This document shows positions 1 through 64,000 of a stretch of DNA of 64,000 nt, in pieces. The notes under the pieces were generated by a model. It was not told the origin of the DNA. It worked only from the letters and a program-made list of their open reading frames with translations, and made no database searches. The first letter of the stretch is position 1, and every line of letters starts with the position of its first letter. The position numbers and the translations under genes are program-made. This stretch comes from Ferruginibacter sp. (lineage in GTDB: Bacteria > Bacteroidota > Bacteroidia > Chitinophagales > Chitinophagaceae): positions 1 to 64,000 of the forward strand of contig JAQBNH010000007.1 in NCBI GenBank assembly GCA_028288705.1, written 5' to 3'.

Positions 1-358
<358 letters not shown>

Positions 359-476
359 TAAATGAGTTGTTATGATCTGACTGTGTAATTTCATTGGAAA
401 TTAACGTCAAATTCTAAATTAATATTTGCGCTAACATTACCTTTAAACCTGTTGATTTATTGCTGCTGTTTCCAAA

Positions 477-490
477 CTTTCAAAGATCTT
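477..490 (-). promoter_or_regulatory. boxA-like sequence in the rRNA leader
   Basis: In the transcribed leader between the first promoter and 16S, the minus strand reads AAGATCTTTGAAAG, resembling the TCTTTGA-type boxA antitermination sites of Bacteroidetes rRNA leaders. This is recognised by resemblance only. The rest of the leader (359-520) is AT-rich with no other assigned element. Confidence 0.3.
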
Positions 491-527
491 TAAGCTTTTA
501 ATTCGCTTCCCTTTTTGATTGGGGTTG

Positions 528-559
528 CAAATGTAGGAGCTTTTATTTTACCACCCAAA
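528..559 (-). promoter_or_regulatory. rRNA operon promoter P1 (proximal)
   Basis: On the minus strand there is a -33 TTTG (556-559), a 20-bp spacer and a -7 box TACATTTG (528-535), matching the Bacteroidetes primary-sigma consensus TTTG-N19/20-TAnnTTTG. Transcription would start near 521, giving a leader of about 160 nt before 16S. Confidence 0.75.
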
Positions 560-653
560 TTTTCTTTCGAATTTCTTTAAAATTTTTAAAGATTTTCAAT
601 GTTGTTTTTGAGCAATGATTTCTTAAGAACTACCCCGTTTTTCTGCGGGAGTG

Positions 654-685
654 CAAAGGTAATAACCTTTACATTATCAACCAAA
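654..685 (-). promoter_or_regulatory. rRNA operon promoter P2
   Basis: On the minus strand: TTTG (682-685), 20-bp spacer, -7 box TACCTTTG (654-661). Perfect consensus match. It lies 126 bp upstream of P1 within the same tandem array. Confidence 0.75.
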
Positions 686-745
686 TATTTCTAACTTTTT
701 TATTTGCTTTTTCCTTTGAAAAAACCCCGTTTTTAATTCGGATTG

Positions 746-777
746 CAAAGGTAAGAGCAGTTAGATTATCCACCAAA
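746..777 (-). promoter_or_regulatory. rRNA operon promoter P3
   Basis: On the minus strand: TTTG (774-777), 20-bp spacer, -7 box TACCTTTG (746-753). The surrounding sequence is nearly repeated in P2 and P4, including the downstream run of AAACGGGG or AAAGGGGC followed by TTTTTCAAAGG, which indicates tandem duplication of a 92-bp unit. Confidence 0.75.
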
Positions 778-837
778 TTTTTCTAAACTTTTTTATTTCT
801 TTTTCCTTTGAAAAAGCCCCTTTTTTAATTGGGAGTG

Positions 838-869
838 CAAAGGTAAGAGTAGCTAGATTACCATCCAAA
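838..869 (-). promoter_or_regulatory. rRNA operon promoter P4
   Basis: On the minus strand: TTTG (866-869), 20-bp spacer, -7 box TACCTTTG (838-845). It lies exactly 92 bp upstream of P3, the same pitch as P2 to P3. Confidence 0.75.
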
Positions 870-954
870 TTTTCTTTGAAAATTTCAAAGATTTTTTCAG
901 GCTTTTTTAGTGCGACTTTTTTAAGAACTTCTGCCTTTTTTCAAAAGCGGACGG

Positions 955-985
955 CAAAGATAAGGGCCTGTAAACTCCCACCAAA
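955..985 (-). promoter_or_regulatory. rRNA operon promoter P5 (distal)
   Basis: On the minus strand: TTTG (982-985), 19-bp spacer, -7 box TATCTTTG (955-962). It is the most upstream and most diverged member of the array. Between it and the truA stop (986-1135) I see no gene and no clear terminator, so truA read-through toward the rRNA operon cannot be excluded. Confidence 0.65.
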
Positions 986-1135
986 ATTAATTTGAACCAT
1001 TTCCTGTTAAAACCGTCCTAACGCATCCGAATCATTCCTAATAAGGCAGTAACAACAGGCCATTCAGCCGATAAAAATTTCTGAAAATAAATTGGAATCA
1101 TTTGCTCCTTAACCAGTTGCAAACAATAAAGGCAG

Positions 1136-1891
1136 CTATAACCCGCCCAGGAAACCCTCTGGATAACTAACCCCGAGCAGTGTTAACCCATGAGCGGGCA
1201 TCGAAAAATCAGCTTTAGTGGGATCTTTTGCCTCAATAATTGCCGAAAATTCGTTCGGGGTAAGCTTTCCCCTCCCCAGTTTCAACATCGTACCCACCAG
1301 GCCACGAACCATTCCGCGTAAAAAACGGTTCCCTCTTACATAATAAACCAGTTGTTTGCCTTCTCTCTCCCACTCACTTTCATGGATGCTGCAGTTAAAT
1401 GTATGCACCTGGCTGTTTCGTTTGGCGAAACTTTCAAAATCAGTCGCGGCTAAAATCTGCCGCGCCCCTTCATTTAACAGCTCCAGATCCAGGTCATAAG
1501 GATAATAAAACCCCATCCCCTCCATAAAAGGATCCTTGTCGCTATATATAGTATAGGCATACCGGCGTGATAAAGCATCAAAACGGCAATGCGCACCGTC
1601 TTTTACCGGTACGATCTGCTTAACCACAATATCAGCGGGAAGTATGGCATTCAGGTGATAAACTGCTTTGTTGGCGCCTGCCGGATCAATAGCGGCGTCA
1701 AAATGGAAGTAATTCTGGCGGGCATGAACGCCGGCATCTGTTCGGGAAGAACCAGTGAGAGAGAAATCCTGCCGGTAATAGGTAGACAATGCTTTTTCAA
1801 TCTCCGCCTGAACGGTATTTGCATTCTGCTGTACCTGGAAACCGGCATATGCCGTGCCCTTATATGCAACCTCTATAAAAAAACGTGGCAT
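1136..1891 (-). CDS. truA: tRNA pseudouridine(38-40) synthase TruA
   Basis: Cytosolic enzyme converting uridines 38, 39 and 40 in tRNA anticodon arms to pseudouridine. The 251-residue length is normal for TruA. The N-terminus MPRFFIEVAYKGTAYAGFQ and the signature SSRTDAGVHA are diagnostic; Asp52 in that motif is the catalytic aspartate. ATG start at 1891. Its start lies 9 bp below the stop of the upstream minus-strand DUF4476 gene, so the two are probably co-transcribed. It points toward the rRNA operon. Nothing in the sequence suggests truncation. Confidence 0.96.
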   Translation of the reverse strand: MPRFFIEVAYKGTAYAGFQVQQNANTVQAEIEKALSTYYRQDFSLTGSSRTDAGVHARQNYFHFDAAIDPAGANKAVYHLNAILPADIVVKQIVPVKDGAHCRFDALSRRYAYTIYSDKDPFMEGMGFYYPYDLDLELLNEGARQILAATDFESFAKRNSQVHTFNCSIHESEWEREGKQLVYYVRGNRFLRGMVRGLVGTMLKLGRGKLTPNEFSAIIEAKDPTKADFSMPAHGLTLLGVSYPEGFLGGL

Positions 1892-1900
1892 TTGCTGTGG

Positions 1901-3082
1901 TTAATTGCGAAGCATGGCCCGGAAACGGGTTTGATAATATTCCTCCGTAAACTGGCTTTCCAGTGCAGGGAAGTTTTGCGTGTCGTGGATTCGCGGATAG
2001 GCCGCATCGAAAAACCGGTAACGGCCGTCTTCTTTTAAGAACAGCAGCCCCAGATTTTTCACTTGTTCCGTAGAATAGCACTTAGCCTTAAAGAGTTTGC
2101 GGGCTACGCTGATCATATCATCGTCAGAATCTTCCGCCGCCATCTTCTTCCTAGTTTTTAAAAAATCCTCCTCGGTAGCCATAGCCTTACAGTCGGAATT
2201 GATCGTCAACGCTGCTATGGTTTCCTTTTTGGCTTCCGTTTTCACCGGCGCCAGGGCTGTTTCCACAGGCGGCACAACTACCGGGCTGGTTAATTTCGTG
2301 GAATCACTATTGGGATTGGGCAATTCAATATTTAAAAACTTTTTGTCTTCTTTATTTTCAACCGGTGGAGTCCGGACAAGATCACGGATGACAACGGTAT
2401 CAGGAACCGGTTCTTTAATTACCTGGGGAATGATTTCGGTTACCGGCATTGTTTTCTCATAAGGAATGAACAACCGGATCGTATCTGTTCCGTCAGCCAT
2501 CTGGTCTATATATATAACGGCACGCCCATTTTCTTCCTTAGTTGTGGCCAAAACACTGATCTTCTCCTTCGCAGTTATAACCGGCTTATCTTCCACAACC
2601 GGTTTAACCGGGACCGTCACCACAGGAGCGGCAGGTTGATTCACTTCCTTCAGCGAAGGCGTATTCACTACATCTGCGAGCACATTGGAGAATACATCCG
2701 TTTTATTTTCGGTTTTCACCGTAGGGTTAGTTCCCGCAAACCCTGTATTCATCGCTACTTCCAGTGTTTGCATATTGAACAGTCCCCAACCTTTTTCAGC
2801 GAAATTCTTCAATATATATCCTGCATCAGCGGTTTTAACCGAAACGGGAATCGTTTGCAGAGGCCATTCATTTTTCGGAAAGCCAATGGATAAGGTATAA
2901 TCTCCCGACTGAAGTTTAGGTATGATCAGGTAACCTGCCGATGAAGAACTATATAATTTATCGTTCATCCGCACGTAAAAAGACTGCTTATTATCGGTTT
3001 GCAGGTAAATAAAGTGATTCAGCTGCGCTTTCCCGGTAACAGCAGCACAAACGAAAAACAAGAAGATAAGCGCACGATTCAT
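1901..3082 (-). CDS. Secreted DUF4476 domain protein
   Basis: 393 residues with an N-terminal signal peptide (MNRALIFLFFVCAAVTGKAQ). The N-terminal 120 residues look like a beta-sandwich with LNHFIYLQTDN-type sequence. A long low-complexity Val/Pro/Lys/Thr linker (about 130-300) follows, then a C-terminal helical DUF4476-like module of about 90 residues (CKAMATEEDF onward). The same module ends the protein at 51173-51931. The function of DUF4476 is not known; periplasmic or outer-envelope location is inferred from the signal peptide. Probably co-transcribed with truA. I assign the domain from sequence resemblance and cannot give a biochemical role. Confidence 0.75.
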   Translation of the reverse strand: MNRALIFLFFVCAAVTGKAQLNHFIYLQTDNKQSFYVRMNDKLYSSSSAGYLIIPKLQSGDYTLSIGFPKNEWPLQTIPVSVKTADAGYILKNFAEKGWGLFNMQTLEVAMNTGFAGTNPTVKTENKTDVFSNVLADVVNTPSLKEVNQPAAPVVTVPVKPVVEDKPVITAKEKISVLATTKEENGRAVIYIDQMADGTDTIRLFIPYEKTMPVTEIIPQVIKEPVPDTVVIRDLVRTPPVENKEDKKFLNIELPNPNSDSTKLTSPVVVPPVETALAPVKTEAKKETIAALTINSDCKAMATEEDFLKTRKKMAAEDSDDDMISVARKLFKAKCYSTEQVKNLGLLFLKEDGRYRFFDAAYPRIHDTQNFPALESQFTEEYYQTRFRAMLRN

Positions 3083-3100
3083 TAATGATTTCTTTGCTTA

Positions 3101-3108
3101 CAAAGCTA
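3101..3108 (-). promoter_or_regulatory. Candidate -7 box for the DUF4476-truA unit
   Basis: The minus strand carries a perfect TAGCTTTG 18 bp upstream of the ATG at 3082. No TTTG is present at the expected -33 spacing, so only the -7 element supports it. Confidence 0.4.
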
Positions 3109-3190
3109 ACCAATATCAATCATTTGCCATTTATAAAAAAATCTGCGGAGCAGAACTTATCTCCCGTTACTTTTACGAAAACAGATAAAT

Positions 3191-5629
3191 ATGAAACGAT
3201 TTTTATTATTGTGCGCAATCGCGGCAATACCGGTTACAATGATGGCGCAGCCCGGCGAACCACAGGATACTTCCTGGAAAAAAGTACTTCGGGAAAGCTA
3301 TCCGCGAACCAATGATTTGGTACATACAAAACTCGACGTACGGTTCGACTATGATAAGTCTTATATGTACGGGAAAGAATGGTTAACGCTTCAACCCCAT
3401 TTTTATCCAACCGACAGCGTTTTACTGGATGCGAAAGGAATGGACATCAAAGAACTCTCTCTCGTAAAAGGAACGGCAAAATCTACCCTTAAATACAGTT
3501 ACGATGGTAAACAATTGAATGTAAAACTGGATAAGCTGTACAAAGCAGGTGAAAAGTACACGCTCTACATCGATTATACCAGCAAACCAAACGAACTGGA
3601 AGCTGAAGGAAGCGCCGCGATCACTGATGCAAAAGGCCTGTATTTTATCAATCCAAAAGGAGAAGATAAAGATAAACCAACGCAGATCTGGACGCAGGGT
3701 GAAACGGAAGCCAACAGTGCCTGGATGGTAACCATCGATAAACCAAATCAGAAAACAACAGAAGAGATCAGCATGACTGTTCCTTCAAAATATGTGACGC
3801 TTAGCAATGGCTTGTTGTTAAGCCAGAAGAAAAACAGCGATGGCACACGTACGGACTATTGGAAAATGGATCTTCCCCACGCTCCTTACCTGTTCTTCAT
3901 GGGCGTTGGTGATTTCGTAATTACGAAAGACAGCTATAAAGGAAAAGAAGTTAGTTACTATACCGAAAAGGAATATGCTCCTTATGCACGAAAAATATTC
4001 GGCAATACGCCTGAAATGATCAAATTCTTTTCTGAGAAACTCGGCGTAGACTACCCATGGCAGAAATACTCCCAGATCGTTGGACGTGATTATGTAAGCG
4101 GTGCCATGGAGAACACGACTGCTACCCTGCACCAGGAAAGTGCTTACCAAAATGCCCGCCAGCTCGTTGATGGAAATGGCTGGGAAGAAACGATCGCCCA
4201 TGAATTGTTTCACCAATGGTTTGGTGACCTGGTAACAGCGGAAAGCTGGAGCAACCTTACCGTAAATGAAAGTTTCGCCAATTACAGCGAATACCTTTGG
4301 GATGAATACAAGCATGGTAAAGATTATGCCGATGCACATAACCTGGAAGACATGCAGGGTTACCTGGGCAGCGGTAGCGAAAGCAAAAACCTGGTGCGTT
4401 ATTATTATGCTGATAAAGAAGATATGTTCGATGCCGTGAGTTACAATAAAGGCGGCCGTATTTTAAACATGCTGCGTAATTACGTTGGTGATGACGCATT
4501 TTTTAAATCTCTGAACTTATACCTGACGACGAATAAATTCAAAGCCGGTGAAGCAGGATTGCTGCGCCTGGCGTTTGAAGAAGTTACCGGTAAAGACATG
4601 AACTGGTTCTGGAATCAATGGTATTATGGCAGCGGTCACCCGAAACTGAAGATCAGTTACAATTACGATCTGCCAGGTGTTTCAAGGGTAATTATCGAAC
4701 AAACACAGAAGTCGGACAAAGTATTCAAATTACCGATCGCAGTAGATATCTACGGCACCGGCGGTGCTAAAACCCGTTACAATGTTTGGGTAGATGCTAA
4801 AATTGATACCCTTTCCTTCAATACCGGCAGCAAACCGGAACTCATTAACGTTGATGCGGATAAGATCCTGTTAGCAGAAAAAACAGATGATAAAACGGAA
4901 GCCAATTTCATCGCACAGTGGAAATACGCGAAGAATTATATGGATCGTCGCGAAGCACTGGACTTCTTCGCAAAAAAGAATATGCCTGAACTGGCGAAAG
5001 GTTTAAAAGACAAGTTTGCCGGCCTGCGCATTTATACCATGCAAAAACTGGCAGCCTCTCCTTATAAAGCCGACCCGGTTGTACTGGCTGATGTAGAGGA
5101 ACTGGCCCGTACGGCTTCTCATAAAAAAACCAAAGCTGCAGCCATTACTTACCTTACTAAAAACGGGGATGCGAAATATGCACCTATTTTCAATGCTGCT
5201 GTCAGCGATTCATCTTACAGTGTTGCAGGTGCTGCATTAACAGCTTTAGCAACATTAGAACCTGCTAATTCCTACACGCTTGCTAAAAAGTACGCCGTTG
5301 ATGCGAAAGGCCGTTTGGGTGATGCCGTAAACACGATCCTGGTAAGCCAGGGAACAGAAGCTGATTTCGAATTTATCAGCAAAACTTATAATGATGCTCC
5401 CCCAACACAGCAAAAGATCGCGATGACCGACAAGTTTGGCGATTACCTGGTTAAGTTGAACGATATCAGCAAAATCAAAACGGGGATTGACTACATCATC
5501 AATTTCCGTAAAATGATCCCTGAGCAATTCCGTTCATTTGTGGATCCGGGCTTTAAGAAAGTATTCGACAAACTGGCAACTGCAAAAGGAGCCGAAATAA
5601 GAAGTTACGTGGATTCCGTGTTTAAATAA
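3191..5629 (+). CDS. M1 family zinc aminopeptidase
   Basis: An 812-residue exported metallopeptidase removing N-terminal amino acids from peptides. A signal peptide (MKRFLLLCAIAAIPVTMMAQ) predicts periplasmic location. The exopeptidase motif GAMEN is at residues 304-308. The zinc site HEXXH-X18-E is intact: H337-E338-L-F-H341 and E360 (NES). The C-terminal half (about 600-812) contains helical HEAT-like repeats, as in other M1 peptidases. The ATG at 3191 gives the signal peptide directly at the N-terminus. It is divergent from the DUF4476-truA unit with 108 bp between starts, and closed by a strong terminator. Natural substrate unknown; peptide nutrition is a reasonable guess. Confidence 0.95.
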   Translation: MKRFLLLCAIAAIPVTMMAQPGEPQDTSWKKVLRESYPRTNDLVHTKLDVRFDYDKSYMYGKEWLTLQPHFYPTDSVLLDAKGMDIKELSLVKGTAKSTLKYSYDGKQLNVKLDKLYKAGEKYTLYIDYTSKPNELEAEGSAAITDAKGLYFINPKGEDKDKPTQIWTQGETEANSAWMVTIDKPNQKTTEEISMTVPSKYVTLSNGLLLSQKKNSDGTRTDYWKMDLPHAPYLFFMGVGDFVITKDSYKGKEVSYYTEKEYAPYARKIFGNTPEMIKFFSEKLGVDYPWQKYSQIVGRDYVSGAMENTTATLHQESAYQNARQLVDGNGWEETIAHELFHQWFGDLVTAESWSNLTVNESFANYSEYLWDEYKHGKDYADAHNLEDMQGYLGSGSESKNLVRYYYADKEDMFDAVSYNKGGRILNMLRNYVGDDAFFKSLNLYLTTNKFKAGEAGLLRLAFEEVTGKDMNWFWNQWYYGSGHPKLKISYNYDLPGVSRVIIEQTQKSDKVFKLPIAVDIYGTGGAKTRYNVWVDAKIDTLSFNTGSKPELINVDADKILLAEKTDDKTEANFIAQWKYAKNYMDRREALDFFAKKNMPELAKGLKDKFAGLRIYTMQKLAASPYKADPVVLADVEELARTASHKKTKAAAITYLTKNGDAKYAPIFNAAVSDSSYSVAGAALTALATLEPANSYTLAKKYAVDAKGRLGDAVNTILVSQGTEADFEFISKTYNDAPPTQQKIAMTDKFGDYLVKLNDISKIKTGIDYIINFRKMIPEQFRSFVDPGFKKVFDKLATAKGAEIRSYVDSVFK

Positions 5630-5649
5630 CCTGAACCTGTTCAACATAA

Positions 5650-5680
5650 AAAAAGCCCTCGTTTAACGGGGGCCTTTTTT
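5650..5680 (+). terminator. Intrinsic terminator after the M1 aminopeptidase
   Basis: GCCCTCGT-TTA-ACGGGGGC stem with one G-T wobble, preceded by an A-run and followed by TTTTTT. It starts about 20 bp after the stop codon. Confidence 0.8.
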
Positions 5681-6141
5681 ATATATTTTCTCCCGGGATG
5701 ATTTTAGTGCAGAGCGGAAAGAGTTTTTGATGGCTTTTTGAACGTGTCCATGCTAACTGTGTCAAAATAAAAAAAACATTTGGGAATGGACACAGAAAAA
5801 ATAAGAGCAGCCGTGGCAATCTACATGTAATTCCGCTTATCTTTTTTGCATTATCAGGTATATGAGCAGATATAGAGGCCATTTTTTAAGGCAAAATATA
5901 CATGTAATCAGGCGCTTTTTTTATGCAAAAATGTAGATAAACAGGGGCCTTTTTTTGCAAATCTGCGATGTTTTTGCCTACGGAATTTCTAAAAGACCGA
6001 TAATCGCTGTTATAGCGGGGCGTCGGTCAATGGCTATGGTGGGTCGGGAGATCAGGCCCTTGAGAATATGGCGGGGGCCACAGCTGCAGCGTAAGCAGCG
6101 TTGAAATTCAGTCTTCAAAATAAGCACCGGTCGACCTCAAC
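5681..6141. other. Gene-free structured intergenic region
   Basis: No convincing ORF. It contains an inverted repeat GTGTCCAT (5744-5751) / ATGGACAC (5786-5793). Around 5823-5960 there are three loosely similar segments, each with a TACATGTA or TAGATAA core and a T7-like run followed by TGCA. Next come nested stems GACCGA/TCGGTC (5995-6000/6023-6028) enclosing CGCT/AGCG. Further short hairpins precede the terminator at 6142. A small RNA is possible; I do not recognise a known family (no tmRNA, RNase P or SRP RNA signatures). Confidence 0.35.
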
Positions 6142-6171
6142 TAAAATGGCCCCAATACAAGGGCCATTTTA
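6142..6171. terminator. Perfect 11-bp hairpin, probable terminator
   Basis: TAAAATGGCCC-(8 nt loop)-GGGCCATTTTA, perfectly paired over 11 bp, with U-rich ends in both orientations. It lies about 55 bp downstream of the minus-strand TPM/LemA operon and could terminate that operon, or end a plus-strand small RNA from the region to its left. Confidence 0.7.
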
Positions 6172-6226
6172 TTATGAGTTTGAGAATTCTACATGCTAAT
6201 TAAATTCGGCCCTTACCCGATGAGGC

Positions 6227-7045
6227 TTACCAGCTGCCACTGGCACCACCACCTCCGAAGCTTCCGCCGCCAAAGCCACCAAAGCCGCCTCCACCACCGG
6301 AGCCACCTCCGCCAAATCCGCCTCCGCCACCACGTCCACCGCCCAGCATGCTTCCCCAGAAGATCGTTTCTGCCAGTCCGCGGGAACCACGACGGCTCAT
6401 GAATGTTCCGTTGTTTCCACCTCCACGGGAGGAGAACAGCAGGATAATGATGATGATGATAATGAATGGAAGAATGCTTTTACCCCCAATCTTTTTGGCC
6501 GGTCGCGGCGTATTATATTCCCCGCGCACTGCTTTAATGATGGCGTCCGTTCCTTCATCGATCCCGCGATAGTAGTCGTTTCCCTTAAAATTAGGAACGA
6601 TCACATCCTGGATGATATGGCTGGCAGTAATATCCGGCAAAGCACCTTCCACACCGTAACCGGTCGCGATATTGAGTTTCCGGTCGTCCTTGGAAATCAG
6701 GAGGATGACGCCATTGCTGAATTCTTTGCCGCCTACACCCCAGGCGCGGCCCAGTTTCGTATTGAACTCACTGATATCATTACCATCGAGTGACGGAACG
6801 ATAACCACGGCGATCTGCGTTGAACTGCTGTCGTCGAAAGCCACCAGTTTATTTTCCAGTGCCTGCCGTTGATCCGGGGTGAGAATATTGGCAAAATCAT
6901 TTACCAGTGTTTGTACGCCGGTACGTGGGGTTAATAAATCGTCCGCCTTGAACGGTTGCGCAAAACCCATCACGAAACTGAAAAGCAACAGCCAGACTGC
7001 TGCAAGCTTTTTCATTCCCGAATACTTAAGTGCCTGTCGCAACAT
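6227..7045 (-). CDS. TPM domain membrane protein with glycine-rich tail
   Basis: 272 residues of the TPM (TLP18.3/Psb32/MOLO-1) family, exported by an N-terminal signal sequence. The TPM domain spans about 45-185 (VNDFANILTPDQ ... QIAVVIVPSL ... GVEGALPD). A poly-Ile membrane helix (ILPFIIIIIIILLF, about 202-215) follows, then an almost pure Gly/Ser/Phe tail ending GGGGASGSW, as in YgcG-type proteins. Met11 (at 7015) begins a cleaner signal peptide (MKKLAAVW) and may be the true start. It is the last gene of a lemA-TPM-TPM operon. Function is unclear; the family is linked to envelope processes and photosystem repair. Confidence 0.85.
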   Translation of the reverse strand: MLRQALKYSGMKKLAAVWLLLFSFVMGFAQPFKADDLLTPRTGVQTLVNDFANILTPDQRQALENKLVAFDDSSSTQIAVVIVPSLDGNDISEFNTKLGRAWGVGGKEFSNGVILLISKDDRKLNIATGYGVEGALPDITASHIIQDVIVPNFKGNDYYRGIDEGTDAIIKAVRGEYNTPRPAKKIGGKSILPFIIIIIIILLFSSRGGGNNGTFMSRRGSRGLAETIFWGSMLGGGRGGGGGFGGGGSGGGGGFGGFGGGSFGGGGASGSW

Positions 7046-7054
7046 GTTGTCTTT

Positions 7055-7513
7055 TTATATTTTTCCAAACACGATCTCGTCCGGAAGTTCATTTTTATCT
7101 TCTGTGGCGATGTAAGGAAAGGCCTGGTGAAGCGCCTCGCCTACTTCATACACGCACTGAACAATCCCTTCGGTAAGGTTATCCTTGCTGAAGTTGCTGA
7201 TCATCTTCCTTACTTCCTCATTCCAGAATTCTTTGCCAAGCTTTTCGTAGATACCTGTATCCCCAAATAAGGCCAGTTCCTTATGCTTTACCGCGATATA
7301 CAATAACACGCCGTTGCGATGATCCGTCAGGTGCATTTTGAGCCCGGCGAAGATCTCAGCCGCGCGTTCCAATGGATCTACATATGGATTTTTAGCTTCC
7401 ATATATACACGTATCTCGCCACTGGTACGGCTTTCGCAATTGCGAATCGCTTGTACGATCAGCTGGTTTTCTTCAGCGGTGAAGAATTCCTTCTTTTTAG
7501 AGAAAAGGGACAT
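7055..7513 (-). CDS. Small TPM domain protein
   Basis: 152 residues consisting of a second TPM-type domain (TAEENQLIVQAIRNCE, SGEIRVYME, NGVLLYIAVKHKELALFGD, EGIVQCVYEVGEAL) without a signal peptide or membrane segment. It is therefore probably cytosolic or peripheral on the inner face. It sits between lemA and the membrane-bound TPM gene with 8-9 bp gaps, a conserved lemA-TPM-TPM arrangement in Bacteroidetes. No enzymatic role is known. Confidence 0.85.
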   Translation of the reverse strand: MSLFSKKKEFFTAEENQLIVQAIRNCESRTSGEIRVYMEAKNPYVDPLERAAEIFAGLKMHLTDHRNGVLLYIAVKHKELALFGDTGIYEKLGKEFWNEEVRKMISNFSKDNLTEGIVQCVYEVGEALHQAFPYIATEDKNELPDEIVFGKI

Positions 7514-7521
7514 GTGCGGGA

Positions 7522-8109
7522 TTACTTAATGTTGAAATTAACATCAGGCGCTTTTTCACTGCCCGGATCTGACTTGTAGAAAGGTTTTTCTCTATACCCA
7601 AAGATGCCCGCAAAAATATTGTTCGGGAAACGTTTTACTTTCAGGTTATAGCCTTCTACTGATTTGTTGTAATCCTGGCGTGCGACATTGATCCGGTTTT
7701 CTGTTCCTTCGATCTGCGTTTGAAAATCGCGGAATGCCGTGGTTGTTTTAAGATCAGGATAAGCTTCAGCAACAGCCATCAACCTGCTGAAAGACCCTTG
7801 CAGGTTTGCCTGTGCTTTTTGATAAGCTTCCAAAGATGCGGGATCATTAATATCTACCTGGATCGATGTGGCTTTAGAACGCGCTTCGATCACTTCTTTC
7901 AATGTTCCTTTTTCAAAATTTGCAGAACCTTCAATGGTTTTAATCACACTGCTGTAAAGGTCTGTACGGCGCTGGTAGTTGGTTTCTACATTGCTCCACA
8001 CTTTTTTTACATCCTGGTCAGCAGTTACCAGGCCGTTATAGGAATTGCATCCCCAAAAGCCCAATACCACTACTACTGCGAGTAAAATCAATAAACCGGA
8101 ACGTTTCAT
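7522..8109 (-). CDS. lemA: LemA family membrane protein
   Basis: 195 residues: an N-terminal hydrophobic segment (LLILLAVVVVLGFWGC) followed by the LemA core of long helices (YNGLVTADQDVKKVWSNVE, YQRRTDLYSSVIKTIEG, IEARSKA, EAYPDLKTTTAFRDFQTQIEGTENRINVARQDYN). The region just before Cys21 could be read as a lipobox, but LemA proteins usually keep an N-terminal transmembrane helix facing outward. First gene of the operon with the two TPM genes. Molecular role is not established. Confidence 0.93.
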   Translation of the reverse strand: MKRSGLLILLAVVVVLGFWGCNSYNGLVTADQDVKKVWSNVETNYQRRTDLYSSVIKTIEGSANFEKGTLKEVIEARSKATSIQVDINDPASLEAYQKAQANLQGSFSRLMAVAEAYPDLKTTTAFRDFQTQIEGTENRINVARQDYNKSVEGYNLKVKRFPNNIFAGIFGYREKPFYKSDPGSEKAPDVNFNIK

Positions 8110-8214
8110 ATTAATCTGTTTTAAGGTTAAGGATATAAAATTAGTGATTTATATATCAATTAGCCTTAAAATACTAAAAGCAGTGAACGCGAAAGCCCCG
8201 GCAAAAGCAGGGCA

Positions 8215-8808
8215 CTAAATTTTAGTTGAAGCAGATGTTATTTCTTTGATGAAGATACCGATGGAAGCAGGGGCCGTTTCATCTCCGCCGAAGTAAGGAA
8301 ACAACTGGTAACCTGTTGCCGTAACCGGCAATTCCGCGCGGGGTAAAACTTCCGTGACGCCATCTACTGAAAACGAATACTGCCCGGGCGCTACTGAAAT
8401 TTTGCAAATGATCTCTTTGTTCAATGGCGTAATGGCAATTTCTTTTGAAAAGCGTTCTCCGTTTTTGTAAGCATAGGCATATAACCTGAGCGCATGGTCA
8501 TTCCAGCTCCAGCCAATGCGGGCGCTGTTTAGATGCGGGTCGGTTCCTTCCGTGAAGCCATATAATTTATTAATGTCGTACTGGTTTACAGGATTCAGGG
8601 TTTTGTAGATAGCGGAACTGTCGAACTTAACTACAAAGGCCATTTCTGAAACAGTTACTGGTCGTATAGCTGTCTGATCGCAATAATGATTGCCGGCGCC
8701 GATACGGTATTCTGTAAAATCAGGGGAAATTGGTGCCGGTGCTGGCGTTTCTTTTTGGCAACTAAACAAACTAATGGCAAGGATCGCCAGGGCAAAAAGA
8801 GGTTTCAA
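8215..8808 (-). CDS. Predicted lipoprotein, unknown function
   Basis: 197 residues with a lipoprotein signal peptide (MKPLFALAILAISLFSC) and a Pro-rich stretch after the acylated Cys. The rest looks all-beta (SFSVDGVTEVLPRAELPVTATGYQLFPYFGGDETAPASIGIFIKEI), reminiscent of a concanavalin-like lectin/laminarinase fold, but I do not recognise a family. The start codon is TTG at 8808: the frame is closed by TAA 12 bp upstream and holds no ATG. It stands alone between the lemA operon and pgk. Confidence 0.65.
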   Translation of the reverse strand: MKPLFALAILAISLFSCQKETPAPAPISPDFTEYRIGAGNHYCDQTAIRPVTVSEMAFVVKFDSSAIYKTLNPVNQYDINKLYGFTEGTDPHLNSARIGWSWNDHALRLYAYAYKNGERFSKEIAITPLNKEIICKISVAPGQYSFSVDGVTEVLPRAELPVTATGYQLFPYFGGDETAPASIGIFIKEITSASTKI

Positions 8809-8944
8809 AGGATATTGGATTTACTTCCCGCAGGATTTGCGGATATGCAAATTTCCCTCATTGCCAAAAATTTACCTGTAGTTCCACGTATTTGATTTCA
8901 TCATAATTCTTCGATATTTTATTCTTACCAGGTCGAAAGAATAA

Positions 8945-8972
8945 AAAAAGGCTGCAATCGCAGCCCTTTTAA
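8945..8972 (-). terminator. Intrinsic terminator after pgk
   Basis: On the minus strand: GGGCTGC-GATT-GCAGCC followed by TTTTTTTATT (stem arms 8950-8955 and 8960-8965), starting within 15 bp of the pgk stop. Confidence 0.85.
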
Positions 8973-8975
8973 AAT

Positions 8976-10175
8976 TTATGATTTGATCGCCGCGATTCCC
9001 GGCAATTCTTTTCCTTCAAAATATTCCAGCAAAGCGCCGCCGCCGGTGGATACATAACTTACCTGGTCTGACAAGTTGAATTTGTTGATCGCAGCCACAC
9101 TGTCGCCGCCACCGATCAGGGTAAATGCGCCTTTAGACGTTGCTTTTGCTACGGCTTCTGCGATTGCTTTCGTGCCGTGTTGAAATTTTTCCATTTCAAA
9201 AACACCCATCGGGCCGTTCCACAAGATCGTCATGCTGTTATCGAGCGTATCTTTTATTTGTTTAATCGCGGTCGGGCCGATATCGAGTCCCATCCAACCG
9301 TCAGGTACATTATTACTGTCAGCGATGGTTGTGGTAGCGTTCGCGTCAAATTTATCCGCAACAACAGAATCTACCGGTAGAATAATATGCACGCCTTTTT
9401 CTTTTGCTTTCGCTAAGATCTCTTTGGCCGTTTCCAGGCGATCGTCTTCACACAAGGAATTCCCGATCTTACCGCCTAATGCTTTAAAAAATGTATAAGC
9501 CATCCCGCCACCGATCACGATATTATCGGCCCGCTCCAGTAAATTTTCGATGATCAGAATTTTATCAGAAACTTTTGCGCCGCCGATGATCGCGGTAAAA
9601 GGTTTTACAGCAGCATGCAATACTTTTTCCGCACTCACCACTTCGCCTTCCATTAATAAACCGAACATTTTTTTATCGCCTGGAAAATATTGGGCGATCA
9701 CTGCAGTAGAAGCATGAGCGCGATGCGCCGTTCCGAAAGCATCATTCACATAAACATCTGCGAGTTTGCTCAGCTTTTCTGCAAAGCCGGTATCCCCTTT
9801 TTCTTCTTCTTTATAAAAACGCAGGTTTTCCAATAGTAATACTTCTCCCGGTTTTAGCGCGGCAGCTTTTTCAATTGCCTGCGCGCCGATCGCATCATCC
9901 GCAAACAAAACAGGCACATCTTTACCCAATAATTCCTTCAATTTATTTTGCAGGTGCTTTAAAGAATATTTATCTGTTGGTCCGTCTTTCGGGCGGCCGA
10001 GATGACTCATGAGGATGGCACTGCCGCCATCGGCGAGGATCTTTTTGATCGTAGGGATCGTAGCCGTCATGCGGTTGTCATCAGTGATGTTGAACTGGTC
10101 GTCCAGCGGAACATTAAAATCAACGCGGACCAATGCTTTTTCTCCTTTGAAATTGTGCGATGCGAATGCAGACAT
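8976..10175 (-). CDS. pgk: Phosphoglycerate kinase
   Basis: Cytosolic glycolytic enzyme transferring phosphate from 1,3-bisphosphoglycerate to ADP. Full length (399 residues). Conserved elements include [10 protein letters not shown] near the N-terminus, [28 protein letters not shown], the GGAKVSDK hinge region, WNGPMGVFE and the nucleotide loop GGGDSVAA. It follows gapA on the same strand, but a terminator-like hairpin lies between them. Confidence 0.98.
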
Positions 10176-10184
10176 ATTAGTTGA

Positions 10185-10243
10185 TTTAAAAAAACCGCAG
10201 AGACGAACCGCGAACCTGGATCCAGCGCTTGTCTATGCGGTTT
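10185..10243 (-). terminator. Terminator or attenuator-like hairpin between gapA and pgk
   Basis: On the minus strand, AACCGCA (from 10236-10242) pairs with TGCGGTT (from 10193-10199) and the flanking AGAC/GTCT also pairs. The loop itself contains the palindrome CTGGATCCAG, and the second arm runs directly into TTTTTTT. It therefore has the form of an intrinsic terminator placed just 18 bp upstream of the pgk start. Confidence 0.6.
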
Positions 10244-10319
10244 ATAAGTTGATAAATGATTTGCCGTACAAGGGAGTGACACAACGATGATGCCATGAAA
10301 CCCGCTGCTGTTGCAAAAA

Positions 10320-11333
10320 TTATTTAGAGATCAATCCTGCGAAATGTTTAACGGTACGCACGAGCTGAGATACATAACTCATTTCGTTATCGTACCAGCT
10401 CACGGTTTTCACCATTTGTTTGTCGCCCATCGTCATCACTTTTGTTTGGGTTGAATCAAACAAAGAACCGTAATGGATACCGATCACATCGCTGCTAACG
10501 ATTTCGTCTTCTGTATAACCAAAGCTTTCGTTACTGGCGGCTTTCATCGCTGCATTCACTTCTTCAACGGTTGTTGTTTTTTCCAGGATGCTGTACAATT
10601 CTGTTACAGAACCGGTGATCACCGGAACGCGTTGTGCGCCGCCATCCAGTTTACCTTTTAATTCCGGTAATACCAGGCCGATCGCTTTTGCAGCGCCGGT
10701 GCTGTTGGGAACAATATTCGCAGCAGCTGCACGGGCGCGGCGAAGATCACCTTTAGGATGAGGTGCATCCAGTGTGTTCTGGTCGTTTGTATAAGCGTGA
10801 ATGGTGCTCATGATACCGGTAACGATACCAAAATTATCATTCAGTGATTTTGCCATCGGCGCCAGGCAGTTTGTGGTGCAACTTGCGCAGGAGATGATTG
10901 TTTCGCTACCATCCAGGATCGCATGGTTCACATTAAATACCACAGTTTTTAAATCTCCTGTTGCAGGAGCGGAGATCACCACGCGTTTTGCGCCTGCAGT
11001 TAAATGCGCAGCAGCTTTGTCTTTATCAGCAAAGAAGCCTGTGCTTTCGATCACCACATCCACATCATGCTGGCCCCATGGAATTTGAGCAGGATCTTTT
11101 TGTGCGTATATTTTTACTTCGTGGCCATTCACCACGATAGAGTTTTCTGTGTGCGTTACTTCCTGACCGAAACGGCCCTGAGCGCTGTCATATTTTAGCA
11201 GGTGAGCCAATACTTCCGGACTTGTAAGATCATTGATGGCCACTACATCGATACCTTCCATGTTGTAGATCTGGCGAAAAACCAGGCGGCCGATTCTGCC
11301 GAAACCATTGATAGCAACTTTAACTGTACTCAT
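10320..11333 (-). CDS. gapA: Glyceraldehyde-3-phosphate dehydrogenase, type I
   Basis: NAD-dependent glycolytic enzyme, 337 residues from the ATG at 11333. The ORF track starts 14 codons earlier; I prefer [16 protein letters not shown] because it begins the Rossmann fold exactly at the family's usual N-terminus. Asp35 in AINDL is consistent with NAD preference. The catalytic Cys is C152 in SCASCTTN. Downstream pgk is on the same strand, separated by a terminator-like hairpin, so pgk may be uncoupled from gapA. Confidence 0.97.
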
Positions 11334-11372
11334 AACTAAATATTTAGAAGTGTTTATTGTTTTTTTGCGTGG

Positions 11373-11380
11373 CAAAATTA
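11373..11380 (-). promoter_or_regulatory. Candidate -7 box for gapA
   Basis: Perfect TAATTTTG on the minus strand about 40 bp upstream of the gapA ATG. No TTTG at the usual -33 distance. Confidence 0.45.
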
Positions 11381-11501
11381 CAGGAATGAGTTGGGAATAA
11401 TATGGAAATATTTAATAACGCACTGTTCATGAAGGTTAAAGGCCGTTAGTATGTACTGTTTTAGATTGCCTGAAATCATTTTGGATATTTTTTTAAAAAG
11501 T

Positions 11502-11533
11502 TTTGGCTACAAAAGTTCAGGATGCTATCTTTG
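11502..11533 (+). promoter_or_regulatory. Promoter of tRNA-Glu
   Basis: TTTG (11502-11505), 20-bp spacer, TATCTTTG (11526-11533): full Bacteroidetes consensus. The expected start near 11540 leaves about 10 nt before the mature tRNA. Confidence 0.75.
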
Positions 11534-11550
11534 CCGTCCTTTAAAACGAT

Positions 11551-11622
11551 GCCGCGTTGGTCAAGGGGTTAAGACGCCTCCCTTTCACGGAGGAATCACG
11601 GGTTCGAATCCCGTACGTGGTA
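11551..11622 (+). tRNA. tRNA-Glu (anticodon TTC)
   Basis: A 72-nt cloverleaf: acceptor GCCGCGT/ACGTGGT (two G-T wobbles), D-arm GTC/GAC, anticodon stem CCTCC/GGAGG with loop CTTTCAC (anticodon TTC), T-arm ACGGG/CCCGT with TTCGAAT. CCA is not encoded. It has its own promoter and terminator. The ORF track runs an ORF through it, which is not real there. Confidence 0.96.
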
Positions 11623-11632
11623 CGAAAAACAG

Positions 11633-11656
11633 CCTCTCTTCACGAGAGGTTTTTTT
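11633..11656 (+). terminator. Terminator of tRNA-Glu
   Basis: CCTCTC-TTCAC-GAGAGG followed by TTTTTTT, starting 11 bp after the tRNA. Confidence 0.85.
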
Positions 11657-11673
11657 ATGCCCCTTATTCCCGT

Positions 11674-11703
11674 TTTGCTACCCGCCCTGTTTACCATAAT
11701 TTG
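11674..11703 (+). promoter_or_regulatory. Candidate promoter of the DapA-like/KGSADH unit
   Basis: TTTG (11674-11677), 19-bp spacer, TAATTTG (11697-11703), one T short of the TAnnTTTG consensus. It lies 21 bp upstream of the ATG at 11725 and just after the tRNA terminator. Confidence 0.4.
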
Positions 11704-11724
11704 TGGGTATTAAATAATTATCCC

Positions 11725-12621
11725 ATGCAAGTAAACTGGACCGGCGTTTATCCCGCACTCACAACAAAATTTGATGCAAACGATCAGCTTGATCTCCCTC
11801 TGTTTGATAAAAACCTGCAGGCGCAGTTAGCAGCGGGTGTACAAGGAAACATACTTGGCGGAACACTCGGTGAGGCCAGCACCCTAACCCTCGACGAAAA
11901 AGAACGCCTGGTAAAATTCACCGTGGAGAAAGTGGCAGGCAAAGTGCCGGTGATCCTCAACATTGCTGAAGGTGCCACGCGTGAAGCCATCGTGCAGGCC
12001 GGGCTAGCGAAAGATTGGGGCGCATCCGGTTTGATGTTATTGCCGCCTATGCGCTATAAACCTGATCATCGCGAAGCTGTCGCTTATTTTAAAGCGATAG
12101 CAGGATCAACCAACCTGCCCGTGATGATCTATAACAATCCCGTTGATTATAAAACAGAAGTTACACTGGATATGTTTGAAGAACTGAAGGCCATCGAAAA
12201 CATCCAGGCGGTGAAGGAAAGTACGCGCGATACGACGAATGTAACCAGGATGAAAAACCGTTTCGGCGACCGGTACAAGATCCTTTGTGGTGTTGATACG
12301 CTGGCCTTTGAAGAAATTTGCCTTGGCGCTGACGGCTGGGTGGCCGGGCTGGTTTGCGGTTTTCCAAAAGAAACGGTCGCCATTTTTAATCTTATCCGGG
12401 AAGGGAATTTGAAAAAAGCGCTGGAGATCTATCGCTGGTTTATGCCTTTGCTGGAACTGGATATTCATCCCAAACTGGTTCAGTATATCAAATTAGCAGA
12501 AACGGAAGCAGGCATTGGCTCCGAATTTGTACGTTCCCCACGCATGCCACTGGAAGGCGATGAAAGAAAAATTATTCTTTCGGTTATACAAAAAGCCATT
12601 GCCTGCCGCCCAACGGTGTAG
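11725..12621 (+). CDS. DapA-superfamily aldolase, probable 1-pyrroline-4-hydroxy-2-carboxylate deaminase
   Basis: 298 residues from the ATG at 11725; the longer ORF in the track overlaps the tRNA and is rejected. Class I aldolase fold: GGTLGE replaces the TTGE of DapA, Tyr136 sits in YNNP, and the Schiff-base lysine is K164 in AVKES. Family members in hydroxyproline clusters deaminate and dehydrate 1-pyrroline-4-hydroxy-2-carboxylate to 2-oxoglutarate semialdehyde. The next gene is a 2-oxoglutarate-semialdehyde dehydrogenase type ALDH and the epimerase and dehydrogenase lie within 5 kb, which is why I prefer this over lysine biosynthesis. The assignment rests on context. Confidence 0.85.
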   Translation: MQVNWTGVYPALTTKFDANDQLDLPLFDKNLQAQLAAGVQGNILGGTLGEASTLTLDEKERLVKFTVEKVAGKVPVILNIAEGATREAIVQAGLAKDWGASGLMLLPPMRYKPDHREAVAYFKAIAGSTNLPVMIYNNPVDYKTEVTLDMFEELKAIENIQAVKESTRDTTNVTRMKNRFGDRYKILCGVDTLAFEEICLGADGWVAGLVCGFPKETVAIFNLIREGNLKKALEIYRWFMPLLELDIHPKLVQYIKLAETEAGIGSEFVRSPRMPLEGDERKIILSVIQKAIACRPTV

Positions 12622-12655
12622 ATTATCCGCAGTTACATTTTTAAAAGAAAAAGTT

Positions 12656-14140
12656 ATGTTCAACGATACAACCGCAGAAGAGTTAAGCCAGGTGATGGAA
12701 GATGCATGGGAAGCCTTTCATGTTTACCGGAAGCTTTCTTTAAAACAACGCGCTGATTTTATGCGCAGCATTGCTGTTGAGATGGAAAACGCCGGTGATG
12801 AACTGATTCAGACAGCGATGCAGGAAACGAATTTGCCGGAAGCCAGATTAAGAGGGGAACGTGCCCGTACGATCTTCCAACTGAATAGCTATGCCCAATT
12901 TTGCGAAAGCGGGCAATGGCTCGAAGCCCGCATCGACACGGCAGTTGCCGATAAAGTTCCTGCTAAACCTGATCTCAGAAAAATGCTGGTGCCGCTCGGA
13001 CCGGTAGTTGTTTTTGGGGCCAGCAATTTCCCATTCGCTTATTCAACAGCAGGCGGCGATACAGCCTGCGCTTTTGCCGCCGGCTGCCCTGTGATCGTAA
13101 AGGCACATCCTGCTCATGCACAAACAAGCGAACTCGTTGCAGCAGCCATTTCAAGAGCGGCAGCAAATTGCTATTTACCGAAAGGAATTTTCGCCCATGT
13201 GCATGGCGCTTCCTCCGCTACAGGCGAAGCATTGGTGAAACACCATTACACGAAAGCCGTTGGTTTCACGGGTTCCTTCGCAGGAGGGAAACAACTATTC
13301 GATTGGGGTAATCAGCGGAAAGAACCGATCCCGGTCTTCGCAGAAATGGGCAGTGTGAACCCGGTATTTTTGCTTCCGGAAAAAATAAGTGTGTCCGCTG
13401 TTGACACGGCGAAGCAATATGCATTGTCGATCACCCAGGGCGTTGGACAATTCTGTACAAACCCGGGCGTGATCATCGGCATCGACAACAACGACCTGGA
13501 TCAATTTATCGAAACGCTTGCTGCGGAGATAAACAATATCGCGCCGGCAGCTATGTTGCACCCGGGTATTTATAAAAGCTATGTTGAAAAACGCGCGGCG
13601 GTTATTTCACAACCTGATGTGGCAATGATCGCGGTTTCCGCAACCGATGCCGGCCTGAATGAAGGCACGCCAACGATTGCCAGCACAACGGCGACGGCAT
13701 TCCTTGCAAACCCGATGCTTCAGCAGGAAGTGTTTGGCCCTTATTCTATTGTTGTTCGCTGCGCAGATATGAAAGAGATGATGGCAGTGGCGCTACAGCT
13801 GGAAGGCCAACTGACTTCCACTTTAATGGCTACAGAAAACGATATGCTGCAATATGAACCACTGCTTGAAGCTGTAAAAAATCTTTGCGGCAGGCTGATC
13901 ATGAATGGCATTCCGACCGGTGTGGAAGTTTGCCTGTCGATGCAACATGGCGGACCGTTTCCGGCCACTACCGATAGCCGCTTCACATCTGTAGGCGCAG
14001 ATGGGATAAAAAGATTCGCGAGGCCGGTAGCCTTTCAAAACTGGTCGGACAGTTTCTTGCCTGACGAATTGAAAAATTCGAACCCGCTGGGCATTTGGAG
14101 AACGGTTAATAATGAACTGACGAAAGAAAAGATCGGCTAA
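12656..14140 (+). CDS. 2,5-dioxovalerate (2-oxoglutarate semialdehyde) dehydrogenase
   Basis: 494 residues from the ATG at 12656 (MFNDTTAEE), preceded by an A/G-rich stretch; the track's earlier start lies inside the upstream gene. Aldehyde dehydrogenase with E230 (AEMGSVNP) and catalytic C267 in GQFCTNPG, the motif form typical of the NADP-type ketoglutarate semialdehyde dehydrogenases. It oxidises the product of the DapA-like enzyme to 2-oxoglutarate, the last step of hydroxyproline degradation. 34 bp after the DapA-like gene, so probably one transcript. Its TAA overlaps the stop of the convergent hydroxylase gene (shared CTAA). Confidence 0.92.
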   Translation: MFNDTTAEELSQVMEDAWEAFHVYRKLSLKQRADFMRSIAVEMENAGDELIQTAMQETNLPEARLRGERARTIFQLNSYAQFCESGQWLEARIDTAVADKVPAKPDLRKMLVPLGPVVVFGASNFPFAYSTAGGDTACAFAAGCPVIVKAHPAHAQTSELVAAAISRAAANCYLPKGIFAHVHGASSATGEALVKHHYTKAVGFTGSFAGGKQLFDWGNQRKEPIPVFAEMGSVNPVFLLPEKISVSAVDTAKQYALSITQGVGQFCTNPGVIIGIDNNDLDQFIETLAAEINNIAPAAMLHPGIYKSYVEKRAAVISQPDVAMIAVSATDAGLNEGTPTIASTTATAFLANPMLQQEVFGPYSIVVRCADMKEMMAVALQLEGQLTSTLMATENDMLQYEPLLEAVKNLCGRLIMNGIPTGVEVCLSMQHGGPFPATTDSRFTSVGADGIKRFARPVAFQNWSDSFLPDELKNSNPLGIWRTVNNELTKEKIG

Positions 14141-15408
14141 ACTGCCAGGTAAGATTTCTGGGCAGCGCGCTGTTCGCCGAAATTAAAATAAGCGGTTATA
14201 CCGAGTGACAGGATAAAATATCCAACAAGGAAAAATTTCATGCCGGGTATAAAAGTTCCGGCATTGAACCAATCGCCGAAATAAACAATAATGCCAATGC
14301 CGGCGATCGCTTTGATCAGCTCCCAGATAAAAGCATATTGATTTTTATCCATCAGTTCGGTGAGCGCATACACGAATAAAAAAATAAATCCACCGTAGAT
14401 AAATATACCGGGATTGCCTACCAATGCTATGTTTCCAAAGAGATAACTCACAAATATCAACAGCATCAGCAACTGCGTCCATGCCCAAAACAAAAAGGTT
14501 TTGGAATGAATCGTATCGTATTTTTCAAACTTGTAAACATCGTCAATTTTATAAACAGGGAAAAGTTCTGTAACATCCGCCGGGCGCCATCCCGTGGGTT
14601 TATAAAATACAGCGAGTTTATCTTTCCAGGTCTTTGTATACCAGGCATCTTTTAGCAACAATGTCATATGCTGGAAATTGATCTTAATCGGGTTCCATGT
14701 TCGTACAGGACGCGTAATGCCGTACACAGGCGGCGCCTCCACCAGTTCTTCCTGGAAGGTTCCAAACCATTTATCCCAGAAAATAAATATCTGCCCGTAA
14801 TTCTTATCAATGTATTCCTTGTTGATCGCATGGTGAACACGATGATGTGACGGTGTAACGATGATCTTTTCCAAAAAGCCCATCTTCCCGATATGTTGTG
14901 TATGATACCAGAATTGCGCAAACAAATGCAAGGGAGCTACTACGGCAATTACTTCAGCAGGTACACCAAGCAATGCTGCAGGCAATAACAACACAATAAA
15001 TAGCCGTACAAAAACAGACACACTCTGGCGCAGTGCACAGGCGAGGTTAAACTCTTCACTGCTGTGGTGGATGATATGGCTGTTCCAGAAGAAATTTATT
15101 TTATGATCAAGCGCGTGCACCACGTATCCCGCAAAATCCAGCACGATAAAAGCCACCAGGTAAGTTACCCAGGTAGCACTGATATGCGTGATCGCGATCC
15201 TGTTCAGCAGCCAGCCGTAACTGATCAGCGCGATACTCAGTCCAAGTACATCTTTTGTTACATTGGTTACGCCGCTGCTGAGGCTGCTGATCATATCCAT
15301 ATTTCGAACGGTATCGTTTCCTTTGCGCCAGCCGTACCATTTTTCAAAAAGTACGAGCAGCAGGAAAACGGGCATCGCGATCAGCAGGATTTTACCGTAA
15401 GCTTCCAT
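14137..15408 (-). CDS. Sterol desaturase/fatty acid hydroxylase family membrane enzyme
   Basis: 423 residues, polytopic. Diiron histidine motifs are complete: HALDH, HIIHHSSEEF, HTQHIGK and SHHRVHH, between about residues 95 and 195. Additional C-terminal membrane segments (about 315-405) follow a soluble stretch. This layout, with N-terminal EKWYGW, resembles the alkylglycerol monooxygenase (TMEM195) branch more than short sterol desaturases; substrate is not determinable here. It is inserted, on the opposite strand, between the two halves of the hydroxyproline gene set and diverges from the epimerase gene. Whether it shares regulation with them is unknown. Confidence 0.85.
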   Translation of the reverse strand: MEAYGKILLIAMPVFLLLVLFEKWYGWRKGNDTVRNMDMISSLSSGVTNVTKDVLGLSIALISYGWLLNRIAITHISATWVTYLVAFIVLDFAGYVVHALDHKINFFWNSHIIHHSSEEFNLACALRQSVSVFVRLFIVLLLPAALLGVPAEVIAVVAPLHLFAQFWYHTQHIGKMGFLEKIIVTPSHHRVHHAINKEYIDKNYGQIFIFWDKWFGTFQEELVEAPPVYGITRPVRTWNPIKINFQHMTLLLKDAWYTKTWKDKLAVFYKPTGWRPADVTELFPVYKIDDVYKFEKYDTIHSKTFLFWAWTQLLMLLIFVSYLFGNIALVGNPGIFIYGGFIFLFVYALTELMDKNQYAFIWELIKAIAGIGIIVYFGDWFNAGTFIPGMKFFLVGYFILSLGITAYFNFGEQRAAQKSYLAV

Positions 15409-15423
15409 AAAAAATAATTACTC

Positions 15424-15455
15424 CAAATTTACTGTAAAGTTGGCAACTTTGAAAG
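15424..15455 (-). promoter_or_regulatory. Candidate promoter of the hydroxylase gene
   Basis: Perfect -7 box TAAATTTG on the minus strand (15424-15431), 16 bp upstream of the ATG at 15408. At -33 spacing the sequence is TTTC rather than TTTG. Confidence 0.5.
15436..15450. promoter_or_regulatory. Palindromic operator candidate
   Basis: AAAGTTG-G-CAACTTT, a perfect 7-bp inverted repeat in the 78-bp divergent region. It falls between the putative -33 and -7 elements of the hydroxylase promoter and upstream of the epimerase gene, a position suited to a repressor site. No regulator gene is adjacent. Confidence 0.4.
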
Positions 15456-15486
15456 CTAAACACAGCATCCGTTAAATCATAATAAG

Positions 15487-16485
15487 CTGGCAACATTTAC
15501 CTGTATTGATGCACATACCTGCGGAAATCCCGTTCGCCTTGTACAAAGCGGCGGGCCCGTACTTCATGGAAACAACATGAGCGAGAAACGGCAGCATTTC
15601 CTGCAGGAATTCGACTGGATCAGGCGTGGGCTGATGTTCGAGCCACGCGGGCATGATATGATGAGTGGTAGTATTTTATATGAGCCGCATGATCCGCAAA
15701 ATGACGTGGCGGTTCTATTTATTGAAACCAGTGGTTGCCTGCCGATGTGCGGTCATGGAACGATCGGTACGATCACCATCGCTATTGAAAAAGGATTGAT
15801 CAAACCGAAAACGCCCGGTATCGTTCGCATGGAAGCGCCCGCCGGGTTGGTCATGGTCAGCTATACCCTGGACAAGGGAAAGGTGAGATCGGTAAAACTC
15901 GTTAACGTAGCATCTTACCTGGAAGCGACATCGTTACCGGTGTACTCAGCAGGACTTGGCGAACTCATCGTGGATGTGGCCTATGGTGGTAATTTTTATG
16001 CGATCGTAGATCCGCAAAAAAATTTCGCAGGACTGCAACATTACACAGCTTCGCAACTGATCTCCTTTTCGCGCGACTTACGGGAAAGAATAAACGAAAA
16101 ATATACCTTTGTTCACCCGGAGAACGAAACGATCCGGGGCTGCAGCCATATCTTGTGGACGGGCGAAACTTTAGATCCGACATCAACTGCACGTAATGCC
16201 GTTTTTTATGGAGATAAAGCGATCGACCGCAGCCCTTGCGGCACGGGAACCAGTGCAAGAATGGCGCAATGGTATACGAAAGGTTTATTGAAGGCCGGGG
16301 ATCAATTCATCCACGAAAGTATCATCGGCAGTAAATTTACCGGCACGATTGAAGAAGAATTGTTGCTGAATGGTAAGCCCGCGATCAGGCCGGGAATCGA
16401 AGGCTGGGCGAAGATCTACGGCGAAAATATTATCAGCATTGATGAACAGGATGATCCCTACGCCTTCGGCTTCCAGGTGATCTGA
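15487..16485 (+). CDS. Proline racemase family, probable 4-hydroxyproline 2-epimerase
   Basis: The ORF track begins at an internal ATG (15577), but the same frame is open upstream to the TAA at 15457 and encodes the family's conserved N-terminus TCIDAHTCGNPVRLV. No ATG lies in that extension; CTG at 15487 is the best-placed start and gives 332 residues, the usual length. Counting from it, the two catalytic cysteines are C88 (PMCGHGTIG) and C251 (DRSPCGTGTSAR). C88 coincides with the usual numbering in hydroxyproline epimerases. It epimerises trans-4-hydroxy-L-proline to cis-4-hydroxy-D-proline, the substrate of the next gene. The unusual start lowers certainty about the exact N-terminus, not about function. 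Confidence 0.88.
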   Translation: MATFTCIDAHTCGNPVRLVQSGGPVLHGNNMSEKRQHFLQEFDWIRRGLMFEPRGHDMMSGSILYEPHDPQNDVAVLFIETSGCLPMCGHGTIGTITIAIEKGLIKPKTPGIVRMEAPAGLVMVSYTLDKGKVRSVKLVNVASYLEATSLPVYSAGLGELIVDVAYGGNFYAIVDPQKNFAGLQHYTASQLISFSRDLRERINEKYTFVHPENETIRGCSHILWTGETLDPTSTARNAVFYGDKAIDRSPCGTGTSARMAQWYTKGLLKAGDQFIHESIIGSKFTGTIEEELLLNGKPAIRPGIEGWAKIYGENIISIDEQDDPYAFGFQVI

Positions 16486-16535
16486 TAGAAAAATATAGCA
16501 ACATTAAGTCCGGGCAACCGGCGATAAAAATTGAC

Positions 16536-17780
16536 ATGGAGAAAATTACAATTGTTGGTGGCGGAATTATTGGTTTGTGCAGCGCCTACTATCTGCAAAA
16601 ATCCGGTTATGAAGTAACGGTGATCGAACGCGGAGATATTACGGATGGTTGTTCATTCGGCAACATGGGTTATATGTCGCCCAGCCATTTCGTACCGCTG
16701 GCTTCGCCGGGAATTATTGCGGAAGGGCTGAAGCATATGCTGAGCAGCACCAGCCCGTTTTATGTGAAACCCAGACTCAACTGGGACCTGATGCAATGGG
16801 GTTATCATTTTTATAAAAGCAGTAACGCATCTACGGTAAAAAAGCACGCACCGCATTTAAACAATATCCTGCAGTTAAGCAGGCAGCTGATGAACCCGTT
16901 GCGGGATGAACTGGGGGATCATTTTGATATGGAAGCCAAAGGTTGTTTCATGATGTGTAAACAACCTGCAACACTGGAGCATGAATTCCACCTGGCTGAT
17001 GATGCGGAAAAACTTGGACTCACCGTGGAAAGGCTGGATGCTGCCGGCGTTCAGGCATTGGAACCTGATGTAGAAGTAGCGGTTTCCGGTGCGGTGTTGT
17101 TTAAAGACGACTGTCATTTTAATCCAGGTAAATTGATGGTACAATTGAAAGACAACCTGCAAAAGAAAGGCGTACAATTTCAACTGAATACAACAGTGAC
17201 GGGTTTTGAAAAAAGTGGAGAAAAAGTTACGGCCGTTATTACCGACAAAGGAAAATTCCCCTGCACGCAGTTAATTGTTGCGACAGGAAGCTGGCTGCCG
17301 GTGATCAGTAAAATGCTGGGCGTAAAATTATTGTTGCAACCGGGAAAAGGCTATAGCTATACTTATGATCATGTAGAAAAGAATATTCATTACCCGGCGA
17401 TTTTGGTAGATGGACGTTGTGCGATCACGCCATGGAAACATAACCTGCGGATCGGCGGTACGATGGAAATTAGTGGCATCAACAATAAAGTATTGATAGG
17501 TCGTATGCAGGGCATTTACGATTCGGCTAAAAGTTTTTATCCCGGGCTCAATATTGATTTTCCGCCGGCAGATAAAATATGGAATGGCCTGAGGCCGGTA
17601 ACGCCGGATGGCCTGCCGTATATCGGCCGTACAAAAAATTTACAGAACGTGATCTTCGCCGGCGGCCATGCGATGCTGGGAATTTCGCAGGGAACAGGAA
17701 CAGGATTGCTGGTGAGTCAACTCATTGCCGGGAATAAAACAGAGATAGATATTTCTGCGTTTGATGTGAATCGTTTTTAA
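16536..17780 (+). CDS. FAD-dependent D-amino-acid dehydrogenase, probable cis-4-hydroxy-D-proline dehydrogenase
   Basis: 414-residue DadA-type oxidoreductase. The N-terminal dinucleotide fold GGGIIGLCSAYYL is followed by the CSFGNMGYMSPSH region that contacts FAD, and the C-terminal flavin-binding segment reads WNGLRPVTPDGLPYIG ... GTGTGLL. Located 50 bp after the epimerase, so its D-configured product is the obvious substrate, giving 1-pyrroline-4-hydroxy-2-carboxylate. Membrane association of the electron transfer is typical for the family, although no membrane helix is visible. A general D-amino-acid dehydrogenase is the alternative. Confidence 0.88.
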   Translation: MEKITIVGGGIIGLCSAYYLQKSGYEVTVIERGDITDGCSFGNMGYMSPSHFVPLASPGIIAEGLKHMLSSTSPFYVKPRLNWDLMQWGYHFYKSSNASTVKKHAPHLNNILQLSRQLMNPLRDELGDHFDMEAKGCFMMCKQPATLEHEFHLADDAEKLGLTVERLDAAGVQALEPDVEVAVSGAVLFKDDCHFNPGKLMVQLKDNLQKKGVQFQLNTTVTGFEKSGEKVTAVITDKGKFPCTQLIVATGSWLPVISKMLGVKLLLQPGKGYSYTYDHVEKNIHYPAILVDGRCAITPWKHNLRIGGTMEISGINNKVLIGRMQGIYDSAKSFYPGLNIDFPPADKIWNGLRPVTPDGLPYIGRTKNLQNVIFAGGHAMLGISQGTGTGLLVSQLIAGNKTEIDISAFDVNRF

Positions 17781-17802
17781 GAGGAATATTTATGTAAATA
17801 GT

Positions 17803-18015
17803 CTACCTCCCAAAAAACACGCGCGTAACATTAATATATTTTTTTCCAATCTCTTCATTAACTGTGAAATTAGATTTTTCCAGCATTGCCCTAATACGCC
17901 CCATAACTGCCTTATTAAACTCGGGCTCAGTTGCGGGTTGCTTTTCGACAGTTTTTTCCTGATGCTGGTTGCCGGATACCAAGGACGTATTTGAGTTGTT
18001 ATCGATATTATTCAT
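17803..18015 (-). CDS. Small hypothetical protein
   Basis: 70 residues, ATG start, convergent with the dehydrogenase gene (22 bp apart). The N-terminal half is Asn/Ser/Gln-rich and probably disordered; the C-terminal half (NKAVMGRIRAMLEKSNFTVNEEIGKKYINVTRVFFGR) could form a short helix-strand unit. I do not recognise it. It may be a genuine small gene because the codon use is Bacteroidetes-like and the start has normal spacing, but a chance ORF cannot be excluded. Confidence 0.45.
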   Translation of the reverse strand: MNNIDNNSNTSLVSGNQHQEKTVEKQPATEPEFNKAVMGRIRAMLEKSNFTVNEEIGKKYINVTRVFFGR

Positions 18016-18068
18016 CTTATATAATTTTAATGAAACAAAAACGGTTTCTTACAAAAGACCTCACCTAA

Positions 18069-19472
18069 TTAACCAAGCCCGATTTCCTGGTGGCGCTCAG
18101 GGATCATCACATCCGTAAATCCTTTTTTAATCAGCTTATCGCGGAAGTCCTGTTGCACATCATATTCTCCATGTACTAAAAATAATTTCTTCACTTGTTT
18201 CGGATCCTGGCAGGCAAGAAATTGTAACAGGTCATTGTAATCGCCATGTGCACTCATGCTCCGCATCTCCCCGATCTCCGCATTTACTTCATGTGTTTGA
18301 CCGAATATGCCCACTTCTTTCGGATGCTTTTTCAATCGGCCGCCTAAAGAATTTGGCTCGCAATAACCCGTTAATAAAATTGTGTTCCTGCTGTTTTCAA
18401 TGTTGTTGCTGATATGGTGTTTGATCCGTCCTGCTTCCGCCATCCCGCTCGCAGAAATGATTACGCAAGGGCCTTTGTAATAATTCAGCATTTTGCTTTC
18501 ATCCACCGTTTTGGTGAATTTTAATCCACGGAAGGCAAAAGGATCATTGTCATGTTTCAGGATGTCCTGGATGCGGGAATTAAAATAATTAGGATAACTT
18601 TTTACGATCGCTGTGGCTTTTGTACTCAACGGGCTGTCAACAAAATAATCCAGCGCCGGTAAACGGTTTTCGATTTCCAACTGGTTGAGGGCGTATAAAA
18701 TTTCCTGCGTGCGCCCAACGCTGAAAGCCGGCATGATCAGTTTTCCTTTTTTCTCGAGGCATGTTTTGCGTATCCATTCCAGCAGCAGATCCGGCGTGGT
18801 ATTGCCCGGCTCATGCAAACTGTTTCCATATGTTGATTCCAATAAAATATAATCCGCCTGTGGAAAAACCTCGGGTGATTTTAAAATAATATCGCGGTAA
18901 CGGCCAACGTCGCCACTAAATGTAATGCGCGTAACCTTTCCATTATGCGTGATCTTTAAATGAACACAGGTGCTGCCGATGATATGCCCGGCATCTGTAT
19001 AACTAAATTCTAAACCCGGTTCAATCGTGTGCCAGTGATTGTACTCCACGGTTACAAAACGATCGGCTGCTGTAAGTGCATCAGCTGCGGTGTATAGTGG
19101 TTCAAGATAAGGACGGCCCTGCAAGGCGCGGCGTTTGTTTTCGAACTTTACATCATTTTCCTGTATGCCGCCGGAATCTTCCATTAGCACAGACGCCAGG
19201 TCTTTTGTTGCCGGCGTGGCAAATACTTTTCCTGCATAGCCATCCTTTACAAATTTGGGCAGGAGGCCGCAATGGTCAATATGTGCATGAGATAGAATCA
19301 TATAATCCACTTCACGGGGATCAAATCCAAAATCTGAATTAAGCGCTGCTGTCTGATCGCCCATTCCCTGGTATAAGCCACAATCCAATAACAGTTTTTT
19401 GCCATTATCCAACGTGATTAAATGCTTGGAACCGGTAACCGTGCGGGCTGCGCCGTGAAATGCAATTTTCAT
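18069..19472 (-). CDS. Metallo-beta-lactamase/beta-CASP family RNA-processing nuclease
   Basis: 467 residues. The MBL core has the zinc motif SHAHIDHCG (H62, H64, D66, H67), with later metal ligands in TDAGHIIGS and FSGDVGR. The beta-CASP insertion (about 180-370) includes MPAFSVGRTQEILYAL and ISASGMAEAGR. The C-terminal RNA-metabolising segment ends in LVHGEYDVQQ. This matches the CPSF73-like MBL exonuclease family of bacteria rather than RNase J. Predicted cytosolic RNA hydrolase. Monocistronic as far as visible. Confidence 0.93.
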   Translation of the reverse strand: MKIAFHGAARTVTGSKHLITLDNGKKLLLDCGLYQGMGDQTAALNSDFGFDPREVDYMILSHAHIDHCGLLPKFVKDGYAGKVFATPATKDLASVLMEDSGGIQENDVKFENKRRALQGRPYLEPLYTAADALTAADRFVTVEYNHWHTIEPGLEFSYTDAGHIIGSTCVHLKITHNGKVTRITFSGDVGRYRDIILKSPEVFPQADYILLESTYGNSLHEPGNTTPDLLLEWIRKTCLEKKGKLIMPAFSVGRTQEILYALNQLEIENRLPALDYFVDSPLSTKATAIVKSYPNYFNSRIQDILKHDNDPFAFRGLKFTKTVDESKMLNYYKGPCVIISASGMAEAGRIKHHISNNIENSRNTILLTGYCEPNSLGGRLKKHPKEVGIFGQTHEVNAEIGEMRSMSAHGDYNDLLQFLACQDPKQVKKLFLVHGEYDVQQDFRDKLIKKGFTDVMIPERHQEIGLG

Positions 19473-19560
19473 ATTGATCGATATTAAAATGTAAAAACGA
19501 TGGACATATTTTCTCCTGTTAAGTTAGCCCAATTCATTAAGCTGGCACCACAATACTTTT

Positions 19561-20763
19561 TCAGGAACTTACTGCAAGCCAGGCCATCATGCCCATGCCT
19601 TGTTCAATGGCGCTTTCATCAATATTAAACGTTGGCGTATGAACGCCACTGGTTATCCCTTTCGCTTTATTGCCTGCACCTAGGCGAAAAAAACAGGCGG
19701 GGATCTGGTGAGAATAATAAGCGAAGTCTTCGGCGCCCATACGCAGTTCCGTTTCAGAAACATTTTCGCTGCCCACAAATTCTTCTGCCTTTGCCATAGC
19801 TGTTTTACAAAGTGCTTCATTATTGAGAACGAAGGGATAACCCACATCAATCGTGATATCTGCTTCTGCGCCCATTGCTGCCACCAATAATTTTGTCTGA
19901 TTAATGATCAGCTCATGTGCCTGGAAACGCCATTCTTCATTCATCGCGCGGAAAGTGCCCATCAGCTTTACCTCCGAAGGAATTACGTTGGTTGTATTGC
20001 CGCCCTGGAAAGAGGTGATCGATAAAACAGACGGATTAAAAGGATTGTTATTCCTACTGATGATCTGCTGCAGGCTTACAATTAAATGAGATGCAATCAA
20101 TATGGTATCTGCCGTGTATTGCGGCGCAGCGGCATGCCCGCCTTTTGCTTTAATCGTGATATAAATTTCATCCGCACTGGCCATTACCATCCCGCCGCGA
20201 AAACTAAACTGCCCCACTTCCATCCCCGGGTGCACATGCAACGCAAATATTTTTTCCGGTGCAGGATTTTCCAACACACCTTCCCTAATCATATAACTGG
20301 CACCGCCGGGATTTTTTTCCTCGCCCGGTTGAAAAATTAATTTAACGGTGCCTTCCCAATTATCTTTTGTGGCTTGTAATATTTTAGCAGCGCCCAATAA
20401 GCAGGTCGTGTGCACATCATGCCCGCAGGCATGCATCACGCCGTTATTTTTTGATTTGTAATCGACATTGTTTTCTTCCAGGATCGGCAGTGCGTCCATA
20501 TCTGCCCGCAACGCCACAATTCGCGACTCCGGGTTCTTTCCTTTGATCAATCCCGCAACGCCTGTTGTCGCCAACACCTGGAAGGGGATATCCATGGCCG
20601 TTAATTGTTGCTGGATAAAAGCCGAGGTTTGAAATTCCTGGTAACTTAATTCGGGGTTGGAATGAATATGATGTCGGACGGCAATAAATTCATCTTTATA
20701 ATCTGAAGCGAGTTTTTTTATTTTTTCGAGCATGCCGGAAATTTGAACCTTGAAGATAATCAT
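19561..20763 (-). CDS. M20 family amidohydrolase (N-acyl amino acid or hippurate hydrolase type)
   Basis: 400 residues. Co-catalytic metal peptidase of the M20D type: HHIHSNPELSYQEF near the N-terminus, ALRADMDALP, HACGHDVHT, and IFQPGEE with the catalytic Glu; a dimerisation domain occupies about 195-310 and the tail has MGAEDFAYYSHQIPACFFRLG. These enzymes cleave N-acyl or indoleacetyl amino acids; substrate not predictable. ATG at 20763, with Met11 (20733) as an alternative start that fits the family better. Separated from the SPOR gene by a terminator. Confidence 0.93.
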   Translation of the reverse strand: MIIFKVQISGMLEKIKKLASDYKDEFIAVRHHIHSNPELSYQEFQTSAFIQQQLTAMDIPFQVLATTGVAGLIKGKNPESRIVALRADMDALPILEENNVDYKSKNNGVMHACGHDVHTTCLLGAAKILQATKDNWEGTVKLIFQPGEEKNPGGASYMIREGVLENPAPEKIFALHVHPGMEVGQFSFRGGMVMASADEIYITIKAKGGHAAAPQYTADTILIASHLIVSLQQIISRNNNPFNPSVLSITSFQGGNTTNVIPSEVKLMGTFRAMNEEWRFQAHELIINQTKLLVAAMGAEADITIDVGYPFVLNNEALCKTAMAKAEEFVGSENVSETELRMGAEDFAYYSHQIPACFFRLGAGNKAKGITSGVHTPTFNIDESAIEQGMGMMAWLAVSS

Positions 20764-20770
20764 CTAAAAA

Positions 20771-20800
20771 ATAAAAAGAGTTTCGGGGAAGAAACTCTGT
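20771..20800 (-). terminator. Terminator of the deoC operon
   Basis: Minus strand: AGAGTTTC-TTCCCC-GAAACTCT followed by TTTTTATTTTTT (arms 20791-20798 and 20777-20784), 10 bp after the SPOR gene stop. Confidence 0.85.
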
Positions 20801-20807
20801 AAATGTG

Positions 20808-21257
20808 TTAATCAGTCACCGGCGTTTTTTCCGGCTTCACTTCGATCGTTTCAGGAAGCACATAAATGTTGCCTGTTACGATGCGCTGGTTAATTATTTG
20901 CTTCCTGAATTTTTCGGCCTCCCCTTTATCCTGGAAATTGCCGAATTTCAATTTGATGTAGGGCGACTGAAAAGCCATGTAAACTTTCTGATCAGGGAAT
21001 TGCTGTAATAACTGCGACCTTACCTGCATCGCGAGGTTACGGTCGTTCGTACTGAGTAACATGAGGCGATATCCTCTTGCCGACCGCACTGCACGTGCCA
21101 GCCCTTCATTGTATTCTGCCATTTTTCTGCCGAGTAATTCAAGCCGATCATCTGCATCTACTGTTACCGTTCCTTTATATAATGTATCAGTGGCGGTTTG
21201 CGCCTTTGCTGCGTTTGCGGCAATAATCAGAAAAATAATGACTAAAAATTTTTTCAT
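20808..21257 (-). CDS. SPOR domain-like exported protein
   Basis: 149 residues with a signal peptide (MKKFLVIIFLIIAANAAKAQ). The body (GYRLMLLSTNDRNLAMQVRSQLLQQFPDQKVYMAFQSPYIKLKFGNFQDKGEAEKFRKQI) has the beta-alpha-beta repeat of a SPOR peptidoglycan-binding domain. It is the last gene of the deoC operon, 22 bp after the diverged deoC paralogue. A link to aldolase metabolism is not evident; this is probably operon hitch-hiking. Confidence 0.8.
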   Translation of the reverse strand: MKKFLVIIFLIIAANAAKAQTATDTLYKGTVTVDADDRLELLGRKMAEYNEGLARAVRSARGYRLMLLSTNDRNLAMQVRSQLLQQFPDQKVYMAFQSPYIKLKFGNFQDKGEAEKFRKQIINQRIVTGNIYVLPETIEVKPEKTPVTD

Positions 21258-21279
21258 GTTGTTCCTTGAATTACAAAAA

Positions 21280-21951
21280 TCATTCCATGCCCATCCCCAA
21301 AACCACCTGCTCCATACTCATTCCCAGCCTGTCAGCTCCTGCAGCGAGCAATTCTTCGGCAAATTTAACGGTTTCCATTTTACCCGCTGCCTTGATGCGA
21401 ACGGCATCTGCCAGATGTTTCCGCAATAGCCGTATATGTTCCACGCTGCTCGCAAAATCAGCATAGCCGGAAGAACTCTGGATATAATCCACGCCGGCAA
21501 TGCCATATAGATCACAACATTTTATCATTTCATCGTCTGTGAGCAAACTCGTTTCCAATACGATCTTCACAACGATGCCTTTCGATTTGATAACGGGCAG
21601 CAGGCTGTTCAATTCCTGTGCAAGATATTGCCAGTCGTTATTTTTTAAGGCGGTAAGGTTTATATGAAGATTTATGTCATCGGCGCCGTCCACGATCGCG
21701 AGCAAGGTTTCTGCGAGTTTTGCCTCAACAGCAGTATGCCCGAGTGGGAAGCCAACAACTGCTGCCAGCTTTACATCTGTTTCTGCCAGTAGCATTTTTG
21801 CTTTCCTCAAAAAAATCGGCAACAGGCAAACCGCTGCCAGGTTATTTCTTTTAGCGAAAGCGCAGGCGGCTTCCAGTTCTGTAATTGTAGCAACCGGGTT
21901 GGTAACATGCGTTTCCAAAACAACCGGCCATGAAGACATATTTTCCTGCAT
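21280..21951 (-). CDS. DeoC-like protein lacking the Schiff-base lysine (probable pseudoenzyme)
   Basis: 223 residues, clearly a deoxyribose-phosphate aldolase fold: AAVVGFPLGHTAVEAKLAE, VVKIVLETSLLTDDE, VRIKAAGKM, LGMS. Two of the three catalytic residues have changed. The Schiff-base lysine region DFIKTSTG is DYIQSSSG (Q158), and the proton-relay aspartate region ADEVDMV is ADDINLH (N94); only the second lysine remains (K187). It lacks the N- and C-terminal extensions of the intact DeoC four genes upstream. Aldolase activity is therefore unlikely; a structural, regulatory or altered enzymatic role is possible. Spacing of 17 bp from the truncated ALDH paralogue suggests co-expression. Confidence 0.85.
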   Translation of the reverse strand: MQENMSSWPVVLETHVTNPVATITELEAACAFAKRNNLAAVCLLPIFLRKAKMLLAETDVKLAAVVGFPLGHTAVEAKLAETLLAIVDGADDINLHINLTALKNNDWQYLAQELNSLLPVIKSKGIVVKIVLETSLLTDDEMIKCCDLYGIAGVDYIQSSSGYADFASSVEHIRLLRKHLADAVRIKAAGKMETVKFAEELLAAGADRLGMSMEQVVLGMGME

Positions 21952-21968
21952 AATTTATTTTCGTAGCA

Positions 21969-22919
21969 TCAATAACCTGCTTTTGCGCCGCCAATATTTT
22001 CTATCGGGTGCCAGGTGGTTTTTATCTCCTGTGTATTCATGATCAGGTAAGGCGATTGTCCTGCCGGGGAAGTCCAATCCATTCCGTCATACCACACAAC
22101 GCGCTTCATATTCAACGATGCTTTTTCCTGGATCATTTTTTTGGTTGCCGTATCTGCTTCGCCGTAAATGATGGCATTCACATCCATATGATCAGCAAAA
22201 TATATAGCCAGTTCTGCCGGCTTGCCTGTGAGTATATTCACCACACCGCCGGGAACATCAGAAGAGTTGAGCACTTCTGCGAACGTGATCGCACAAAGCG
22301 GCTTTTGATAAGAAGCGAGCACTACTACCGTGTTTCCGCCCGCGATTGCAGGAGCAATCATGGAAACCAACCCCAGTAAAGAACTATTTTGAGTGGCGAT
22401 CACCGCCACAACGCCCGTAGGTTCAGGAACAGAAAAATTAAAATGCGAACTCGCCACAGGGTTTACAGAGCTAAACAGGGCCTGGTATTTATCCGTGCAT
22501 CCCGCGTAATAAATAAGCCTGTCAATGGCCGTCTCTACTTCATTCTGCGCTTCTGCCTGGCTGGAATCCTGCTTCATCAGCTCTTCCACAAATTGTGATT
22601 TACGCCCTTCCAGCATTTCTGCAATGCGATACAAAATTTGTCCACGGTTGAATGCTGCTCTTGTACTCCAGTCGCCGAAAGCTGTTCTTGCTGCAACAAC
22701 TGCATCGCGAAAATCTTTACGCGAGCCCAGGCAAACATTCGCCAGCACATCGCCGTTTTTATTTACCGCTTCGTAAAAACGACCGGATTCCGTCCGTGGA
22801 AATTTTCCACCAACATAGATCTTATACGTTTTTAAAATCTCCAGCCGCTTCGCAGTTCCATTCGAACTTTGCTTTTCCGTCTTCAGCGCTGACTTCTTTA
22901 TGATAGTTTTCGTCGCCAT
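21969..22919 (-). CDS. Truncated ALDH-like protein lacking the catalytic domain (probable pseudoenzyme)
   Basis: 316 residues with the aldehyde dehydrogenase N-terminal/NAD-binding domain (YKIYVGGKFPRTESGR, AAFNRGQILYRIAEMLE, APAIAGGNTVVVLAS, GGVVNILTGKPAEL). It ends at EIKTTWHPIENIGGAKAGY where a normal enzyme would continue into the catalytic domain. No ELGG glutamate and no GQxCxxGS cysteine are present; the region aligned with ELGGK reads VVWYDGMD. It starts 19 bp after the full-length ALDH. Together they look like a two-gene version of ALDH16, in which an active ALDH unit is joined to an ALDH-like unit without the cysteine. Confidence 0.85.
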   Translation of the reverse strand: MATKTIIKKSALKTEKQSSNGTAKRLEILKTYKIYVGGKFPRTESGRFYEAVNKNGDVLANVCLGSRKDFRDAVVAARTAFGDWSTRAAFNRGQILYRIAEMLEGRKSQFVEELMKQDSSQAEAQNEVETAIDRLIYYAGCTDKYQALFSSVNPVASSHFNFSVPEPTGVVAVIATQNSSLLGLVSMIAPAIAGGNTVVVLASYQKPLCAITFAEVLNSSDVPGGVVNILTGKPAELAIYFADHMDVNAIIYGEADTATKKMIQEKASLNMKRVVWYDGMDWTSPAGQSPYLIMNTQEIKTTWHPIENIGGAKAGY

Positions 22920-22938
22920 AATATTTTTTTAACCGCTG

Positions 22939-24417
22939 TTAAATCAGGTTTACATAAGGAGTGAGGCCATGCAGGCCACCTTCACGGCCATAACCGCTTT
23001 CTTTATACCCACCGAATGGTGATGTAGGATCAAACTGGTTGTACGTATTCGCCCAGACAACACCGGCGCGTAATTTAGTCGTGAGATTAAAAATTTTGGA
23101 TCCCTTGTCTGTCCATACGCCGGCCGATAATCCATAAGGAGAATTATTTGCTTTCTCAATCACTTCATCATCCGTACGGAAAGTTTGTATCGTAAGCACC
23201 GGGCCAAAAATTTCTTCCTGGGAAATACGGCTTGATTGCGCCACATTGGTGAAGATCGTTGGTGCACAAAAGAATCCTTTTTTCGGAAGCACACCAGATG
23301 GTTGATACATCTCTGCGCCTTCCTGCTGACCGATTTTTAAATACTTATGGATGTTTGCCAATTGTTGTTTTGAATTGATCGCACCGATATCCGTATTCTT
23401 ATCCATCGGGTCGCCCACGATCAGTGTTTCCAGGCGGTCTTTTAATTTACGCAGCACTTGTTTATATACAGATTCCTGCACATACAACCTGGATCCTGCA
23501 CAACAAACATGACCCTGGTTAAAAAATATCCCATTGATCACGCCTTCCACTGCCTGGTCTAAAGGTGCATCGTCGAAAATAATATTCGCAGCCTTTCCAC
23601 CCAATTCAAGCGTGGCTTTTTTATTCGTTCCCGCGATGGCGCGCTGGATGATCTTTCCAACTTCCGTGGACCCGGTAAAAGCAACTTTATCAATGTCTTT
23701 ATGATTCACGAGTGCAGATCCTGTTTCGCCGGCACCGGTAATAATATTTACAACGCCCGGTGGAAGATCGGCTTCGCGGATAATTTCTGCGAGCGTCAAC
23801 GCTGTCAGGGGCGTGGTTTCAGCCGGTTTCAATACAACCGTATTGCCTGTTGCCAATGCCGGTGCAATTTTCCAGGCAGCCATCAGCAAAGGAAAATTCC
23901 ATGGAATGATCTGCCCTGCGACACCAAGTGGATTTGTCTGCCGGTTTGGAAAGGCATACTCGAGTTTATCTGCCCAGCCGGCGTAATAAAAGAAATGATT
24001 GGCAGCAGTTGGAATATCAAAATCACGGCTTTCGCGAATCGGCTTTCCACCATCCAGCGTTTCGATCACAGCAAGTTCGCGGGCACGTTCCTGCATGATG
24101 CGCGCGATGCGAAAAATATATTTGCCTCTTTCCTTGGCCGGCATATTCTTCCATGTTTTATTATAGGCCTGGCGGGCTGCAACTACCGCCCGGTCTACAT
24201 CCGCAGCGTTGGCGTCTGCCACTTCCGATAATTTTTCTTCTGTTGCCGGGTTGATCGTTGCGAAATATTTCTTGCTCAGCGGTTTTTCAAATTTACCGTT
24301 GATGAACAGATCGTAACGCGGTTGGATCGTAGCAGCCGATTTACTTTCCGGTGCCGGGGCATAATCACGTGCCGTATCAAATTTTAGTTTCAGTGTATTG
24401 TTTTTTGTTCCTGCCAT
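22939..24417 (-). CDS. Aldehyde dehydrogenase (full length)
   Basis: 492 residues with all ALDH essentials: oxyanion N174 in IPWNFP, the NAD-binding lysine in VLKPAE, E271 in LELGGK, C305 in GHVCCAGSR, and a C-terminal DPTSPFGGYKESGYGRE. An extra 30-residue N-terminal stretch precedes the domain. In this operon it could oxidise the acetaldehyde made by DeoC or a related aldehyde; that is inference. It is 84 bp after deoC and immediately before the truncated paralogue, with which it may form a complex, as in ALDH16 proteins. Confidence 0.93.
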   Translation of the reverse strand: MAGTKNNTLKLKFDTARDYAPAPESKSAATIQPRYDLFINGKFEKPLSKKYFATINPATEEKLSEVADANAADVDRAVVAARQAYNKTWKNMPAKERGKYIFRIARIMQERARELAVIETLDGGKPIRESRDFDIPTAANHFFYYAGWADKLEYAFPNRQTNPLGVAGQIIPWNFPLLMAAWKIAPALATGNTVVLKPAETTPLTALTLAEIIREADLPPGVVNIITGAGETGSALVNHKDIDKVAFTGSTEVGKIIQRAIAGTNKKATLELGGKAANIIFDDAPLDQAVEGVINGIFFNQGHVCCAGSRLYVQESVYKQVLRKLKDRLETLIVGDPMDKNTDIGAINSKQQLANIHKYLKIGQQEGAEMYQPSGVLPKKGFFCAPTIFTNVAQSSRISQEEIFGPVLTIQTFRTDDEVIEKANNSPYGLSAGVWTDKGSKIFNLTTKLRAGVVWANTYNQFDPTSPFGGYKESGYGREGGLHGLTPYVNLI

Positions 24418-24501
24418 GTGATATTTTTTTTGTTGAACGGGCCCGGTTCTTTTCCCGTTATCGTTGCGTCGTAAGCTTGTACTTTTATCTAAATTGGCCG
24501 A

Positions 24502-25416
24502 TTAATCCAGCGGGAAATAATCTTTGCCCTGGTAAATCCCCGTCTTCTCTTTCATCAACTGCATCAACACATCATTCGCCAGGCTGCTCGCACCAAAACG
24601 AAACCAATGATTATTCATCCAGGCTTCCCCTAATGTTTCATTCAGCATCACGAGATAATGCAATGCCTGTTTCGATTTGGAAATTCCTCCGGCCGGTTTC
24701 ATGCCGATCATCTTCCCGGTCTTGTAATAAAAATCTCGGATCGCTTCCAGCATCACCAGCGTGACCGGCATCGTGGCTGCCGGTGCAATTTTCCCTGTAG
24801 ATGTTTTAATAAAATCCGCGCCGGCATGCATTGCCAGGTCACTCGCCTTCCGCACTTTATCGTAGGTGACCAACTCTCCTGTTTCCAAAATAACTTTTAA
24901 CCGTGCATCGCCACAGGCCTCTTTGATCATCGCGATCTCATCAAATACATAATTGTATTCACCCTCTAAAAATTTACCGCGGCTGATCACCATATCCACT
25001 TCATCTGCGCCTTGCTGCACTGCGAATTTTGTATCGCGAATTTTTACATCCCTTGGTGCTTGCCCGCTGGGAAACCCGGTTGCCACAGACGCAACGTGAA
25101 TGCCTGAATCACCTAAAGCCGCACGCGCCGTTTTCACCATGGATGGATATACACAAACCGCAGCTACCGTTGGAAGGCCTTCATAAACATCCAGTAAATG
25201 CATCGCCTTGTAACACATCTGTTTTACTTTCCCTTCCGAATCTTTGCCTTCCAGTGTTGTGAGATCGATCATGTTGAGCGCAAGGAGCAAACCATTTAAC
25301 TTGGTTTCTTTCTTAATGCTTCGCTTTGTAAACCGCGCCGCCCGTTCTTCAATACCAACCTGGTCTACATGAGGAGAAAGACTAAAGTCAGGAACCGCAA
25401 TCGTTTTTTCTGCCAT
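24502..25416 (-). CDS. deoC: Deoxyribose-phosphate aldolase
   Basis: 304 residues from the ATG at 25416 (MAEKTIAVPDF); the track's earlier start overlaps the divergent promoter. It cleaves 2-deoxyribose-5-phosphate to glyceraldehyde-3-phosphate and acetaldehyde. Active-site residues are all present: D141 (ADEVDMV), Schiff-base K204 (DFIKTSTGK) and K240 (GMKPAGG). Longer than E. coli DeoC by an N-terminal extension typical of the larger DeoC type. First gene of deoC-ALDH-ALDH'-deoC'-SPOR, divergent from a nucleoside phosphorylase, which fits nucleoside catabolism. Confidence 0.96.
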   Translation of the reverse strand: MAEKTIAVPDFSLSPHVDQVGIEERAARFTKRSIKKETKLNGLLLALNMIDLTTLEGKDSEGKVKQMCYKAMHLLDVYEGLPTVAAVCVYPSMVKTARAALGDSGIHVASVATGFPSGQAPRDVKIRDTKFAVQQGADEVDMVISRGKFLEGEYNYVFDEIAMIKEACGDARLKVILETGELVTYDKVRKASDLAMHAGADFIKTSTGKIAPAATMPVTLVMLEAIRDFYYKTGKMIGMKPAGGISKSKQALHYLVMLNETLGEAWMNNHWFRFGASSLANDVLMQLMKEKTGIYQGKDYFPLD

Positions 25417-25434
25417 ATGGATTTTTGTAGACGT

Positions 25435-25442
25435 CAAATTTA
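25435..25442 (-). promoter_or_regulatory. Candidate -7 box of the deoC operon
   Basis: Perfect TAAATTTG on the minus strand, 18 bp upstream of the deoC ATG. No TTTG at -33. Confidence 0.45.
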
Positions 25443-25470
25443 CTATAAATGCAGGGTTATTGCGGTAAAA

Positions 25471-25509
25471 GCGAATATTCTTTATATTTAATGCCGCTTC
25501 TTTATTCGC
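25471..25509. promoter_or_regulatory. Inverted repeat in the deoC/phosphorylase divergent region
   Basis: GCGAATA (25471-25477) and TATTCGC (25503-25509) form a 7-bp inverted repeat with a 25-bp gap. It brackets TATATTTA, which with TTG 20 bp upstream is a weak candidate promoter for the phosphorylase gene. It could be an operator for coordinated control of both units; this rests on position only. Confidence 0.3.
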
Positions 25510-25557
25510 ACTGCTGTTTGCCTGCAGACCGAATGATCCTGTCGTTAATACAATTTT

Positions 25558-26439
25558 ATGCAAGCCATCCCGGAATCTGAATTGATACTTGACAAACGTT
25601 CGGCCATATACCATCTTGGTTTAAGGCCCGAAGAACTGGCGCCGATCGTGTTGCTGGTGGGGGATCCGGATCGCGTTCCTGTTGTAAGTAAGTACTTCGA
25701 CAGCATTGAATTTCGCTGGCAGCATCGCGAGTTTATCACACATACCGGCTACCTCAATAAGAAAAGGATCAGCGTAATCAGTACCGGCATTGGTCCGGAT
25801 AATATCGACATCGCCCTCAATGAACTGGACGCACTGGCGAATATTGATTTCGCAACGAGAACGATCAAACCCGGATTACAGTCATTACAGATTATCCGTC
25901 TCGGAACTTCCGGCGCTTTGCAAAGCGGGATTCCGGTAGATAGTTTTGTTGCCGGCACGCACGGGCTCGGTTTCGACAACGTGATGCATTTCTATAATAC
26001 GCCTGCATCGGCGGATGAGGTAAAATTGCTGGAAGCTTTTAAACAACATACTCAACTGATCTCCGGGAATGTTTTGCCTTATCTTTTTGAAGGAAGCCGG
26101 CAACTGCAACAAATATTTTCGACTGGTTTTCACAAGGGCATTACCGCCGCCTGCCCCGGCTTTTACGGCCCTCAGGGACGAATATTGCGTGTCGGGCTTG
26201 CATATCCGGGGCTGATCGATAAACTGAGCAGCTTTCGCGAAGGCGAAAATTTTATTGCCAATTTTGAAATGGAAAGTTCCGCGATCTATGGTTTATCGCG
26301 TGCGTTGGGACATGCCTGTTTAAGCCTGAATGTGATCGTTGCCAACAGGATCGCAAAACAGTTTTCAAAAGATGGCGCTGCAGCGGTGGAACAACTGATC
26401 CGCCATTCATTGGGTTTATTGGCGGCTTCGGCACTTTAA
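25558..26439 (+). CDS. Nucleoside phosphorylase (uridine phosphorylase-like)
   Basis: 293 residues of the PNP/UDP superfamily: VLLVGDPDRVPVVSKYFD with the phosphate-loop glycine, ISTGIGPDNIDIALNELDAL, IRLGTSGALQ, and NFEMESSAIYGLSRALGH with the ribose-binding Glu-Met-Glu. It splits pyrimidine or purine (deoxy)nucleosides with phosphate. Divergent from deoC with 141 bp between starts. It would supply (deoxy)ribose-1-phosphate; a phosphopentomutase would be required and is not in this window. Base specificity cannot be assigned. Confidence 0.9.
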   Translation: MQAIPESELILDKRSAIYHLGLRPEELAPIVLLVGDPDRVPVVSKYFDSIEFRWQHREFITHTGYLNKKRISVISTGIGPDNIDIALNELDALANIDFATRTIKPGLQSLQIIRLGTSGALQSGIPVDSFVAGTHGLGFDNVMHFYNTPASADEVKLLEAFKQHTQLISGNVLPYLFEGSRQLQQIFSTGFHKGITAACPGFYGPQGRILRVGLAYPGLIDKLSSFREGENFIANFEMESSAIYGLSRALGHACLSLNVIVANRIAKQFSKDGAAAVEQLIRHSLGLLAASAL

Positions 26440-26515
26440 TTTTTATGGTTGACGCCCGATGCCTTAAATTACGTTTTACATCAGATTTTTTTTACCATAC
26501 AATAAAACAACTGTT

Positions 26516-29500
26516 ATGAGAAAATGTAAAACAGCATGGCTGTTTTTATTTGCCGCATTGTACAGCAGCAGCGCGATTTGCCAGGATACCAACCCGGTAA
26601 ATGGCGTAGCCGACAAACGAAGCGGTACCTATGCATTTACCAATGCGAGCATCGTGAAAGATGCGCAAAATACCGTTGTCAACGGTACGCTCGTCATCCG
26701 CGAAGGAAAAATTATCGGCGCGGGTTCCGGGGTTAATATTCCTGCAGATGCAGTCGTGATTGACTGCAAAGGAAAATATATCTATCCTTCCTTTATCGAC
26801 ATTTACAGTGATTACGGTGTCGCTATTCCGCAACGCCCGCAAGGGAATTTCGGCTTTTTTGCACCCGCGCAAATTGGTAGTAATACCAAAGGCGCATATG
26901 GCTGGAACCAGGCGATCAAAGCAGAAGTGAATGCGGCTTCTTTATTTACGACAGACGATTCAAAAGCGAAACCTTTGCGTGACCTCGGTTTTGGAACAGT
27001 ACTCACACACCAGAAAGACGGTATCGCGCGCGGCACCGGGGCGGTGGTAACACTCGCCAACAAAAAGGAAAACCTGGTGATGATCAAAGAACGTGCTTCT
27101 GCCAACTATTCCTTCAGCAAAGGCAGTTCTACGCAAAGCTATCCGCAAAGTATGATGGGCAGCATTGCGTTATTACGCCAGACCTTCCTGGATGCACAAT
27201 GGTACAAGAACAGCGCGGTGAATAAATCTACTTCGGAAGGACTCAACCTGAGCCTGCAGGCATGGAACAACAACCTGTCCTTACCGCAAATTTTTGAAGC
27301 GAATGATAAATGGAATGACCTTCGTGCAGACCGCATCGGGGATGAATTTGGCTACCAGTTTATTTTGAAGGCCGGTGGCAATGAATACCAGCGTATGGCT
27401 GAAATGCTGGCGACGAAAGCGAGTTTCATTCTGCCATTAAATTTCCCGCAGGCGATGGACGTGGAAGATCCGAACGACGCACGTTTCGTGGCTTTGGAAG
27501 ATATGAAGAACTGGGAAATGGCGCCAACCAATCCCGCTGCTTTTGAAAAAGCAGGAATTAATTTTTGTATCAGTACGGCCGATTTACGTGATGTAAAACA
27601 GTTTTGGGCAAACCTGCGCAAGGCGATGGAATATGGCCTCACAGAAACCAAAGCATTGGAAGCGTTAACCAAAACGCCGGCAACTTTACTCAACATCTAT
27701 AACGAAACCGGCAGCCTGGAAGCAGGCAAATGGGCTAACTTCATTATTACCAACGGCCCTTTATTTGCAGAAAAAACCATCATCCTGCAAAACTGGGTGC
27801 AAGGAGATAAATACGCCGTGAAAGACGACGGATTTAAAAGCAGCAATGGCGTTTATAACCTTACCGTTAGTGGGCCCACTGGCATAAACAGCTACAACCT
27901 CACGATCAAATCTGCCAATGCCGCAACCCTTACCGGTAAAGATTCACTGGCGGTAAAATATCGTTCCGATGGCAAGCTGGTGAATATCAGTTTTTCTCCG
28001 GTTCCATCTGCGAAAAAAACAGTTGTAACAAGAGAATCCATTACTACATCAGACAGCAGCAGGACCGTTCAGCCCATCAATGCGAACGCGCAGAAACGTG
28101 ATTCACTTTCTATCGCAAACACGCCTGATGATAAATCTCCCGATCTTAAAAATAAGCAAGGTGCACAACGCACGCCCGGCCAGCAGGTAACAACAGTGGC
28201 TTTTAGCGAACCGGTGATCCGCCTCAGCGGAACGATCAGCGATAATTCGTTGCAGGGAACCGGTGTCGATACCTCGGGAAATCCCGTGACCTGGTGGGCA
28301 AGTTTTGTAAAAGATGATGTGGCCAAACCAGACAATGCAAAAAAGAAAACTACGCCTGTTATCGGCAAACTGCTTTTCCCGAATATGTCGTACGGCTGGG
28401 AATCGATGCCGAAAGAAGAAACGATCCTCATTCGCAATGCAACCGTTTGGACCAACGAAAAAGATGGCGTGTTAACGAATGCTGACGTCCTCGTTAAAAA
28501 TGGCAAGATCGCAGGCGTAGGAAAAAATTTACCTGCAGCAGGCGCCAGGATCATCGATGGCACGGGTAAACATCTAACACCTGGTGTGATTGATGAGCAC
28601 TCGCATATTGCCGCTGCTTCTATCAATGAGGGCGGGCAATCGGTTTCTTCCGAAGTGCGGATCGGTGATAACCTGGCACCGGATGATATCAATATTTACC
28701 GCCAGTTGAGCGGTGGTGTTACTACCTCACATATTTTACATGGCAGTGCCAATACAATCGGCGGTCAGACACAGCTGATCAAATTACGCTGGGGTGCTGA
28801 TGATAATGACCTGAAATTTAAAGGCGCAGATGGCTTTATCAAATTTGCCTTAGGTGAAAACGTAAAACGCACGCCTTCACAAAACAACAATCGCTTCCCG
28901 GATACACGCATGGGCGTTGAGCAGGTGCAGATAGACGCTTTCACCCGCGCAAAAGATTATGAAGCAGCATTAAAAGGCCCGAATGGCAAAAACGTTCGCC
29001 GCGACCTGGAACTGGATGCTTTGGTAGAGATCATGAACAGCAAACGCTTTATTACCTGCCACAGTTATGTTGCCAGCGAGATTTTGGAAACAATGAAAAT
29101 GGCAGAGAAATTCGGCTTTAAGATCAACACCTTCACGCATATCCTTGAAGGGTATAAAGTAGCAGATGCAATGAAAGCACACGGTGCCAACGCCTCCACT
29201 TTTAGTGACTGGTGGGCTTATAAAATGGAAGTGCAGGATGCGATTCCTTACAACGCAGCCATCATGCATAATGTAGGATTGAATGTTGCGATTAACAGTG
29301 ACGATCCGGAAATGGCGCGTCGCTTAAACCAGGAAGCCGCGAAAAGCGTAAAATACAGCGGTATGAGTGAAGAAGACGCATTGAAAATGGTGACGCTGAA
29401 TCCCGCGGTGATGCTGCATATCGACAAAGAAGTAGGCAGTATCAAGACAGGGAAAGACGCTGACCTGGTGCTATGGAGCGACAACCCGTTAAGTATTTAT

Positions 29501-29728
29501 GCGAAAGCAGAAAAAACTTTGGTTGATGGCATCGTTTATTTTGATCGCGAAAAGGATAAACAAATGCGTTTGCAAATTGCAGCAGAAAGAAATCGCCTGA
29601 TCCAGAAAATGCTGGAAGAGAAGAAAAGCGGTGGCAGCATGTCGCCTGCAACGCCAAGTTTCAGGATGATGAATTTTTGCGAAGAGCATACCCATCAGCA
29701 TGGATTACTTTCTGAAGAAGCAGAATAA
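26516..29728 (+). CDS. Exported two-domain amidohydrolase, N-terminal half without metal ligands
   Basis: 1070 residues with a signal peptide (MRKCKTAWLFLFAALYSSSAICQ). Two amidohydrolase units lie in tandem. The first (about 30-445) has the fold's beta-strands but IDIYSDYG (residues 94-101) where the metal motif HxH should be, so it cannot bind the usual metal pair. After a linker rich in Ser/Lys (about 500-560), the second unit (about 640-1040) is intact in form: DEHSH (H695, H697), TCHSYVASE, FTHILEGYK and NSDDPEMARR. The predicted activity is cyclic amide or peptide hydrolysis in the periplasm; substrate unknown. Followed 25 bp later by another amidohydrolase-like gene. Confidence 0.88.
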   Translation: MRKCKTAWLFLFAALYSSSAICQDTNPVNGVADKRSGTYAFTNASIVKDAQNTVVNGTLVIREGKIIGAGSGVNIPADAVVIDCKGKYIYPSFIDIYSDYGVAIPQRPQGNFGFFAPAQIGSNTKGAYGWNQAIKAEVNAASLFTTDDSKAKPLRDLGFGTVLTHQKDGIARGTGAVVTLANKKENLVMIKERASANYSFSKGSSTQSYPQSMMGSIALLRQTFLDAQWYKNSAVNKSTSEGLNLSLQAWNNNLSLPQIFEANDKWNDLRADRIGDEFGYQFILKAGGNEYQRMAEMLATKASFILPLNFPQAMDVEDPNDARFVALEDMKNWEMAPTNPAAFEKAGINFCISTADLRDVKQFWANLRKAMEYGLTETKALEALTKTPATLLNIYNETGSLEAGKWANFIITNGPLFAEKTIILQNWVQGDKYAVKDDGFKSSNGVYNLTVSGPTGINSYNLTIKSANAATLTGKDSLAVKYRSDGKLVNISFSPVPSAKKTVVTRESITTSDSSRTVQPINANAQKRDSLSIANTPDDKSPDLKNKQGAQRTPGQQVTTVAFSEPVIRLSGTISDNSLQGTGVDTSGNPVTWWASFVKDDVAKPDNAKKKTTPVIGKLLFPNMSYGWESMPKEETILIRNATVWTNEKDGVLTNADVLVKNGKIAGVGKNLPAAGARIIDGTGKHLTPGVIDEHSHIAAASINEGGQSVSSEVRIGDNLAPDDINIYRQLSGGVTTSHILHGSANTIGGQTQLIKLRWGADDNDLKFKGADGFIKFALGENVKRTPSQNNNRFPDTRMGVEQVQIDAFTRAKDYEAALKGPNGKNVRRDLELDALVEIMNSKRFITCHSYVASEILETMKMAEKFGFKINTFTHILEGYKVADAMKAHGANASTFSDWWAYKMEVQDAIPYNAAIMHNVGLNVAINSDDPEMARRLNQEAAKSVKYSGMSEEDALKMVTLNPAVMLHIDKEVGSIKTGKDADLVLWSDNPLSIYAKAEKTLVDGIVYFDREKDKQMRLQIAAERNRLIQKMLEEKKSGGSMSPATPSFRMMNFCEEHTHQHGLLSEEAE

Positions 29729-29753
29729 ATTTTAAAAATTCTAAAAGAAGATT

Positions 29754-31049
29754 ATGAAAAAATATTTATTGATCCTCGCCGGCCTTACCATTTCCCTCGC
29801 AGGAATGGCGCAGGATGATGTGTATCCCGCGCCTGCATATAAAGGGATCACAGTGATCAGCAATGCAACTGTTCACGTTGGTAACGGGCAGGTCCTGGAA
29901 AATACCAGCATTCAGATTAACAATGGTAAGATCGAAAAGATCGCCCCATCGATCCAGGCTCCGGCGAATGCAAAGCTGGTAGATGCGACGGGCAAACATG
30001 TGTATCCGGGACTCATTCTTTCCAATACCAACATCGGTTTGCGCGAAATCGCCAGCCAGGTAAAAGGAAGTAACGATTACAACGAGATCGGCGACCTAAA
30101 CCCGAACATAAAAAGTATTGTTGCCTACAATGCAGATTCGAAGATCATCAACACCCTCCGCAGCAACGGCATTTTATTTGCGAATGTTGCGCCGCAAGGC
30201 TCTTTGATCGCGGGTAGTTCTTCTGTTGTACAATTCGATGCATGGAACTGGCAGGATGCCGTGTACAAGGAAAATAACGGTTTTCATTTTTATATGCCAT
30301 CCCTGATGCCAAGGCCCGCAAGGTTTGGCGGTGCAGGTCCGCAGGCAGACCCGATGAAAGAAGCCTTTACAAGAATTGATATGGTGAAAGCATTCTTCAC
30401 GGAAGCGAAAGCTTACCAGTCACAGGCAGCAGGCAACGGCAATAATTTAAAACTGGAAGCGGTAAAAGGCTTGTTCAACAAATCGCAAAAACTATTTATT
30501 CATTGCGATATTGTAAAAGAAATGCTGATCGCAATTGATTTTGTACGCGAGTTTGGTTTTGACGTAACGATCGTTGGCGGCAGTGAAAGCTACCAGATGG
30601 CACCGTTGCTGAAACAAAATAATATCTCTGTTATCCTGCAACAACAACATAGCCTTCCTACATCCGATGATGATGATGTTGACCAGCCGTTTAAAACGCC
30701 GTCGATCCTGCAAAAAGCCGGTGTACTCTTCGCCATTACAGATGAAGATGAAACAACCACCGGGCGAAACCTGATGTTCAACGCAGGCACCGCGAGCAGC
30801 TATGGTTTATCCAGGGAAGAAGCCTTAGCAGCGATTACGCTAAATGCCGCAAAGATCCTCGGCGTTGCAGATCGCTCGGGAAGTATCGAAGTTGGTAAAG
30901 ATGCCAACATTATTATCAGCCAGGGCGATATCCTGGATATGCGAAATAGTGTTGTTGTAAATGCGTTTATCCAGGGGCGTGAATTAAACCTCACAGATAA
31001 ACACAAGCAACTGAATGAACGTTACAAAAAGAAATACGGAATAAAATAA
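29754..31049 (+). CDS. Exported amidohydrolase-like protein without the HxH metal motif
   Basis: 431 residues with a signal peptide (MKKYLLILAGLTISLAGMAQ). It resembles the amidohydrolase N- and C-terminal beta-sandwich and barrel (ATGKHVYPGLI, SREEALAAITLNAAKILGVADRSGSIEVGKDANIII). The metal motif is ILSNTNIG (N91, N93 in place of the histidines), and the late Asp motif reads ITDEDE. It is closer to the dead N-terminal half of the preceding 1070-residue protein than to its active half. Same operon, 25 bp gap. Probably a non-catalytic partner of the neighbour, by inference. Confidence 0.85.
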   Translation: MKKYLLILAGLTISLAGMAQDDVYPAPAYKGITVISNATVHVGNGQVLENTSIQINNGKIEKIAPSIQAPANAKLVDATGKHVYPGLILSNTNIGLREIASQVKGSNDYNEIGDLNPNIKSIVAYNADSKIINTLRSNGILFANVAPQGSLIAGSSSVVQFDAWNWQDAVYKENNGFHFYMPSLMPRPARFGGAGPQADPMKEAFTRIDMVKAFFTEAKAYQSQAAGNGNNLKLEAVKGLFNKSQKLFIHCDIVKEMLIAIDFVREFGFDVTIVGGSESYQMAPLLKQNNISVILQQQHSLPTSDDDDVDQPFKTPSILQKAGVLFAITDEDETTTGRNLMFNAGTASSYGLSREEALAAITLNAAKILGVADRSGSIEVGKDANIIISQGDILDMRNSVVVNAFIQGRELNLTDKHKQLNERYKKKYGIK

Positions 31050-31054
31050 GGATA

Positions 31055-31088
31055 TAAAAAAAGCCATCTTAACGGATGGCTTTTTTTA
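31055..31088. terminator. Bidirectional terminator
   Basis: AAAAAAAGCCATC-TTAACG-GATGGCTTTTTTT: a 7-bp stem with A-run and T-run on either side, between the converging amidohydrolase and ABC transporter units. Confidence 0.85.
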
Positions 31089-31109
31089 TGGAGTATAGCT
31101 TGTTATAAT

Positions 31110-31916
31110 TTATTTCTGCGGCTTTAAAATTTCCTCGCGGCTTTCATGTCCTTTCGCTTCCATCATCCGCATGCTTTTGGCATCCTGTAAAAACTCTGAT
31201 GCAAAGATGAATTCATTCAGTTGTTTGTTATCAGAAAAAATAATTTCCTGGCTGTTGCCGCTCCATTCTTTTTTCCCCTTTACCATGTAAAGAATATTAT
31301 CGCCGATTTCCATTACGCTGTTCATATCATGCGTATTGATCACCGTGGTGATATTGTATTCCACAGTTAACTCTTTGATGAGTTTATCAATTACCATCGA
31401 GGTTTGCGGATCCAACCCTGAATTCGGTTCATCGCAAAAAAGAAACTTTGGATTCAACACGATCGCACGGGCAATTCCCACACGTTTCTTCATACCACCA
31501 CTGATCTCCGCAGGAAATTTTTTATTGCTGCCGACAAGGTTAACCCTTTCCAGCACTTCATTCACCCTGGCCATTTTTTTTGAATGGGAGTCACTCGTAA
31601 ACATGTTCAATGGAAACTTTACATTTTCCTCCACCGTCATACTGTCGAATAATGCAGAACCCTGGAAGAGCATACCGATCTGCTGGCGAAGGATTTTACG
31701 GTCATCTTCCGTCATATCGGTGAAACTCACACCATCATAAATGATCTCGCCTTCATCCGGTTCGAACAAACCCACCAGGCATTTTTGTAACACGGTTTTT
31801 CCGCTACCGCTGGTGCCGATGATCAGGTTGGTTTTGCCGGTTTCCATCACATGGCTAACACCGTCGAGCACGACCTTGTCGCCAAAACTTTTACGGATGT
31901 TTTTAAATTCGATCAT
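31110..31916 (-). CDS. ABC transporter ATPase, MlaF type
   Basis: 268 residues from the ATG at 31916 (MIEFKNIRKSFGDK), the family's usual start; the track's 298-residue version adds an overlap with the permease gene. Walker A GTSGSGKT, signature ISGGMKKR, Walker B FLFCDEPNSGLD and the switch His in INTHDMNSV are present. It energises MlaE-type lipid transport across the envelope. The permease gene lies 38 bp upstream on the same strand; an MCE substrate-binding (MlaD) gene is not in the adjacent sequence. Confidence 0.92.
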   Translation of the reverse strand: MIEFKNIRKSFGDKVVLDGVSHVMETGKTNLIIGTSGSGKTVLQKCLVGLFEPDEGEIIYDGVSFTDMTEDDRKILRQQIGMLFQGSALFDSMTVEENVKFPLNMFTSDSHSKKMARVNEVLERVNLVGSNKKFPAEISGGMKKRVGIARAIVLNPKFLFCDEPNSGLDPQTSMVIDKLIKELTVEYNITTVINTHDMNSVMEIGDNILYMVKGKKEWSGNSQEIIFSDNKQLNEFIFASEFLQDAKSMRMMEAKGHESREEILKPQK

Positions 31917-31954
31917 AATAGAATAATTAGAAAACCAGTTTTTGCTGAATGCTG

Positions 31955-32692
31955 TTAGAGTAATAATGCTGCCAATGCGTAATCTGCGAGCAGGATCATG
32001 ATACAACTTACCACGACAGATTTAGTACTGGAACGCCCGATCTCCAGAGAACCACCTTTTACATAATAGCCGAAATAAGCGGGAATACTGCTGATGATAA
32101 AGGCGAACGTATAGGCTTTAATCAGGGAGAACGTTACGTTATAGGGCATAAAGTTTTCCATCAGGCCCTTATCAAAAGTATCGTTCGATAAAATATTTGA
32201 CGCAGACCCGGCTAAACGCCCACCGTAGATACCCAGCACCATTGCCAGCACTACCATCATCGGTATGGTGATCATCGCCGCAGCGATCTTTGGCATAATG
32301 AGGTAGGTCTTTGTATTGATCCCCATGATCTCGAGCGCATCAATCTGTTCGCTCACACGCATGTTACCCAATTCGCTGGCGATCTTACTGCCTACAACCC
32401 CGGCCAGAACAATACAAACCAGCGTAGGTGCAAACTCAAGGATAACCGTATCCCGAACGATTTGCGCGATCGTGCTTTTAGAGATCAGCGGGCTCACTAA
32501 CTGGTAAGCAGTTTGAACCGTACTTACCGCACCCATGAAAAGGGAAATAATGCTTACTATCCCGAGTGAACCAATACCGATATCGGAACATTGGTGCATA
32601 AACTCCTTCCAGTAAACCTTTGCGTTCTCCGGTTTACCGATCATGCCCTTCAGCATCAATAAATACCGGCCAAAATGTGTGAAAAAATTCAT
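31955..32692 (-). CDS. MlaE family ABC permease
   Basis: 245 residues, about five or six membrane segments. Characteristic MlaE sequence: ISLFMGAVSTVQTAYQL, EFAPTLVCIVLAGVVGSKIASELGNMRVSEQIDALEIMGINTKTYLIMPKIAA and AYFGYYVKGGSLEIGRSSTKSVV. Inner membrane partner of the ATPase that follows. Probably part of a phospholipid or sterol-like lipid import or export system linked to outer membrane maintenance. Follows the malic enzyme gene after 47 bp. Confidence 0.94.
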   Translation of the reverse strand: MNFFTHFGRYLLMLKGMIGKPENAKVYWKEFMHQCSDIGIGSLGIVSIISLFMGAVSTVQTAYQLVSPLISKSTIAQIVRDTVILEFAPTLVCIVLAGVVGSKIASELGNMRVSEQIDALEIMGINTKTYLIMPKIAAAMITIPMMVVLAMVLGIYGGRLAGSASNILSNDTFDKGLMENFMPYNVTFSLIKAYTFAFIISSIPAYFGYYVKGGSLEIGRSSTKSVVVSCIMILLADYALAALLL

Positions 32693-32739
32693 TGCAGTTA
32701 CGTTGTTTAATCAACCTGAATTATAGTATTAACCACTAA

Positions 32740-35088
32740 TTATGCCATTGTTTTGCCTGTACCCGCGCGCTTCCACCATTTGCTTTTCCGGATCTCTTCG
32801 CGCGTATCGGTTTTACTTTTCGATTGAGCATCAACCACCGCGATCACCACCATATTATAGATACTCCGGATACTGCTGCCCAATTGCAATACGTGGACGG
32901 GCTTGTTCAATCCCAGCAAAATCGGACCGATACTATCGGCACCGCCTACTTCCTGTAGCAGGTTGTAAGCAATATTGCCCGCAGCCAGGTTGGGGAATAT
33001 CAGCGTATTAACTTCCCCATTTACCAGCTCCGTGAACGGGTAATTGTCTTTTAAAATTTCTTTATTGAAAGCCAGGATGCCCTGAATTTCACCATCACAG
33101 ATCAGTTTCGGATCCCGTTCTTTCACGATCTCCCTTGCTTTGCGAACGAGGTTCGCTTCAGCAGAATCACTGCTGCCAAAATTGGAATAAGAAAGCATGG
33201 CCACTTTAGGAACGATATTAAAATGCCGGACTTCCTTCGCCACCAGCAGGGTGATCTCTGCCAGCTCTTCTGCTGTCGGATTGAAATTAACCGTCGTATC
33301 TGCCAGGAACAACGGGCCGCGTTTCGTAAATAACAAATACATACCCGCGATCTTTTTCACGCCGGGCTCCGTACCAATGATGTGAATGGCGGGCCGGATC
33401 GTATCGGGATAATTCCTGCTGAGCCCGCTGATCATACAATCTGCAACGCCGGTTTCTACCATCATACAACCAAAATGGTTACGGTCTTTCATCGCCTTGT
33501 TTGCCTCGTACCTGTTCACACCTTTACGCTGACGCTTTTCAAAAAACAACTGGCCAAATTCCTTACGCAATTCTTCTGTCGTGTCGTCTTTAGGATTAAT
33601 GATCGGCATGCCTTCCAGATCGACAGAGTTTTCGGAAGCGATCTTGCGGATCTTTTTCTCATCCCCTAACAGGATCGGGTAGCCGATTTTTTCATCGAGC
33701 ACCAGTTGCGCTGTTTTCAACACTTTCGCATTTTCCGCATCTGCAAATACAACACGCTTCGGATCCTGCCTTGCCTTGTTGCCAATAACACGGCTTAACT
33801 GGTTGTCAAGTCCGAGCCTTTTATTTAATTCGATCACATAAGCATCCCAATCTTTAATCGGGATACGGGCAACGCCGCTGTCGATCGCTGCACGTGCAAC
33901 GGCAGGCGCAACAGTGGCCAGTAAACGCGGATCCACCGGCTTCGGGATAATATAATCCGGGCCGAAGGAAATGTTTTTTTCGTTGTAAGCGAGATTCACA
34001 ATATCAGGAACGGTTGTTTTGGCCAGTTCTGCCAAAGCCTTTACCGCTGCCAGTTTCATCGCTTCGTTGATTTGCGTGGCACGAACATCCAGTGCCCCGC
34101 GAAATATATATGGAAACCCAAGTACATTGTTCACCTGGTTAGGGTAATCACTTCTGCCCGTCGCCATGATCAGGTCCTTACGGCTGCCGATTGCTGCTTC
34201 GTAAGTGATCTCGGGATCAGGGTTCGCCATCGCGAAAACGATCGGGTGCTTGGCCATCGACTTCACCATATCCGGCGTAACCACATTACCCACACTCAGG
34301 CCCACAAAAACATCTGCATCTTTCATCGCACGTGCCAGGTCCCAGTCGCGGTATTTCGCATCAACGGTAAATAACTGCTTCAGCTCTTCTACATCTGTGC
34401 GGCCTTTATGCAGGATACCGTCTTTGTCGAACACCATAAAATTCGACGGTTTTGCACCGAGAGAAGCATATAATTTTATACAGGCCATCGCCGCCGCACC
34501 TGCGCCATTGATAACGAATTTTACTTTATCGATTTTCTTTTTCTGGATCTCCAGCGCATTTAACAGGGCTGCGGAAGAGATGATGGCCGTGCCATGCTGG
34601 TCATCGTGCATCACGGGAATATTACATTGCTTTTTCAATTCCTGCTCAATGTAAAAACACTCCGGTGCTTTAATGTCTTCCAGGTTGATACCGCCGAATG
34701 TTGGCTCAAGCGACTTCACGATCTGCACAAATTTCACCGGGTCAGTCTCATCTATTTCAATATCGAATACATCTATATCCGCAAATATTTTGAAGAGTAC
34801 ACCCTTTCCTTCCATCACGGGTTTGCCGGCCGCCGGGCCGATATTGCCCAAACCAAGCACCGCCGTGCCATTGCTGATTACGCCAACCAGGTTTCCCTTG
34901 GCTGTGTATTTATAAACATCATCGGGATTCGCCACAATTTCTTTACACGGCTCTGCAACACCCGGTGAATAAGCGAGTGAGAGATCTCTTTGTGTCTTCG
35001 CTTCTTTGGTGGGAACGACTTCAATTTTCCCGGGCCTTCCCTTGGAATGATATTCTAATGCCTGTTGTTTGCTTAATTCTTTTGCCAT
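32740..35088 (-). CDS. maeB: NADP-dependent malic enzyme with phosphotransacetylase domain
   Basis: 782 residues in the MaeB layout. The malic enzyme domain (about 1-430) has the catalytic Tyr in [12 protein letters not shown], the Lys in [21 protein letters not shown], and the metal site EDIKAPECF. The phosphotransacetylase-like domain (about 440-782) has [14 protein letters not shown] and the PTA-like C-terminal sequence [18 protein letters not shown]. Oxidatively decarboxylates malate to pyruvate, giving NADPH; the PTA domain is usually regulatory (acetyl-CoA sensing). Cytosolic. Confidence 0.96.
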
Positions 35089-35192
35089 AATTGTATTTGT
35101 CCGGGACTAATGATTCCGCCCGCAATTCATGTACTGGCGCACTGAACTTATTTAGCGTGCAATTTACGCAATTCGTGGCGGTACTGAAACCG

Positions 35193-35669
35193 TTAATTGC
35201 CTTTCGACTTAAAAGACCAGGTGATGGCAAAGTCGGCCACCATCTCTTCTTCAGCATTTCTGCCAACTGAACGGGCAGTAATGGAAGTAGGTTTACCGGA
35301 GGCCATTGCTTCTGCGATCATCTGCCCGATCCTTTTTCCATCTTCGCAGACAAATGTTGTGCGCCCGGTTGCTTTCTTATGAAAATTGCCTTCTACTTTT
35401 AACACAAGCATACTCACCGCCGGCGTTTGCTGGTAGGTATGCGCCATTGCCAGCACGCCCGTACTCATTTCAGCTGCCATGGATAAACAGGCAAAATAAG
35501 TACTGCGGAAAGGGTTTGTAGAAAACCATTTGTAAGGGATCGTCACCACGCATTTCTCTTCATCTGCGTATTGCACGCGCACACCGCTGAAATAGGCTGC
35601 AGGTAATTTCTGCAGGAGAAAGATGCGGAATTTAAAGGGGTGCATTACCAGGCTGAGGAAGCGCTTCAT
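35193..35669 (-). CDS. DUF4442 hotdog-fold protein
   Basis: 158 residues matching the DUF4442/thioesterase-like hotdog family: PAAYFSGVRVQYADEEKCVVTIPYKWFSTNPFRSTYFACLSMAAEMSTGVLAM, then LVLKVEGNFHKKATGRTTFVCEDG. These resemble acyl-CoA thioesterases, but activity is unproven. Starts 77 bp below the trx-like gene's terminator and ends 104 bp before the maeB start. Confidence 0.8.
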   Translation of the reverse strand: MKRFLSLVMHPFKFRIFLLQKLPAAYFSGVRVQYADEEKCVVTIPYKWFSTNPFRSTYFACLSMAAEMSTGVLAMAHTYQQTPAVSMLVLKVEGNFHKKATGRTTFVCEDGKRIGQMIAEAMASGKPTSITARSVGRNAEEEMVADFAITWSFKSKGN

Positions 35670-35705
35670 CGTGATTTTTTATAAATGTAACCATTACGCA
35701 AACAA

Positions 35706-35729
35706 AAAATGCCCCGGGCGGAGCATTCA
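35706..35729 (-). terminator. Terminator after the thioredoxin-like gene
   Basis: Minus strand: AATGCTCCG-CC-CGGGGCATT followed by TTTTTG; one G-T wobble in a 9-bp stem. Confidence 0.75.
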
Positions 35730-35746
35730 TTTAAGGTAAAAATCGT

Positions 35747-36241
35747 TTAGCGTTTGTCGCCATACATCAGCGGGTTTAATGCCCGCGGACTCCACATCTC
35801 GAGGAAGGCCTGCACTTTTGCTTTGTTATAACTGGATTTGCCATCTTCGAGGTATTCGCTGTTTTGTGTGTGAATGCGTTCGCCTTTTTCATTTAAGATA
35901 ATAAAAACAGGAAAGCCGAAACGTTGCGGGTAACCGAGTTTCGCGAATACTTTTTTATTCTGATTCTCTTTACTCCAGTTTAAATGATACCAAACGAAAC
36001 CGGCATTAATCACGGAATCGAGTTGAGGATCAGCCTTTGCCATACGCGCAAATTCGATACACCATTTGCACCAGTTGCCACCACCCTGGATCAACACATA
36101 TTTTTTTTCAGCTTTGGCTTTTTTAATGGCTGCTGCCAGGTCTTTCTCCGCATTGGCATCGGGGTTGTACAATTTTGCTTCCTGCGCGAAAACAGTTGTC
36201 AGCATGGAGATGGCGAGTATAAGCGAAAGGAATTTTTTCAT
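35747..36241 (-). CDS. Exported thioredoxin-like protein
   Basis: 164 residues from the ATG at 36241 (MKKFLSLILAISMLTTVFAQ), a signal peptide; the track's longer start is unlikely. Thioredoxin fold with redox motif WCKWC and a cis-Pro region FGFPVFIILNEKG. Predicted periplasmic thiol-disulfide protein of the thioredoxin_7/DUF255-like type. It starts 8 bp after the stop of a lipoprotein gene, so both are probably one transcript. Confidence 0.88.
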   Translation of the reverse strand: MKKFLSLILAISMLTTVFAQEAKLYNPDANAEKDLAAAIKKAKAEKKYVLIQGGGNWCKWCIEFARMAKADPQLDSVINAGFVWYHLNWSKENQNKKVFAKLGYPQRFGFPVFIILNEKGERIHTQNSEYLEDGKSSYNKAKVQAFLEMWSPRALNPLMYGDKR

Positions 36242-36249
36242 TTGATTAT

Positions 36250-36639
36250 TTATTGTCTTCTGAACGTTGTCATAACGCCATCCGAAACACAATTTGGTGT
36301 ATTTAATATTAACTTATTGTCTGCGATTGCGATGACAGCTTCACCGGAATTTGGATTGGTCGTGCGCAAAAAATCTAATTTTCCATCACCAAAGCAATCT
36401 CTTTTTCTTTCAATTGAATAGGTTCCACGGAAGTCAACGCTGTCGTGTCTTCGTTGTTCAAAGCTAAAATCCCTCCCAAGAAAAATGATTTGTCCATTTC
36501 CCGGCGGATAGTGAATGGTTCCCATCATCCCGGTTGACGTTTCCATTTCCCAAACCCCGGTCATTTCTACGGGCGGTTTGTCTTTTTTACAGGAAGCAAT
36601 GCTGATGAACAGCAGAGCGTAAATAATTATGTAACGCAT
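36250..36639 (-). CDS. Small predicted lipoprotein
   Basis: 129 residues from the ATG at 36639 (MRYIIIYALLFISIASC), a clear lipobox with Cys17; the track adds nine codons. The body (TGVWEMETSTGMMGTIHYPPGNGQIIFLGRDFSFEQ) looks like a small beta-barrel of the lipocalin-like type seen in many Bacteroidetes lipoproteins. Function unknown. Upstream partner of the thioredoxin-like gene. Confidence 0.7.
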   Translation of the reverse strand: MRYIIIYALLFISIASCKKDKPPVEMTGVWEMETSTGMMGTIHYPPGNGQIIFLGRDFSFEQRRHDSVDFRGTYSIERKRDCFGDGKLDFLRTTNPNSGEAVIAIADNKLILNTPNCVSDGVMTTFRRQ

Positions 36640-36724
36640 AACATCCAAGACAGGGCGAATGAACAAAATGTTGCTTCGATAGAATAAACGCTTTCGACCT
36701 TTTTATTGCTCAACTAAACAACTT

Positions 36725-37936
36725 TTACTGGTCTAACACCTGGTTGCGCAGTAAGTCTTCAAACACGTCTGCTTTCCGAATCAACGCTGGCTTACCGTCT
36801 TTCACCATCACCTCCGCAGGCTTCAGTCGCGAGTTGAAATTGGAAGACATTTCAAAACCATAAGCGCCGGCATTATAAAAAACGAGGTAATCGCCTTCGC
36901 GAACCTCCGTGATCGTGCGGTCCCAGGCGAATGTGTCTGTCTCGCAAATATTACCCACTACCGTATAGATACGCGACGTTCCTGTCGGGTTGCTGATATT
37001 TTCAATATGATGATAAGCCTCGTACATCATCGGTCGAATCAGGTGATTGAAGCCGCTGTTTACGCCAACAAATACCGTCGCCGGCGTTTGCTTGATCACG
37101 TTAGCCTTTACCACGAGGTATCCGCACTGGCTCACTAAATATTTTCCCGGCTCAAACCAAACCTGCAGTTTCTTGCCGGTTTCTTTTTCATACTGCGCAA
37201 ACGCTTCAGAAAGCTTTTTACCAAGCGCATCCACATCGGTTTCCGGATCGCCCGGCTGGTAAGGAACTTTAAATCCACTGCCCAGGTCGATCGTTTTTAA
37301 ATCAGGAAAATGCGCGGCCATCGTAAACATCACTTCCAGCCCTTCGAGGAAAACGTTCAGATCTTTGATCTCGCTTCCGGTATGCATATGAATGCCGGTG
37401 ACATTCAGTTTTGTTGTTTTTACCACGCGTTCAATATGCCGCATCTGGTGGATGGAGATGCCGAATTTACTGTCGACATGCCCTGTTGAAATTTTAAAAT
37501 TTCCGCCCGCCATGATATGCGGGTTCAGGCGAATACATACAGGATAGCTGTTGCCGTATTTATTGCCAAATTGCTCGAGAATAGAAATATTATCAATGTT
37601 GATATTAACGCCCAGTTCCTTTGCTTCAACGATCTCTTCGAAATCAACACAGTTGGGCGTGTACAGGATATTTTCTTTTTCGAAACCTGCCATCAGGCCC
37701 AGCTTTACCTCATTGATGCTCACGCAATCCAGTGAAGCACCTAATGATAAAATGTATTTGAGTACATTGATATTCGTGAGTGATTTGCAGGCGTAAAAGA
37801 TCTTCGCATCGCAATCACGAAATGCGTGGGTTAATTTTTTGTATTGCTCCTGTATTTTTTCGGCGTGGTAAATATAAACCGGCGTTCCAAATTCATTTGC
37901 GATAGAGATCAGTTCCTTTCCTTGTAGCTGTGCCAT
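36725..37936 (-). CDS. lysA: Diaminopimelate decarboxylase
   Basis: 403 residues, PLP-dependent fold III. The PLP lysine is K51 in FYACKSLTN. Other hallmarks are IDLGSGFKVPY (phosphate-binding), MHTGSEI, WFEPGKYLV and the CETDTFAWDR motif with the active-site Cys, as in LysA. Converts meso-diaminopimelate to lysine in the cytosol. Monocistronic; a terminator of the scpB gene lies just upstream. Confidence 0.95.
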   Translation of the reverse strand: MAQLQGKELISIANEFGTPVYIYHAEKIQEQYKKLTHAFRDCDAKIFYACKSLTNINVLKYILSLGASLDCVSINEVKLGLMAGFEKENILYTPNCVDFEEIVEAKELGVNINIDNISILEQFGNKYGNSYPVCIRLNPHIMAGGNFKISTGHVDSKFGISIHQMRHIERVVKTTKLNVTGIHMHTGSEIKDLNVFLEGLEVMFTMAAHFPDLKTIDLGSGFKVPYQPGDPETDVDALGKKLSEAFAQYEKETGKKLQVWFEPGKYLVSQCGYLVVKANVIKQTPATVFVGVNSGFNHLIRPMMYEAYHHIENISNPTGTSRIYTVVGNICETDTFAWDRTITEVREGDYLVFYNAGAYGFEMSSNFNSRLKPAEVMVKDGKPALIRKADVFEDLLRNQVLDQ

Positions 37937-37954
37937 AATCCTTTATTTTTTGCA

Positions 37955-37982
37955 ATAAAAAAGGCATTTATAAAATGCCCGG
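37955..37982 (-). terminator. Terminator of scpB
   Basis: Minus strand: GGCATTT-TAT-AAATGCC followed by TTTTTTATT, about 35 bp after the scpB stop. Confidence 0.8.
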
Positions 37983-38013
37983 GTAAAATTATTAATTAAA
38001 TATCAAACGATCT

Positions 38014-38907
38014 TTACCCTTGCTCTTCTTCATCCTTCTTTTCTTCTTCGATCGTTTCATCCATATCATCCTGCAGGTCTTCCACCGCGTCTTCCATCTC
38101 CAGTTCTTCTGCTACAGAATGGTCTGAATTATTTTCTTCATCCAAATCAGTAATGGCTTCATTATTTTCGGCTTCGTTATTTTCTTCGATATTTTCTTCT
38201 TCGCCGATCGCTACTGCCGCAATGGTTAATTCTTCTTCGTTGCTATCCGCATCTTCAGCTGTTTCCGGAACGATGATCTCGCCTTCTTCAGCAGCCAGGC
38301 GGTTCACCTCATCATTTTCCGCGATCATGTCGGTCACGTTGGACGCCTTTAAATATTCATCCATCAGCACTTCACTGATCTTTGGTAATTCATCCGCACT
38401 GTTGATGCCGAAATAATCCATGAACGATTTTGACGTTCCGTAGATCAGTGGTTTGCCCACGGCATCTTCGTTCCGGCCCGAAATGATCACGAGATCTTTC
38501 TCCAGTAATTTCTGCACGGCATAATCACAGTTCACACCGCGAATCGATTCGATCTCGCTTTTGGTAATCGGTTGCTTATAGGCAATGATCGCCAGCGTTT
38601 CGAGTGAAGCCGTAGATAAACGTTTGATGAATTTATCGCCATTGATCAGCGCGACTGTTTTATGGTAAGCCGGTTTTGTAAGAAACTGCCAGCCCCCGCC
38701 ACTTTGTTTTAATTCAAAAGCATAAAATTCTGCGGCATATTTCTCCTGGATCCCGTCAATCGCCGCCGTTACCTGTTCCTGGCTCGCGCGGTCTTCGATA
38801 AAGCCCAATGCATTATTCACCAGTTCCGTGACCTCGGGAGAAGTAAGCGGCTTATCGCTGGCGAAGATCAATGCTTCTATGTGGGGAATGATTTGAGAGA
38901 TTTCCAT
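38014..38907 (-). CDS. scpB: Segregation and condensation protein ScpB
   Basis: 297 residues. The first ~190 form the ScpB winged-helix pair (HIEALIFASDKPLTSPEV, SLETLAIIAYKQPITKSEIESIRGVN, LLEKDLVIISGRNEDAVGKPLIYGTSKSFMDYFGI). The last 100 are an acidic, Glu/Asn-rich tail with repeated ENNEAENNEA-like units, probably disordered. Acts with ScpA and SMC in chromosome condensation; neither is present here. Standard ScpB is nearer 200 residues; the acidic tail is a common Bacteroidetes extension. Confidence 0.93.
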   Translation of the reverse strand: MEISQIIPHIEALIFASDKPLTSPEVTELVNNALGFIEDRASQEQVTAAIDGIQEKYAAEFYAFELKQSGGGWQFLTKPAYHKTVALINGDKFIKRLSTASLETLAIIAYKQPITKSEIESIRGVNCDYAVQKLLEKDLVIISGRNEDAVGKPLIYGTSKSFMDYFGINSADELPKISEVLMDEYLKASNVTDMIAENDEVNRLAAEEGEIIVPETAEDADSNEEELTIAAVAIGEEENIEENNEAENNEAITDLDEENNSDHSVAEELEMEDAVEDLQDDMDETIEEEKKDEEEQG

Positions 38908-38935
38908 TAATAAATTATAATTGAAGGCTTTTTTT

Positions 38936-38976
38936 AGTCAATTAGTCATTGGTCACTGGTCATTGGGACCGATTGA
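38936..38976. repeat. Left inverted-repeat array of the four-helix-bundle insert
   Basis: Reads AGTCAATTAGTCATTGGTCA and continues with further GTCATTG-type units to about 38968, ending in a separate ATTGACTT. The unit is 7-9 bp and repeated about four times. It mirrors the right-hand array at 39409-39452. Confidence 0.7.
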
Positions 38977-39315
38977 CTTTATGTAGCAGTTTATCAGTTT
39001 GAAAAATTTGGTAAACAATATTCGTAATTGGTTTTCCTGATCTGGACTTACCAGACTTCGCTCCTTAGCTTTCTTCAGGCAAGTAGCACATTCATATGCC
39101 GATCCCCTGCTATAATAATTAAAATTCCTGTTTTCCTTGTAAAAGAACCGGCCATATCCTTCTGCGATGTTCAACGCGATGGAGTCAGCAGATCGCAAAA
39201 ATTGTTTGCCCAACGTTTCCTTATGAAAGTGATTCCAGTCCTGGATAGTCGCAAAGACAATCCTCCCGATTTCCATTGCTACCTTATACACTTCAAAATC
39301 TTTTAAGGCGATCAT
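38953..39315 (-). CDS. Four-helix bundle protein (23S rRNA intervening-sequence family)
   Basis: 120 residues from the ATG at 39315; the track's start at 39327 is TTG. Conserved family features: KDFEVYKVAMEIGR, GKQFLRSADSIALNIAEGYGR, YYSRGSAYECATCLKKA. Related proteins were first seen in intervening sequences of 23S rRNA genes and resemble the Avd accessory protein of diversity-generating retroelements. The function of stand-alone copies is unknown. The gene is bracketed by inverted repeat arrays, and its stop lies within the left array. Confidence 0.88.
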   Translation of the reverse strand: MIALKDFEVYKVAMEIGRIVFATIQDWNHFHKETLGKQFLRSADSIALNIAEGYGRFFYKENRNFNYYSRGSAYECATCLKKAKERSLVSPDQENQLRILFTKFFKLINCYIKSIGPNDQ

Positions 39316-39408
39316 GTCACAAAGCAAGCATAACCGCTGCTTATGAATTTGAGTTTCCTCCCGCTTTTAACCGTCTTTAACCCCATTCAACTATGTAATC
39401 CGTAGAGA

Positions 39409-39452
39409 TTGACCAATGACTTACTGACCAATGACCTATTGACTTATTGACT
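39409..39452. repeat. Right inverted-repeat array of the four-helix-bundle insert
   Basis: Reads TTGACCAATGACTTACTGAC and continues CAATGACCTATTGACTTATTGACT. The reverse complement (AGTCAATAAGTCAATAGG...) aligns with the left array with few differences. Confidence 0.7.
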
Positions 39453-39484
39453 CCACATACACTTCGTCCTGAAAACCTTTTCGC

Positions 39485-40366
39485 TTACCCCTGCAATGCT
39501 GCTGCGCCACTCACAATCTCGGTCAATTCCGTCGTGATCGCCGCCTGCCTTGCGCGGTTGTAACTAATTTTCAAAGATTTCAGTAGTTCATTCGCATTCT
39601 CACTGGCCTTATCCATCGCCGTCATCCTTGCACCATGCTCGCTGGCATTGGCATCCAACACGGCCTTGTATAGTTGTGTATTCAGGATCTTTGGCATCAG
39701 TTCTTTGATCAGTACATCCTGGCCTGGTTCAAAAATAAAATCTGCTTTTTTCTGGCCTTTGATCTCCGCTACTTTGCGAACCGGTAAGAAAGGCTCTGCA
39801 ATAAAGCGCTGTGTGGCAGCATTTTGAAATTCACTATACACCACTTCTACGGCGTCTACTTCTTTAGCAGAAAACGCTTCCATGGCATATTTGGCTGCAG
39901 CCTGAACACGGTCGAAACTTAATCCCGTGAAAATATCCCAGTATTTATCTACGACCTTAAAGCCGTTTTTGGTAAAATGTTCGTACCCTTTTTTCCCGAT
40001 GGGCAATACCTGTACATTTCCGGCAGCCAGCTGGGCGCTGTATTTTTCAGCAATGGTGAGCTTGGTTAATTTGATCAGGTTAGAATTATACCCGCCGCAA
40101 AGTCCGCGGTCACTGGTAACAACAATAACCAGCACTTTTTCCACGGGGCGCTCAGTCGCCAGATCCATGGATACGTTCCCATCGGAAGTGGTAACGATAT
40201 TACTCACCATTTCCTGGAGTTTCTGGGCGTAGGGACGCATTTGTGTAATGGCATCCTGCGCACGGCGAAGCTTTGCAGCACTCACCATCTTCATCGCTTT
40301 GGTAATTTGTTGAGTGCTTTGTACACTCTTTATCCTGTTTCTTACCTCTTTTAATGCACCGCTCAT
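39485..40366 (-). CDS. atpG: F1 ATP synthase gamma subunit
   Basis: 293 residues from the ATG at 40366 (MSGALKEVRNRIKSVQSTQQITKAMKMVSAAKL), the conserved N-terminal helix; the track adds 23 codons. The C-terminus has ARMTAMDKASENANELLKSLKISYNRARQAAITTELTEIVSGAAAL. Central rotating shaft of the ATP synthase at the inner membrane. No atpA or other ATP synthase gene is adjacent: secA diverges upstream and the repeat-flanked insert lies downstream, so atpG is separated from the rest of the complex. Confidence 0.96.
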   Translation of the reverse strand: MSGALKEVRNRIKSVQSTQQITKAMKMVSAAKLRRAQDAITQMRPYAQKLQEMVSNIVTTSDGNVSMDLATERPVEKVLVIVVTSDRGLCGGYNSNLIKLTKLTIAEKYSAQLAAGNVQVLPIGKKGYEHFTKNGFKVVDKYWDIFTGLSFDRVQAAAKYAMEAFSAKEVDAVEVVYSEFQNAATQRFIAEPFLPVRKVAEIKGQKKADFIFEPGQDVLIKELMPKILNTQLYKAVLDANASEHGARMTAMDKASENANELLKSLKISYNRARQAAITTELTEIVSGAAALQG

Positions 40367-40432
40367 AGTGTTTGATCTGTTTTGTTGTAAAAGCAGCAGG
40401 GAAGATCGGTCCCCCGCCTCATTTTTGGACGG

Positions 40433-40440
40433 CAAAGGTA
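40433..40440 (-). promoter_or_regulatory. Candidate -7 box of atpG
   Basis: Perfect TACCTTTG on the minus strand, about 66 bp upstream of the atpG ATG. The nearest TTTG is 24 bp further upstream, longer than the usual spacer. Confidence 0.5.
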
Positions 40441-40555
40441 GGGCAAAACGGCTAATTCTCCGTACAAAAATTGGGAGATAACTGCCGTTAAACTCCTCTT
40501 AATTGCTTTTTTTCGCCGGATGGCCGTTGCTTTTTCCCCATAGCGAAGTTCTTTG

Positions 40556-40563
40556 TACATTTG
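40556..40563 (+). promoter_or_regulatory. Candidate -7 box of secA
   Basis: Perfect TACATTTG on the plus strand, about 100 bp upstream of the secA ATG; TTTT rather than TTTG at -33. Confidence 0.45.
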
Positions 40564-40663
40564 CAACCCTGTCAATTTGACCCGTAAATCAGGATAGCAT
40601 CATATTTGACAACAAAACCTTACTAAATCTGCATTAAAAAGCATTTCACTACAATAGAAACTT

Positions 40664-43600
40664 ATGTTAGGGATCATTTCCAAAATTTTTGGCGGTAATA
40701 AAAGCGAAAAGGACGTAAAGAAGATTTTACCACTAGTGCAAAAGACAAACGAATTTTTTGCCACCTACGCATCGCTCAGCAATGATGCCTTACGCGGTAA
40801 AACAGTAGAATTCCAGGGCCGCATCCGCGAACACCTGGCTGATATCGATAAATTGATCGCTGACAAAAAACTGGAAGCCGAAAGCCTGCCACTGGAGGAA
40901 ATTGGGGGACGCGATACGATCTACAAAGAAATTGACGGCCTTAAAAAAGACCGCGATGCGAAAATTGAGGAGATCCTCCTGATCATCCTCCCTGAAGCAT
41001 TTGCCGTGGTAAAAGAAACCAGCCGGCGTTTTAAAGAGAATGAAAACATGGAAGCCACTGCTACGGACCTCGATCGTGACCTGGCTACCCGTAAAAATAA
41101 CATCAGCATCCAGGGAGATAAATCCATTTTTAAAAACTCCTGGACGGCTGGCGGAACAACGGTCACCTGGAACATGGTGCATTATGATGTTCAGCTGATC
41201 GGTGGTGCCGTATTGCATTCCGGCAAAATTTCCGAGATGGCTACCGGTGAAGGTAAAACGCTCGTGAGTACCCTGCCTGCTTATTTAAATGCCCTCGCCG
41301 GTGAAGGTGTTCATATCGTTACCGTGAATGATTACCTGGCACGCAGGGATAGTGAGTGGAACGGCCCGATCTTCGAATGGCTCGGCCTCCGGGTAGATTG
41401 TATCGATAAGCACGAACCCAACAGTGATGCCCGCCGCAACGCCTACAACTCAGATATCGTTTATGGCACAAACAACGAATTTGGTTTTGATTACCTCCGG
41501 GATAACATGGTGCATACGCCCGATGAAATGGTGCAGCGCAAACATCATTTTGCGATGGTGGATGAGGTGGATAGTGTATTGATCGATGATGCGCGTACGC
41601 CGTTAATTATCAGTGGCCCGGTTGGACATAGTGATAACACGCAACAATTCTTCGACCTGAAACCAAGGATCGAACGCCTGGTGGAAGCACAGAAAAAAGC
41701 CGTGAACAGTTTCCTGATCGAGGCTAAGAAAAAAATAGCAGAAGGCAATGACGACCCGAAAGATGGTGGCCTTGCATTGATGCGTGCTCATCGCGGTCTT
41801 CCTAAAAACAGTGCCCTTATCAAATTCTTAAGTGAGCCGGGCATGCGCGTGAAACTGCAGAAAAGTGAAAACTATTATCTCGCAGATCAGCAAAAGGAAA
41901 TGCCGAAAGTAGATAATGAACTTTATTTCAGCATCGACGAAAAAAACAACCAGGTTGAATTAACGGATAACGGTTTAACACTCATCACCCGCCAGGGAGA
42001 AGATCCGGATTTCTTCATCCTGCCGGATATCGCCATCAAACTGGCTGATATTGATAAAACTGACCTGACCGCTGAAGAAAAATTACAGCGCAAGGAAAAC
42101 CTGATGAATGAATATTCTGCAAAAGCGGATCGTATCCATACGATCCAGCAGTTGCTGAAAGCTTATACCTTATTTGACAAAGACGTTGAATACGTGGTGA
42201 TGGACGAAGCGGTGAAGATCGTGGATGAACAAACAGGCCGTATCCTTGATGGAAGAAGATATTCCGACGGTTTACACCAGGCGATCGAAGCGAAAGAAAA
42301 TGTAAAGATCGAAGCATCTACGCAAACATATGCGACGGTTACCCTGCAGAATTATTTCAGGATGTACCACAAATTAGCGGGTATGACGGGTACGGCGGAA
42401 ACGGAAGCAGCAGAGCTTTGGAGCATTTATAAACTGGATGTGGTGTCGATCCCGACGAACGTGAAAGTGATCCGTAAGGATGAGCAGGATATGGTGTACA
42501 AAACCAAGCGGGAGAAATTTAAAGCGGTGATCGACGAGGTGGAAAAAAATATGACTGCCGGCCGGCCAACGCTGGTGGGTACCACATCGGTTGAAGTGAG
42601 TGAACTGATCAGCCGGATGATGAAACAAAAGAACATCCCGCACAATGTTTTGAATGCGAAACAACATAGCAAGGAAGCACAGGTAGTAGCAGAAGCAGGT
42701 TTTGCCGGAGCTGTTACCATTGCAACGAATATGGCTGGTCGTGGTACCGATATTAAACTCGGGCCCGGAGTTAAAGAAGCAGGCGGTTTGGCGATTCTGG
42801 GTACCGAGCGTCATGAGAGTCGTCGTGTAGACAGGCAGTTACGCGGACGTGCAGGACGCCAGGGAGATCCGGGAACGTCTAACTTCTTTGTATCCCTGGA
42901 AGATGACCTGATGCGGATGTTCGGTAGTGAACGTATTGCAGGGTTAATGGACAGGATGGGTTATAAAGAAGGCGAAGTGATCCAGCACAGCATGATTACG
43001 AAAAGTATCGAAAGGGCGCAGAAAAAAGTAGAGGAAAATAACTTCGGCACGAGGAAACGATTGCTGGAATACGATGATGTGATGAACAAGCAGCGAAACG
43101 TTGTTTACGGAAAACGTAATCACGCGTTGTTTGGAGAACGCCTGGCATTGGATCTTGATAATGCCTTCTATTCTGTTGCGGAAGGGCTGGTAAATTCTTT
43201 TAAAGAGTCGGATGATCACGAAGGGTTTAAACTCGCGGCGATCATGCATTTTGGTATCGACACCTCGATCGAACAGGAAGAACTTGCTAAGACCGATCTG
43301 AATACGCTGACTGAGAAATTATACCTCGAAGCGATCACGCATTACAACAATAAAAAACAGGGGCTTGCCGCTCAAACAATGCCGATTATTTCCAATATCA
43401 GGAAAGACCAGGGTAATCATATTGAGAATGTAGCGGTGCCTTTCACTGACGGCAAAAGAGGCATCCAGGCATTGGCTAACCTGGATAAATATTTTGAAAG
43501 CAATGGCGCTGAACTCGGGCAGGCATTGGAACGCAGCATTACACTGGCATTAATTGATGATGCGTGGAAAGAACATCTACGTGCGATGGATGACCTTCGC

Positions 43601-43990
43601 CACAGTGTACAAACGGCGGGTTACGAGCAAAAAGATCCATTGGTTATTTATAAGATCGAAGCCTATAATGCCTTTAAGCAAATGGATGACCAGGTGAATA
43701 AAGACATCGTGAGTTTCCTTTGCCATGCCGGTATCCCAATCGAGCAAAACAACAGCGGGCAGATCAAAGAAGGCCGTGAGCAGAAAACGGATATGAGCCG
43801 CATGAACGCGAATAAGAGCGAGATCGAAATTGCGGGAAGCGATTATGCTGCGAATGAAAATGATTATTTCGATCCTTCTACGCCGGTAAAACAGGAGCCG
43901 ATCCGCGTTGAACCGAAGATCGGGCGTAATGATCCATGTCCTTGTGGTAGCGGAAAGAAATTCAAAAACTGCCATGGCAAAGACGCCTAA
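40664..43990 (+). CDS. secA: Preprotein translocase ATPase SecA
   Basis: 1108 residues, the long Bacteroidetes form. Walker A ATGEGKT lies at about 193-199, VDEVDSVLIDDARTPLIISGP carries Walker B, and the second nucleotide-binding domain has NMAGRGTDIKL and RQLRGRAGRQGDPG. The C-terminus is the zinc/SecB-binding motif PCPCGSGKKFKNCHG. Extra residues compared with E. coli SecA lie mainly in the N-terminal third (about 60-160) and between about 340 and 480. Drives Sec-dependent export at the inner membrane. Monocistronic, with its own terminator. Confidence 0.98.
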   Translation: MLGIISKIFGGNKSEKDVKKILPLVQKTNEFFATYASLSNDALRGKTVEFQGRIREHLADIDKLIADKKLEAESLPLEEIGGRDTIYKEIDGLKKDRDAKIEEILLIILPEAFAVVKETSRRFKENENMEATATDLDRDLATRKNNISIQGDKSIFKNSWTAGGTTVTWNMVHYDVQLIGGAVLHSGKISEMATGEGKTLVSTLPAYLNALAGEGVHIVTVNDYLARRDSEWNGPIFEWLGLRVDCIDKHEPNSDARRNAYNSDIVYGTNNEFGFDYLRDNMVHTPDEMVQRKHHFAMVDEVDSVLIDDARTPLIISGPVGHSDNTQQFFDLKPRIERLVEAQKKAVNSFLIEAKKKIAEGNDDPKDGGLALMRAHRGLPKNSALIKFLSEPGMRVKLQKSENYYLADQQKEMPKVDNELYFSIDEKNNQVELTDNGLTLITRQGEDPDFFILPDIAIKLADIDKTDLTAEEKLQRKENLMNEYSAKADRIHTIQQLLKAYTLFDKDVEYVVMDEAVKIVDEQTGRILDGRRYSDGLHQAIEAKENVKIEASTQTYATVTLQNYFRMYHKLAGMTGTAETEAAELWSIYKLDVVSIPTNVKVIRKDEQDMVYKTKREKFKAVIDEVEKNMTAGRPTLVGTTSVEVSELISRMMKQKNIPHNVLNAKQHSKEAQVVAEAGFAGAVTIATNMAGRGTDIKLGPGVKEAGGLAILGTERHESRRVDRQLRGRAGRQGDPGTSNFFVSLEDDLMRMFGSERIAGLMDRMGYKEGEVIQHSMITKSIERAQKKVEENNFGTRKRLLEYDDVMNKQRNVVYGKRNHALFGERLALDLDNAFYSVAEGLVNSFKESDDHEGFKLAAIMHFGIDTSIEQEELAKTDLNTLTEKLYLEAITHYNNKKQGLAAQTMPIISNIRKDQGNHIENVAVPFTDGKRGIQALANLDKYFESNGAELGQALERSITLALIDDAWKEHLRAMDDLRHSVQTAGYEQKDPLVIYKIEAYNAFKQMDDQVNKDIVSFLCHAGIPIEQNNSGQIKEGREQKTDMSRMNANKSEIEIAGSDYAANENDYFDPSTPVKQEPIRVEPKIGRNDPCPCGSGKKFKNCHGKDA

Positions 43991-44004
43991 GCGAAAATAA
44001 AAAA

Positions 44005-44036
44005 GTTAGAAGAGCAGCTACGGTTGCTCTTTTTTT
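44005..44036 (+). terminator. Terminator of secA
   Basis: AAGAGCA-(8 nt)-TGCTCTT followed by TTTTTT (arms 44010-44016 and 44025-44031). The stop codon of the convergent XRE-like gene (44018) lies inside its loop. Confidence 0.85.
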
Positions 44037-44590
44037 ATGGCCTTGCCGGACTCCTTTTTAGAGGATTTTCCAAGAATTTTTAATTCAGCTTCAAATAAAC
44101 TGATCTTGTCACGGAGTATTTGTTGATTGGCAGGACCTGTCTCCAACAGTTTCGCTTTGATTTTATTTTCCTGGATATCCAGCCAAAGCATATCCCCCCG
44201 GCACCCGGCGTTCGACTCCCTTAATAACGGTAATGTAAAAAACCAATGAACCCACTTGTTATATTCGGTTTCCATTGTCAAAAGACTGCGGTTTAACTTA
44301 GCTGCGAAGTAAAGGCAATCCGTTCTCCGCCTTGCCTGTTGCTTTTCCAGTTTTGTTTTTACGGTTTGGTCTATCTCTATCAATAATTTGCGCCCATTTG
44401 CAGGGATAATTTTCTTACGAAGAATTTTTTCATACAATAGGGACTGTTTGAGACTTGCCTTAGCGGGAAGTGCACGCCGGCCATTCTCAGCCAGGCTGAA
44501 GGAAGATTTATGGGTTTGGAGATATTCGGACAGGTCCTTTTGTGACAGCGGGACAAACTCGCGAATGCCCTTATTTTTTTTCAGTTTCAT
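44018..44590 (-). CDS. XRE-like helix-turn-helix protein, unknown function
   Basis: 190 residues. The N-terminal stretch (VPLSQKDLSEYLQTHKSSFSLAENGRRALP, about 13-45) has the spacing and hydrophobic pattern of an XRE/Cro helix-turn-helix. The remainder is charged and helical (Lys/Glu-rich), with a Lys-rich tail KSSKKESGKAIKKEQ. No recognised effector domain. Its 3' end overlaps the secA terminator. A DNA-binding role is likely but its targets are unknown. Confidence 0.6.
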   Translation of the reverse strand: MKLKKNKGIREFVPLSQKDLSEYLQTHKSSFSLAENGRRALPAKASLKQSLLYEKILRKKIIPANGRKLLIEIDQTVKTKLEKQQARRRTDCLYFAAKLNRSLLTMETEYNKWVHWFFTLPLLRESNAGCRGDMLWLDIQENKIKAKLLETGPANQQILRDKISLFEAELKILGKSSKKESGKAIKKEQP

Positions 44591-44605
44591 ACGGATGATT
44601 TAAGC

Positions 44606-44636
44606 CAAAATAATCCGGAAACTTTTTAGATGCAAA
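44606..44636 (-). promoter_or_regulatory. Candidate promoter of the XRE-like gene
   Basis: Minus strand: TTTG (44633-44636), 19-bp spacer, TTATTTTG (44606-44613); one mismatch to TAnnTTTG. Lies 16 bp upstream of the ATG. Confidence 0.45.
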
Positions 44637-44751
44637 CATTTTTTCCGTTGCAAGAAAAAAGTTTCCAAAAAATATCCAGTTCTGCCAGGCGACACCGATT
44701 TTATACGGTATAGTAATTGATTCATTTCCCGTTCACCACCAAAAACAAAAA

Positions 44752-45894
44752 ATGAAAAAAAATCACCCCGGCCTGGCCATACTGGCCCTCGGCTGCAGTA
44801 CATTATTAGCACTTAGCGCCTGTAATAACAACAAAAGCGAAACGGCTGCAACAAACGACAGCACAACGATCGCAACAGCTAACCCCGTTGATTCAGGTAA
44901 TACACTGAAGCCGGTGAATGAAAAGCCGGCCTGGGGTACGCAACTAACTGACCCGATGGCCGTTGTAATAGAAAAGCTGGTTAGCTATAAAGCGCCTCCG
45001 CTAGTCAGTTTATCTGCCCAGGAAGCGCGTAAGCAACCTTCACCAGCTGATGCTGCGATGGACGTGATCAAAGAGCATAACATTGTGGTAAAGCCGAGCA
45101 ACGCAGATACTACGGGGAAAGATATCCCGGTAGCCGGCGGACAAATCCACCTTCGCATCTACACACCGAAAACGGGCAAAAATATGTACCCGGTGATCGT
45201 TTACTATCATGGAGGTGGTTGGGTAATTGCCAACCTCGATACCTATGGCGCCTCTGCTGATGCTTTGGCCAATCAGGCAGAAGCTATCGTGATATCAGTA
45301 GCTTACCGCCAGGCTCCGGAATTTAAATTTCCCGTGGCGCACAATGATAGCTATGCTGCCTACGAATGGGCTGTAAAAAATGCCGCTTCTATCAAAGGCG
45401 ATCCAAAAAAGATTGCCCTTGTCGGCGAAAGTGCCGGTGGAAACCTTGCGGCAGCAGTGAGTATGATGGCACGCGATAAGGGATTACAGCTTCCAGTTTA
45501 CCAGGTACTGGTTTACCCGATCGCAGGCTATGATTTTACCACGCCTTCCTACAAGGAAAGTGACAGCATTAAGCCATTGAATACCGGATTGATGAAATGG
45601 TTTTATGAAAAATACCTGAACAGCCCTGCTGATGGTAAAAATCCGATGATCTCCCTGGTTTCAGCCAATCTCAAAGGATTGCCTTCCACAACCATCATCG
45701 CTGCCCAATATGATCCCCTCACTTCAGAAGGTCAGCTGCTGTCGGATAATTTGAAGAAAGCCGGTGTTGCGACCAATTATAAATTGTACCCTGGCACGAC
45801 ACATGAATTTTTTGGGATGGCAGCCATCTTGCCGGAAGCTGCCCAGGCACAGGCATTGGCAGTAACGGACCTGAAAGCCGCTTTTAATAAATAA
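44752..45894 (+). CDS. Lipoprotein alpha/beta hydrolase (hormone-sensitive-lipase type)
   Basis: 380 residues. Lipobox LSAC near residue 23 after a signal peptide, then a low-complexity linker. Esterase core: oxyanion motif YYHGGGWV, nucleophile GESAGG, acid AQYDPLTSEGQ and catalytic His in THEFFG. This is the HSL-like esterase/lipase arrangement. Membrane-anchored, probably facing the periplasm. Substrate unknown. Monocistronic, followed by a terminator. Confidence 0.9.
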   Translation: MKKNHPGLAILALGCSTLLALSACNNNKSETAATNDSTTIATANPVDSGNTLKPVNEKPAWGTQLTDPMAVVIEKLVSYKAPPLVSLSAQEARKQPSPADAAMDVIKEHNIVVKPSNADTTGKDIPVAGGQIHLRIYTPKTGKNMYPVIVYYHGGGWVIANLDTYGASADALANQAEAIVISVAYRQAPEFKFPVAHNDSYAAYEWAVKNAASIKGDPKKIALVGESAGGNLAAAVSMMARDKGLQLPVYQVLVYPIAGYDFTTPSYKESDSIKPLNTGLMKWFYEKYLNSPADGKNPMISLVSANLKGLPSTTIIAAQYDPLTSEGQLLSDNLKKAGVATNYKLYPGTTHEFFGMAAILPEAAQAQALAVTDLKAAFNK

Positions 45895-45910
45895 TTACCT
45901 ATCTATAAAA

Positions 45911-45946
45911 AGAGCTGCACTAAATAGATCTGTGCAGCTTTTTTTA
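45911..45946 (+). terminator. Terminator of the lipoprotein esterase gene
   Basis: AGCTGCAC-(11 nt)-GTGCAGCT followed by TTTTTTTA (arms 45913-45920 and 45932-45939). Confidence 0.85.
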
Positions 45947-45973
45947 TAGCATTTATTTGGGAGAACTGTTTGG

Positions 45974-45981
45974 TAATTTTG
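45974..45981 (+). promoter_or_regulatory. Candidate -7 box of the HAD gene
   Basis: Perfect TAATTTTG, 30 bp upstream of the ATG at 46011; no clear TTTG at -33. Confidence 0.45.
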
Positions 45982-46010
45982 CAGGCATAGCGTGAAATAA
46001 ATACGAACTT

Positions 46011-46667
46011 ATGGACAAGGCTTTTTTATTCGACATGAACGGCACGATGATCGACGATATGCAGTTTCACCAGGCGGCCTGGTTTGAGATTCTCAATAAC
46101 GAACTGAATGCTAACATGACGGAAGCGCAAACGCGCAGTCATATGTACGGTAAAAATGAAGAACTCTTTGCCCGGGTATTTGGCAACGATAAATATTCGC
46201 AGGAAGAAGTACATGCATTCTCCCTGAAAAAAGAAAAAAAATACCAGTCTGCTTTTTTACCCCATTTAAAACTGATAGAAGGGCTGCAGGTATTTTTAGA
46301 AACCGCTAAGCGAAACCGGATCAGCATGGCGATTGGCACCGCGGCCAGTCCGTTCAATGTAAACTATGTACTGGATCATATCCCCGTGCGGGAATATTTT
46401 GCGGCGATCGTAACGGCTGATGATGTGATCGCGAGCAAACCAGACCCCGAAGTGTTTACGCGCTGCGCTGATTTACTGGACATCACGTACGAACATTGTA
46501 TTGTTTTCGAAGATTCGCCAAAAGGCGTGGAAGCTGCACTGAACGCCGGCATGAAAGCCGTTGTGTTACTTACCTATCATACAGAAGAAGAATTTAGTCA
46601 TCTCCCAAATGTGCTGATGCTGGTGAAAGATTATACGGATCCGCAGCTGGATGCATTGTTTACCTGA
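46011..46667 (+). CDS. HAD-superfamily phosphatase, beta-phosphoglucomutase-like, with DxN motif
   Basis: 218 residues. HAD motif I reads FLFDMNGTMIDD: the nucleophile D8 is present but the second Asp, normally the acid/base, is N10. Motif II is AIGTAAS, motif III lies in SKPDPEVF and motif IV is VFEDSPKGVEAA; a helical cap occupies about 15-80. Overall shape is that of beta-PGM/sugar phosphatases. The D-to-N change may lower or alter activity. Monocistronic between two unrelated genes. Substrate unknown. Confidence 0.85.
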   Translation: MDKAFLFDMNGTMIDDMQFHQAAWFEILNNELNANMTEAQTRSHMYGKNEELFARVFGNDKYSQEEVHAFSLKKEKKYQSAFLPHLKLIEGLQVFLETAKRNRISMAIGTAASPFNVNYVLDHIPVREYFAAIVTADDVIASKPDPEVFTRCADLLDITYEHCIVFEDSPKGVEAALNAGMKAVVLLTYHTEEEFSHLPNVLMLVKDYTDPQLDALFT

Positions 46668-46710
46668 TCATTTTTAGCTTAACTTACTGGCTTATCTGTT
46701 AATAAACCCC

Positions 46711-47487
46711 ATGAAAATAAAGCTCGTTCCCTGCTGGATACTTTTGCTATGTTCAGTTGTAGTGATGCCCGCCCGGGCACAGGTTGCGGGATTAAAAAAC
46801 AAGACATTCGTGTCATCTGTCACGGGGGACATTAAAAACTATCTCGTCTTCCCGGATAGTAGCACTTTCCTATTTATGCAATTTTCAGGTCCGGCTGAAC
46901 AACTCATCGCAATCGGTAGTGGTCATCTGGTCGTTGGGAATGCAGAGCGAATAAATTTTGTTTATGACAGTCTTTTTCCCCAGCAATTCTTTCCGGGAAA
47001 GCTGGAGTATTCCGCGTCAACTCAAAGCCCGTATGATTCCATAGAATTTTCCGGATTTGTAAGCGGGCCGGATAGGCCGGCAGACTTTGCGACTGCCGCT
47101 TTTCCGGAACTGCGAAAAGTTACTGTGGCTAACAAGTCTGGAATATTTAAGATACGGCTTCCGGCAGTACCCTTCGTTTCAAAAATAGAGATTACGCACC
47201 GTGATCTTTCGCCCTACAGCTTCACAATCTTGCCCAACGAAAACCTTCATGAAATTAATATTCAACTTCCTTTACGAACATCCAACCTTTTACGAAAGGA
47301 AAACCTGACAGAGAAATTCAGTCTTGTGAAGAAAGGAAATTCGGAGATCAGGCTGAGCGGTCCGGAGATTTTTCAGGAATCAAAAACCGACAGGGTTAAA
47401 ATTATTGAGTTGCTGAACCAAAGCCTTGTTGCTTTTCCCCAGGAATCCCTGATGATCCAGGAGATTATCGGGCGGCTAAAGAAATAA
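46711..47487 (+). CDS. Exported protein, unknown function
   Basis: 258 residues with a signal peptide (MKIKLVPCWILLLCSVVVMPARAQ). The body is beta-rich without a recognised domain (IRLPAVPFVSKIEITHRDLSPYSFTILPNENLHEINIQLPL), with a short helical C-terminus (VKIIELLNQSLVAFPQESLMIQEIIGRLKK). Composition differs slightly from its neighbours. It follows the HAD gene by 43 bp, possibly on the same transcript. No function can be stated. Confidence 0.65.
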   Translation: MKIKLVPCWILLLCSVVVMPARAQVAGLKNKTFVSSVTGDIKNYLVFPDSSTFLFMQFSGPAEQLIAIGSGHLVVGNAERINFVYDSLFPQQFFPGKLEYSASTQSPYDSIEFSGFVSGPDRPADFATAAFPELRKVTVANKSGIFKIRLPAVPFVSKIEITHRDLSPYSFTILPNENLHEINIQLPLRTSNLLRKENLTEKFSLVKKGNSEIRLSGPEIFQESKTDRVKIIELLNQSLVAFPQESLMIQEIIGRLKK

Positions 47488-47591
47488 TGATTTTATAGAT
47501 CCGGATAATTTTATTCATGGCGGATTGAGCCGATCATGAAATCCCTTATATTTAAACACCGATGCTGCCATACACACTTTAAAATTGTTGT

Positions 47592-48914
47592 ATGTCAATG
47601 AACCGTAAACTGGCGATCATTCCGTTTCTTTTATTACTGGCTGTTGTCGTCCTCAGCCTCTTCCCTTCCGCGTCGGCTCCCATTCCTGCAAATAATACGG
47701 ATATCAATGGCGCCGATACCGCCTGGATGTTAACAGCAACGGCCCTCGTGCTGATCATGACGCCCGGACTTGCTTTTTTCTATGGCGGGATGGTGTCTAA
47801 AAAGAATGTCATCAGTACGATGCTGCAAAGTTATATCTGCATGGCAGGGGTTACCCTGATCTGGGTGATCGTCGGGTTTAGTTTTGCTTTCGGCGATTCC
47901 ATCGGCGGCATCATCGGTAACCCCAAAACTTTTTTCCTGATGAAAGGCATTATTAATGGGAAACCCTGGCCGCTGGCCCCGACGATTCCATTGGTGCTCT
48001 TTGCTTTTTATCAATTGAAATTCGCTATCATCACACCTGCTCTTATCACGGGCGCTTTTGCAGAACGCATCAAATTCACTTCCTATATTTTGTTCATCAC
48101 GCTGTTTTGCATTTTTATCTATTGCCCGCTAGCCCATGCTACCTGGCACCCCAACGGCATCCTGGCAAAATACGGTGTGCTCGATTTTGCCGGTGGAACC
48201 GTTGTACATATGAGTGCAGGCTGGGCCGCATTGGCGGGTGCCCTTTATCTTAAAAAACGGCAGGATCATGCCCATACGCCTGCCCGCATCAGTTATGTAT
48301 TGCTGGGAACAGGATTGCTTTGGTTTGGCTGGTTTGGGTTTAATGCGGGTTCGGCTTTTGGTGCAAACGTGTTAGCAGTAAATGCCCTGGCCACCACCAG
48401 TTCCGCCTCGGCAGCAGCTGCCTTCACCTGGATCATCTTCGACGCGATGCGGGGTAAAAAACCTTCTGCCATGGGAACCTGCATTGGTGCAGTTGTCGGC
48501 CTGGTGGCGATCACGCCGGCGGCAGGATTTATCAGCATCGCGCATTCATTAACGGTTGGTATTGTCAGCAGTATTGTAAGTAACCTGATGGTAGAATGGC
48601 GCACACGTACCAGCATTGACGACACGCTGGATGTATTCCCCTGTCATGGCATTGGCGGCATCGTCGGTTTTTTACTCACAGCCGTGTTTGCAGATCAGCA
48701 AATCAACGCAGCAAACGTAACTGGTAACGGGTTGATCTTTGGCGAAACGCATTTGTTTACAGTGCATCTCATTACCACGGTGGCGGTTTCTGCGTTTGTA
48801 TTTGGCGGCACCTTTATCCTGTTAAAGATCACAGACCTCATCACGCCTTTGCGCGTTTCCGTGGAAGAGGAAATGGAAGGCCTGGATAAAAGCCAGCATG
48901 GCGAATCACTTTAA
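47592..48914 (+). CDS. amt: Ammonium transporter
   Basis: 440 residues, about 11 membrane helices after an N-terminal signal-like helix. The Amt/MEP/Rh pattern is clear: MTPGLAFFYGGMVSKKNV, the first pore His in AHATWHPNG, DFAGGTVVHMSAGWAALA, and the second pore His in DDTLDVFPCHGIGG. Imports ammonium across the inner membrane. No GlnK gene is adjacent, which is unusual for amtB-type loci. Start codon could be the Met at 47592 or the one two codons later. Confidence 0.95.
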   Translation: MSMNRKLAIIPFLLLLAVVVLSLFPSASAPIPANNTDINGADTAWMLTATALVLIMTPGLAFFYGGMVSKKNVISTMLQSYICMAGVTLIWVIVGFSFAFGDSIGGIIGNPKTFFLMKGIINGKPWPLAPTIPLVLFAFYQLKFAIITPALITGAFAERIKFTSYILFITLFCIFIYCPLAHATWHPNGILAKYGVLDFAGGTVVHMSAGWAALAGALYLKKRQDHAHTPARISYVLLGTGLLWFGWFGFNAGSAFGANVLAVNALATTSSASAAAAFTWIIFDAMRGKKPSAMGTCIGAVVGLVAITPAAGFISIAHSLTVGIVSSIVSNLMVEWRTRTSIDDTLDVFPCHGIGGIVGFLLTAVFADQQINAANVTGNGLIFGETHLFTVHLITTVAVSAFVFGGTFILLKITDLITPLRVSVEEEMEGLDKSQHGESL

Positions 48915-48942
48915 TGGTTATCGTCTATGCCTTATCGTTTAT

Positions 48943-49890
48943 TTACAACTTGAGTTTTTTTCCATCGCAATTGCGCACCAGCGTACGGAACCTGTCCATC
49001 ACATCTCCAGAAGGATCGTAACTGCCTTCCGGGGTTACATCGAGGAACATCGGCAATGACTCTACCGGCTTGGTAAGTGTGTATTTATCGCCTGATTGCT
49101 GGTAAGTGCTAAAGCCTTTTTTTGCCGCGCCCATTAAAATACAATTGGGTTTACTCTTTGCACGATCGAGGTTTACTTCATCGATCTGGTCCAGGGGCAC
49201 GATCGTGAGGTAGTATTCTTTCTTTTCACCAGAGGTATTTATTTCCTGCAGGTTATAAAACAAATACAGCGAGCATCCGCTGGCATAAGCATTGGTGAGG
49301 TAATAAGTTTTGGAAGTACCTTTCCCGGAGAACCAGAAGTCCTTATACTTTTTCATCGCGGTTGTGGTGGCTTGCAGAGGTTCGTTTTCTTCTGCGATAT
49401 AGATCTCGCGGAGTTTATATAAAGCCGCCCGCACCTGTTCTGCATTTTTCTTATCTACCTGTAAAAAATTAAAATAGATATCCTCTGCAAAAATATCATC
49501 CACTTGCTTTTTAAAGACACTTACTTTATGGCAAAGCTTATTCTTTAACTGGATCTTCAATTGGCCAACCGGTGATTTGGATGGCACTTCCACTTCTGTG
49601 ATCGTGCTGATATCCTGCGGACGGAAATCATAAGTCCAGGTGGTATTACCATTCGTTGCCTGCAGTTCTACCAGGATTTGCACACCCATTTCCGTGGGGG
49701 TTACCGAGGCACTGGCAATAATCAGTTTCTTACCTGTTTCATCAAAGAAACGGATATTATCTACAGCTTCTTTCGCTTTGGCATCCAGTTCGCGCACGGC
49801 GATGCTTTTGCGGGCACTGATCTTTTGGGCACTGGAAGAAGCTGAAATAACAGATGCGAGGATGAGGAAGAGGAAAGTAATTTTTCTCAT
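48943..49890 (-). CDS. Exported protein, unknown function
   Basis: 315 residues with a signal peptide ([22 protein letters not shown]). Mixed alpha/beta body without a recognised family; central basic stretches such as KIQLKNKLCHKVSVFKKQ and a helical segment AEQVRAALYKLREIYIAEENEP. Convergent with the ammonium transporter gene, 28 bp apart and without a distinct terminator. Periplasmic location is inferred. No functional statement is possible. Confidence 0.65.
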   Translation of the reverse strand: MRKITFLFLILASVISASSSAQKISARKSIAVRELDAKAKEAVDNIRFFDETGKKLIIASASVTPTEMGVQILVELQATNGNTTWTYDFRPQDISTITEVEVPSKSPVGQLKIQLKNKLCHKVSVFKKQVDDIFAEDIYFNFLQVDKKNAEQVRAALYKLREIYIAEENEPLQATTTAMKKYKDFWFSGKGTSKTYYLTNAYASGCSLYLFYNLQEINTSGEKKEYYLTIVPLDQIDEVNLDRAKSKPNCILMGAAKKGFSTYQQSGDKYTLTKPVESLPMFLDVTPEGSYDPSGDVMDRFRTLVRNCDGKKLKL

Positions 49891-50154
49891 GTGCTGGTTA
49901 TGGTTTTGGTAAACAAAGTCTGCACCCGGACCTGTAATAAAAAATCCGGATCCCGCTGGCAGGATAGTGGCTGGTCAGCGGGCGACGTGGTTTAAGGGTT
50001 TATTTTATAGGTTAAAGTTAGGGGCAATCCTACTTATTACCAAGAAGCAGGGATGATTATCGCCGGCATACCAGCTTGTATGTCACTAAGTTTAACCAGG
50101 CTATCCGCGTGCTGCAGGCCAAAATTTACTCTTCTCTTAATAACTCATCTACCC
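49891..50154. other. Intergenic region upstream of sucD, no gene seen
   Basis: No ORF with coding character and no clear RNA gene. Contains GTCCGGAT/ATCCGGAT-like fragments and several short weak hairpins. The promoter of the minus-strand gene presumably lies near its left end (ATG at 49890); no convincing consensus is visible there. Confidence 0.5.
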
Positions 50155-50162
50155 TATCTTTG
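50155..50162 (+). promoter_or_regulatory. Candidate -7 box of sucD
   Basis: Perfect TATCTTTG, 43 bp upstream of the sucD ATG; no TTTG at -33. Confidence 0.5.
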
Positions 50163-50204
50163 CGCCGGGTTTTTTAATTTTCATTTTAAATTTCTAATTG
50201 AAAG

Positions 50205-51080
50205 ATGGCAGTTTTAGTCAATAAAGATTCTAAAATCCTGGTACAGGGCTTTACGGGTACTGAGGGTAGTTTTCATGCTACGCAGATGATCGAATACGGC
50301 ACGCAGGTAGTTGGTGGCGTTACGCCGGGGAAAGGTGGCAGCACGCACCTGGAAAAACCTGTATTTAACACAGTCGCTGATGCGGTAAAAGCAACAGGTG
50401 CTAATGTGAGTATTATTTTCGTACCGCCTGCATTTGCTGCAGATGCGATCATGGAAGCAACAGACGCAGGTATTGCACTGGTTGTTTGTATTACAGAAGG
50501 TATTCCGGTACTGGATATGGTGAAAGTGAAAAATTATTTGGTTGGAAGTTCTACAAGGCTGATCGGTCCGAATTGCCCTGGTGTAATAACGGCAGACGAA
50601 TGTAAAGTAGGTATTATGCCGGGCTTTATCTTTAAAAAAGGCCGTATCGGTATCGTTTCTAAATCAGGAACACTTACTTACGAAGCGGCAGACCAGGTAG
50701 CGAAAGCAGGCCTTGGCATTTCCACAGCGATTGGTATTGGCGGTGATCCGATCATCGGCACAACAACAAAACAGGCGATCGAACTGTTCATGAACGATCC
50801 GGAAACAGATGCGATCGTAATGATCGGTGAGATCGGTGGTGGCATGGAAGCAGAAGCAGCAGAATATGTTCGTTCAACAGGCAATAAAAAACCGGTAGTT
50901 GGATTTATCGCCGGCCAGACAGCTCCTCCGGGACGCAGGATGGGCCACGCGGGCGCGATCGTTGGCGGTGCTGATGATACAGCAGAAGCAAAAATGAAGA
51001 TCATGGCAGAATGCGGTATCCACGTGGTGGACAGCCCGGCAGATATCGGCAAGACAATGGCCGAAGTGATCAAAAAATAA
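50205..51080 (+). CDS. sucD: Succinate-CoA ligase alpha subunit
   Basis: 291 residues, full length. Rossmann CoA-binding domain ([43 protein letters not shown]) and the phosphohistidine loop GHAGAIVGG. Catalyses the substrate-level phosphorylation step of the TCA cycle with the beta subunit SucC. sucC is not adjacent, so the two subunits are encoded apart, as in some other Bacteroidetes. Ends with a strong terminator. Confidence 0.97.
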
Positions 51081-51084
51081 TTAA

Positions 51085-51116
51085 CAGCCCCGGACAAGTT
51101 CCGGGGTTTCTTTTTA
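51085..51116 (+). terminator. Terminator of sucD
   Basis: CCCCGGA-CAAGT-TCCGGGG followed by TTTCTTTTT (arms 51088-51094 and 51100-51106). Confidence 0.85.
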
Positions 51117-51172
51117 TACAAAAAAAGGGCGGAACCCATGTTCCCACCCTTCAAAGTATAGCCACCAAAAAA

Positions 51173-51931
51173 CTATCTTCTCTGCTGAATAAAGCGCGCT
51201 AATTCCTCCCGGCTACTGGTAAAACTCAACGCTTCATTGATGATATAATAATTCGCTTTATCTGTTGTATAAGCATAAGCGTATTTCGCAACTTCCAGTT
51301 TATTCGCTTCAAAATTGAACAACATCACCAGTTCTTTTACCTGCGACGCACTGAATAAATTTGCTGCTATGTTTTGCTTCGCCATTGTTGTCCTGGTTTC
51401 TTCAAAAGACTCGCTGCGCATCGCCTGTTTCAATTGCTCAAAACTCCGGGCATTCATCACCTGGCCATTGGCATTATAACCGCCATTGGAATTTCCCCAG
51501 CCATTGTTATTGCCATTGCCATAACCGTTGCCGTTATTGTTGCCATAATTATTGTCGTCGTAGGTGCGGGCGAGTTGTTGCTCATCAACAAAGGCCTTAC
51601 CAAAACGATTGATCGTAATGTCTACATGATATTGTTGTTTCACATAAACATTGGCATCATACAACAGGCGTTGATTGCGGTTGTTGCCACGCCCGCGCGA
51701 AGCAATTTGCTGGTAAACCTTCACGTTATGGTACCCCGCGCGCAGGTCGTTGATGACGATATCATCTTCATCGTAATTCGATCTGCTATTGCTGCTGTAG
51801 GTATTACCGTCTACAACAACCGTTACCTGCATATTGCCGGCATTGTTGATGGTGAGTTTCGTTTGCGGAGGCGCCGCAAATACAGAAAAAGAAACAACCA
51901 TTAAACTTAAAAGTGTAAAAAATCTTTTCAT
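51173..51931 (-). CDS. Secreted DUF4476 protein with Asn/Gly-rich linker
   Basis: 252 residues from the ATG at 51931 (MKRFFTLLSLMVVSFSVFAA); the track's start 49 codons earlier is rejected because it precedes the signal peptide. An N-terminal beta domain (about 25-115: LTINNAGNMQVTVVVDG, INDLRAGYHNVKVYQQ) is followed by a linker made almost only of Asn, Gly and Tyr (about 122-155), then a DUF4476 helical module of about 90 residues. The same C-terminal module occurs in 1901-3082. Envelope location and unknown function, as for that protein. Confidence 0.78.
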   Translation of the reverse strand: MKRFFTLLSLMVVSFSVFAAPPQTKLTINNAGNMQVTVVVDGNTYSSNSRSNYDEDDIVINDLRAGYHNVKVYQQIASRGRGNNRNQRLLYDANVYVKQQYHVDITINRFGKAFVDEQQLARTYDDNNYGNNNGNGYGNGNNNGWGNSNGGYNANGQVMNARSFEQLKQAMRSESFEETRTTMAKQNIAANLFSASQVKELVMLFNFEANKLEVAKYAYAYTTDKANYYIINEALSFTSSREELARFIQQRR

Positions 51932-52147
51932 CGTGGTAAATTTTGAAGTTAAAAATATCGGTCTTAAAACCTTAACTATTGGATGCCTGCAGGTGCCCCG
52001 GGTAACATCGGGATTAGATAATAAAAAGTTAAAGAAATAATTTGCAGCGTGCTTGTGTAAATGCTTCTGCTGCCACATCCTATAAACAGTTCCCTGGTAG
52101 AAAGCCAGAACAGGAAAACGTAACTTGTAACTTATTAAAGCCTTTGT

Positions 52148-55100
52148 ATGAACTGGAGAAAATTTTTACCCTTACTTTTTGTTGCCTTAATCCACGTGAT
52201 TTCAATGAATGCACAACCCGTAAACGACTATACAAACGACTGGAAGAAAGTAGCTGAGCTGGAAAAAAAAGGCCTGACAAAATCGGCCCTCGACCAGGTA
52301 GTGAAAATATTTGATGCAGCCCTGAAAGCCGGCAATCAAACCCAACAGATCAAGGCGGCGATGTACCAGATGAAATACCGCAATCTCGTTCAGGAAGACA
52401 ACAGGGAAAATAATATTTTTTACCTCGATACGCTTATCTCCAGGACTGCAGCCCCGGCGCGAAATATTTTACAGAGTATGCAGGCTTCCTTATTTCTTTC
52501 TTATCGCGAAGCCAATCGCTACAAATTGTACGGGCGTACGGCTTTAACCGAAGAAACGGCGAAAGATATCAATACCTGGAGCATTGAAAAATTGAATGCG
52601 ACCATGTCGGCTTTGTATAAAGCATCTCTTCAAAATGAAGCCCTTTTAAAGAATACAAAACTGGCTGGTTATGATGCGATTCTTGTAAAAGGAGAAAATA
52701 CGCGAAACCTCCGGCCAACGCTATATGATCTGCTCGCGCACCGTGCCCTGGATTATTTTATGATGGAGGAAAATAATATCACGAACCCATCGTATAAGTT
52801 TGTATTGAATGACGAGCGTTTTTTTTCTGCTGCCCAACCATTTAGTACGATTAAATTCAGCGCCCGCGATTCCTCGGCATTGTATTATAACGCCGGCCTG
52901 GTTTTGCAGGACCTGATCAGGTTTCATCTTGCAGACGGCAATACAGATGCGTTGCTGGATGTAGATCTTAAGCGTCTTGAGTTCGTAAACGAACACGGCA
53001 TTTTTGCGGATAAAACAAAACTGTATGAAGCAAGCTTAATTGCGCTGGAAAAAGCGCATCCATCCAACCCCATCATTGCGCGCGCCATGTTTCAGCGTGC
53101 CCTTATTTATTTTGAGGCGGGCCAGAAATATGATCCCGTTACAGCAAAAGATCAGCAGTTCAGCCTAAAGAAAGCAAAAACATTATTGGAAGAAATTATC
53201 AAACGCTTTCCAAAATCTGAGGGTGCTATCCTGGCGCAAAATCAACTCATCGGCATCAGCCAGCCCACGCTGACGATGCAAACAGAAAAAGTAAACGTTC
53301 CTTTAACGCCTTTTCGCAGCCTCGTTACTTATCGCAATATTCCTCAACTTTATTTTCGGGTTGTGGCCATTTCCCATGATGAGATGCAAAAGATCGAACG
53401 CAACGATTATGATAAGATCTGGAGTAGCCTCAGTGCTTTAAAGCCAATCCGGACATGGAATATCACCCTGCCTGATCTGCAGGATTACCAGCAACATTCC
53501 ACTGAAATAAAAACGGATGGCCTGCCAGCCGGAAGTTATTTATTGCTCGCCAGCCGTAATGCTGATTTCAGCATGGCCGATAATATCATGGCGCGACAAT
53601 TTATATACGTTAGCCAGATCAGTTATATCAACAACAACCGCTCGGAGTTATATGTACTTCACCGCGACAATGGACAGCCGCTGCCAAATGCAGAAGTGCA
53701 GGTTTGGCAACAGGTGTATAACTACAGCACGCGTAATTATGAGCAGGTTAAAAAAGAAAAGTATACGGCCGACAAGAATGGTTTCGTGAAACTGCAAACG
53801 TCTAAAGAATACATGAACAATTACCTGCAGGTGAAATACCAGGGTGAAGAATTGTTTACAGATGAAACCGTTCAGTTGAGTGGCTACAGTTCTTACCAGG
53901 CACCAACGAGGAAAGCTACTTTTCTTTTTACCGACCGTTCGATTTACCGCCCGGGTCAAACAATATTTTTTAAAGGCATCGTGATCGTAACGGATAGTGC
54001 AACAAAAAAGAGCCAGGTGGTACCCGGGTTCGCAGGAAATATTTCGCTATACGATGCGAACAACCAGAAATTACAAACGTTGCAATGGACGACCAATGCT
54101 TTTGGCTCTTACAACGGCAGCTTTGTGTTACCCGAAGGAACGCTGAACGGAAGTTTCTCGTTACGTGATGCCAATAACGCCGTTTTCTATTTCAATGTAG
54201 AAGAATATAAAAGGCCGAAATTTTCCACAGAAATTAAAAAACCTGAAGGCACGTATCGGCTGAATGACAGCATTACCATGACCGGCCTGGCCAAAGCGTA
54301 TGCAGGCAATAACATCGATGGCGCGAAAGTTATTTATCGTGTGGTAAGAAAGGTGCGTTACCCGATCTGGTGGTTTGGCGGTTATCGTAAGATCTGGCCG
54401 CCATATGGCCGCGGTGCAGAAATGGAGATTGTAAACGGCGAAACTGTATCGGATGAGCATGGAGAATTTACAATCCGGTTCAAAGCCATTCCAGATGAGG
54501 CTGTTGATAAAAAAAGTCAGCCTGTATTTTATTACGAAATAACTGCTGACGTAACCGATATCAATGGTGAGACGCGTACTGGCACTACATCAGTAGCCGT
54601 TGCTTACCAGGCATTACAACTGGAGATTACGAGCGAAGATAAATTGCCGGCAGATAGTTTAACCAACATCAGGATCAGCAGTAAAAACATGAATGACCTT
54701 TTTGAAAAAGCCAAGCTGAATGTTACCCTGTTGAAACTAAAAAGTCCGGTAAAAGTTTATCGCGCACGTTACTGGGAAATGCCTGACCAGTTTGTAATGA
54801 GCCGGGAAGATTTTGAAAAAGCTTTTCCTTACGATGCGTACAAGGATGAAGATCAGCCTGCCAATTGGCCGGTGGAGAAAACTGTTATGCAAGTCACTGA
54901 TACAACAACAGCGTCAGGCAAATTTGCATTCCCTTCGCAAAAACTCTCCGCGGGCTGGTATAAAATATTAGTTACGACAACTGACAAATATGGTGAAGAA
55001 GTAAAGGCAGAAAAATACATCCAGTTAACCGATGGCCAGGCCGGCAGCATCACAGATGCCATCCAGGTGAACGTGAGTCCGGCGATTGCACTGCCGGGTG

Positions 55101-58100
55101 AAAAAATAAATTATACCATTAAAAGCGGCTTTGAAAAGATCTGGCTGATCCACAACATTGCAAAAGCCGATAAAACCGTTTCGGCTTATTACCCTGTGCT
55201 ATCTGCCGGGAAAGATTTCGACCAGACTTTAAACATAACAGAAGCTGATCGCGGCGGCATCAGCCTTAACTATGCCTTTGTGCAACACAACCGCGTGTAC
55301 AGCGGAGATGAACTCATTGCGGTGCCCTGGACAAATAAAGAACTGGCAGTTTCTTATGAAACATTCCGTGATAAGATACTTCCGGGTAGTGAGGAGAAAT
55401 GGACAATAAAAATCGCCGGAGAAAAATCTGCACAAGTAGCTGCTGAAACCTTGGTGAGCATGTATGATGCATCGCTGGATCAGTTTAAACCACATAGCTG
55501 GACATCCTTAAAATCACTATGGCCGACGATCGGCAACTCGCTCGCATGGATGCAGCCCGGCTTTTCGGCGATCAATGCAGACGTACGCAACGCTGTACGT
55601 GAAACCTACCTGGATGGAATGAACCGTGCCTATGATGAGCTCACGAACGTGGGCTGGAATGATGGCTCTTACTACAATGATTATCGCAGGGATGTAGTTT
55701 ATTCTGCGGCTCCAATGGCTGCACGCGGAGAAGAGGTGATGGCAAATGCAGACGCTCGGCAAATGAAAGTCGTTAACCAGAAAAAAGAACTAGCAGGAAA
55801 GATCGCCATGGATACAACCAGCCTTGCAGCGGCGACGCCAGCACCCATCAAGAATGATGCGATCCAGGTGCGGAAAAATTTTAATGAAACGGCCTTCTTC
55901 TTTCCTGCATTAACAACGGATGCGAACGGCAACGTCGAATTTTCCTTTACCATTCCCGAAGCCCTTACGCAATGGAAACTCATGGCACTGGCCCATACAA
56001 AAGACCTGGCAAGTGGCTATGCAGAGAAAAATGTGCTCACTCAAAAACCGTTAATGGTTCAGCCAAACGCACCGAGATTCCTGCGTGAGGGCGACCAGGT
56101 GGAATTTTCTGCCAAGATCGTGAACATGACCGACAAGGAAATCACGGGCACCACGCAACTGGAACTCTTTGATGCCGCCAACAACAAACCTGTTGATGGC
56201 TGGTTTAAAAATGTATTTCCAACGCAATATTTTACGGTCGCTGCCGGGCAAAGCTTTGCCGTGAGGTTTCCTGTAGGCATTCCTGTGAATTTTAACAGCG
56301 CACTGACTTACCGCATTCGCGCGATCGCAAAGGACGGAACATTCAGCGATGGTGAAGAAGCCGCATTGCCTGTGCTCACAAACAGGATGCTCGTAACGGA
56401 AACTTTCCCGCTGAATATGAGGAACACGAATACGAAAAATTTCCGTTTCGATAAATTGCTGAACAGTGGCAATTCAGGATCGCTTACCCAACATGCATTA
56501 ACCGTTGAATACACGAGTAATCCTGCCTGGTATGCCGTTCAGGCCTTGCCTTACCTGATGGAATATCCTTACGAATGCGCGGAGCAGAATTTCAATCGCT
56601 ATTATGCAAATGTGCTCGCATCATTTATCAGCAACAGCACACCGAAAATAAAAGCGGTGTTTGAAAAATGGAAAACGCTGGACACCGCAGCATTGATGAG
56701 CAACCTGCAAAAAAATGAAGAGCTGAAGTCTGCGTTGCTTGCCGAAACCCCATGGGTGCTGGCCGCGCAAAATGAAACGCAGCAAAAGAAAAACATCGGC
56801 ATCCTGTTCGATATGGTTCGGCTGGGAAATGAAAAAGCAGCCACGCTAAAAAAATTGAAAGACATGCAATCGCCGAATGGTGGCTTTACCTGGTTCAAAG
56901 GCGGACCGGATGACCGCTATATCACGCAATACATCATCACGGGCATCGGGCATCTGAAAAAACTAAAAGCACTTAGTATTGAAGATTTTAATGCCCTCAA
57001 ACCAATTGTAGATAAAGGCCTTATTTATTTAGATGCGCGGTTAAAAGATGATTACAGTAACCTCTTGAAAAATAAAGCGAATTTAAAAAACAACAACCTT
57101 TCCTACATCGCTATCCAGTATTTGTATATGCGTAGTTTCTTTACAGAATCTAAAATTGCTGCTGGCACACAAACGGCGTTTACCTATTACCGTGACCAAT
57201 CGCAAAAATTCTGGCTGAGCAACAGCAAATACATGCAGGCAATGATCGCGCTGAGTTTATATCGCACGAACGATGCGAAGACGGCACAAGCCATTACGAA
57301 ATCGCTGAAAGAAAATTCCATCAGCAACGAAGAGTTGGGTATGTATTGGAAAGAATTTACGAGTGGCGGTTATTACTGGCACCAGGCACCTGTAGAAAGC
57401 CAGGCGCTGATGATCGAGGCTTTTTCCGATATCGACCAAAACAGCAGCGTGGTTGACGATATGAAAACCTGGTTGCTTAAACAAAAACAAACCAACCAAT
57501 GGGCCAGCACGAAAGCTACGGCTGAAGCCTGTTATGCCTTACTGCTAAACGGCAGCAACTGGCTGGCAGAAGAAAAGTCTGTCACTATCAGCCTGGGAAA
57601 TACGGTCATCCGCAGCGATGCCAATAACAGCCAGGCGGGCACTGGTTATTTTAAAGAAACGATCCCGGGAGAGAAAGTGCAGCAGGGTATGGGAAATATT
57701 ACTGTGAATATTTTACAGGCGAATAACCAGGCAGCTTCTGCTTCTACGAGCTGGGGTGCCGTTTACTGGCAGTATTTTGAAGACCTGGATAAGATCAGTT
57801 CTGCAGCAACGCCGTTGAAACTGGTGAAGAAACTGTTTATCGAAAAAAATTCAGCGAGAGGCCCGGTGCTGCAACCATTGAACGACGGAGATGAATTGCA
57901 TATCGGCGATAAACTAAAAGTGCGGATTGAATTGCGTGCCGACCGTGACATGGAATACATTCACATGAAAGATATGCGTGGCGCTTGTATGGAACCGGTG
58001 AATGTGATCAGCGGGTACAAATGGCAGGGCGGACTTGGCTATTACGAGAGCACGAAAGATGCCAGCACGAATTTCTTTTTCAGCTGGTTACCCAGAGGTA

Positions 58101-58240
58101 CTTACGTGTTTGAATACCCGATGTTTGTAACCCATGCCGGCAATTTTAGTAATGGCATCACAACAATCCAGTCGATGTATGCGCCTGAGTTCAGCAGCCA
58201 TTCGGAAGGTATCCGGGTGAACGTGAGTGGCGGTAAGTAA
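52148..58240 (+). CDS. Alpha-2-macroglobulin family protein with thioester motif
   Basis: 2030 residues with a signal peptide (MNWRKFLPLLFVALIHVISMNAQ). The N-terminal 350 residues are helical and repeat-like, followed by macroglobulin domains (MG2-like FLFTDRSIYRPGQTIFFKG at about 595). The A2M signature region NETAFFFPALTTDANGNVEF (about 1245) is followed by a thioester motif C1477-A-E-Q1480 in YECAEQNF, then the helical thioester domain and C-terminal MG domains. Bacterial A2Ms are thought to trap proteases in the periplasm. No PBP1C gene is adjacent, unlike the E. coli yfhM arrangement. The largest gene in the window. Confidence 0.93.
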   Translation: MNWRKFLPLLFVALIHVISMNAQPVNDYTNDWKKVAELEKKGLTKSALDQVVKIFDAALKAGNQTQQIKAAMYQMKYRNLVQEDNRENNIFYLDTLISRTAAPARNILQSMQASLFLSYREANRYKLYGRTALTEETAKDINTWSIEKLNATMSALYKASLQNEALLKNTKLAGYDAILVKGENTRNLRPTLYDLLAHRALDYFMMEENNITNPSYKFVLNDERFFSAAQPFSTIKFSARDSSALYYNAGLVLQDLIRFHLADGNTDALLDVDLKRLEFVNEHGIFADKTKLYEASLIALEKAHPSNPIIARAMFQRALIYFEAGQKYDPVTAKDQQFSLKKAKTLLEEIIKRFPKSEGAILAQNQLIGISQPTLTMQTEKVNVPLTPFRSLVTYRNIPQLYFRVVAISHDEMQKIERNDYDKIWSSLSALKPIRTWNITLPDLQDYQQHSTEIKTDGLPAGSYLLLASRNADFSMADNIMARQFIYVSQISYINNNRSELYVLHRDNGQPLPNAEVQVWQQVYNYSTRNYEQVKKEKYTADKNGFVKLQTSKEYMNNYLQVKYQGEELFTDETVQLSGYSSYQAPTRKATFLFTDRSIYRPGQTIFFKGIVIVTDSATKKSQVVPGFAGNISLYDANNQKLQTLQWTTNAFGSYNGSFVLPEGTLNGSFSLRDANNAVFYFNVEEYKRPKFSTEIKKPEGTYRLNDSITMTGLAKAYAGNNIDGAKVIYRVVRKVRYPIWWFGGYRKIWPPYGRGAEMEIVNGETVSDEHGEFTIRFKAIPDEAVDKKSQPVFYYEITADVTDINGETRTGTTSVAVAYQALQLEITSEDKLPADSLTNIRISSKNMNDLFEKAKLNVTLLKLKSPVKVYRARYWEMPDQFVMSREDFEKAFPYDAYKDEDQPANWPVEKTVMQVTDTTTASGKFAFPSQKLSAGWYKILVTTTDKYGEEVKAEKYIQLTDGQAGSITDAIQVNVSPAIALPGEKINYTIKSGFEKIWLIHNIAKADKTVSAYYPVLSAGKDFDQTLNITEADRGGISLNYAFVQHNRVYSGDELIAVPWTNKELAVSYETFRDKILPGSEEKWTIKIAGEKSAQVAAETLVSMYDASLDQFKPHSWTSLKSLWPTIGNSLAWMQPGFSAINADVRNAVRETYLDGMNRAYDELTNVGWNDGSYYNDYRRDVVYSAAPMAARGEEVMANADARQMKVVNQKKELAGKIAMDTTSLAAATPAPIKNDAIQVRKNFNETAFFFPALTTDANGNVEFSFTIPEALTQWKLMALAHTKDLASGYAEKNVLTQKPLMVQPNAPRFLREGDQVEFSAKIVNMTDKEITGTTQLELFDAANNKPVDGWFKNVFPTQYFTVAAGQSFAVRFPVGIPVNFNSALTYRIRAIAKDGTFSDGEEAALPVLTNRMLVTETFPLNMRNTNTKNFRFDKLLNSGNSGSLTQHALTVEYTSNPAWYAVQALPYLMEYPYECAEQNFNRYYANVLASFISNSTPKIKAVFEKWKTLDTAALMSNLQKNEELKSALLAETPWVLAAQNETQQKKNIGILFDMVRLGNEKAATLKKLKDMQSPNGGFTWFKGGPDDRYITQYIITGIGHLKKLKALSIEDFNALKPIVDKGLIYLDARLKDDYSNLLKNKANLKNNNLSYIAIQYLYMRSFFTESKIAAGTQTAFTYYRDQSQKFWLSNSKYMQAMIALSLYRTNDAKTAQAITKSLKENSISNEELGMYWKEFTSGGYYWHQAPVESQALMIEAFSDIDQNSSVVDDMKTWLLKQKQTNQWASTKATAEACYALLLNGSNWLAEEKSVTISLGNTVIRSDANNSQAGTGYFKETIPGEKVQQGMGNITVNILQANNQAASASTSWGAVYWQYFEDLDKISSAATPLKLVKKLFIEKNSARGPVLQPLNDGDELHIGDKLKVRIELRADRDMEYIHMKDMRGACMEPVNVISGYKWQGGLGYYESTKDASTNFFFSWLPRGTYVFEYPMFVTHAGNFSNGITTIQSMYAPEFSSHSEGIRVNVSGGK

Positions 58241-58264
58241 CCTGGACACAGAATGATAAAAAAT

Positions 58265-58304
58265 AAGTTAAACCCTTTCATTGCTGAGAGGGTTTTCTTT
58301 TTAT
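58265..58304 (+). terminator. Terminator after the alpha-2-macroglobulin gene
   Basis: AACCCT-(12 nt, with an inner TC/GA pair)-AGGGTT followed by TTCTTTTT (arms 58271-58276 and 58289-58294). Confidence 0.7.
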
Positions 58305-58314
58305 AAATTGCAGT

Positions 58315-58719
58315 ATGGCTGATCAGGAAGAACAATTATACCGCATTCCCATTAAATACCGGAGAATGGAAAATCTCCACATCGTGTTCTGGTTGTTTAA
58401 AGATATTGCCTGGTGCATGGTTTGGGAACCACTCGGCCTCGCCATGATCCTGCCTACACTAATCATCGCTATCGTGATTGCCTGGCGTACGCGCCAATAC
58501 ATGAGTGAACTTTGCCACAACCTTGCGGTAGTTTGCTGGATCTTCGCGAACTCTTACTGGATGGTCAGCGAATTCTTCGTGTTTGACAGCTATCCAGTCT
58601 GGGGCGATTATAGTTTTAAAGACCTGTCCATTATCCCGTTTGCAGCGGGCATCCTGATTCTCGCCTTTTATTATATCTGGTATAAACCCAGGCATAAGGA
58701 AGCGGTGGAAACGATGTGA
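58315..58719 (+). CDS. Small polytopic membrane protein
   Basis: 134 residues with four predicted transmembrane helices (IVFWLFKDIAWCMVW, LAMILPTLIIAIVIAW, LAVVCWIFANSYWMVSEFF and IIPFAAGILILAFYYIWY). A short hydrophilic N-terminus precedes them (MADQEEQLYRIPIKYRR). Looks like a conserved Bacteroidetes hypothetical; no function recognised. Preceded by the A2M terminator, so probably its own transcript. Confidence 0.75.
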   Translation: MADQEEQLYRIPIKYRRMENLHIVFWLFKDIAWCMVWEPLGLAMILPTLIIAIVIAWRTRQYMSELCHNLAVVCWIFANSYWMVSEFFVFDSYPVWGDYSFKDLSIIPFAAGILILAFYYIWYKPRHKEAVETM

Positions 58720-58817
58720 TGACTTAAATCAACGGCCCTCTTCCCGGAACAGTTTCATCATCGCATTTCTGCCTTCTGTACAGTAGAGGTAATTTTTCCT
58801 GTAAAGGCTGCACCGCG

Positions 58818-58825
58818 TATCTTTG
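58818..58825 (+). promoter_or_regulatory. Candidate -7 box of aspS
   Basis: Perfect TATCTTTG with TTTT at -33 spacing (20 bp). The TTG at 58823 used by the ORF track lies inside this box, which supports the ATG at 58847 as the real start with a leader of about 15 nt. Confidence 0.55.
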
Positions 58826-58846
58826 CGCCAAAAGATAAGTCATATC

Positions 58847-60676
58847 ATGTTCAGAACTCATACCTGCGGGGAAATAAGGATCGCCGACGTAAATAAAGAA
58901 ATTACGCTGGCCGGCTGGGTGCAAACAGTACGCAAATTTGGCAGCATCACCTTCGTCGATCTGCGCGACCGATATGGTATTACGCAATTATTATTTTCTG
59001 AAAGCCTGAATACTGAGCTCGAAGCGAACCCGTTGGGCCGGGAATTTGTTTTGCAGGTAACCGGAACCGTTAACGAACGCAGTAATAAGAATACTAATAT
59101 TCCTACCGGCGAAATAGAATTGCTGGTGAGCAAATTCAGCATCCTCAATAAATCTGCAACGCCGCCATTTACCATCCAGGATGATACCGATGGCGGTGAT
59201 GACCTGCGGATGAAATATCGTTTTCTCGATTTGCGCCGCAATGCGGTGAAGAAAAACCTCGAGCTCCGGTATGCCGTGGGCCGCAGCACGCGGAATTATC
59301 TTCATGAAAATAATTTCATGGATATTGAAACGCCTTTCCTGATCAAATCTACGCCGGAAGGTGCGCGGGATTTCGTTGTGCCAAGCCGCATGAACCCAGG
59401 CCAGTTCTATGCTTTACCGCAAAGTCCGCAAACATTTAAACAGTTATTAATGGTCAGTGGTTATGATCGTTATTACCAGATCGTAAAATGTTTTAGGGAT
59501 GAAGATCTCCGTGCAGATCGTCAACCGGAATTTACCCAGATCGATTGCGAAATGTGCTTTGTAGAACAGGAAGATATTCTGCAGATGTTCGAAGGACTGG
59601 TTAAACGAATTTTCAAAGACGTAAAAAATATTGATTATGCCGATATCATCGAACGCATGACCTGGCAGGATGCGATGTGGACTTACGGCAATGATAAACC
59701 GGATATCCGTTATGAGATGAAACTGGCGAATCTGAAATTTCCGGCACATACATTCCCCCATCAAGCGGATATTTCCTCCCTGATCACTGGCGTGGATTTT
59801 AAAGTGTTTGATGAAGCGGAAACCGTGATCGCCATTGCGGCACCGGGATGCAGCGAATACACACGCAAACAAACCGATGAGCTAACGGAGTGGGTGAAAC
59901 GCCCGCAGATCGGGATGAAAGGACTGGTTTTTATTAAGTGTAATGCAGACGGAACTTTTAAAAGCAGTGTAGATAAATTTTACCCTCCTGAAAAATTAAA
60001 AGCCATCGCAGAAGCAGCTTCGGCAAAACCGGGTGACCTGGTGCTGATCCTCGCCGGAGCGGAAGAGAAAACACGCAAAGCTACCAGCGATCTGCGTTTA
60101 CATTTAGGGCAATTACTTGGACTGCGCAAGCCGGCAGAATTTAAACTGCTTTGGGTACTTGATTTTCCATTATTTGAATATGCTGAAGAAGACAACCGTT
60201 GGGTAGCGCGTCATCATCCGTTTACATCGCCAAAGCCTTCTGATATCGCTACGATGATCGATAACAATCCGGCTATTGAGAACGCTGCAGAATATTTAAA
60301 ACACCCATATGCCGGCATCAAGGCCAATGCTTATGATATGGTGCTGAATGGAAATGAGATTGGCGGTGGCTCGATCAGGATCTACCAGCGTGATCTCCAG
60401 GAAAAAATGTTTGCCGCATTGGGCATGGATAAAGAAGAACAGCAACATAAATTCGGTTTCCTGCTCGGCGCATTTGAATATGGTGCACCACCACACGGCG
60501 GCATCGCATTTGGATTTGACAGGCTTTGCTCTATCATTGGCGGCAGCGAAGGCATCCGCGACTTTATCGCGTTTCCGAAAAACAATTCCGGCCGCGACAT
60601 GATGATCGATGCACCCGGAGCGATCGACGATAAACAGTTTGATGAACTGCAAATCAGGCTGGATCTTAAAGACTAA
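58847..60676 (+). CDS. aspS: Aspartyl-tRNA synthetase
   Basis: 609 residues from the ATG at 58847 ([26 protein letters not shown]). N-terminal OB-fold anticodon-binding domain (about 1-110), class II catalytic domain with [15 protein letters not shown], motif 2 [19 protein letters not shown], the bacterial GAD insertion domain (about 290-420) and motif 3 [15 protein letters not shown]. Charges tRNA-Asp in the cytosol; without AsnRS data, discriminating versus non-discriminating function is not determined. Monocistronic with a strong terminator. Confidence 0.97.
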
Positions 60677-60701
60677 CGAGTCACCGATACGCAATAATTT
60701 T

Positions 60702-60728
60702 ATACCCGCCAGTGGCGGGTATTTTATT
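60702..60728 (+). terminator. Terminator of aspS
   Basis: ATACCCGCC-AGT-GGCGGGTAT followed by TTTATTTT; 9-bp perfect stem. Confidence 0.8.
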
Positions 60729-60773
60729 TTAGTTAACAGGAGAATGAATAACTTAGAAGGATAATCATTCACT

Positions 60774-61637
60774 ATGAAATATATAATGTCCCTGTTCTGC
60801 CTGAGCATTGCATTCGTCCAATTTGGTTGCAGTAAAAATGATACAGAAACGATTGGCACAAATGCAGCGGTATCCGCGAAGATCTTCAACCTGCCTTACG
60901 GTTCTGATCCAAAACAACAATTCGACATTTATCTTCCAGCCAATCGCAGCAGCTCCACAACAAAACTGATGATCATGATTCACGGTGGCGGCTGGACGCT
61001 GGGCGATAAAACTGATTTCACTGATTATATCGTGACGTTGCAAAATATGCTGCCGGATTACGCAGTCGTGAATATAAACTACCGCCTGGCCTCAGGTATT
61101 TACAACAGATTCCCGACGCAGGAAAACGATATTAAAACAGCTATAGATTTTATTTATGCAAACAGGGGAACCTATCACTACTCAGACAAGTTCGTCCTGC
61201 TGGGAGCCAGTGCCGGCGCGCATCTGGCTTTATTGCAAGCGTACAAATACAATAGCCCGGTAAAGGCAAAGGCCGTGGTAGATTTCTTTGGTCCGACAGA
61301 CATGGTGCAGATGTACAACAATCCTGCACCATTTGCGCCAAGGGATTCGATTGCTTCAGTGATGGGTGCAACACCAGCGGTTAATCCTGCATTATATTCA
61401 TCATCGAGCCCGATCAATTACGTAAATGCACAATCACCTCCCACGATCATTTTACAAGGCGGTGCGGATATCCTTGTTCAGCCAACTCAATCTTCCACTC
61501 TTCGGGATAAGTTAACATTGAATGCTGTAATTAACCAGTATGTTTTTTACCCGACTGAAAACCATGGGTGGGTTGGTGCAAACCTGTCGGATTCGTTCGA
61601 CAAGATCAAAGCATTTTTAACAGCCAACGTACAATAG
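60774..61637 (+). CDS. Lipoprotein alpha/beta hydrolase (carboxylesterase type)
   Basis: 287 residues. Lipobox VQFGC (Cys19) after MKYIMSLFCLSIAF. Hydrolase core: HGGGWTLGD, nucleophile loop GASAGAH, acid near GGADILV and catalytic His in ENHGW. Belongs to the acetyl esterase/BD-FAE-like group. Membrane-anchored, with substrate unknown. Distinct from the first esterase (44752-45894), which has the GESAGG motif. Followed 20 bp later by the transpeptidase-like gene. Confidence 0.88.
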   Translation: MKYIMSLFCLSIAFVQFGCSKNDTETIGTNAAVSAKIFNLPYGSDPKQQFDIYLPANRSSSTTKLMIMIHGGGWTLGDKTDFTDYIVTLQNMLPDYAVVNINYRLASGIYNRFPTQENDIKTAIDFIYANRGTYHYSDKFVLLGASAGAHLALLQAYKYNSPVKAKAVVDFFGPTDMVQMYNNPAPFAPRDSIASVMGATPAVNPALYSSSSPINYVNAQSPPTIILQGGADILVQPTQSSTLRDKLTLNAVINQYVFYPTENHGWVGANLSDSFDKIKAFLTANVQ

Positions 61638-61657
61638 TGTTTTAGTAATTTTACCGC

Positions 61658-62917
61658 ATGAAAGTTTTGCTGAAAATCCTTGTTGGCATTTTATTCACTC
61701 AAACGATTGTTGCGCAACCCGTTTTTAAAGATGCCACAAAGGCCAACCGCGATAAACTTTACCGTAACCTCGTAAAGAATACAATCACGCAAAATTTATC
61801 TTACCCCTTAACAGATTCTACCGAAGATTACTGGCAGGATGCTTTCCAGGCGATGGAACTGATTCATTATAAATCGCCATGGATAGAATCCCGTATCGAC
61901 CTGGCGATGACAGACCTGACCCAACGCAGTCCCGCGTTCCAGCGTGCTTTACTTGAAATGGCTTATTCTGAATTCGGCAATAAATATTATACCCCGGTGA
62001 AACTGTTGTTGATGCAAACTTCGGTGCCAAAGATCTTCGCGATGAGCGCCATCTATTTACTACATACAGTTAACGGCCCTGCAGATAATAATTTCCTTGC
62101 TGTGAAAACAAAGCAGTTGCTGGAAGCTAATAAAGAAAACCCGATCCTGGAGCAATTACTCTTTGAATTAAGCCAGCAAAATAAAAAAATGGCAATACCT
62201 TCTTTGCAGCCATTTTTTGATAAAGACTATCTTCCGGGAAATGTACTAATGTTTAGCTTTCAGCGCAGCAACCGCGATTATCCGGGGCTTGTATTGATCC
62301 GTGATGCCGGGGGAAATTTTATAAAATCCGACAGCACTTATTTCTCCGTTTCACAACTCGCCCGCAGCAACAGCAATATGCCGGGCTTTTTAACGAACGG
62401 CAATACACCCGAAGGCATTTTGAGAATGGAGGGTTTTGATCAGTCTAAAAGCAGTTTTATCGGGCCCACCACAAATGTGCAACTTACTATGCCTTTCGAA
62501 ATGAATGCCGCACATTTTTACCGCGATTCTACAATTACAGACACGACCTGGGACATTCATTATTACAAGGACCTGTTGCCGCAAAGTTTTAAAACATACA
62601 CCCCCTTATATCAATCTTTTTATGCAGGCAAAGCGGGTCGTAGCGAAATCATTGCGCACGGTACGACGGTGAACCCGGAATATTATTTTGGTCGCCCTTA
62701 TTACCCCTACACTCCTACACAAGGCTGCCTTTGTACAAAAGAAATATGGAGTGAAGAAAATGGTATACGCCTTGTCAGCGATCAGCAAAAACTTACTGAT
62801 GCGATTACGGCAGCAGGCGGGCCTCATGGATACACTATCGTGATCAATATTGACGACCAGGAAAGGCCTGTCAGCATCAGCGACATCCTTCCTTTTTTGA
62901 ATAAGGCTGAAAGATAA
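61658..62917 (+). CDS. Exported protein with possible L,D-transpeptidase-like motif
   Basis: 419 residues with a signal peptide (MKVLLKILVGILFTQTIVAQ). The N-terminal 200 residues are helical; the C-terminal third holds EIIAHGTTVNPEYYFGRPYY and, 22 residues after H334, TQGCLCT (C357), which resembles the H-x(n)-GC active site of YkuD L,D-transpeptidases. The spacing is longer than usual and the following Arg is replaced by Cys-Thr, so enzymatic identity is uncertain. Probably periplasmic. Sits 20 bp after the esterase gene and 23 bp before rarA. Confidence 0.6.
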   Translation: MKVLLKILVGILFTQTIVAQPVFKDATKANRDKLYRNLVKNTITQNLSYPLTDSTEDYWQDAFQAMELIHYKSPWIESRIDLAMTDLTQRSPAFQRALLEMAYSEFGNKYYTPVKLLLMQTSVPKIFAMSAIYLLHTVNGPADNNFLAVKTKQLLEANKENPILEQLLFELSQQNKKMAIPSLQPFFDKDYLPGNVLMFSFQRSNRDYPGLVLIRDAGGNFIKSDSTYFSVSQLARSNSNMPGFLTNGNTPEGILRMEGFDQSKSSFIGPTTNVQLTMPFEMNAAHFYRDSTITDTTWDIHYYKDLLPQSFKTYTPLYQSFYAGKAGRSEIIAHGTTVNPEYYFGRPYYPYTPTQGCLCTKEIWSEENGIRLVSDQQKLTDAITAAGGPHGYTIVINIDDQERPVSISDILPFLNKAER

Positions 62918-62940
62918 AGCTGCGGTCGTAACTTTATGTT

Positions 62941-64000
62941 ATGAGCTTAGCGCCACTGGCGGAACGCCTGCGTCCACAAACATTAAATGACCTTACCGGC
63001 CAGCAACATTTAACCGGCAAAGGCAGCATTCTCCGCACAGCAATCGAGCAGGGAAAAGTTCCTTCGATGATATTGTGGGGACCACCGGGTGTGGGAAAAA
63101 CAACGATCGCAAATATCATTGCAAACACTTTACAACAACCCTTTTATACGTTAAGCGCCATTTCCTCCGGCGTAAAAGATATTCGCGAAATTATTGAAGC
63201 AGCCAAAAGCCAGTCTGGCGCCATTCTTTTTATTGATGAGATCCATCGTTTCAACAAAGGGCAACAGGATGCCTTGTTGGGTGCTGTTGAAAAAGGCACC
63301 GTTACCTTGATTGGTGCAACAACGGAAAATCCTTCTTTTGAAGTGAATAGTGCCCTGCTCAGCCGCTGCCAGGTCTACGTTTTAAAAGCGCTGGATGCAG
63401 AAGATCTTGAAGCCTTATTAAAACAGGCCCTGCAAAAAGATGAAACGCTGAAGAAAAAAAACATTTCACTTAAGGAAACTGCTGCGTTATTAAAAATATC
63501 CGGCGGAGATGCCCGAAAATTACTGAATCTCCTGGAGCTGGTTACAGATGTGCTGGGAAAAAATGCAGTGATCACCGATGATGCCGTAATGGAAATCGCA
63601 CAGCAACGGATCGCTTTGTATGATAAAAAAGGCGAGCAGCATTACGATATTATTTCAGCATTTATTAAAAGCATGCGGGGCTCAGATCCTAACGGTGCAG
63701 TGTACTGGCTGGCGCGGATGATCGAAGGCGGTGAAGACGTAAAATTTATCGCAAGGCGTATGCTGATTTTTGCCAGTGAAGATATCGGCAACGCAAATCC
63801 CAATGCGCTTTTGCTGGCAACAAGTACATTCCAGGCTGTAACGATGATTGGCTATCCTGAAAGCCGGATCATTCTTTCCCAATGTGCCGTTTACCTCGCA
63901 TCTTCTGCAAAAAGCAATGCTTCCTATGAGGCAATTAATGCTGCAGGCGCAGCCGTTCGTACACACGGCGATTTACCAGTGCCACTTCACCTGCGGAACG
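62941..64000 (+). CDS. rarA: Replication-associated recombination protein A (partial, runs off window)
   Basis: Not in the ORF track because it runs past the window end; 353 codons visible from the ATG at 62941 ([23 protein letters not shown]). AAA+ ATPase: Walker [10 protein letters not shown], Walker [11 protein letters not shown], sensor 1 [11 protein letters not shown], arginine finger SALLSRC, sensor 2 GGDARKLLN. It then enters the MgsA C-terminal domain ([40 protein letters not shown]). Acts at stalled replication forks. 23 bp after the transpeptidase-like gene. Confidence 0.95.

Follow-up and report, generated by a model that had tools for sequence, protein, structure and literature searches.

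The interval between scpB and atpG in the stretch of DNA analysed here (64,000 nucleotides, hereafter the window) contains one small four-helix-bundle gene enclosed by inverted arrays of short repeats, and this gene of the 23S-intervening-sequence family (IVP) and its arrays form a real, non-random unit. Both neighbours lie on the minus strand, scpB at 38014-38907 and atpG from 39485 onward. With a probability of roughly 55%, we read the locus as an IVS-type unit that lies outside rRNA and whose probably pentameric IVP recognises its own array.

The initial annotation had placed a gene of this family between scpB and atpG, flanked by opposed GTCATTG-type arrays of about four units per side, with the gene's stop inside the left array. 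The layout was borne out; the unit count stood for the left array, and the right array holds about six. On the plus strand, the left array reads AGTCAATTAGTCATTGGTCACTGGTCATTGG (38936-38966), the complement of which is the downstream array in gene sense, and the right array reads TGACCAATGACTTACTGACCAATGACCTATTGACTTATTGACT (39410-39452), so that the upstream array in gene sense is AGTCAATAAGTCAATAGGTCATTGGTCAGTAAGTCATTGGTCAATC. The best inverted pair, 38936-38955 with 39425-39444, spans 20 nt at 90% complementarity. Comparison of one arm with the reverse complement of the other gave a local score of 19.7, higher than at any of 2939 random window sites that share its geometry (mean 8.9, maximum 15.5). 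Allowing at most one mismatch, TGACCAATGAC occurs four times in the 64 kb, each time at the IVP locus, and 2 of 100 shuffles reach four. In the predicted fold of the window transcript the arrays are paired and the ORF lies in the loop (z -2.4).

Table 1. Features of the scpB-atpG interval, in window positions.
Feature	Position	Strand	Description
Occupied scpB-atpG intergenic space	38908..39484		About 580 bp; 12-138 bp without the gene in 29 relatives
Array downstream of IVP gene (left)	38936..38966	+	About 4 units, orientation opposite to upstream array; holds the stop codon
IVP gene	38953..39315	-	PF05635 / TIGR02436 four helix bundle protein, 120 aa counted from ATG
Inner sequence GACCGATTGACTT	38967..38979	+	Repetition of the outer terminus (matched at 39433-39445), overlapping the gene's 3' end
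Array upstream of IVP gene (right)	39407..39452	-	About 6 GTCAWTR units in gene sense

Translation likely starts at the ATG at 39313-39315, a start supported by relatives, and ends at the TGA at 38953-38955, within the downstream array as claimed. The family assignment was confirmed by the PF05635 and TIGR02436 profiles, whose curated cut-offs the protein exceeds (81.2 bits versus 33.8 and 78.1 versus 24, respectively). The AlphaFold2 monomer model is a confident four-helix bundle (pLDDT 93.8) that matches PDB entries 2gsc, the solved IVP from X. campestris (TM-score 0.83-0.87), and 2rld, each with five chains. It also matches Avd of diversity-generating retroelements, in free form (4dwl) as well as within ribonucleoprotein particles (8ub7). 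Phage records contained no relative of the protein at the threshold used. The structure matches of the model included no nuclease or toxin fold, and PADLOC returned no match. The latter two results speak against a toxin-antitoxin-like or addiction module whose protein is kept in check by repeat array RNA. Such a module would agree with tandem repeats immediately upstream of a small gene, with persistence at loci and with presence on plasmids; nevertheless, the arrays stand on both sides and are inverted, and the gene is absent from this site in 29 of 29 genus relatives, where arms of various units often remain. We regard this explanation as very improbable.

The same layout was found at most IVP genes examined. 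Seventy-seven named loci, picked as the best matches to one IVP subfamily, came mostly from Bacteroidota and also from Calditrichota, Planctomycetota, Verrucomicrobiota, desulfobacterial and other proteobacterial lineages, Ignavibacteriota/Chlorobiota and Kapaibacterium. Their median arm pairing was 20.8, versus 8.8 when the sites were displaced within each locus, and the arms exceeded the 99% control in 80% of them; about 20% had no clear arms. In a separate set from the same order, 79% of 28 IVP loci exceeded the 99% control, compared with none of 27 control flanks of atpG. IVP genes on cyanobacterial plasmids (n = 15) gave a median arm score of 23.0 versus 8.6, with clear arrays in 14 of the 15 and heptamers that include GGGAGTA, GGGAACA, GTCAGGA, GGTGTAG and AGCTTTT. 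IVP genes are present on conjugative plasmids as well; the query of one plasmid search was a composed IVP-like consensus, not a natural sequence. Among 130 loci, flanks autocorrelated best at a lag of 7 in 68, 8 in 32 and 10-11 in 15, so that periods of 7 or 8 are usual. The median number of recognisable cores per arm was four. This recurring layout, with a gene-private motif across phyla, suggests that a class of protein-plus-repeat genetic unit has been overlooked.

Several side observations concern the composition and setting of such arrays. Small GC-rich hairpins lie between the GTCATT cores at two loci (L171, L181), so the spacing of cores is not fixed. On cyanobacterial plasmids, IVP genes with their arrays sit within gene clusters (L363, L364, L366, L369, L375): one separates the two ribonucleotide reductase genes, two lie between cas6 and cas4, one is flanked by cas10 and cmr3, and one follows a TraM-domain gene. 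Genes for GxxExxY proteins (PDDEXK_3) are often caged too, by ACCACAAAGGACACAAGG-like inverted arrays: 54% lie above the 99% control in a set of 28 loci drawn from PF13366 loci of relatives (L128-L157) that includes the source genome's own copy (C11:85391-85735).

Each IVP paralogue of a genome tends to have a repeat unit private to it. Within one genome, arms of the same locus scored 20.7 on average, versus 10.3 for arms of different IVP genes (38 loci, p 5e-19). A genome search for further four-helix-bundle genes, as the initial annotation had proposed, found a single other IVP gene (C11:58796-59068), likewise caged, with inverted arrays of another unit, GTAATTG/GGAATTG. Similarity of arms between loci grows with IVP protein identity (Mantel rho 0.44, 0/499), a statistic inflated by shared ancestry, so recurrence across phyla and the contrast within genomes carry more weight. 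In the subfamily to which the window's gene belongs, the GTCAWT core recurs at Calditrichota, Verrucomicrobiota, Chlorobiota/Ignavibacteriota, desulfobacterial and other proteobacterial loci. The cores also have a polarity: those upstream of the gene are mostly in sense (168, with 37 antisense), those downstream mostly antisense (179, with 12 sense), and upstream flanks are G-rich (skew +0.26), downstream flanks C-rich (-0.22).

Comparison of orthologues pointed to constraint on the arrays. Identity among Pedobacter orthologues was 0.91/0.90 for the arrays, 0.83 for the gene and 0.66/0.44 for the gene-array spacers; among Mucilaginibacter orthologues it was 0.82/0.85, 0.76 and 0.32/0.21, respectively, array identity being possibly inflated in both cases by the alignment of repetitive sequence. 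Arrays more conserved than the coding sequence, between poorly conserved spacers, indicate function, and the conserved, in-place unit of these two genera looks like one whose function has been kept, as judged from sequence comparison. Arms of the same locus beat arms taken across orthologues in 15 of 20 groups (p 0.002), but the corresponding same-arm comparison was confounded by coding flanks, so we do not claim concerted evolution of the two arms. We consider it quite improbable that the arrays simply form common hairpins between genes, built from heptamers and acting as terminators or processing sites, with IVP genes in some of the loops by chance. The polarity that follows transcription would suit such hairpins, as would the gene-less inverted arrays of many units at the scpB-atpG junction of many relatives, but the unit tracks the IVP lineage and differs between paralogues, the layout holds across phyla and is lacking at atpG flanks, and IVP loci have retained the arrays but not the spacers.

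In the explanation that we favour, the locus consists of one small four-helix-bundle gene caged by opposed arrays of its own unit, GTCATTR. The IVP would be a pentamer binding its cognate array with about one subunit per unit. In TRAP, each subunit of a ring reads one of a series of repeated motifs; given the median of four cores per arm, a ring reading repeats in this manner would be a plausible mechanism for IVP. In a TRAP-like arrangement, the putative target would most likely be the transcript, either a single-stranded G-rich 5' array or the array-array stem, and binding would control or protect the IVP mRNA. We infer that the protein recognises the array, that it acts on RNA and that it could act in trans on gene-less hairpins of its unit elsewhere. 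The unit would mostly be inherited in place, sometimes lost with a hairpin left behind, and occasionally found at a new site.

The history of the scpB-atpG site bears on the last of these proposals and on the initial suggestion of a minimal mobile or replicative element. In all 29 genus relatives scpB adjoins atpG with no IVP gene in the shortened gap (Table 1), and many of these junctions carry gene-less inverted arrays of various units. Two more distant, outgroup genomes (L164 and L165, with atpG 74% and 72% identical to that of the window) have an IVP gene at the same junction, with GTCATTR-type arms, and a simple recent insertion at scpB-atpG was rejected on that ground. The closest relatives of the window's IVP (L162, L163) occupy unrelated loci, yet are nested in the tree among the scpB-atpG copies, which indicates that the unit relocated or was inserted repeatedly; in an ORF reading, their neighbours are a KUP-type transporter and an alpha/beta-hydrolase gene for L162, and an SDR gene and a response regulator for L163. 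The scpB-atpG junction of the L162 genome (L242) holds a gene-less GTCATTR hairpin (fold z -7.35). Thus, the junctions without the gene, for which the initial annotation had proposed a search, exist in the genus, but L164 and L165, together with this hairpin, suggest that the gene was lost from them and not that they predate an insertion. Gene loss that leaves hairpins appears likelier than fresh insertion as an account of the junction, although the closest relatives of the gene sit elsewhere. In the comparison for target duplications at defined ends, the spacers of relatives proved too diverged to align. The simplest history would be that the site was occupied long ago, that many lineages lost the gene but kept hairpins, and that the unit relocated or was gained independently at least once. 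Between species, its position is also stable in Pedobacter, Mucilaginibacter, Dyadobacter, Prolixibacteraceae and Scalindua.

Part of the mobile-element reading survives these comparisons: gene and arrays act as one unit, and the positions of L162 and L163 are elsewhere. What fails is a freshly inserted element, whereas mobility at some rate is supported. As an explanation of the whole locus, in which the arrays are the ends and a transposase or recombinase supplied in trans moves the unit and its gene-less derivatives, it is partly compatible with the IVS-type reading and would accommodate the displaced L162 and L163, the dispersed hairpins of genome G103, the occurrence of IVP genes on conjugative plasmids and a unit in which, as initially noted, there is no transposase (no PF01797 Y1 gene lies within it). 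We nonetheless think it unlikely, because position is kept in distant genomes and across genera, the arrays are conserved in place, and 93 genus genomes contain no near-identical dispersed copies (best 50% identity). The candidate helpers also argue against it. A PF00078 reverse transcriptase match is lacking in the source genome and in 45 of 60 relatives, and reverse transcriptase was rejected as a helper for that reason. Y1 transposases occur in 5 of 7 genomes checked; among eight Y1 loci, five were surrounded by other GC-rich repeats and none had GTCATTR arms, and RAYT was rejected in turn because the repeats differ. Neither candidate thus supplied the proposed helper in trans.

Gene-less arrays of the unit are found in several genomes. 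In the source genome, a few intergenic regions (L257, L261, L263) have clustered gene-less arrays of GTCATTG, GGAATTG and GTTGATTG, the first two being the units of that genome's two IVP genes; solo arrays were counted on 464 kb, chosen partly for known arrays. Several dispersed gene-less GTCATTR hairpins lie between genes in G103 (loci L306-L313, from G103 and G085), and the IVP genes examined in G103 have no GTCATTR arms, which makes its hairpins orphans. Solo hairpins match the IVP units of their own genome significantly in a few genomes (G153, G035, G011, G004, G009), and such matching was rejected as a general rule since it holds only in some. Genus-wide counts of GTCATTR and GGTTAATT gave no simple link to the presence of a cognate IVP. 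A control pattern, RTTACTGRTTACTG, had 49 matches in G077 versus 0-2 in other genomes and represents another expanded heptamer family. The orphan hairpins of G103, the partial matching of solo hairpins and the roughly one-fifth of loci with unclear arms count against recognition of the array by IVP as the best explanation.

Very many genomes have IVP genes annotated without a function, and heptamer arrays of several phyla lack a known reader. If each gene is caged in its cognate array, the ligand of an orphan protein could be read from its flanks and its function directly tested, 23S rRNA intervening sequences would be a single instance of a more general intergenic unit, and a large number of naturally orthogonal protein-repeat pairs would become available. 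It is possible, at odds somewhat short of even, that IVP proteins are phylum-spanning, sequence-specific repeat readers, each with a private heptamer or octamer array around its own gene, and the missing partners of the cyanobacterial, Xanthomonas, Geobacter and Beggiatoaceae arrays.

The caging rule may link heptamer repeats that were published separately (Coxiella IVS, Geobacter, Xanthomonas/Nostoc). As described in excerpts of the respective papers, opposite-strand octamer/heptamer array pairs of Geobacter metallireducens were ascribed to unidentified global regulators (PMC2700814); they resemble the present arrays in that each site has three to five units in tandem and most sites form inverted pairs at variable distance, and differ in their units (GTTGCTYN, MTYCTGA), with no gene link found in those excerpts. 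The Xanthomonas GGGAATC and Nostoc GGGGA(C/T)T heptamers, studied as G-quadruplex formers of unknown function, likewise form arrays mostly of four units, in Xanthomonas often as inverted pairs, and the excerpts contain no mention of IVP or S23 (PMC4692102). Beggiatoaceae and cyanobacteria have TAACTGA arrays (PMC4679880). No rule tying such arrays to IVP genes was found in the excerpts of these open-access papers or of that on Coxiella. REP/REPIN sequences with RAYT (Y1) are likewise palindromic repeats scattered between genes and associated with a protein, but the window's partner is a four-helix bundle, and local Y1 genes have GC-rich repeats or none of the GTCATTR kind. Avd of diversity-generating retroelements shares the fold, whereas the source genome has no reverse transcriptase and no template or variable repeats were seen. 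The 23S rRNA intervening sequences of Leptospira and Coxiella have a PF05635 ORF within terminal inverted repeats; in Coxiella, GACAGAT tandem heptamers lie upstream of the S23p ORF and the termini form a 28-bp inverted-repeat stem (PMC4990558, in excerpt). The terminal inverted repeats of the window's unit can likewise pair as a stem that encloses its ORF, but the unit sits between the protein genes scpB and atpG rather than in rRNA, with no Rfam match in L002, and each intergenic unit has its own repeat.
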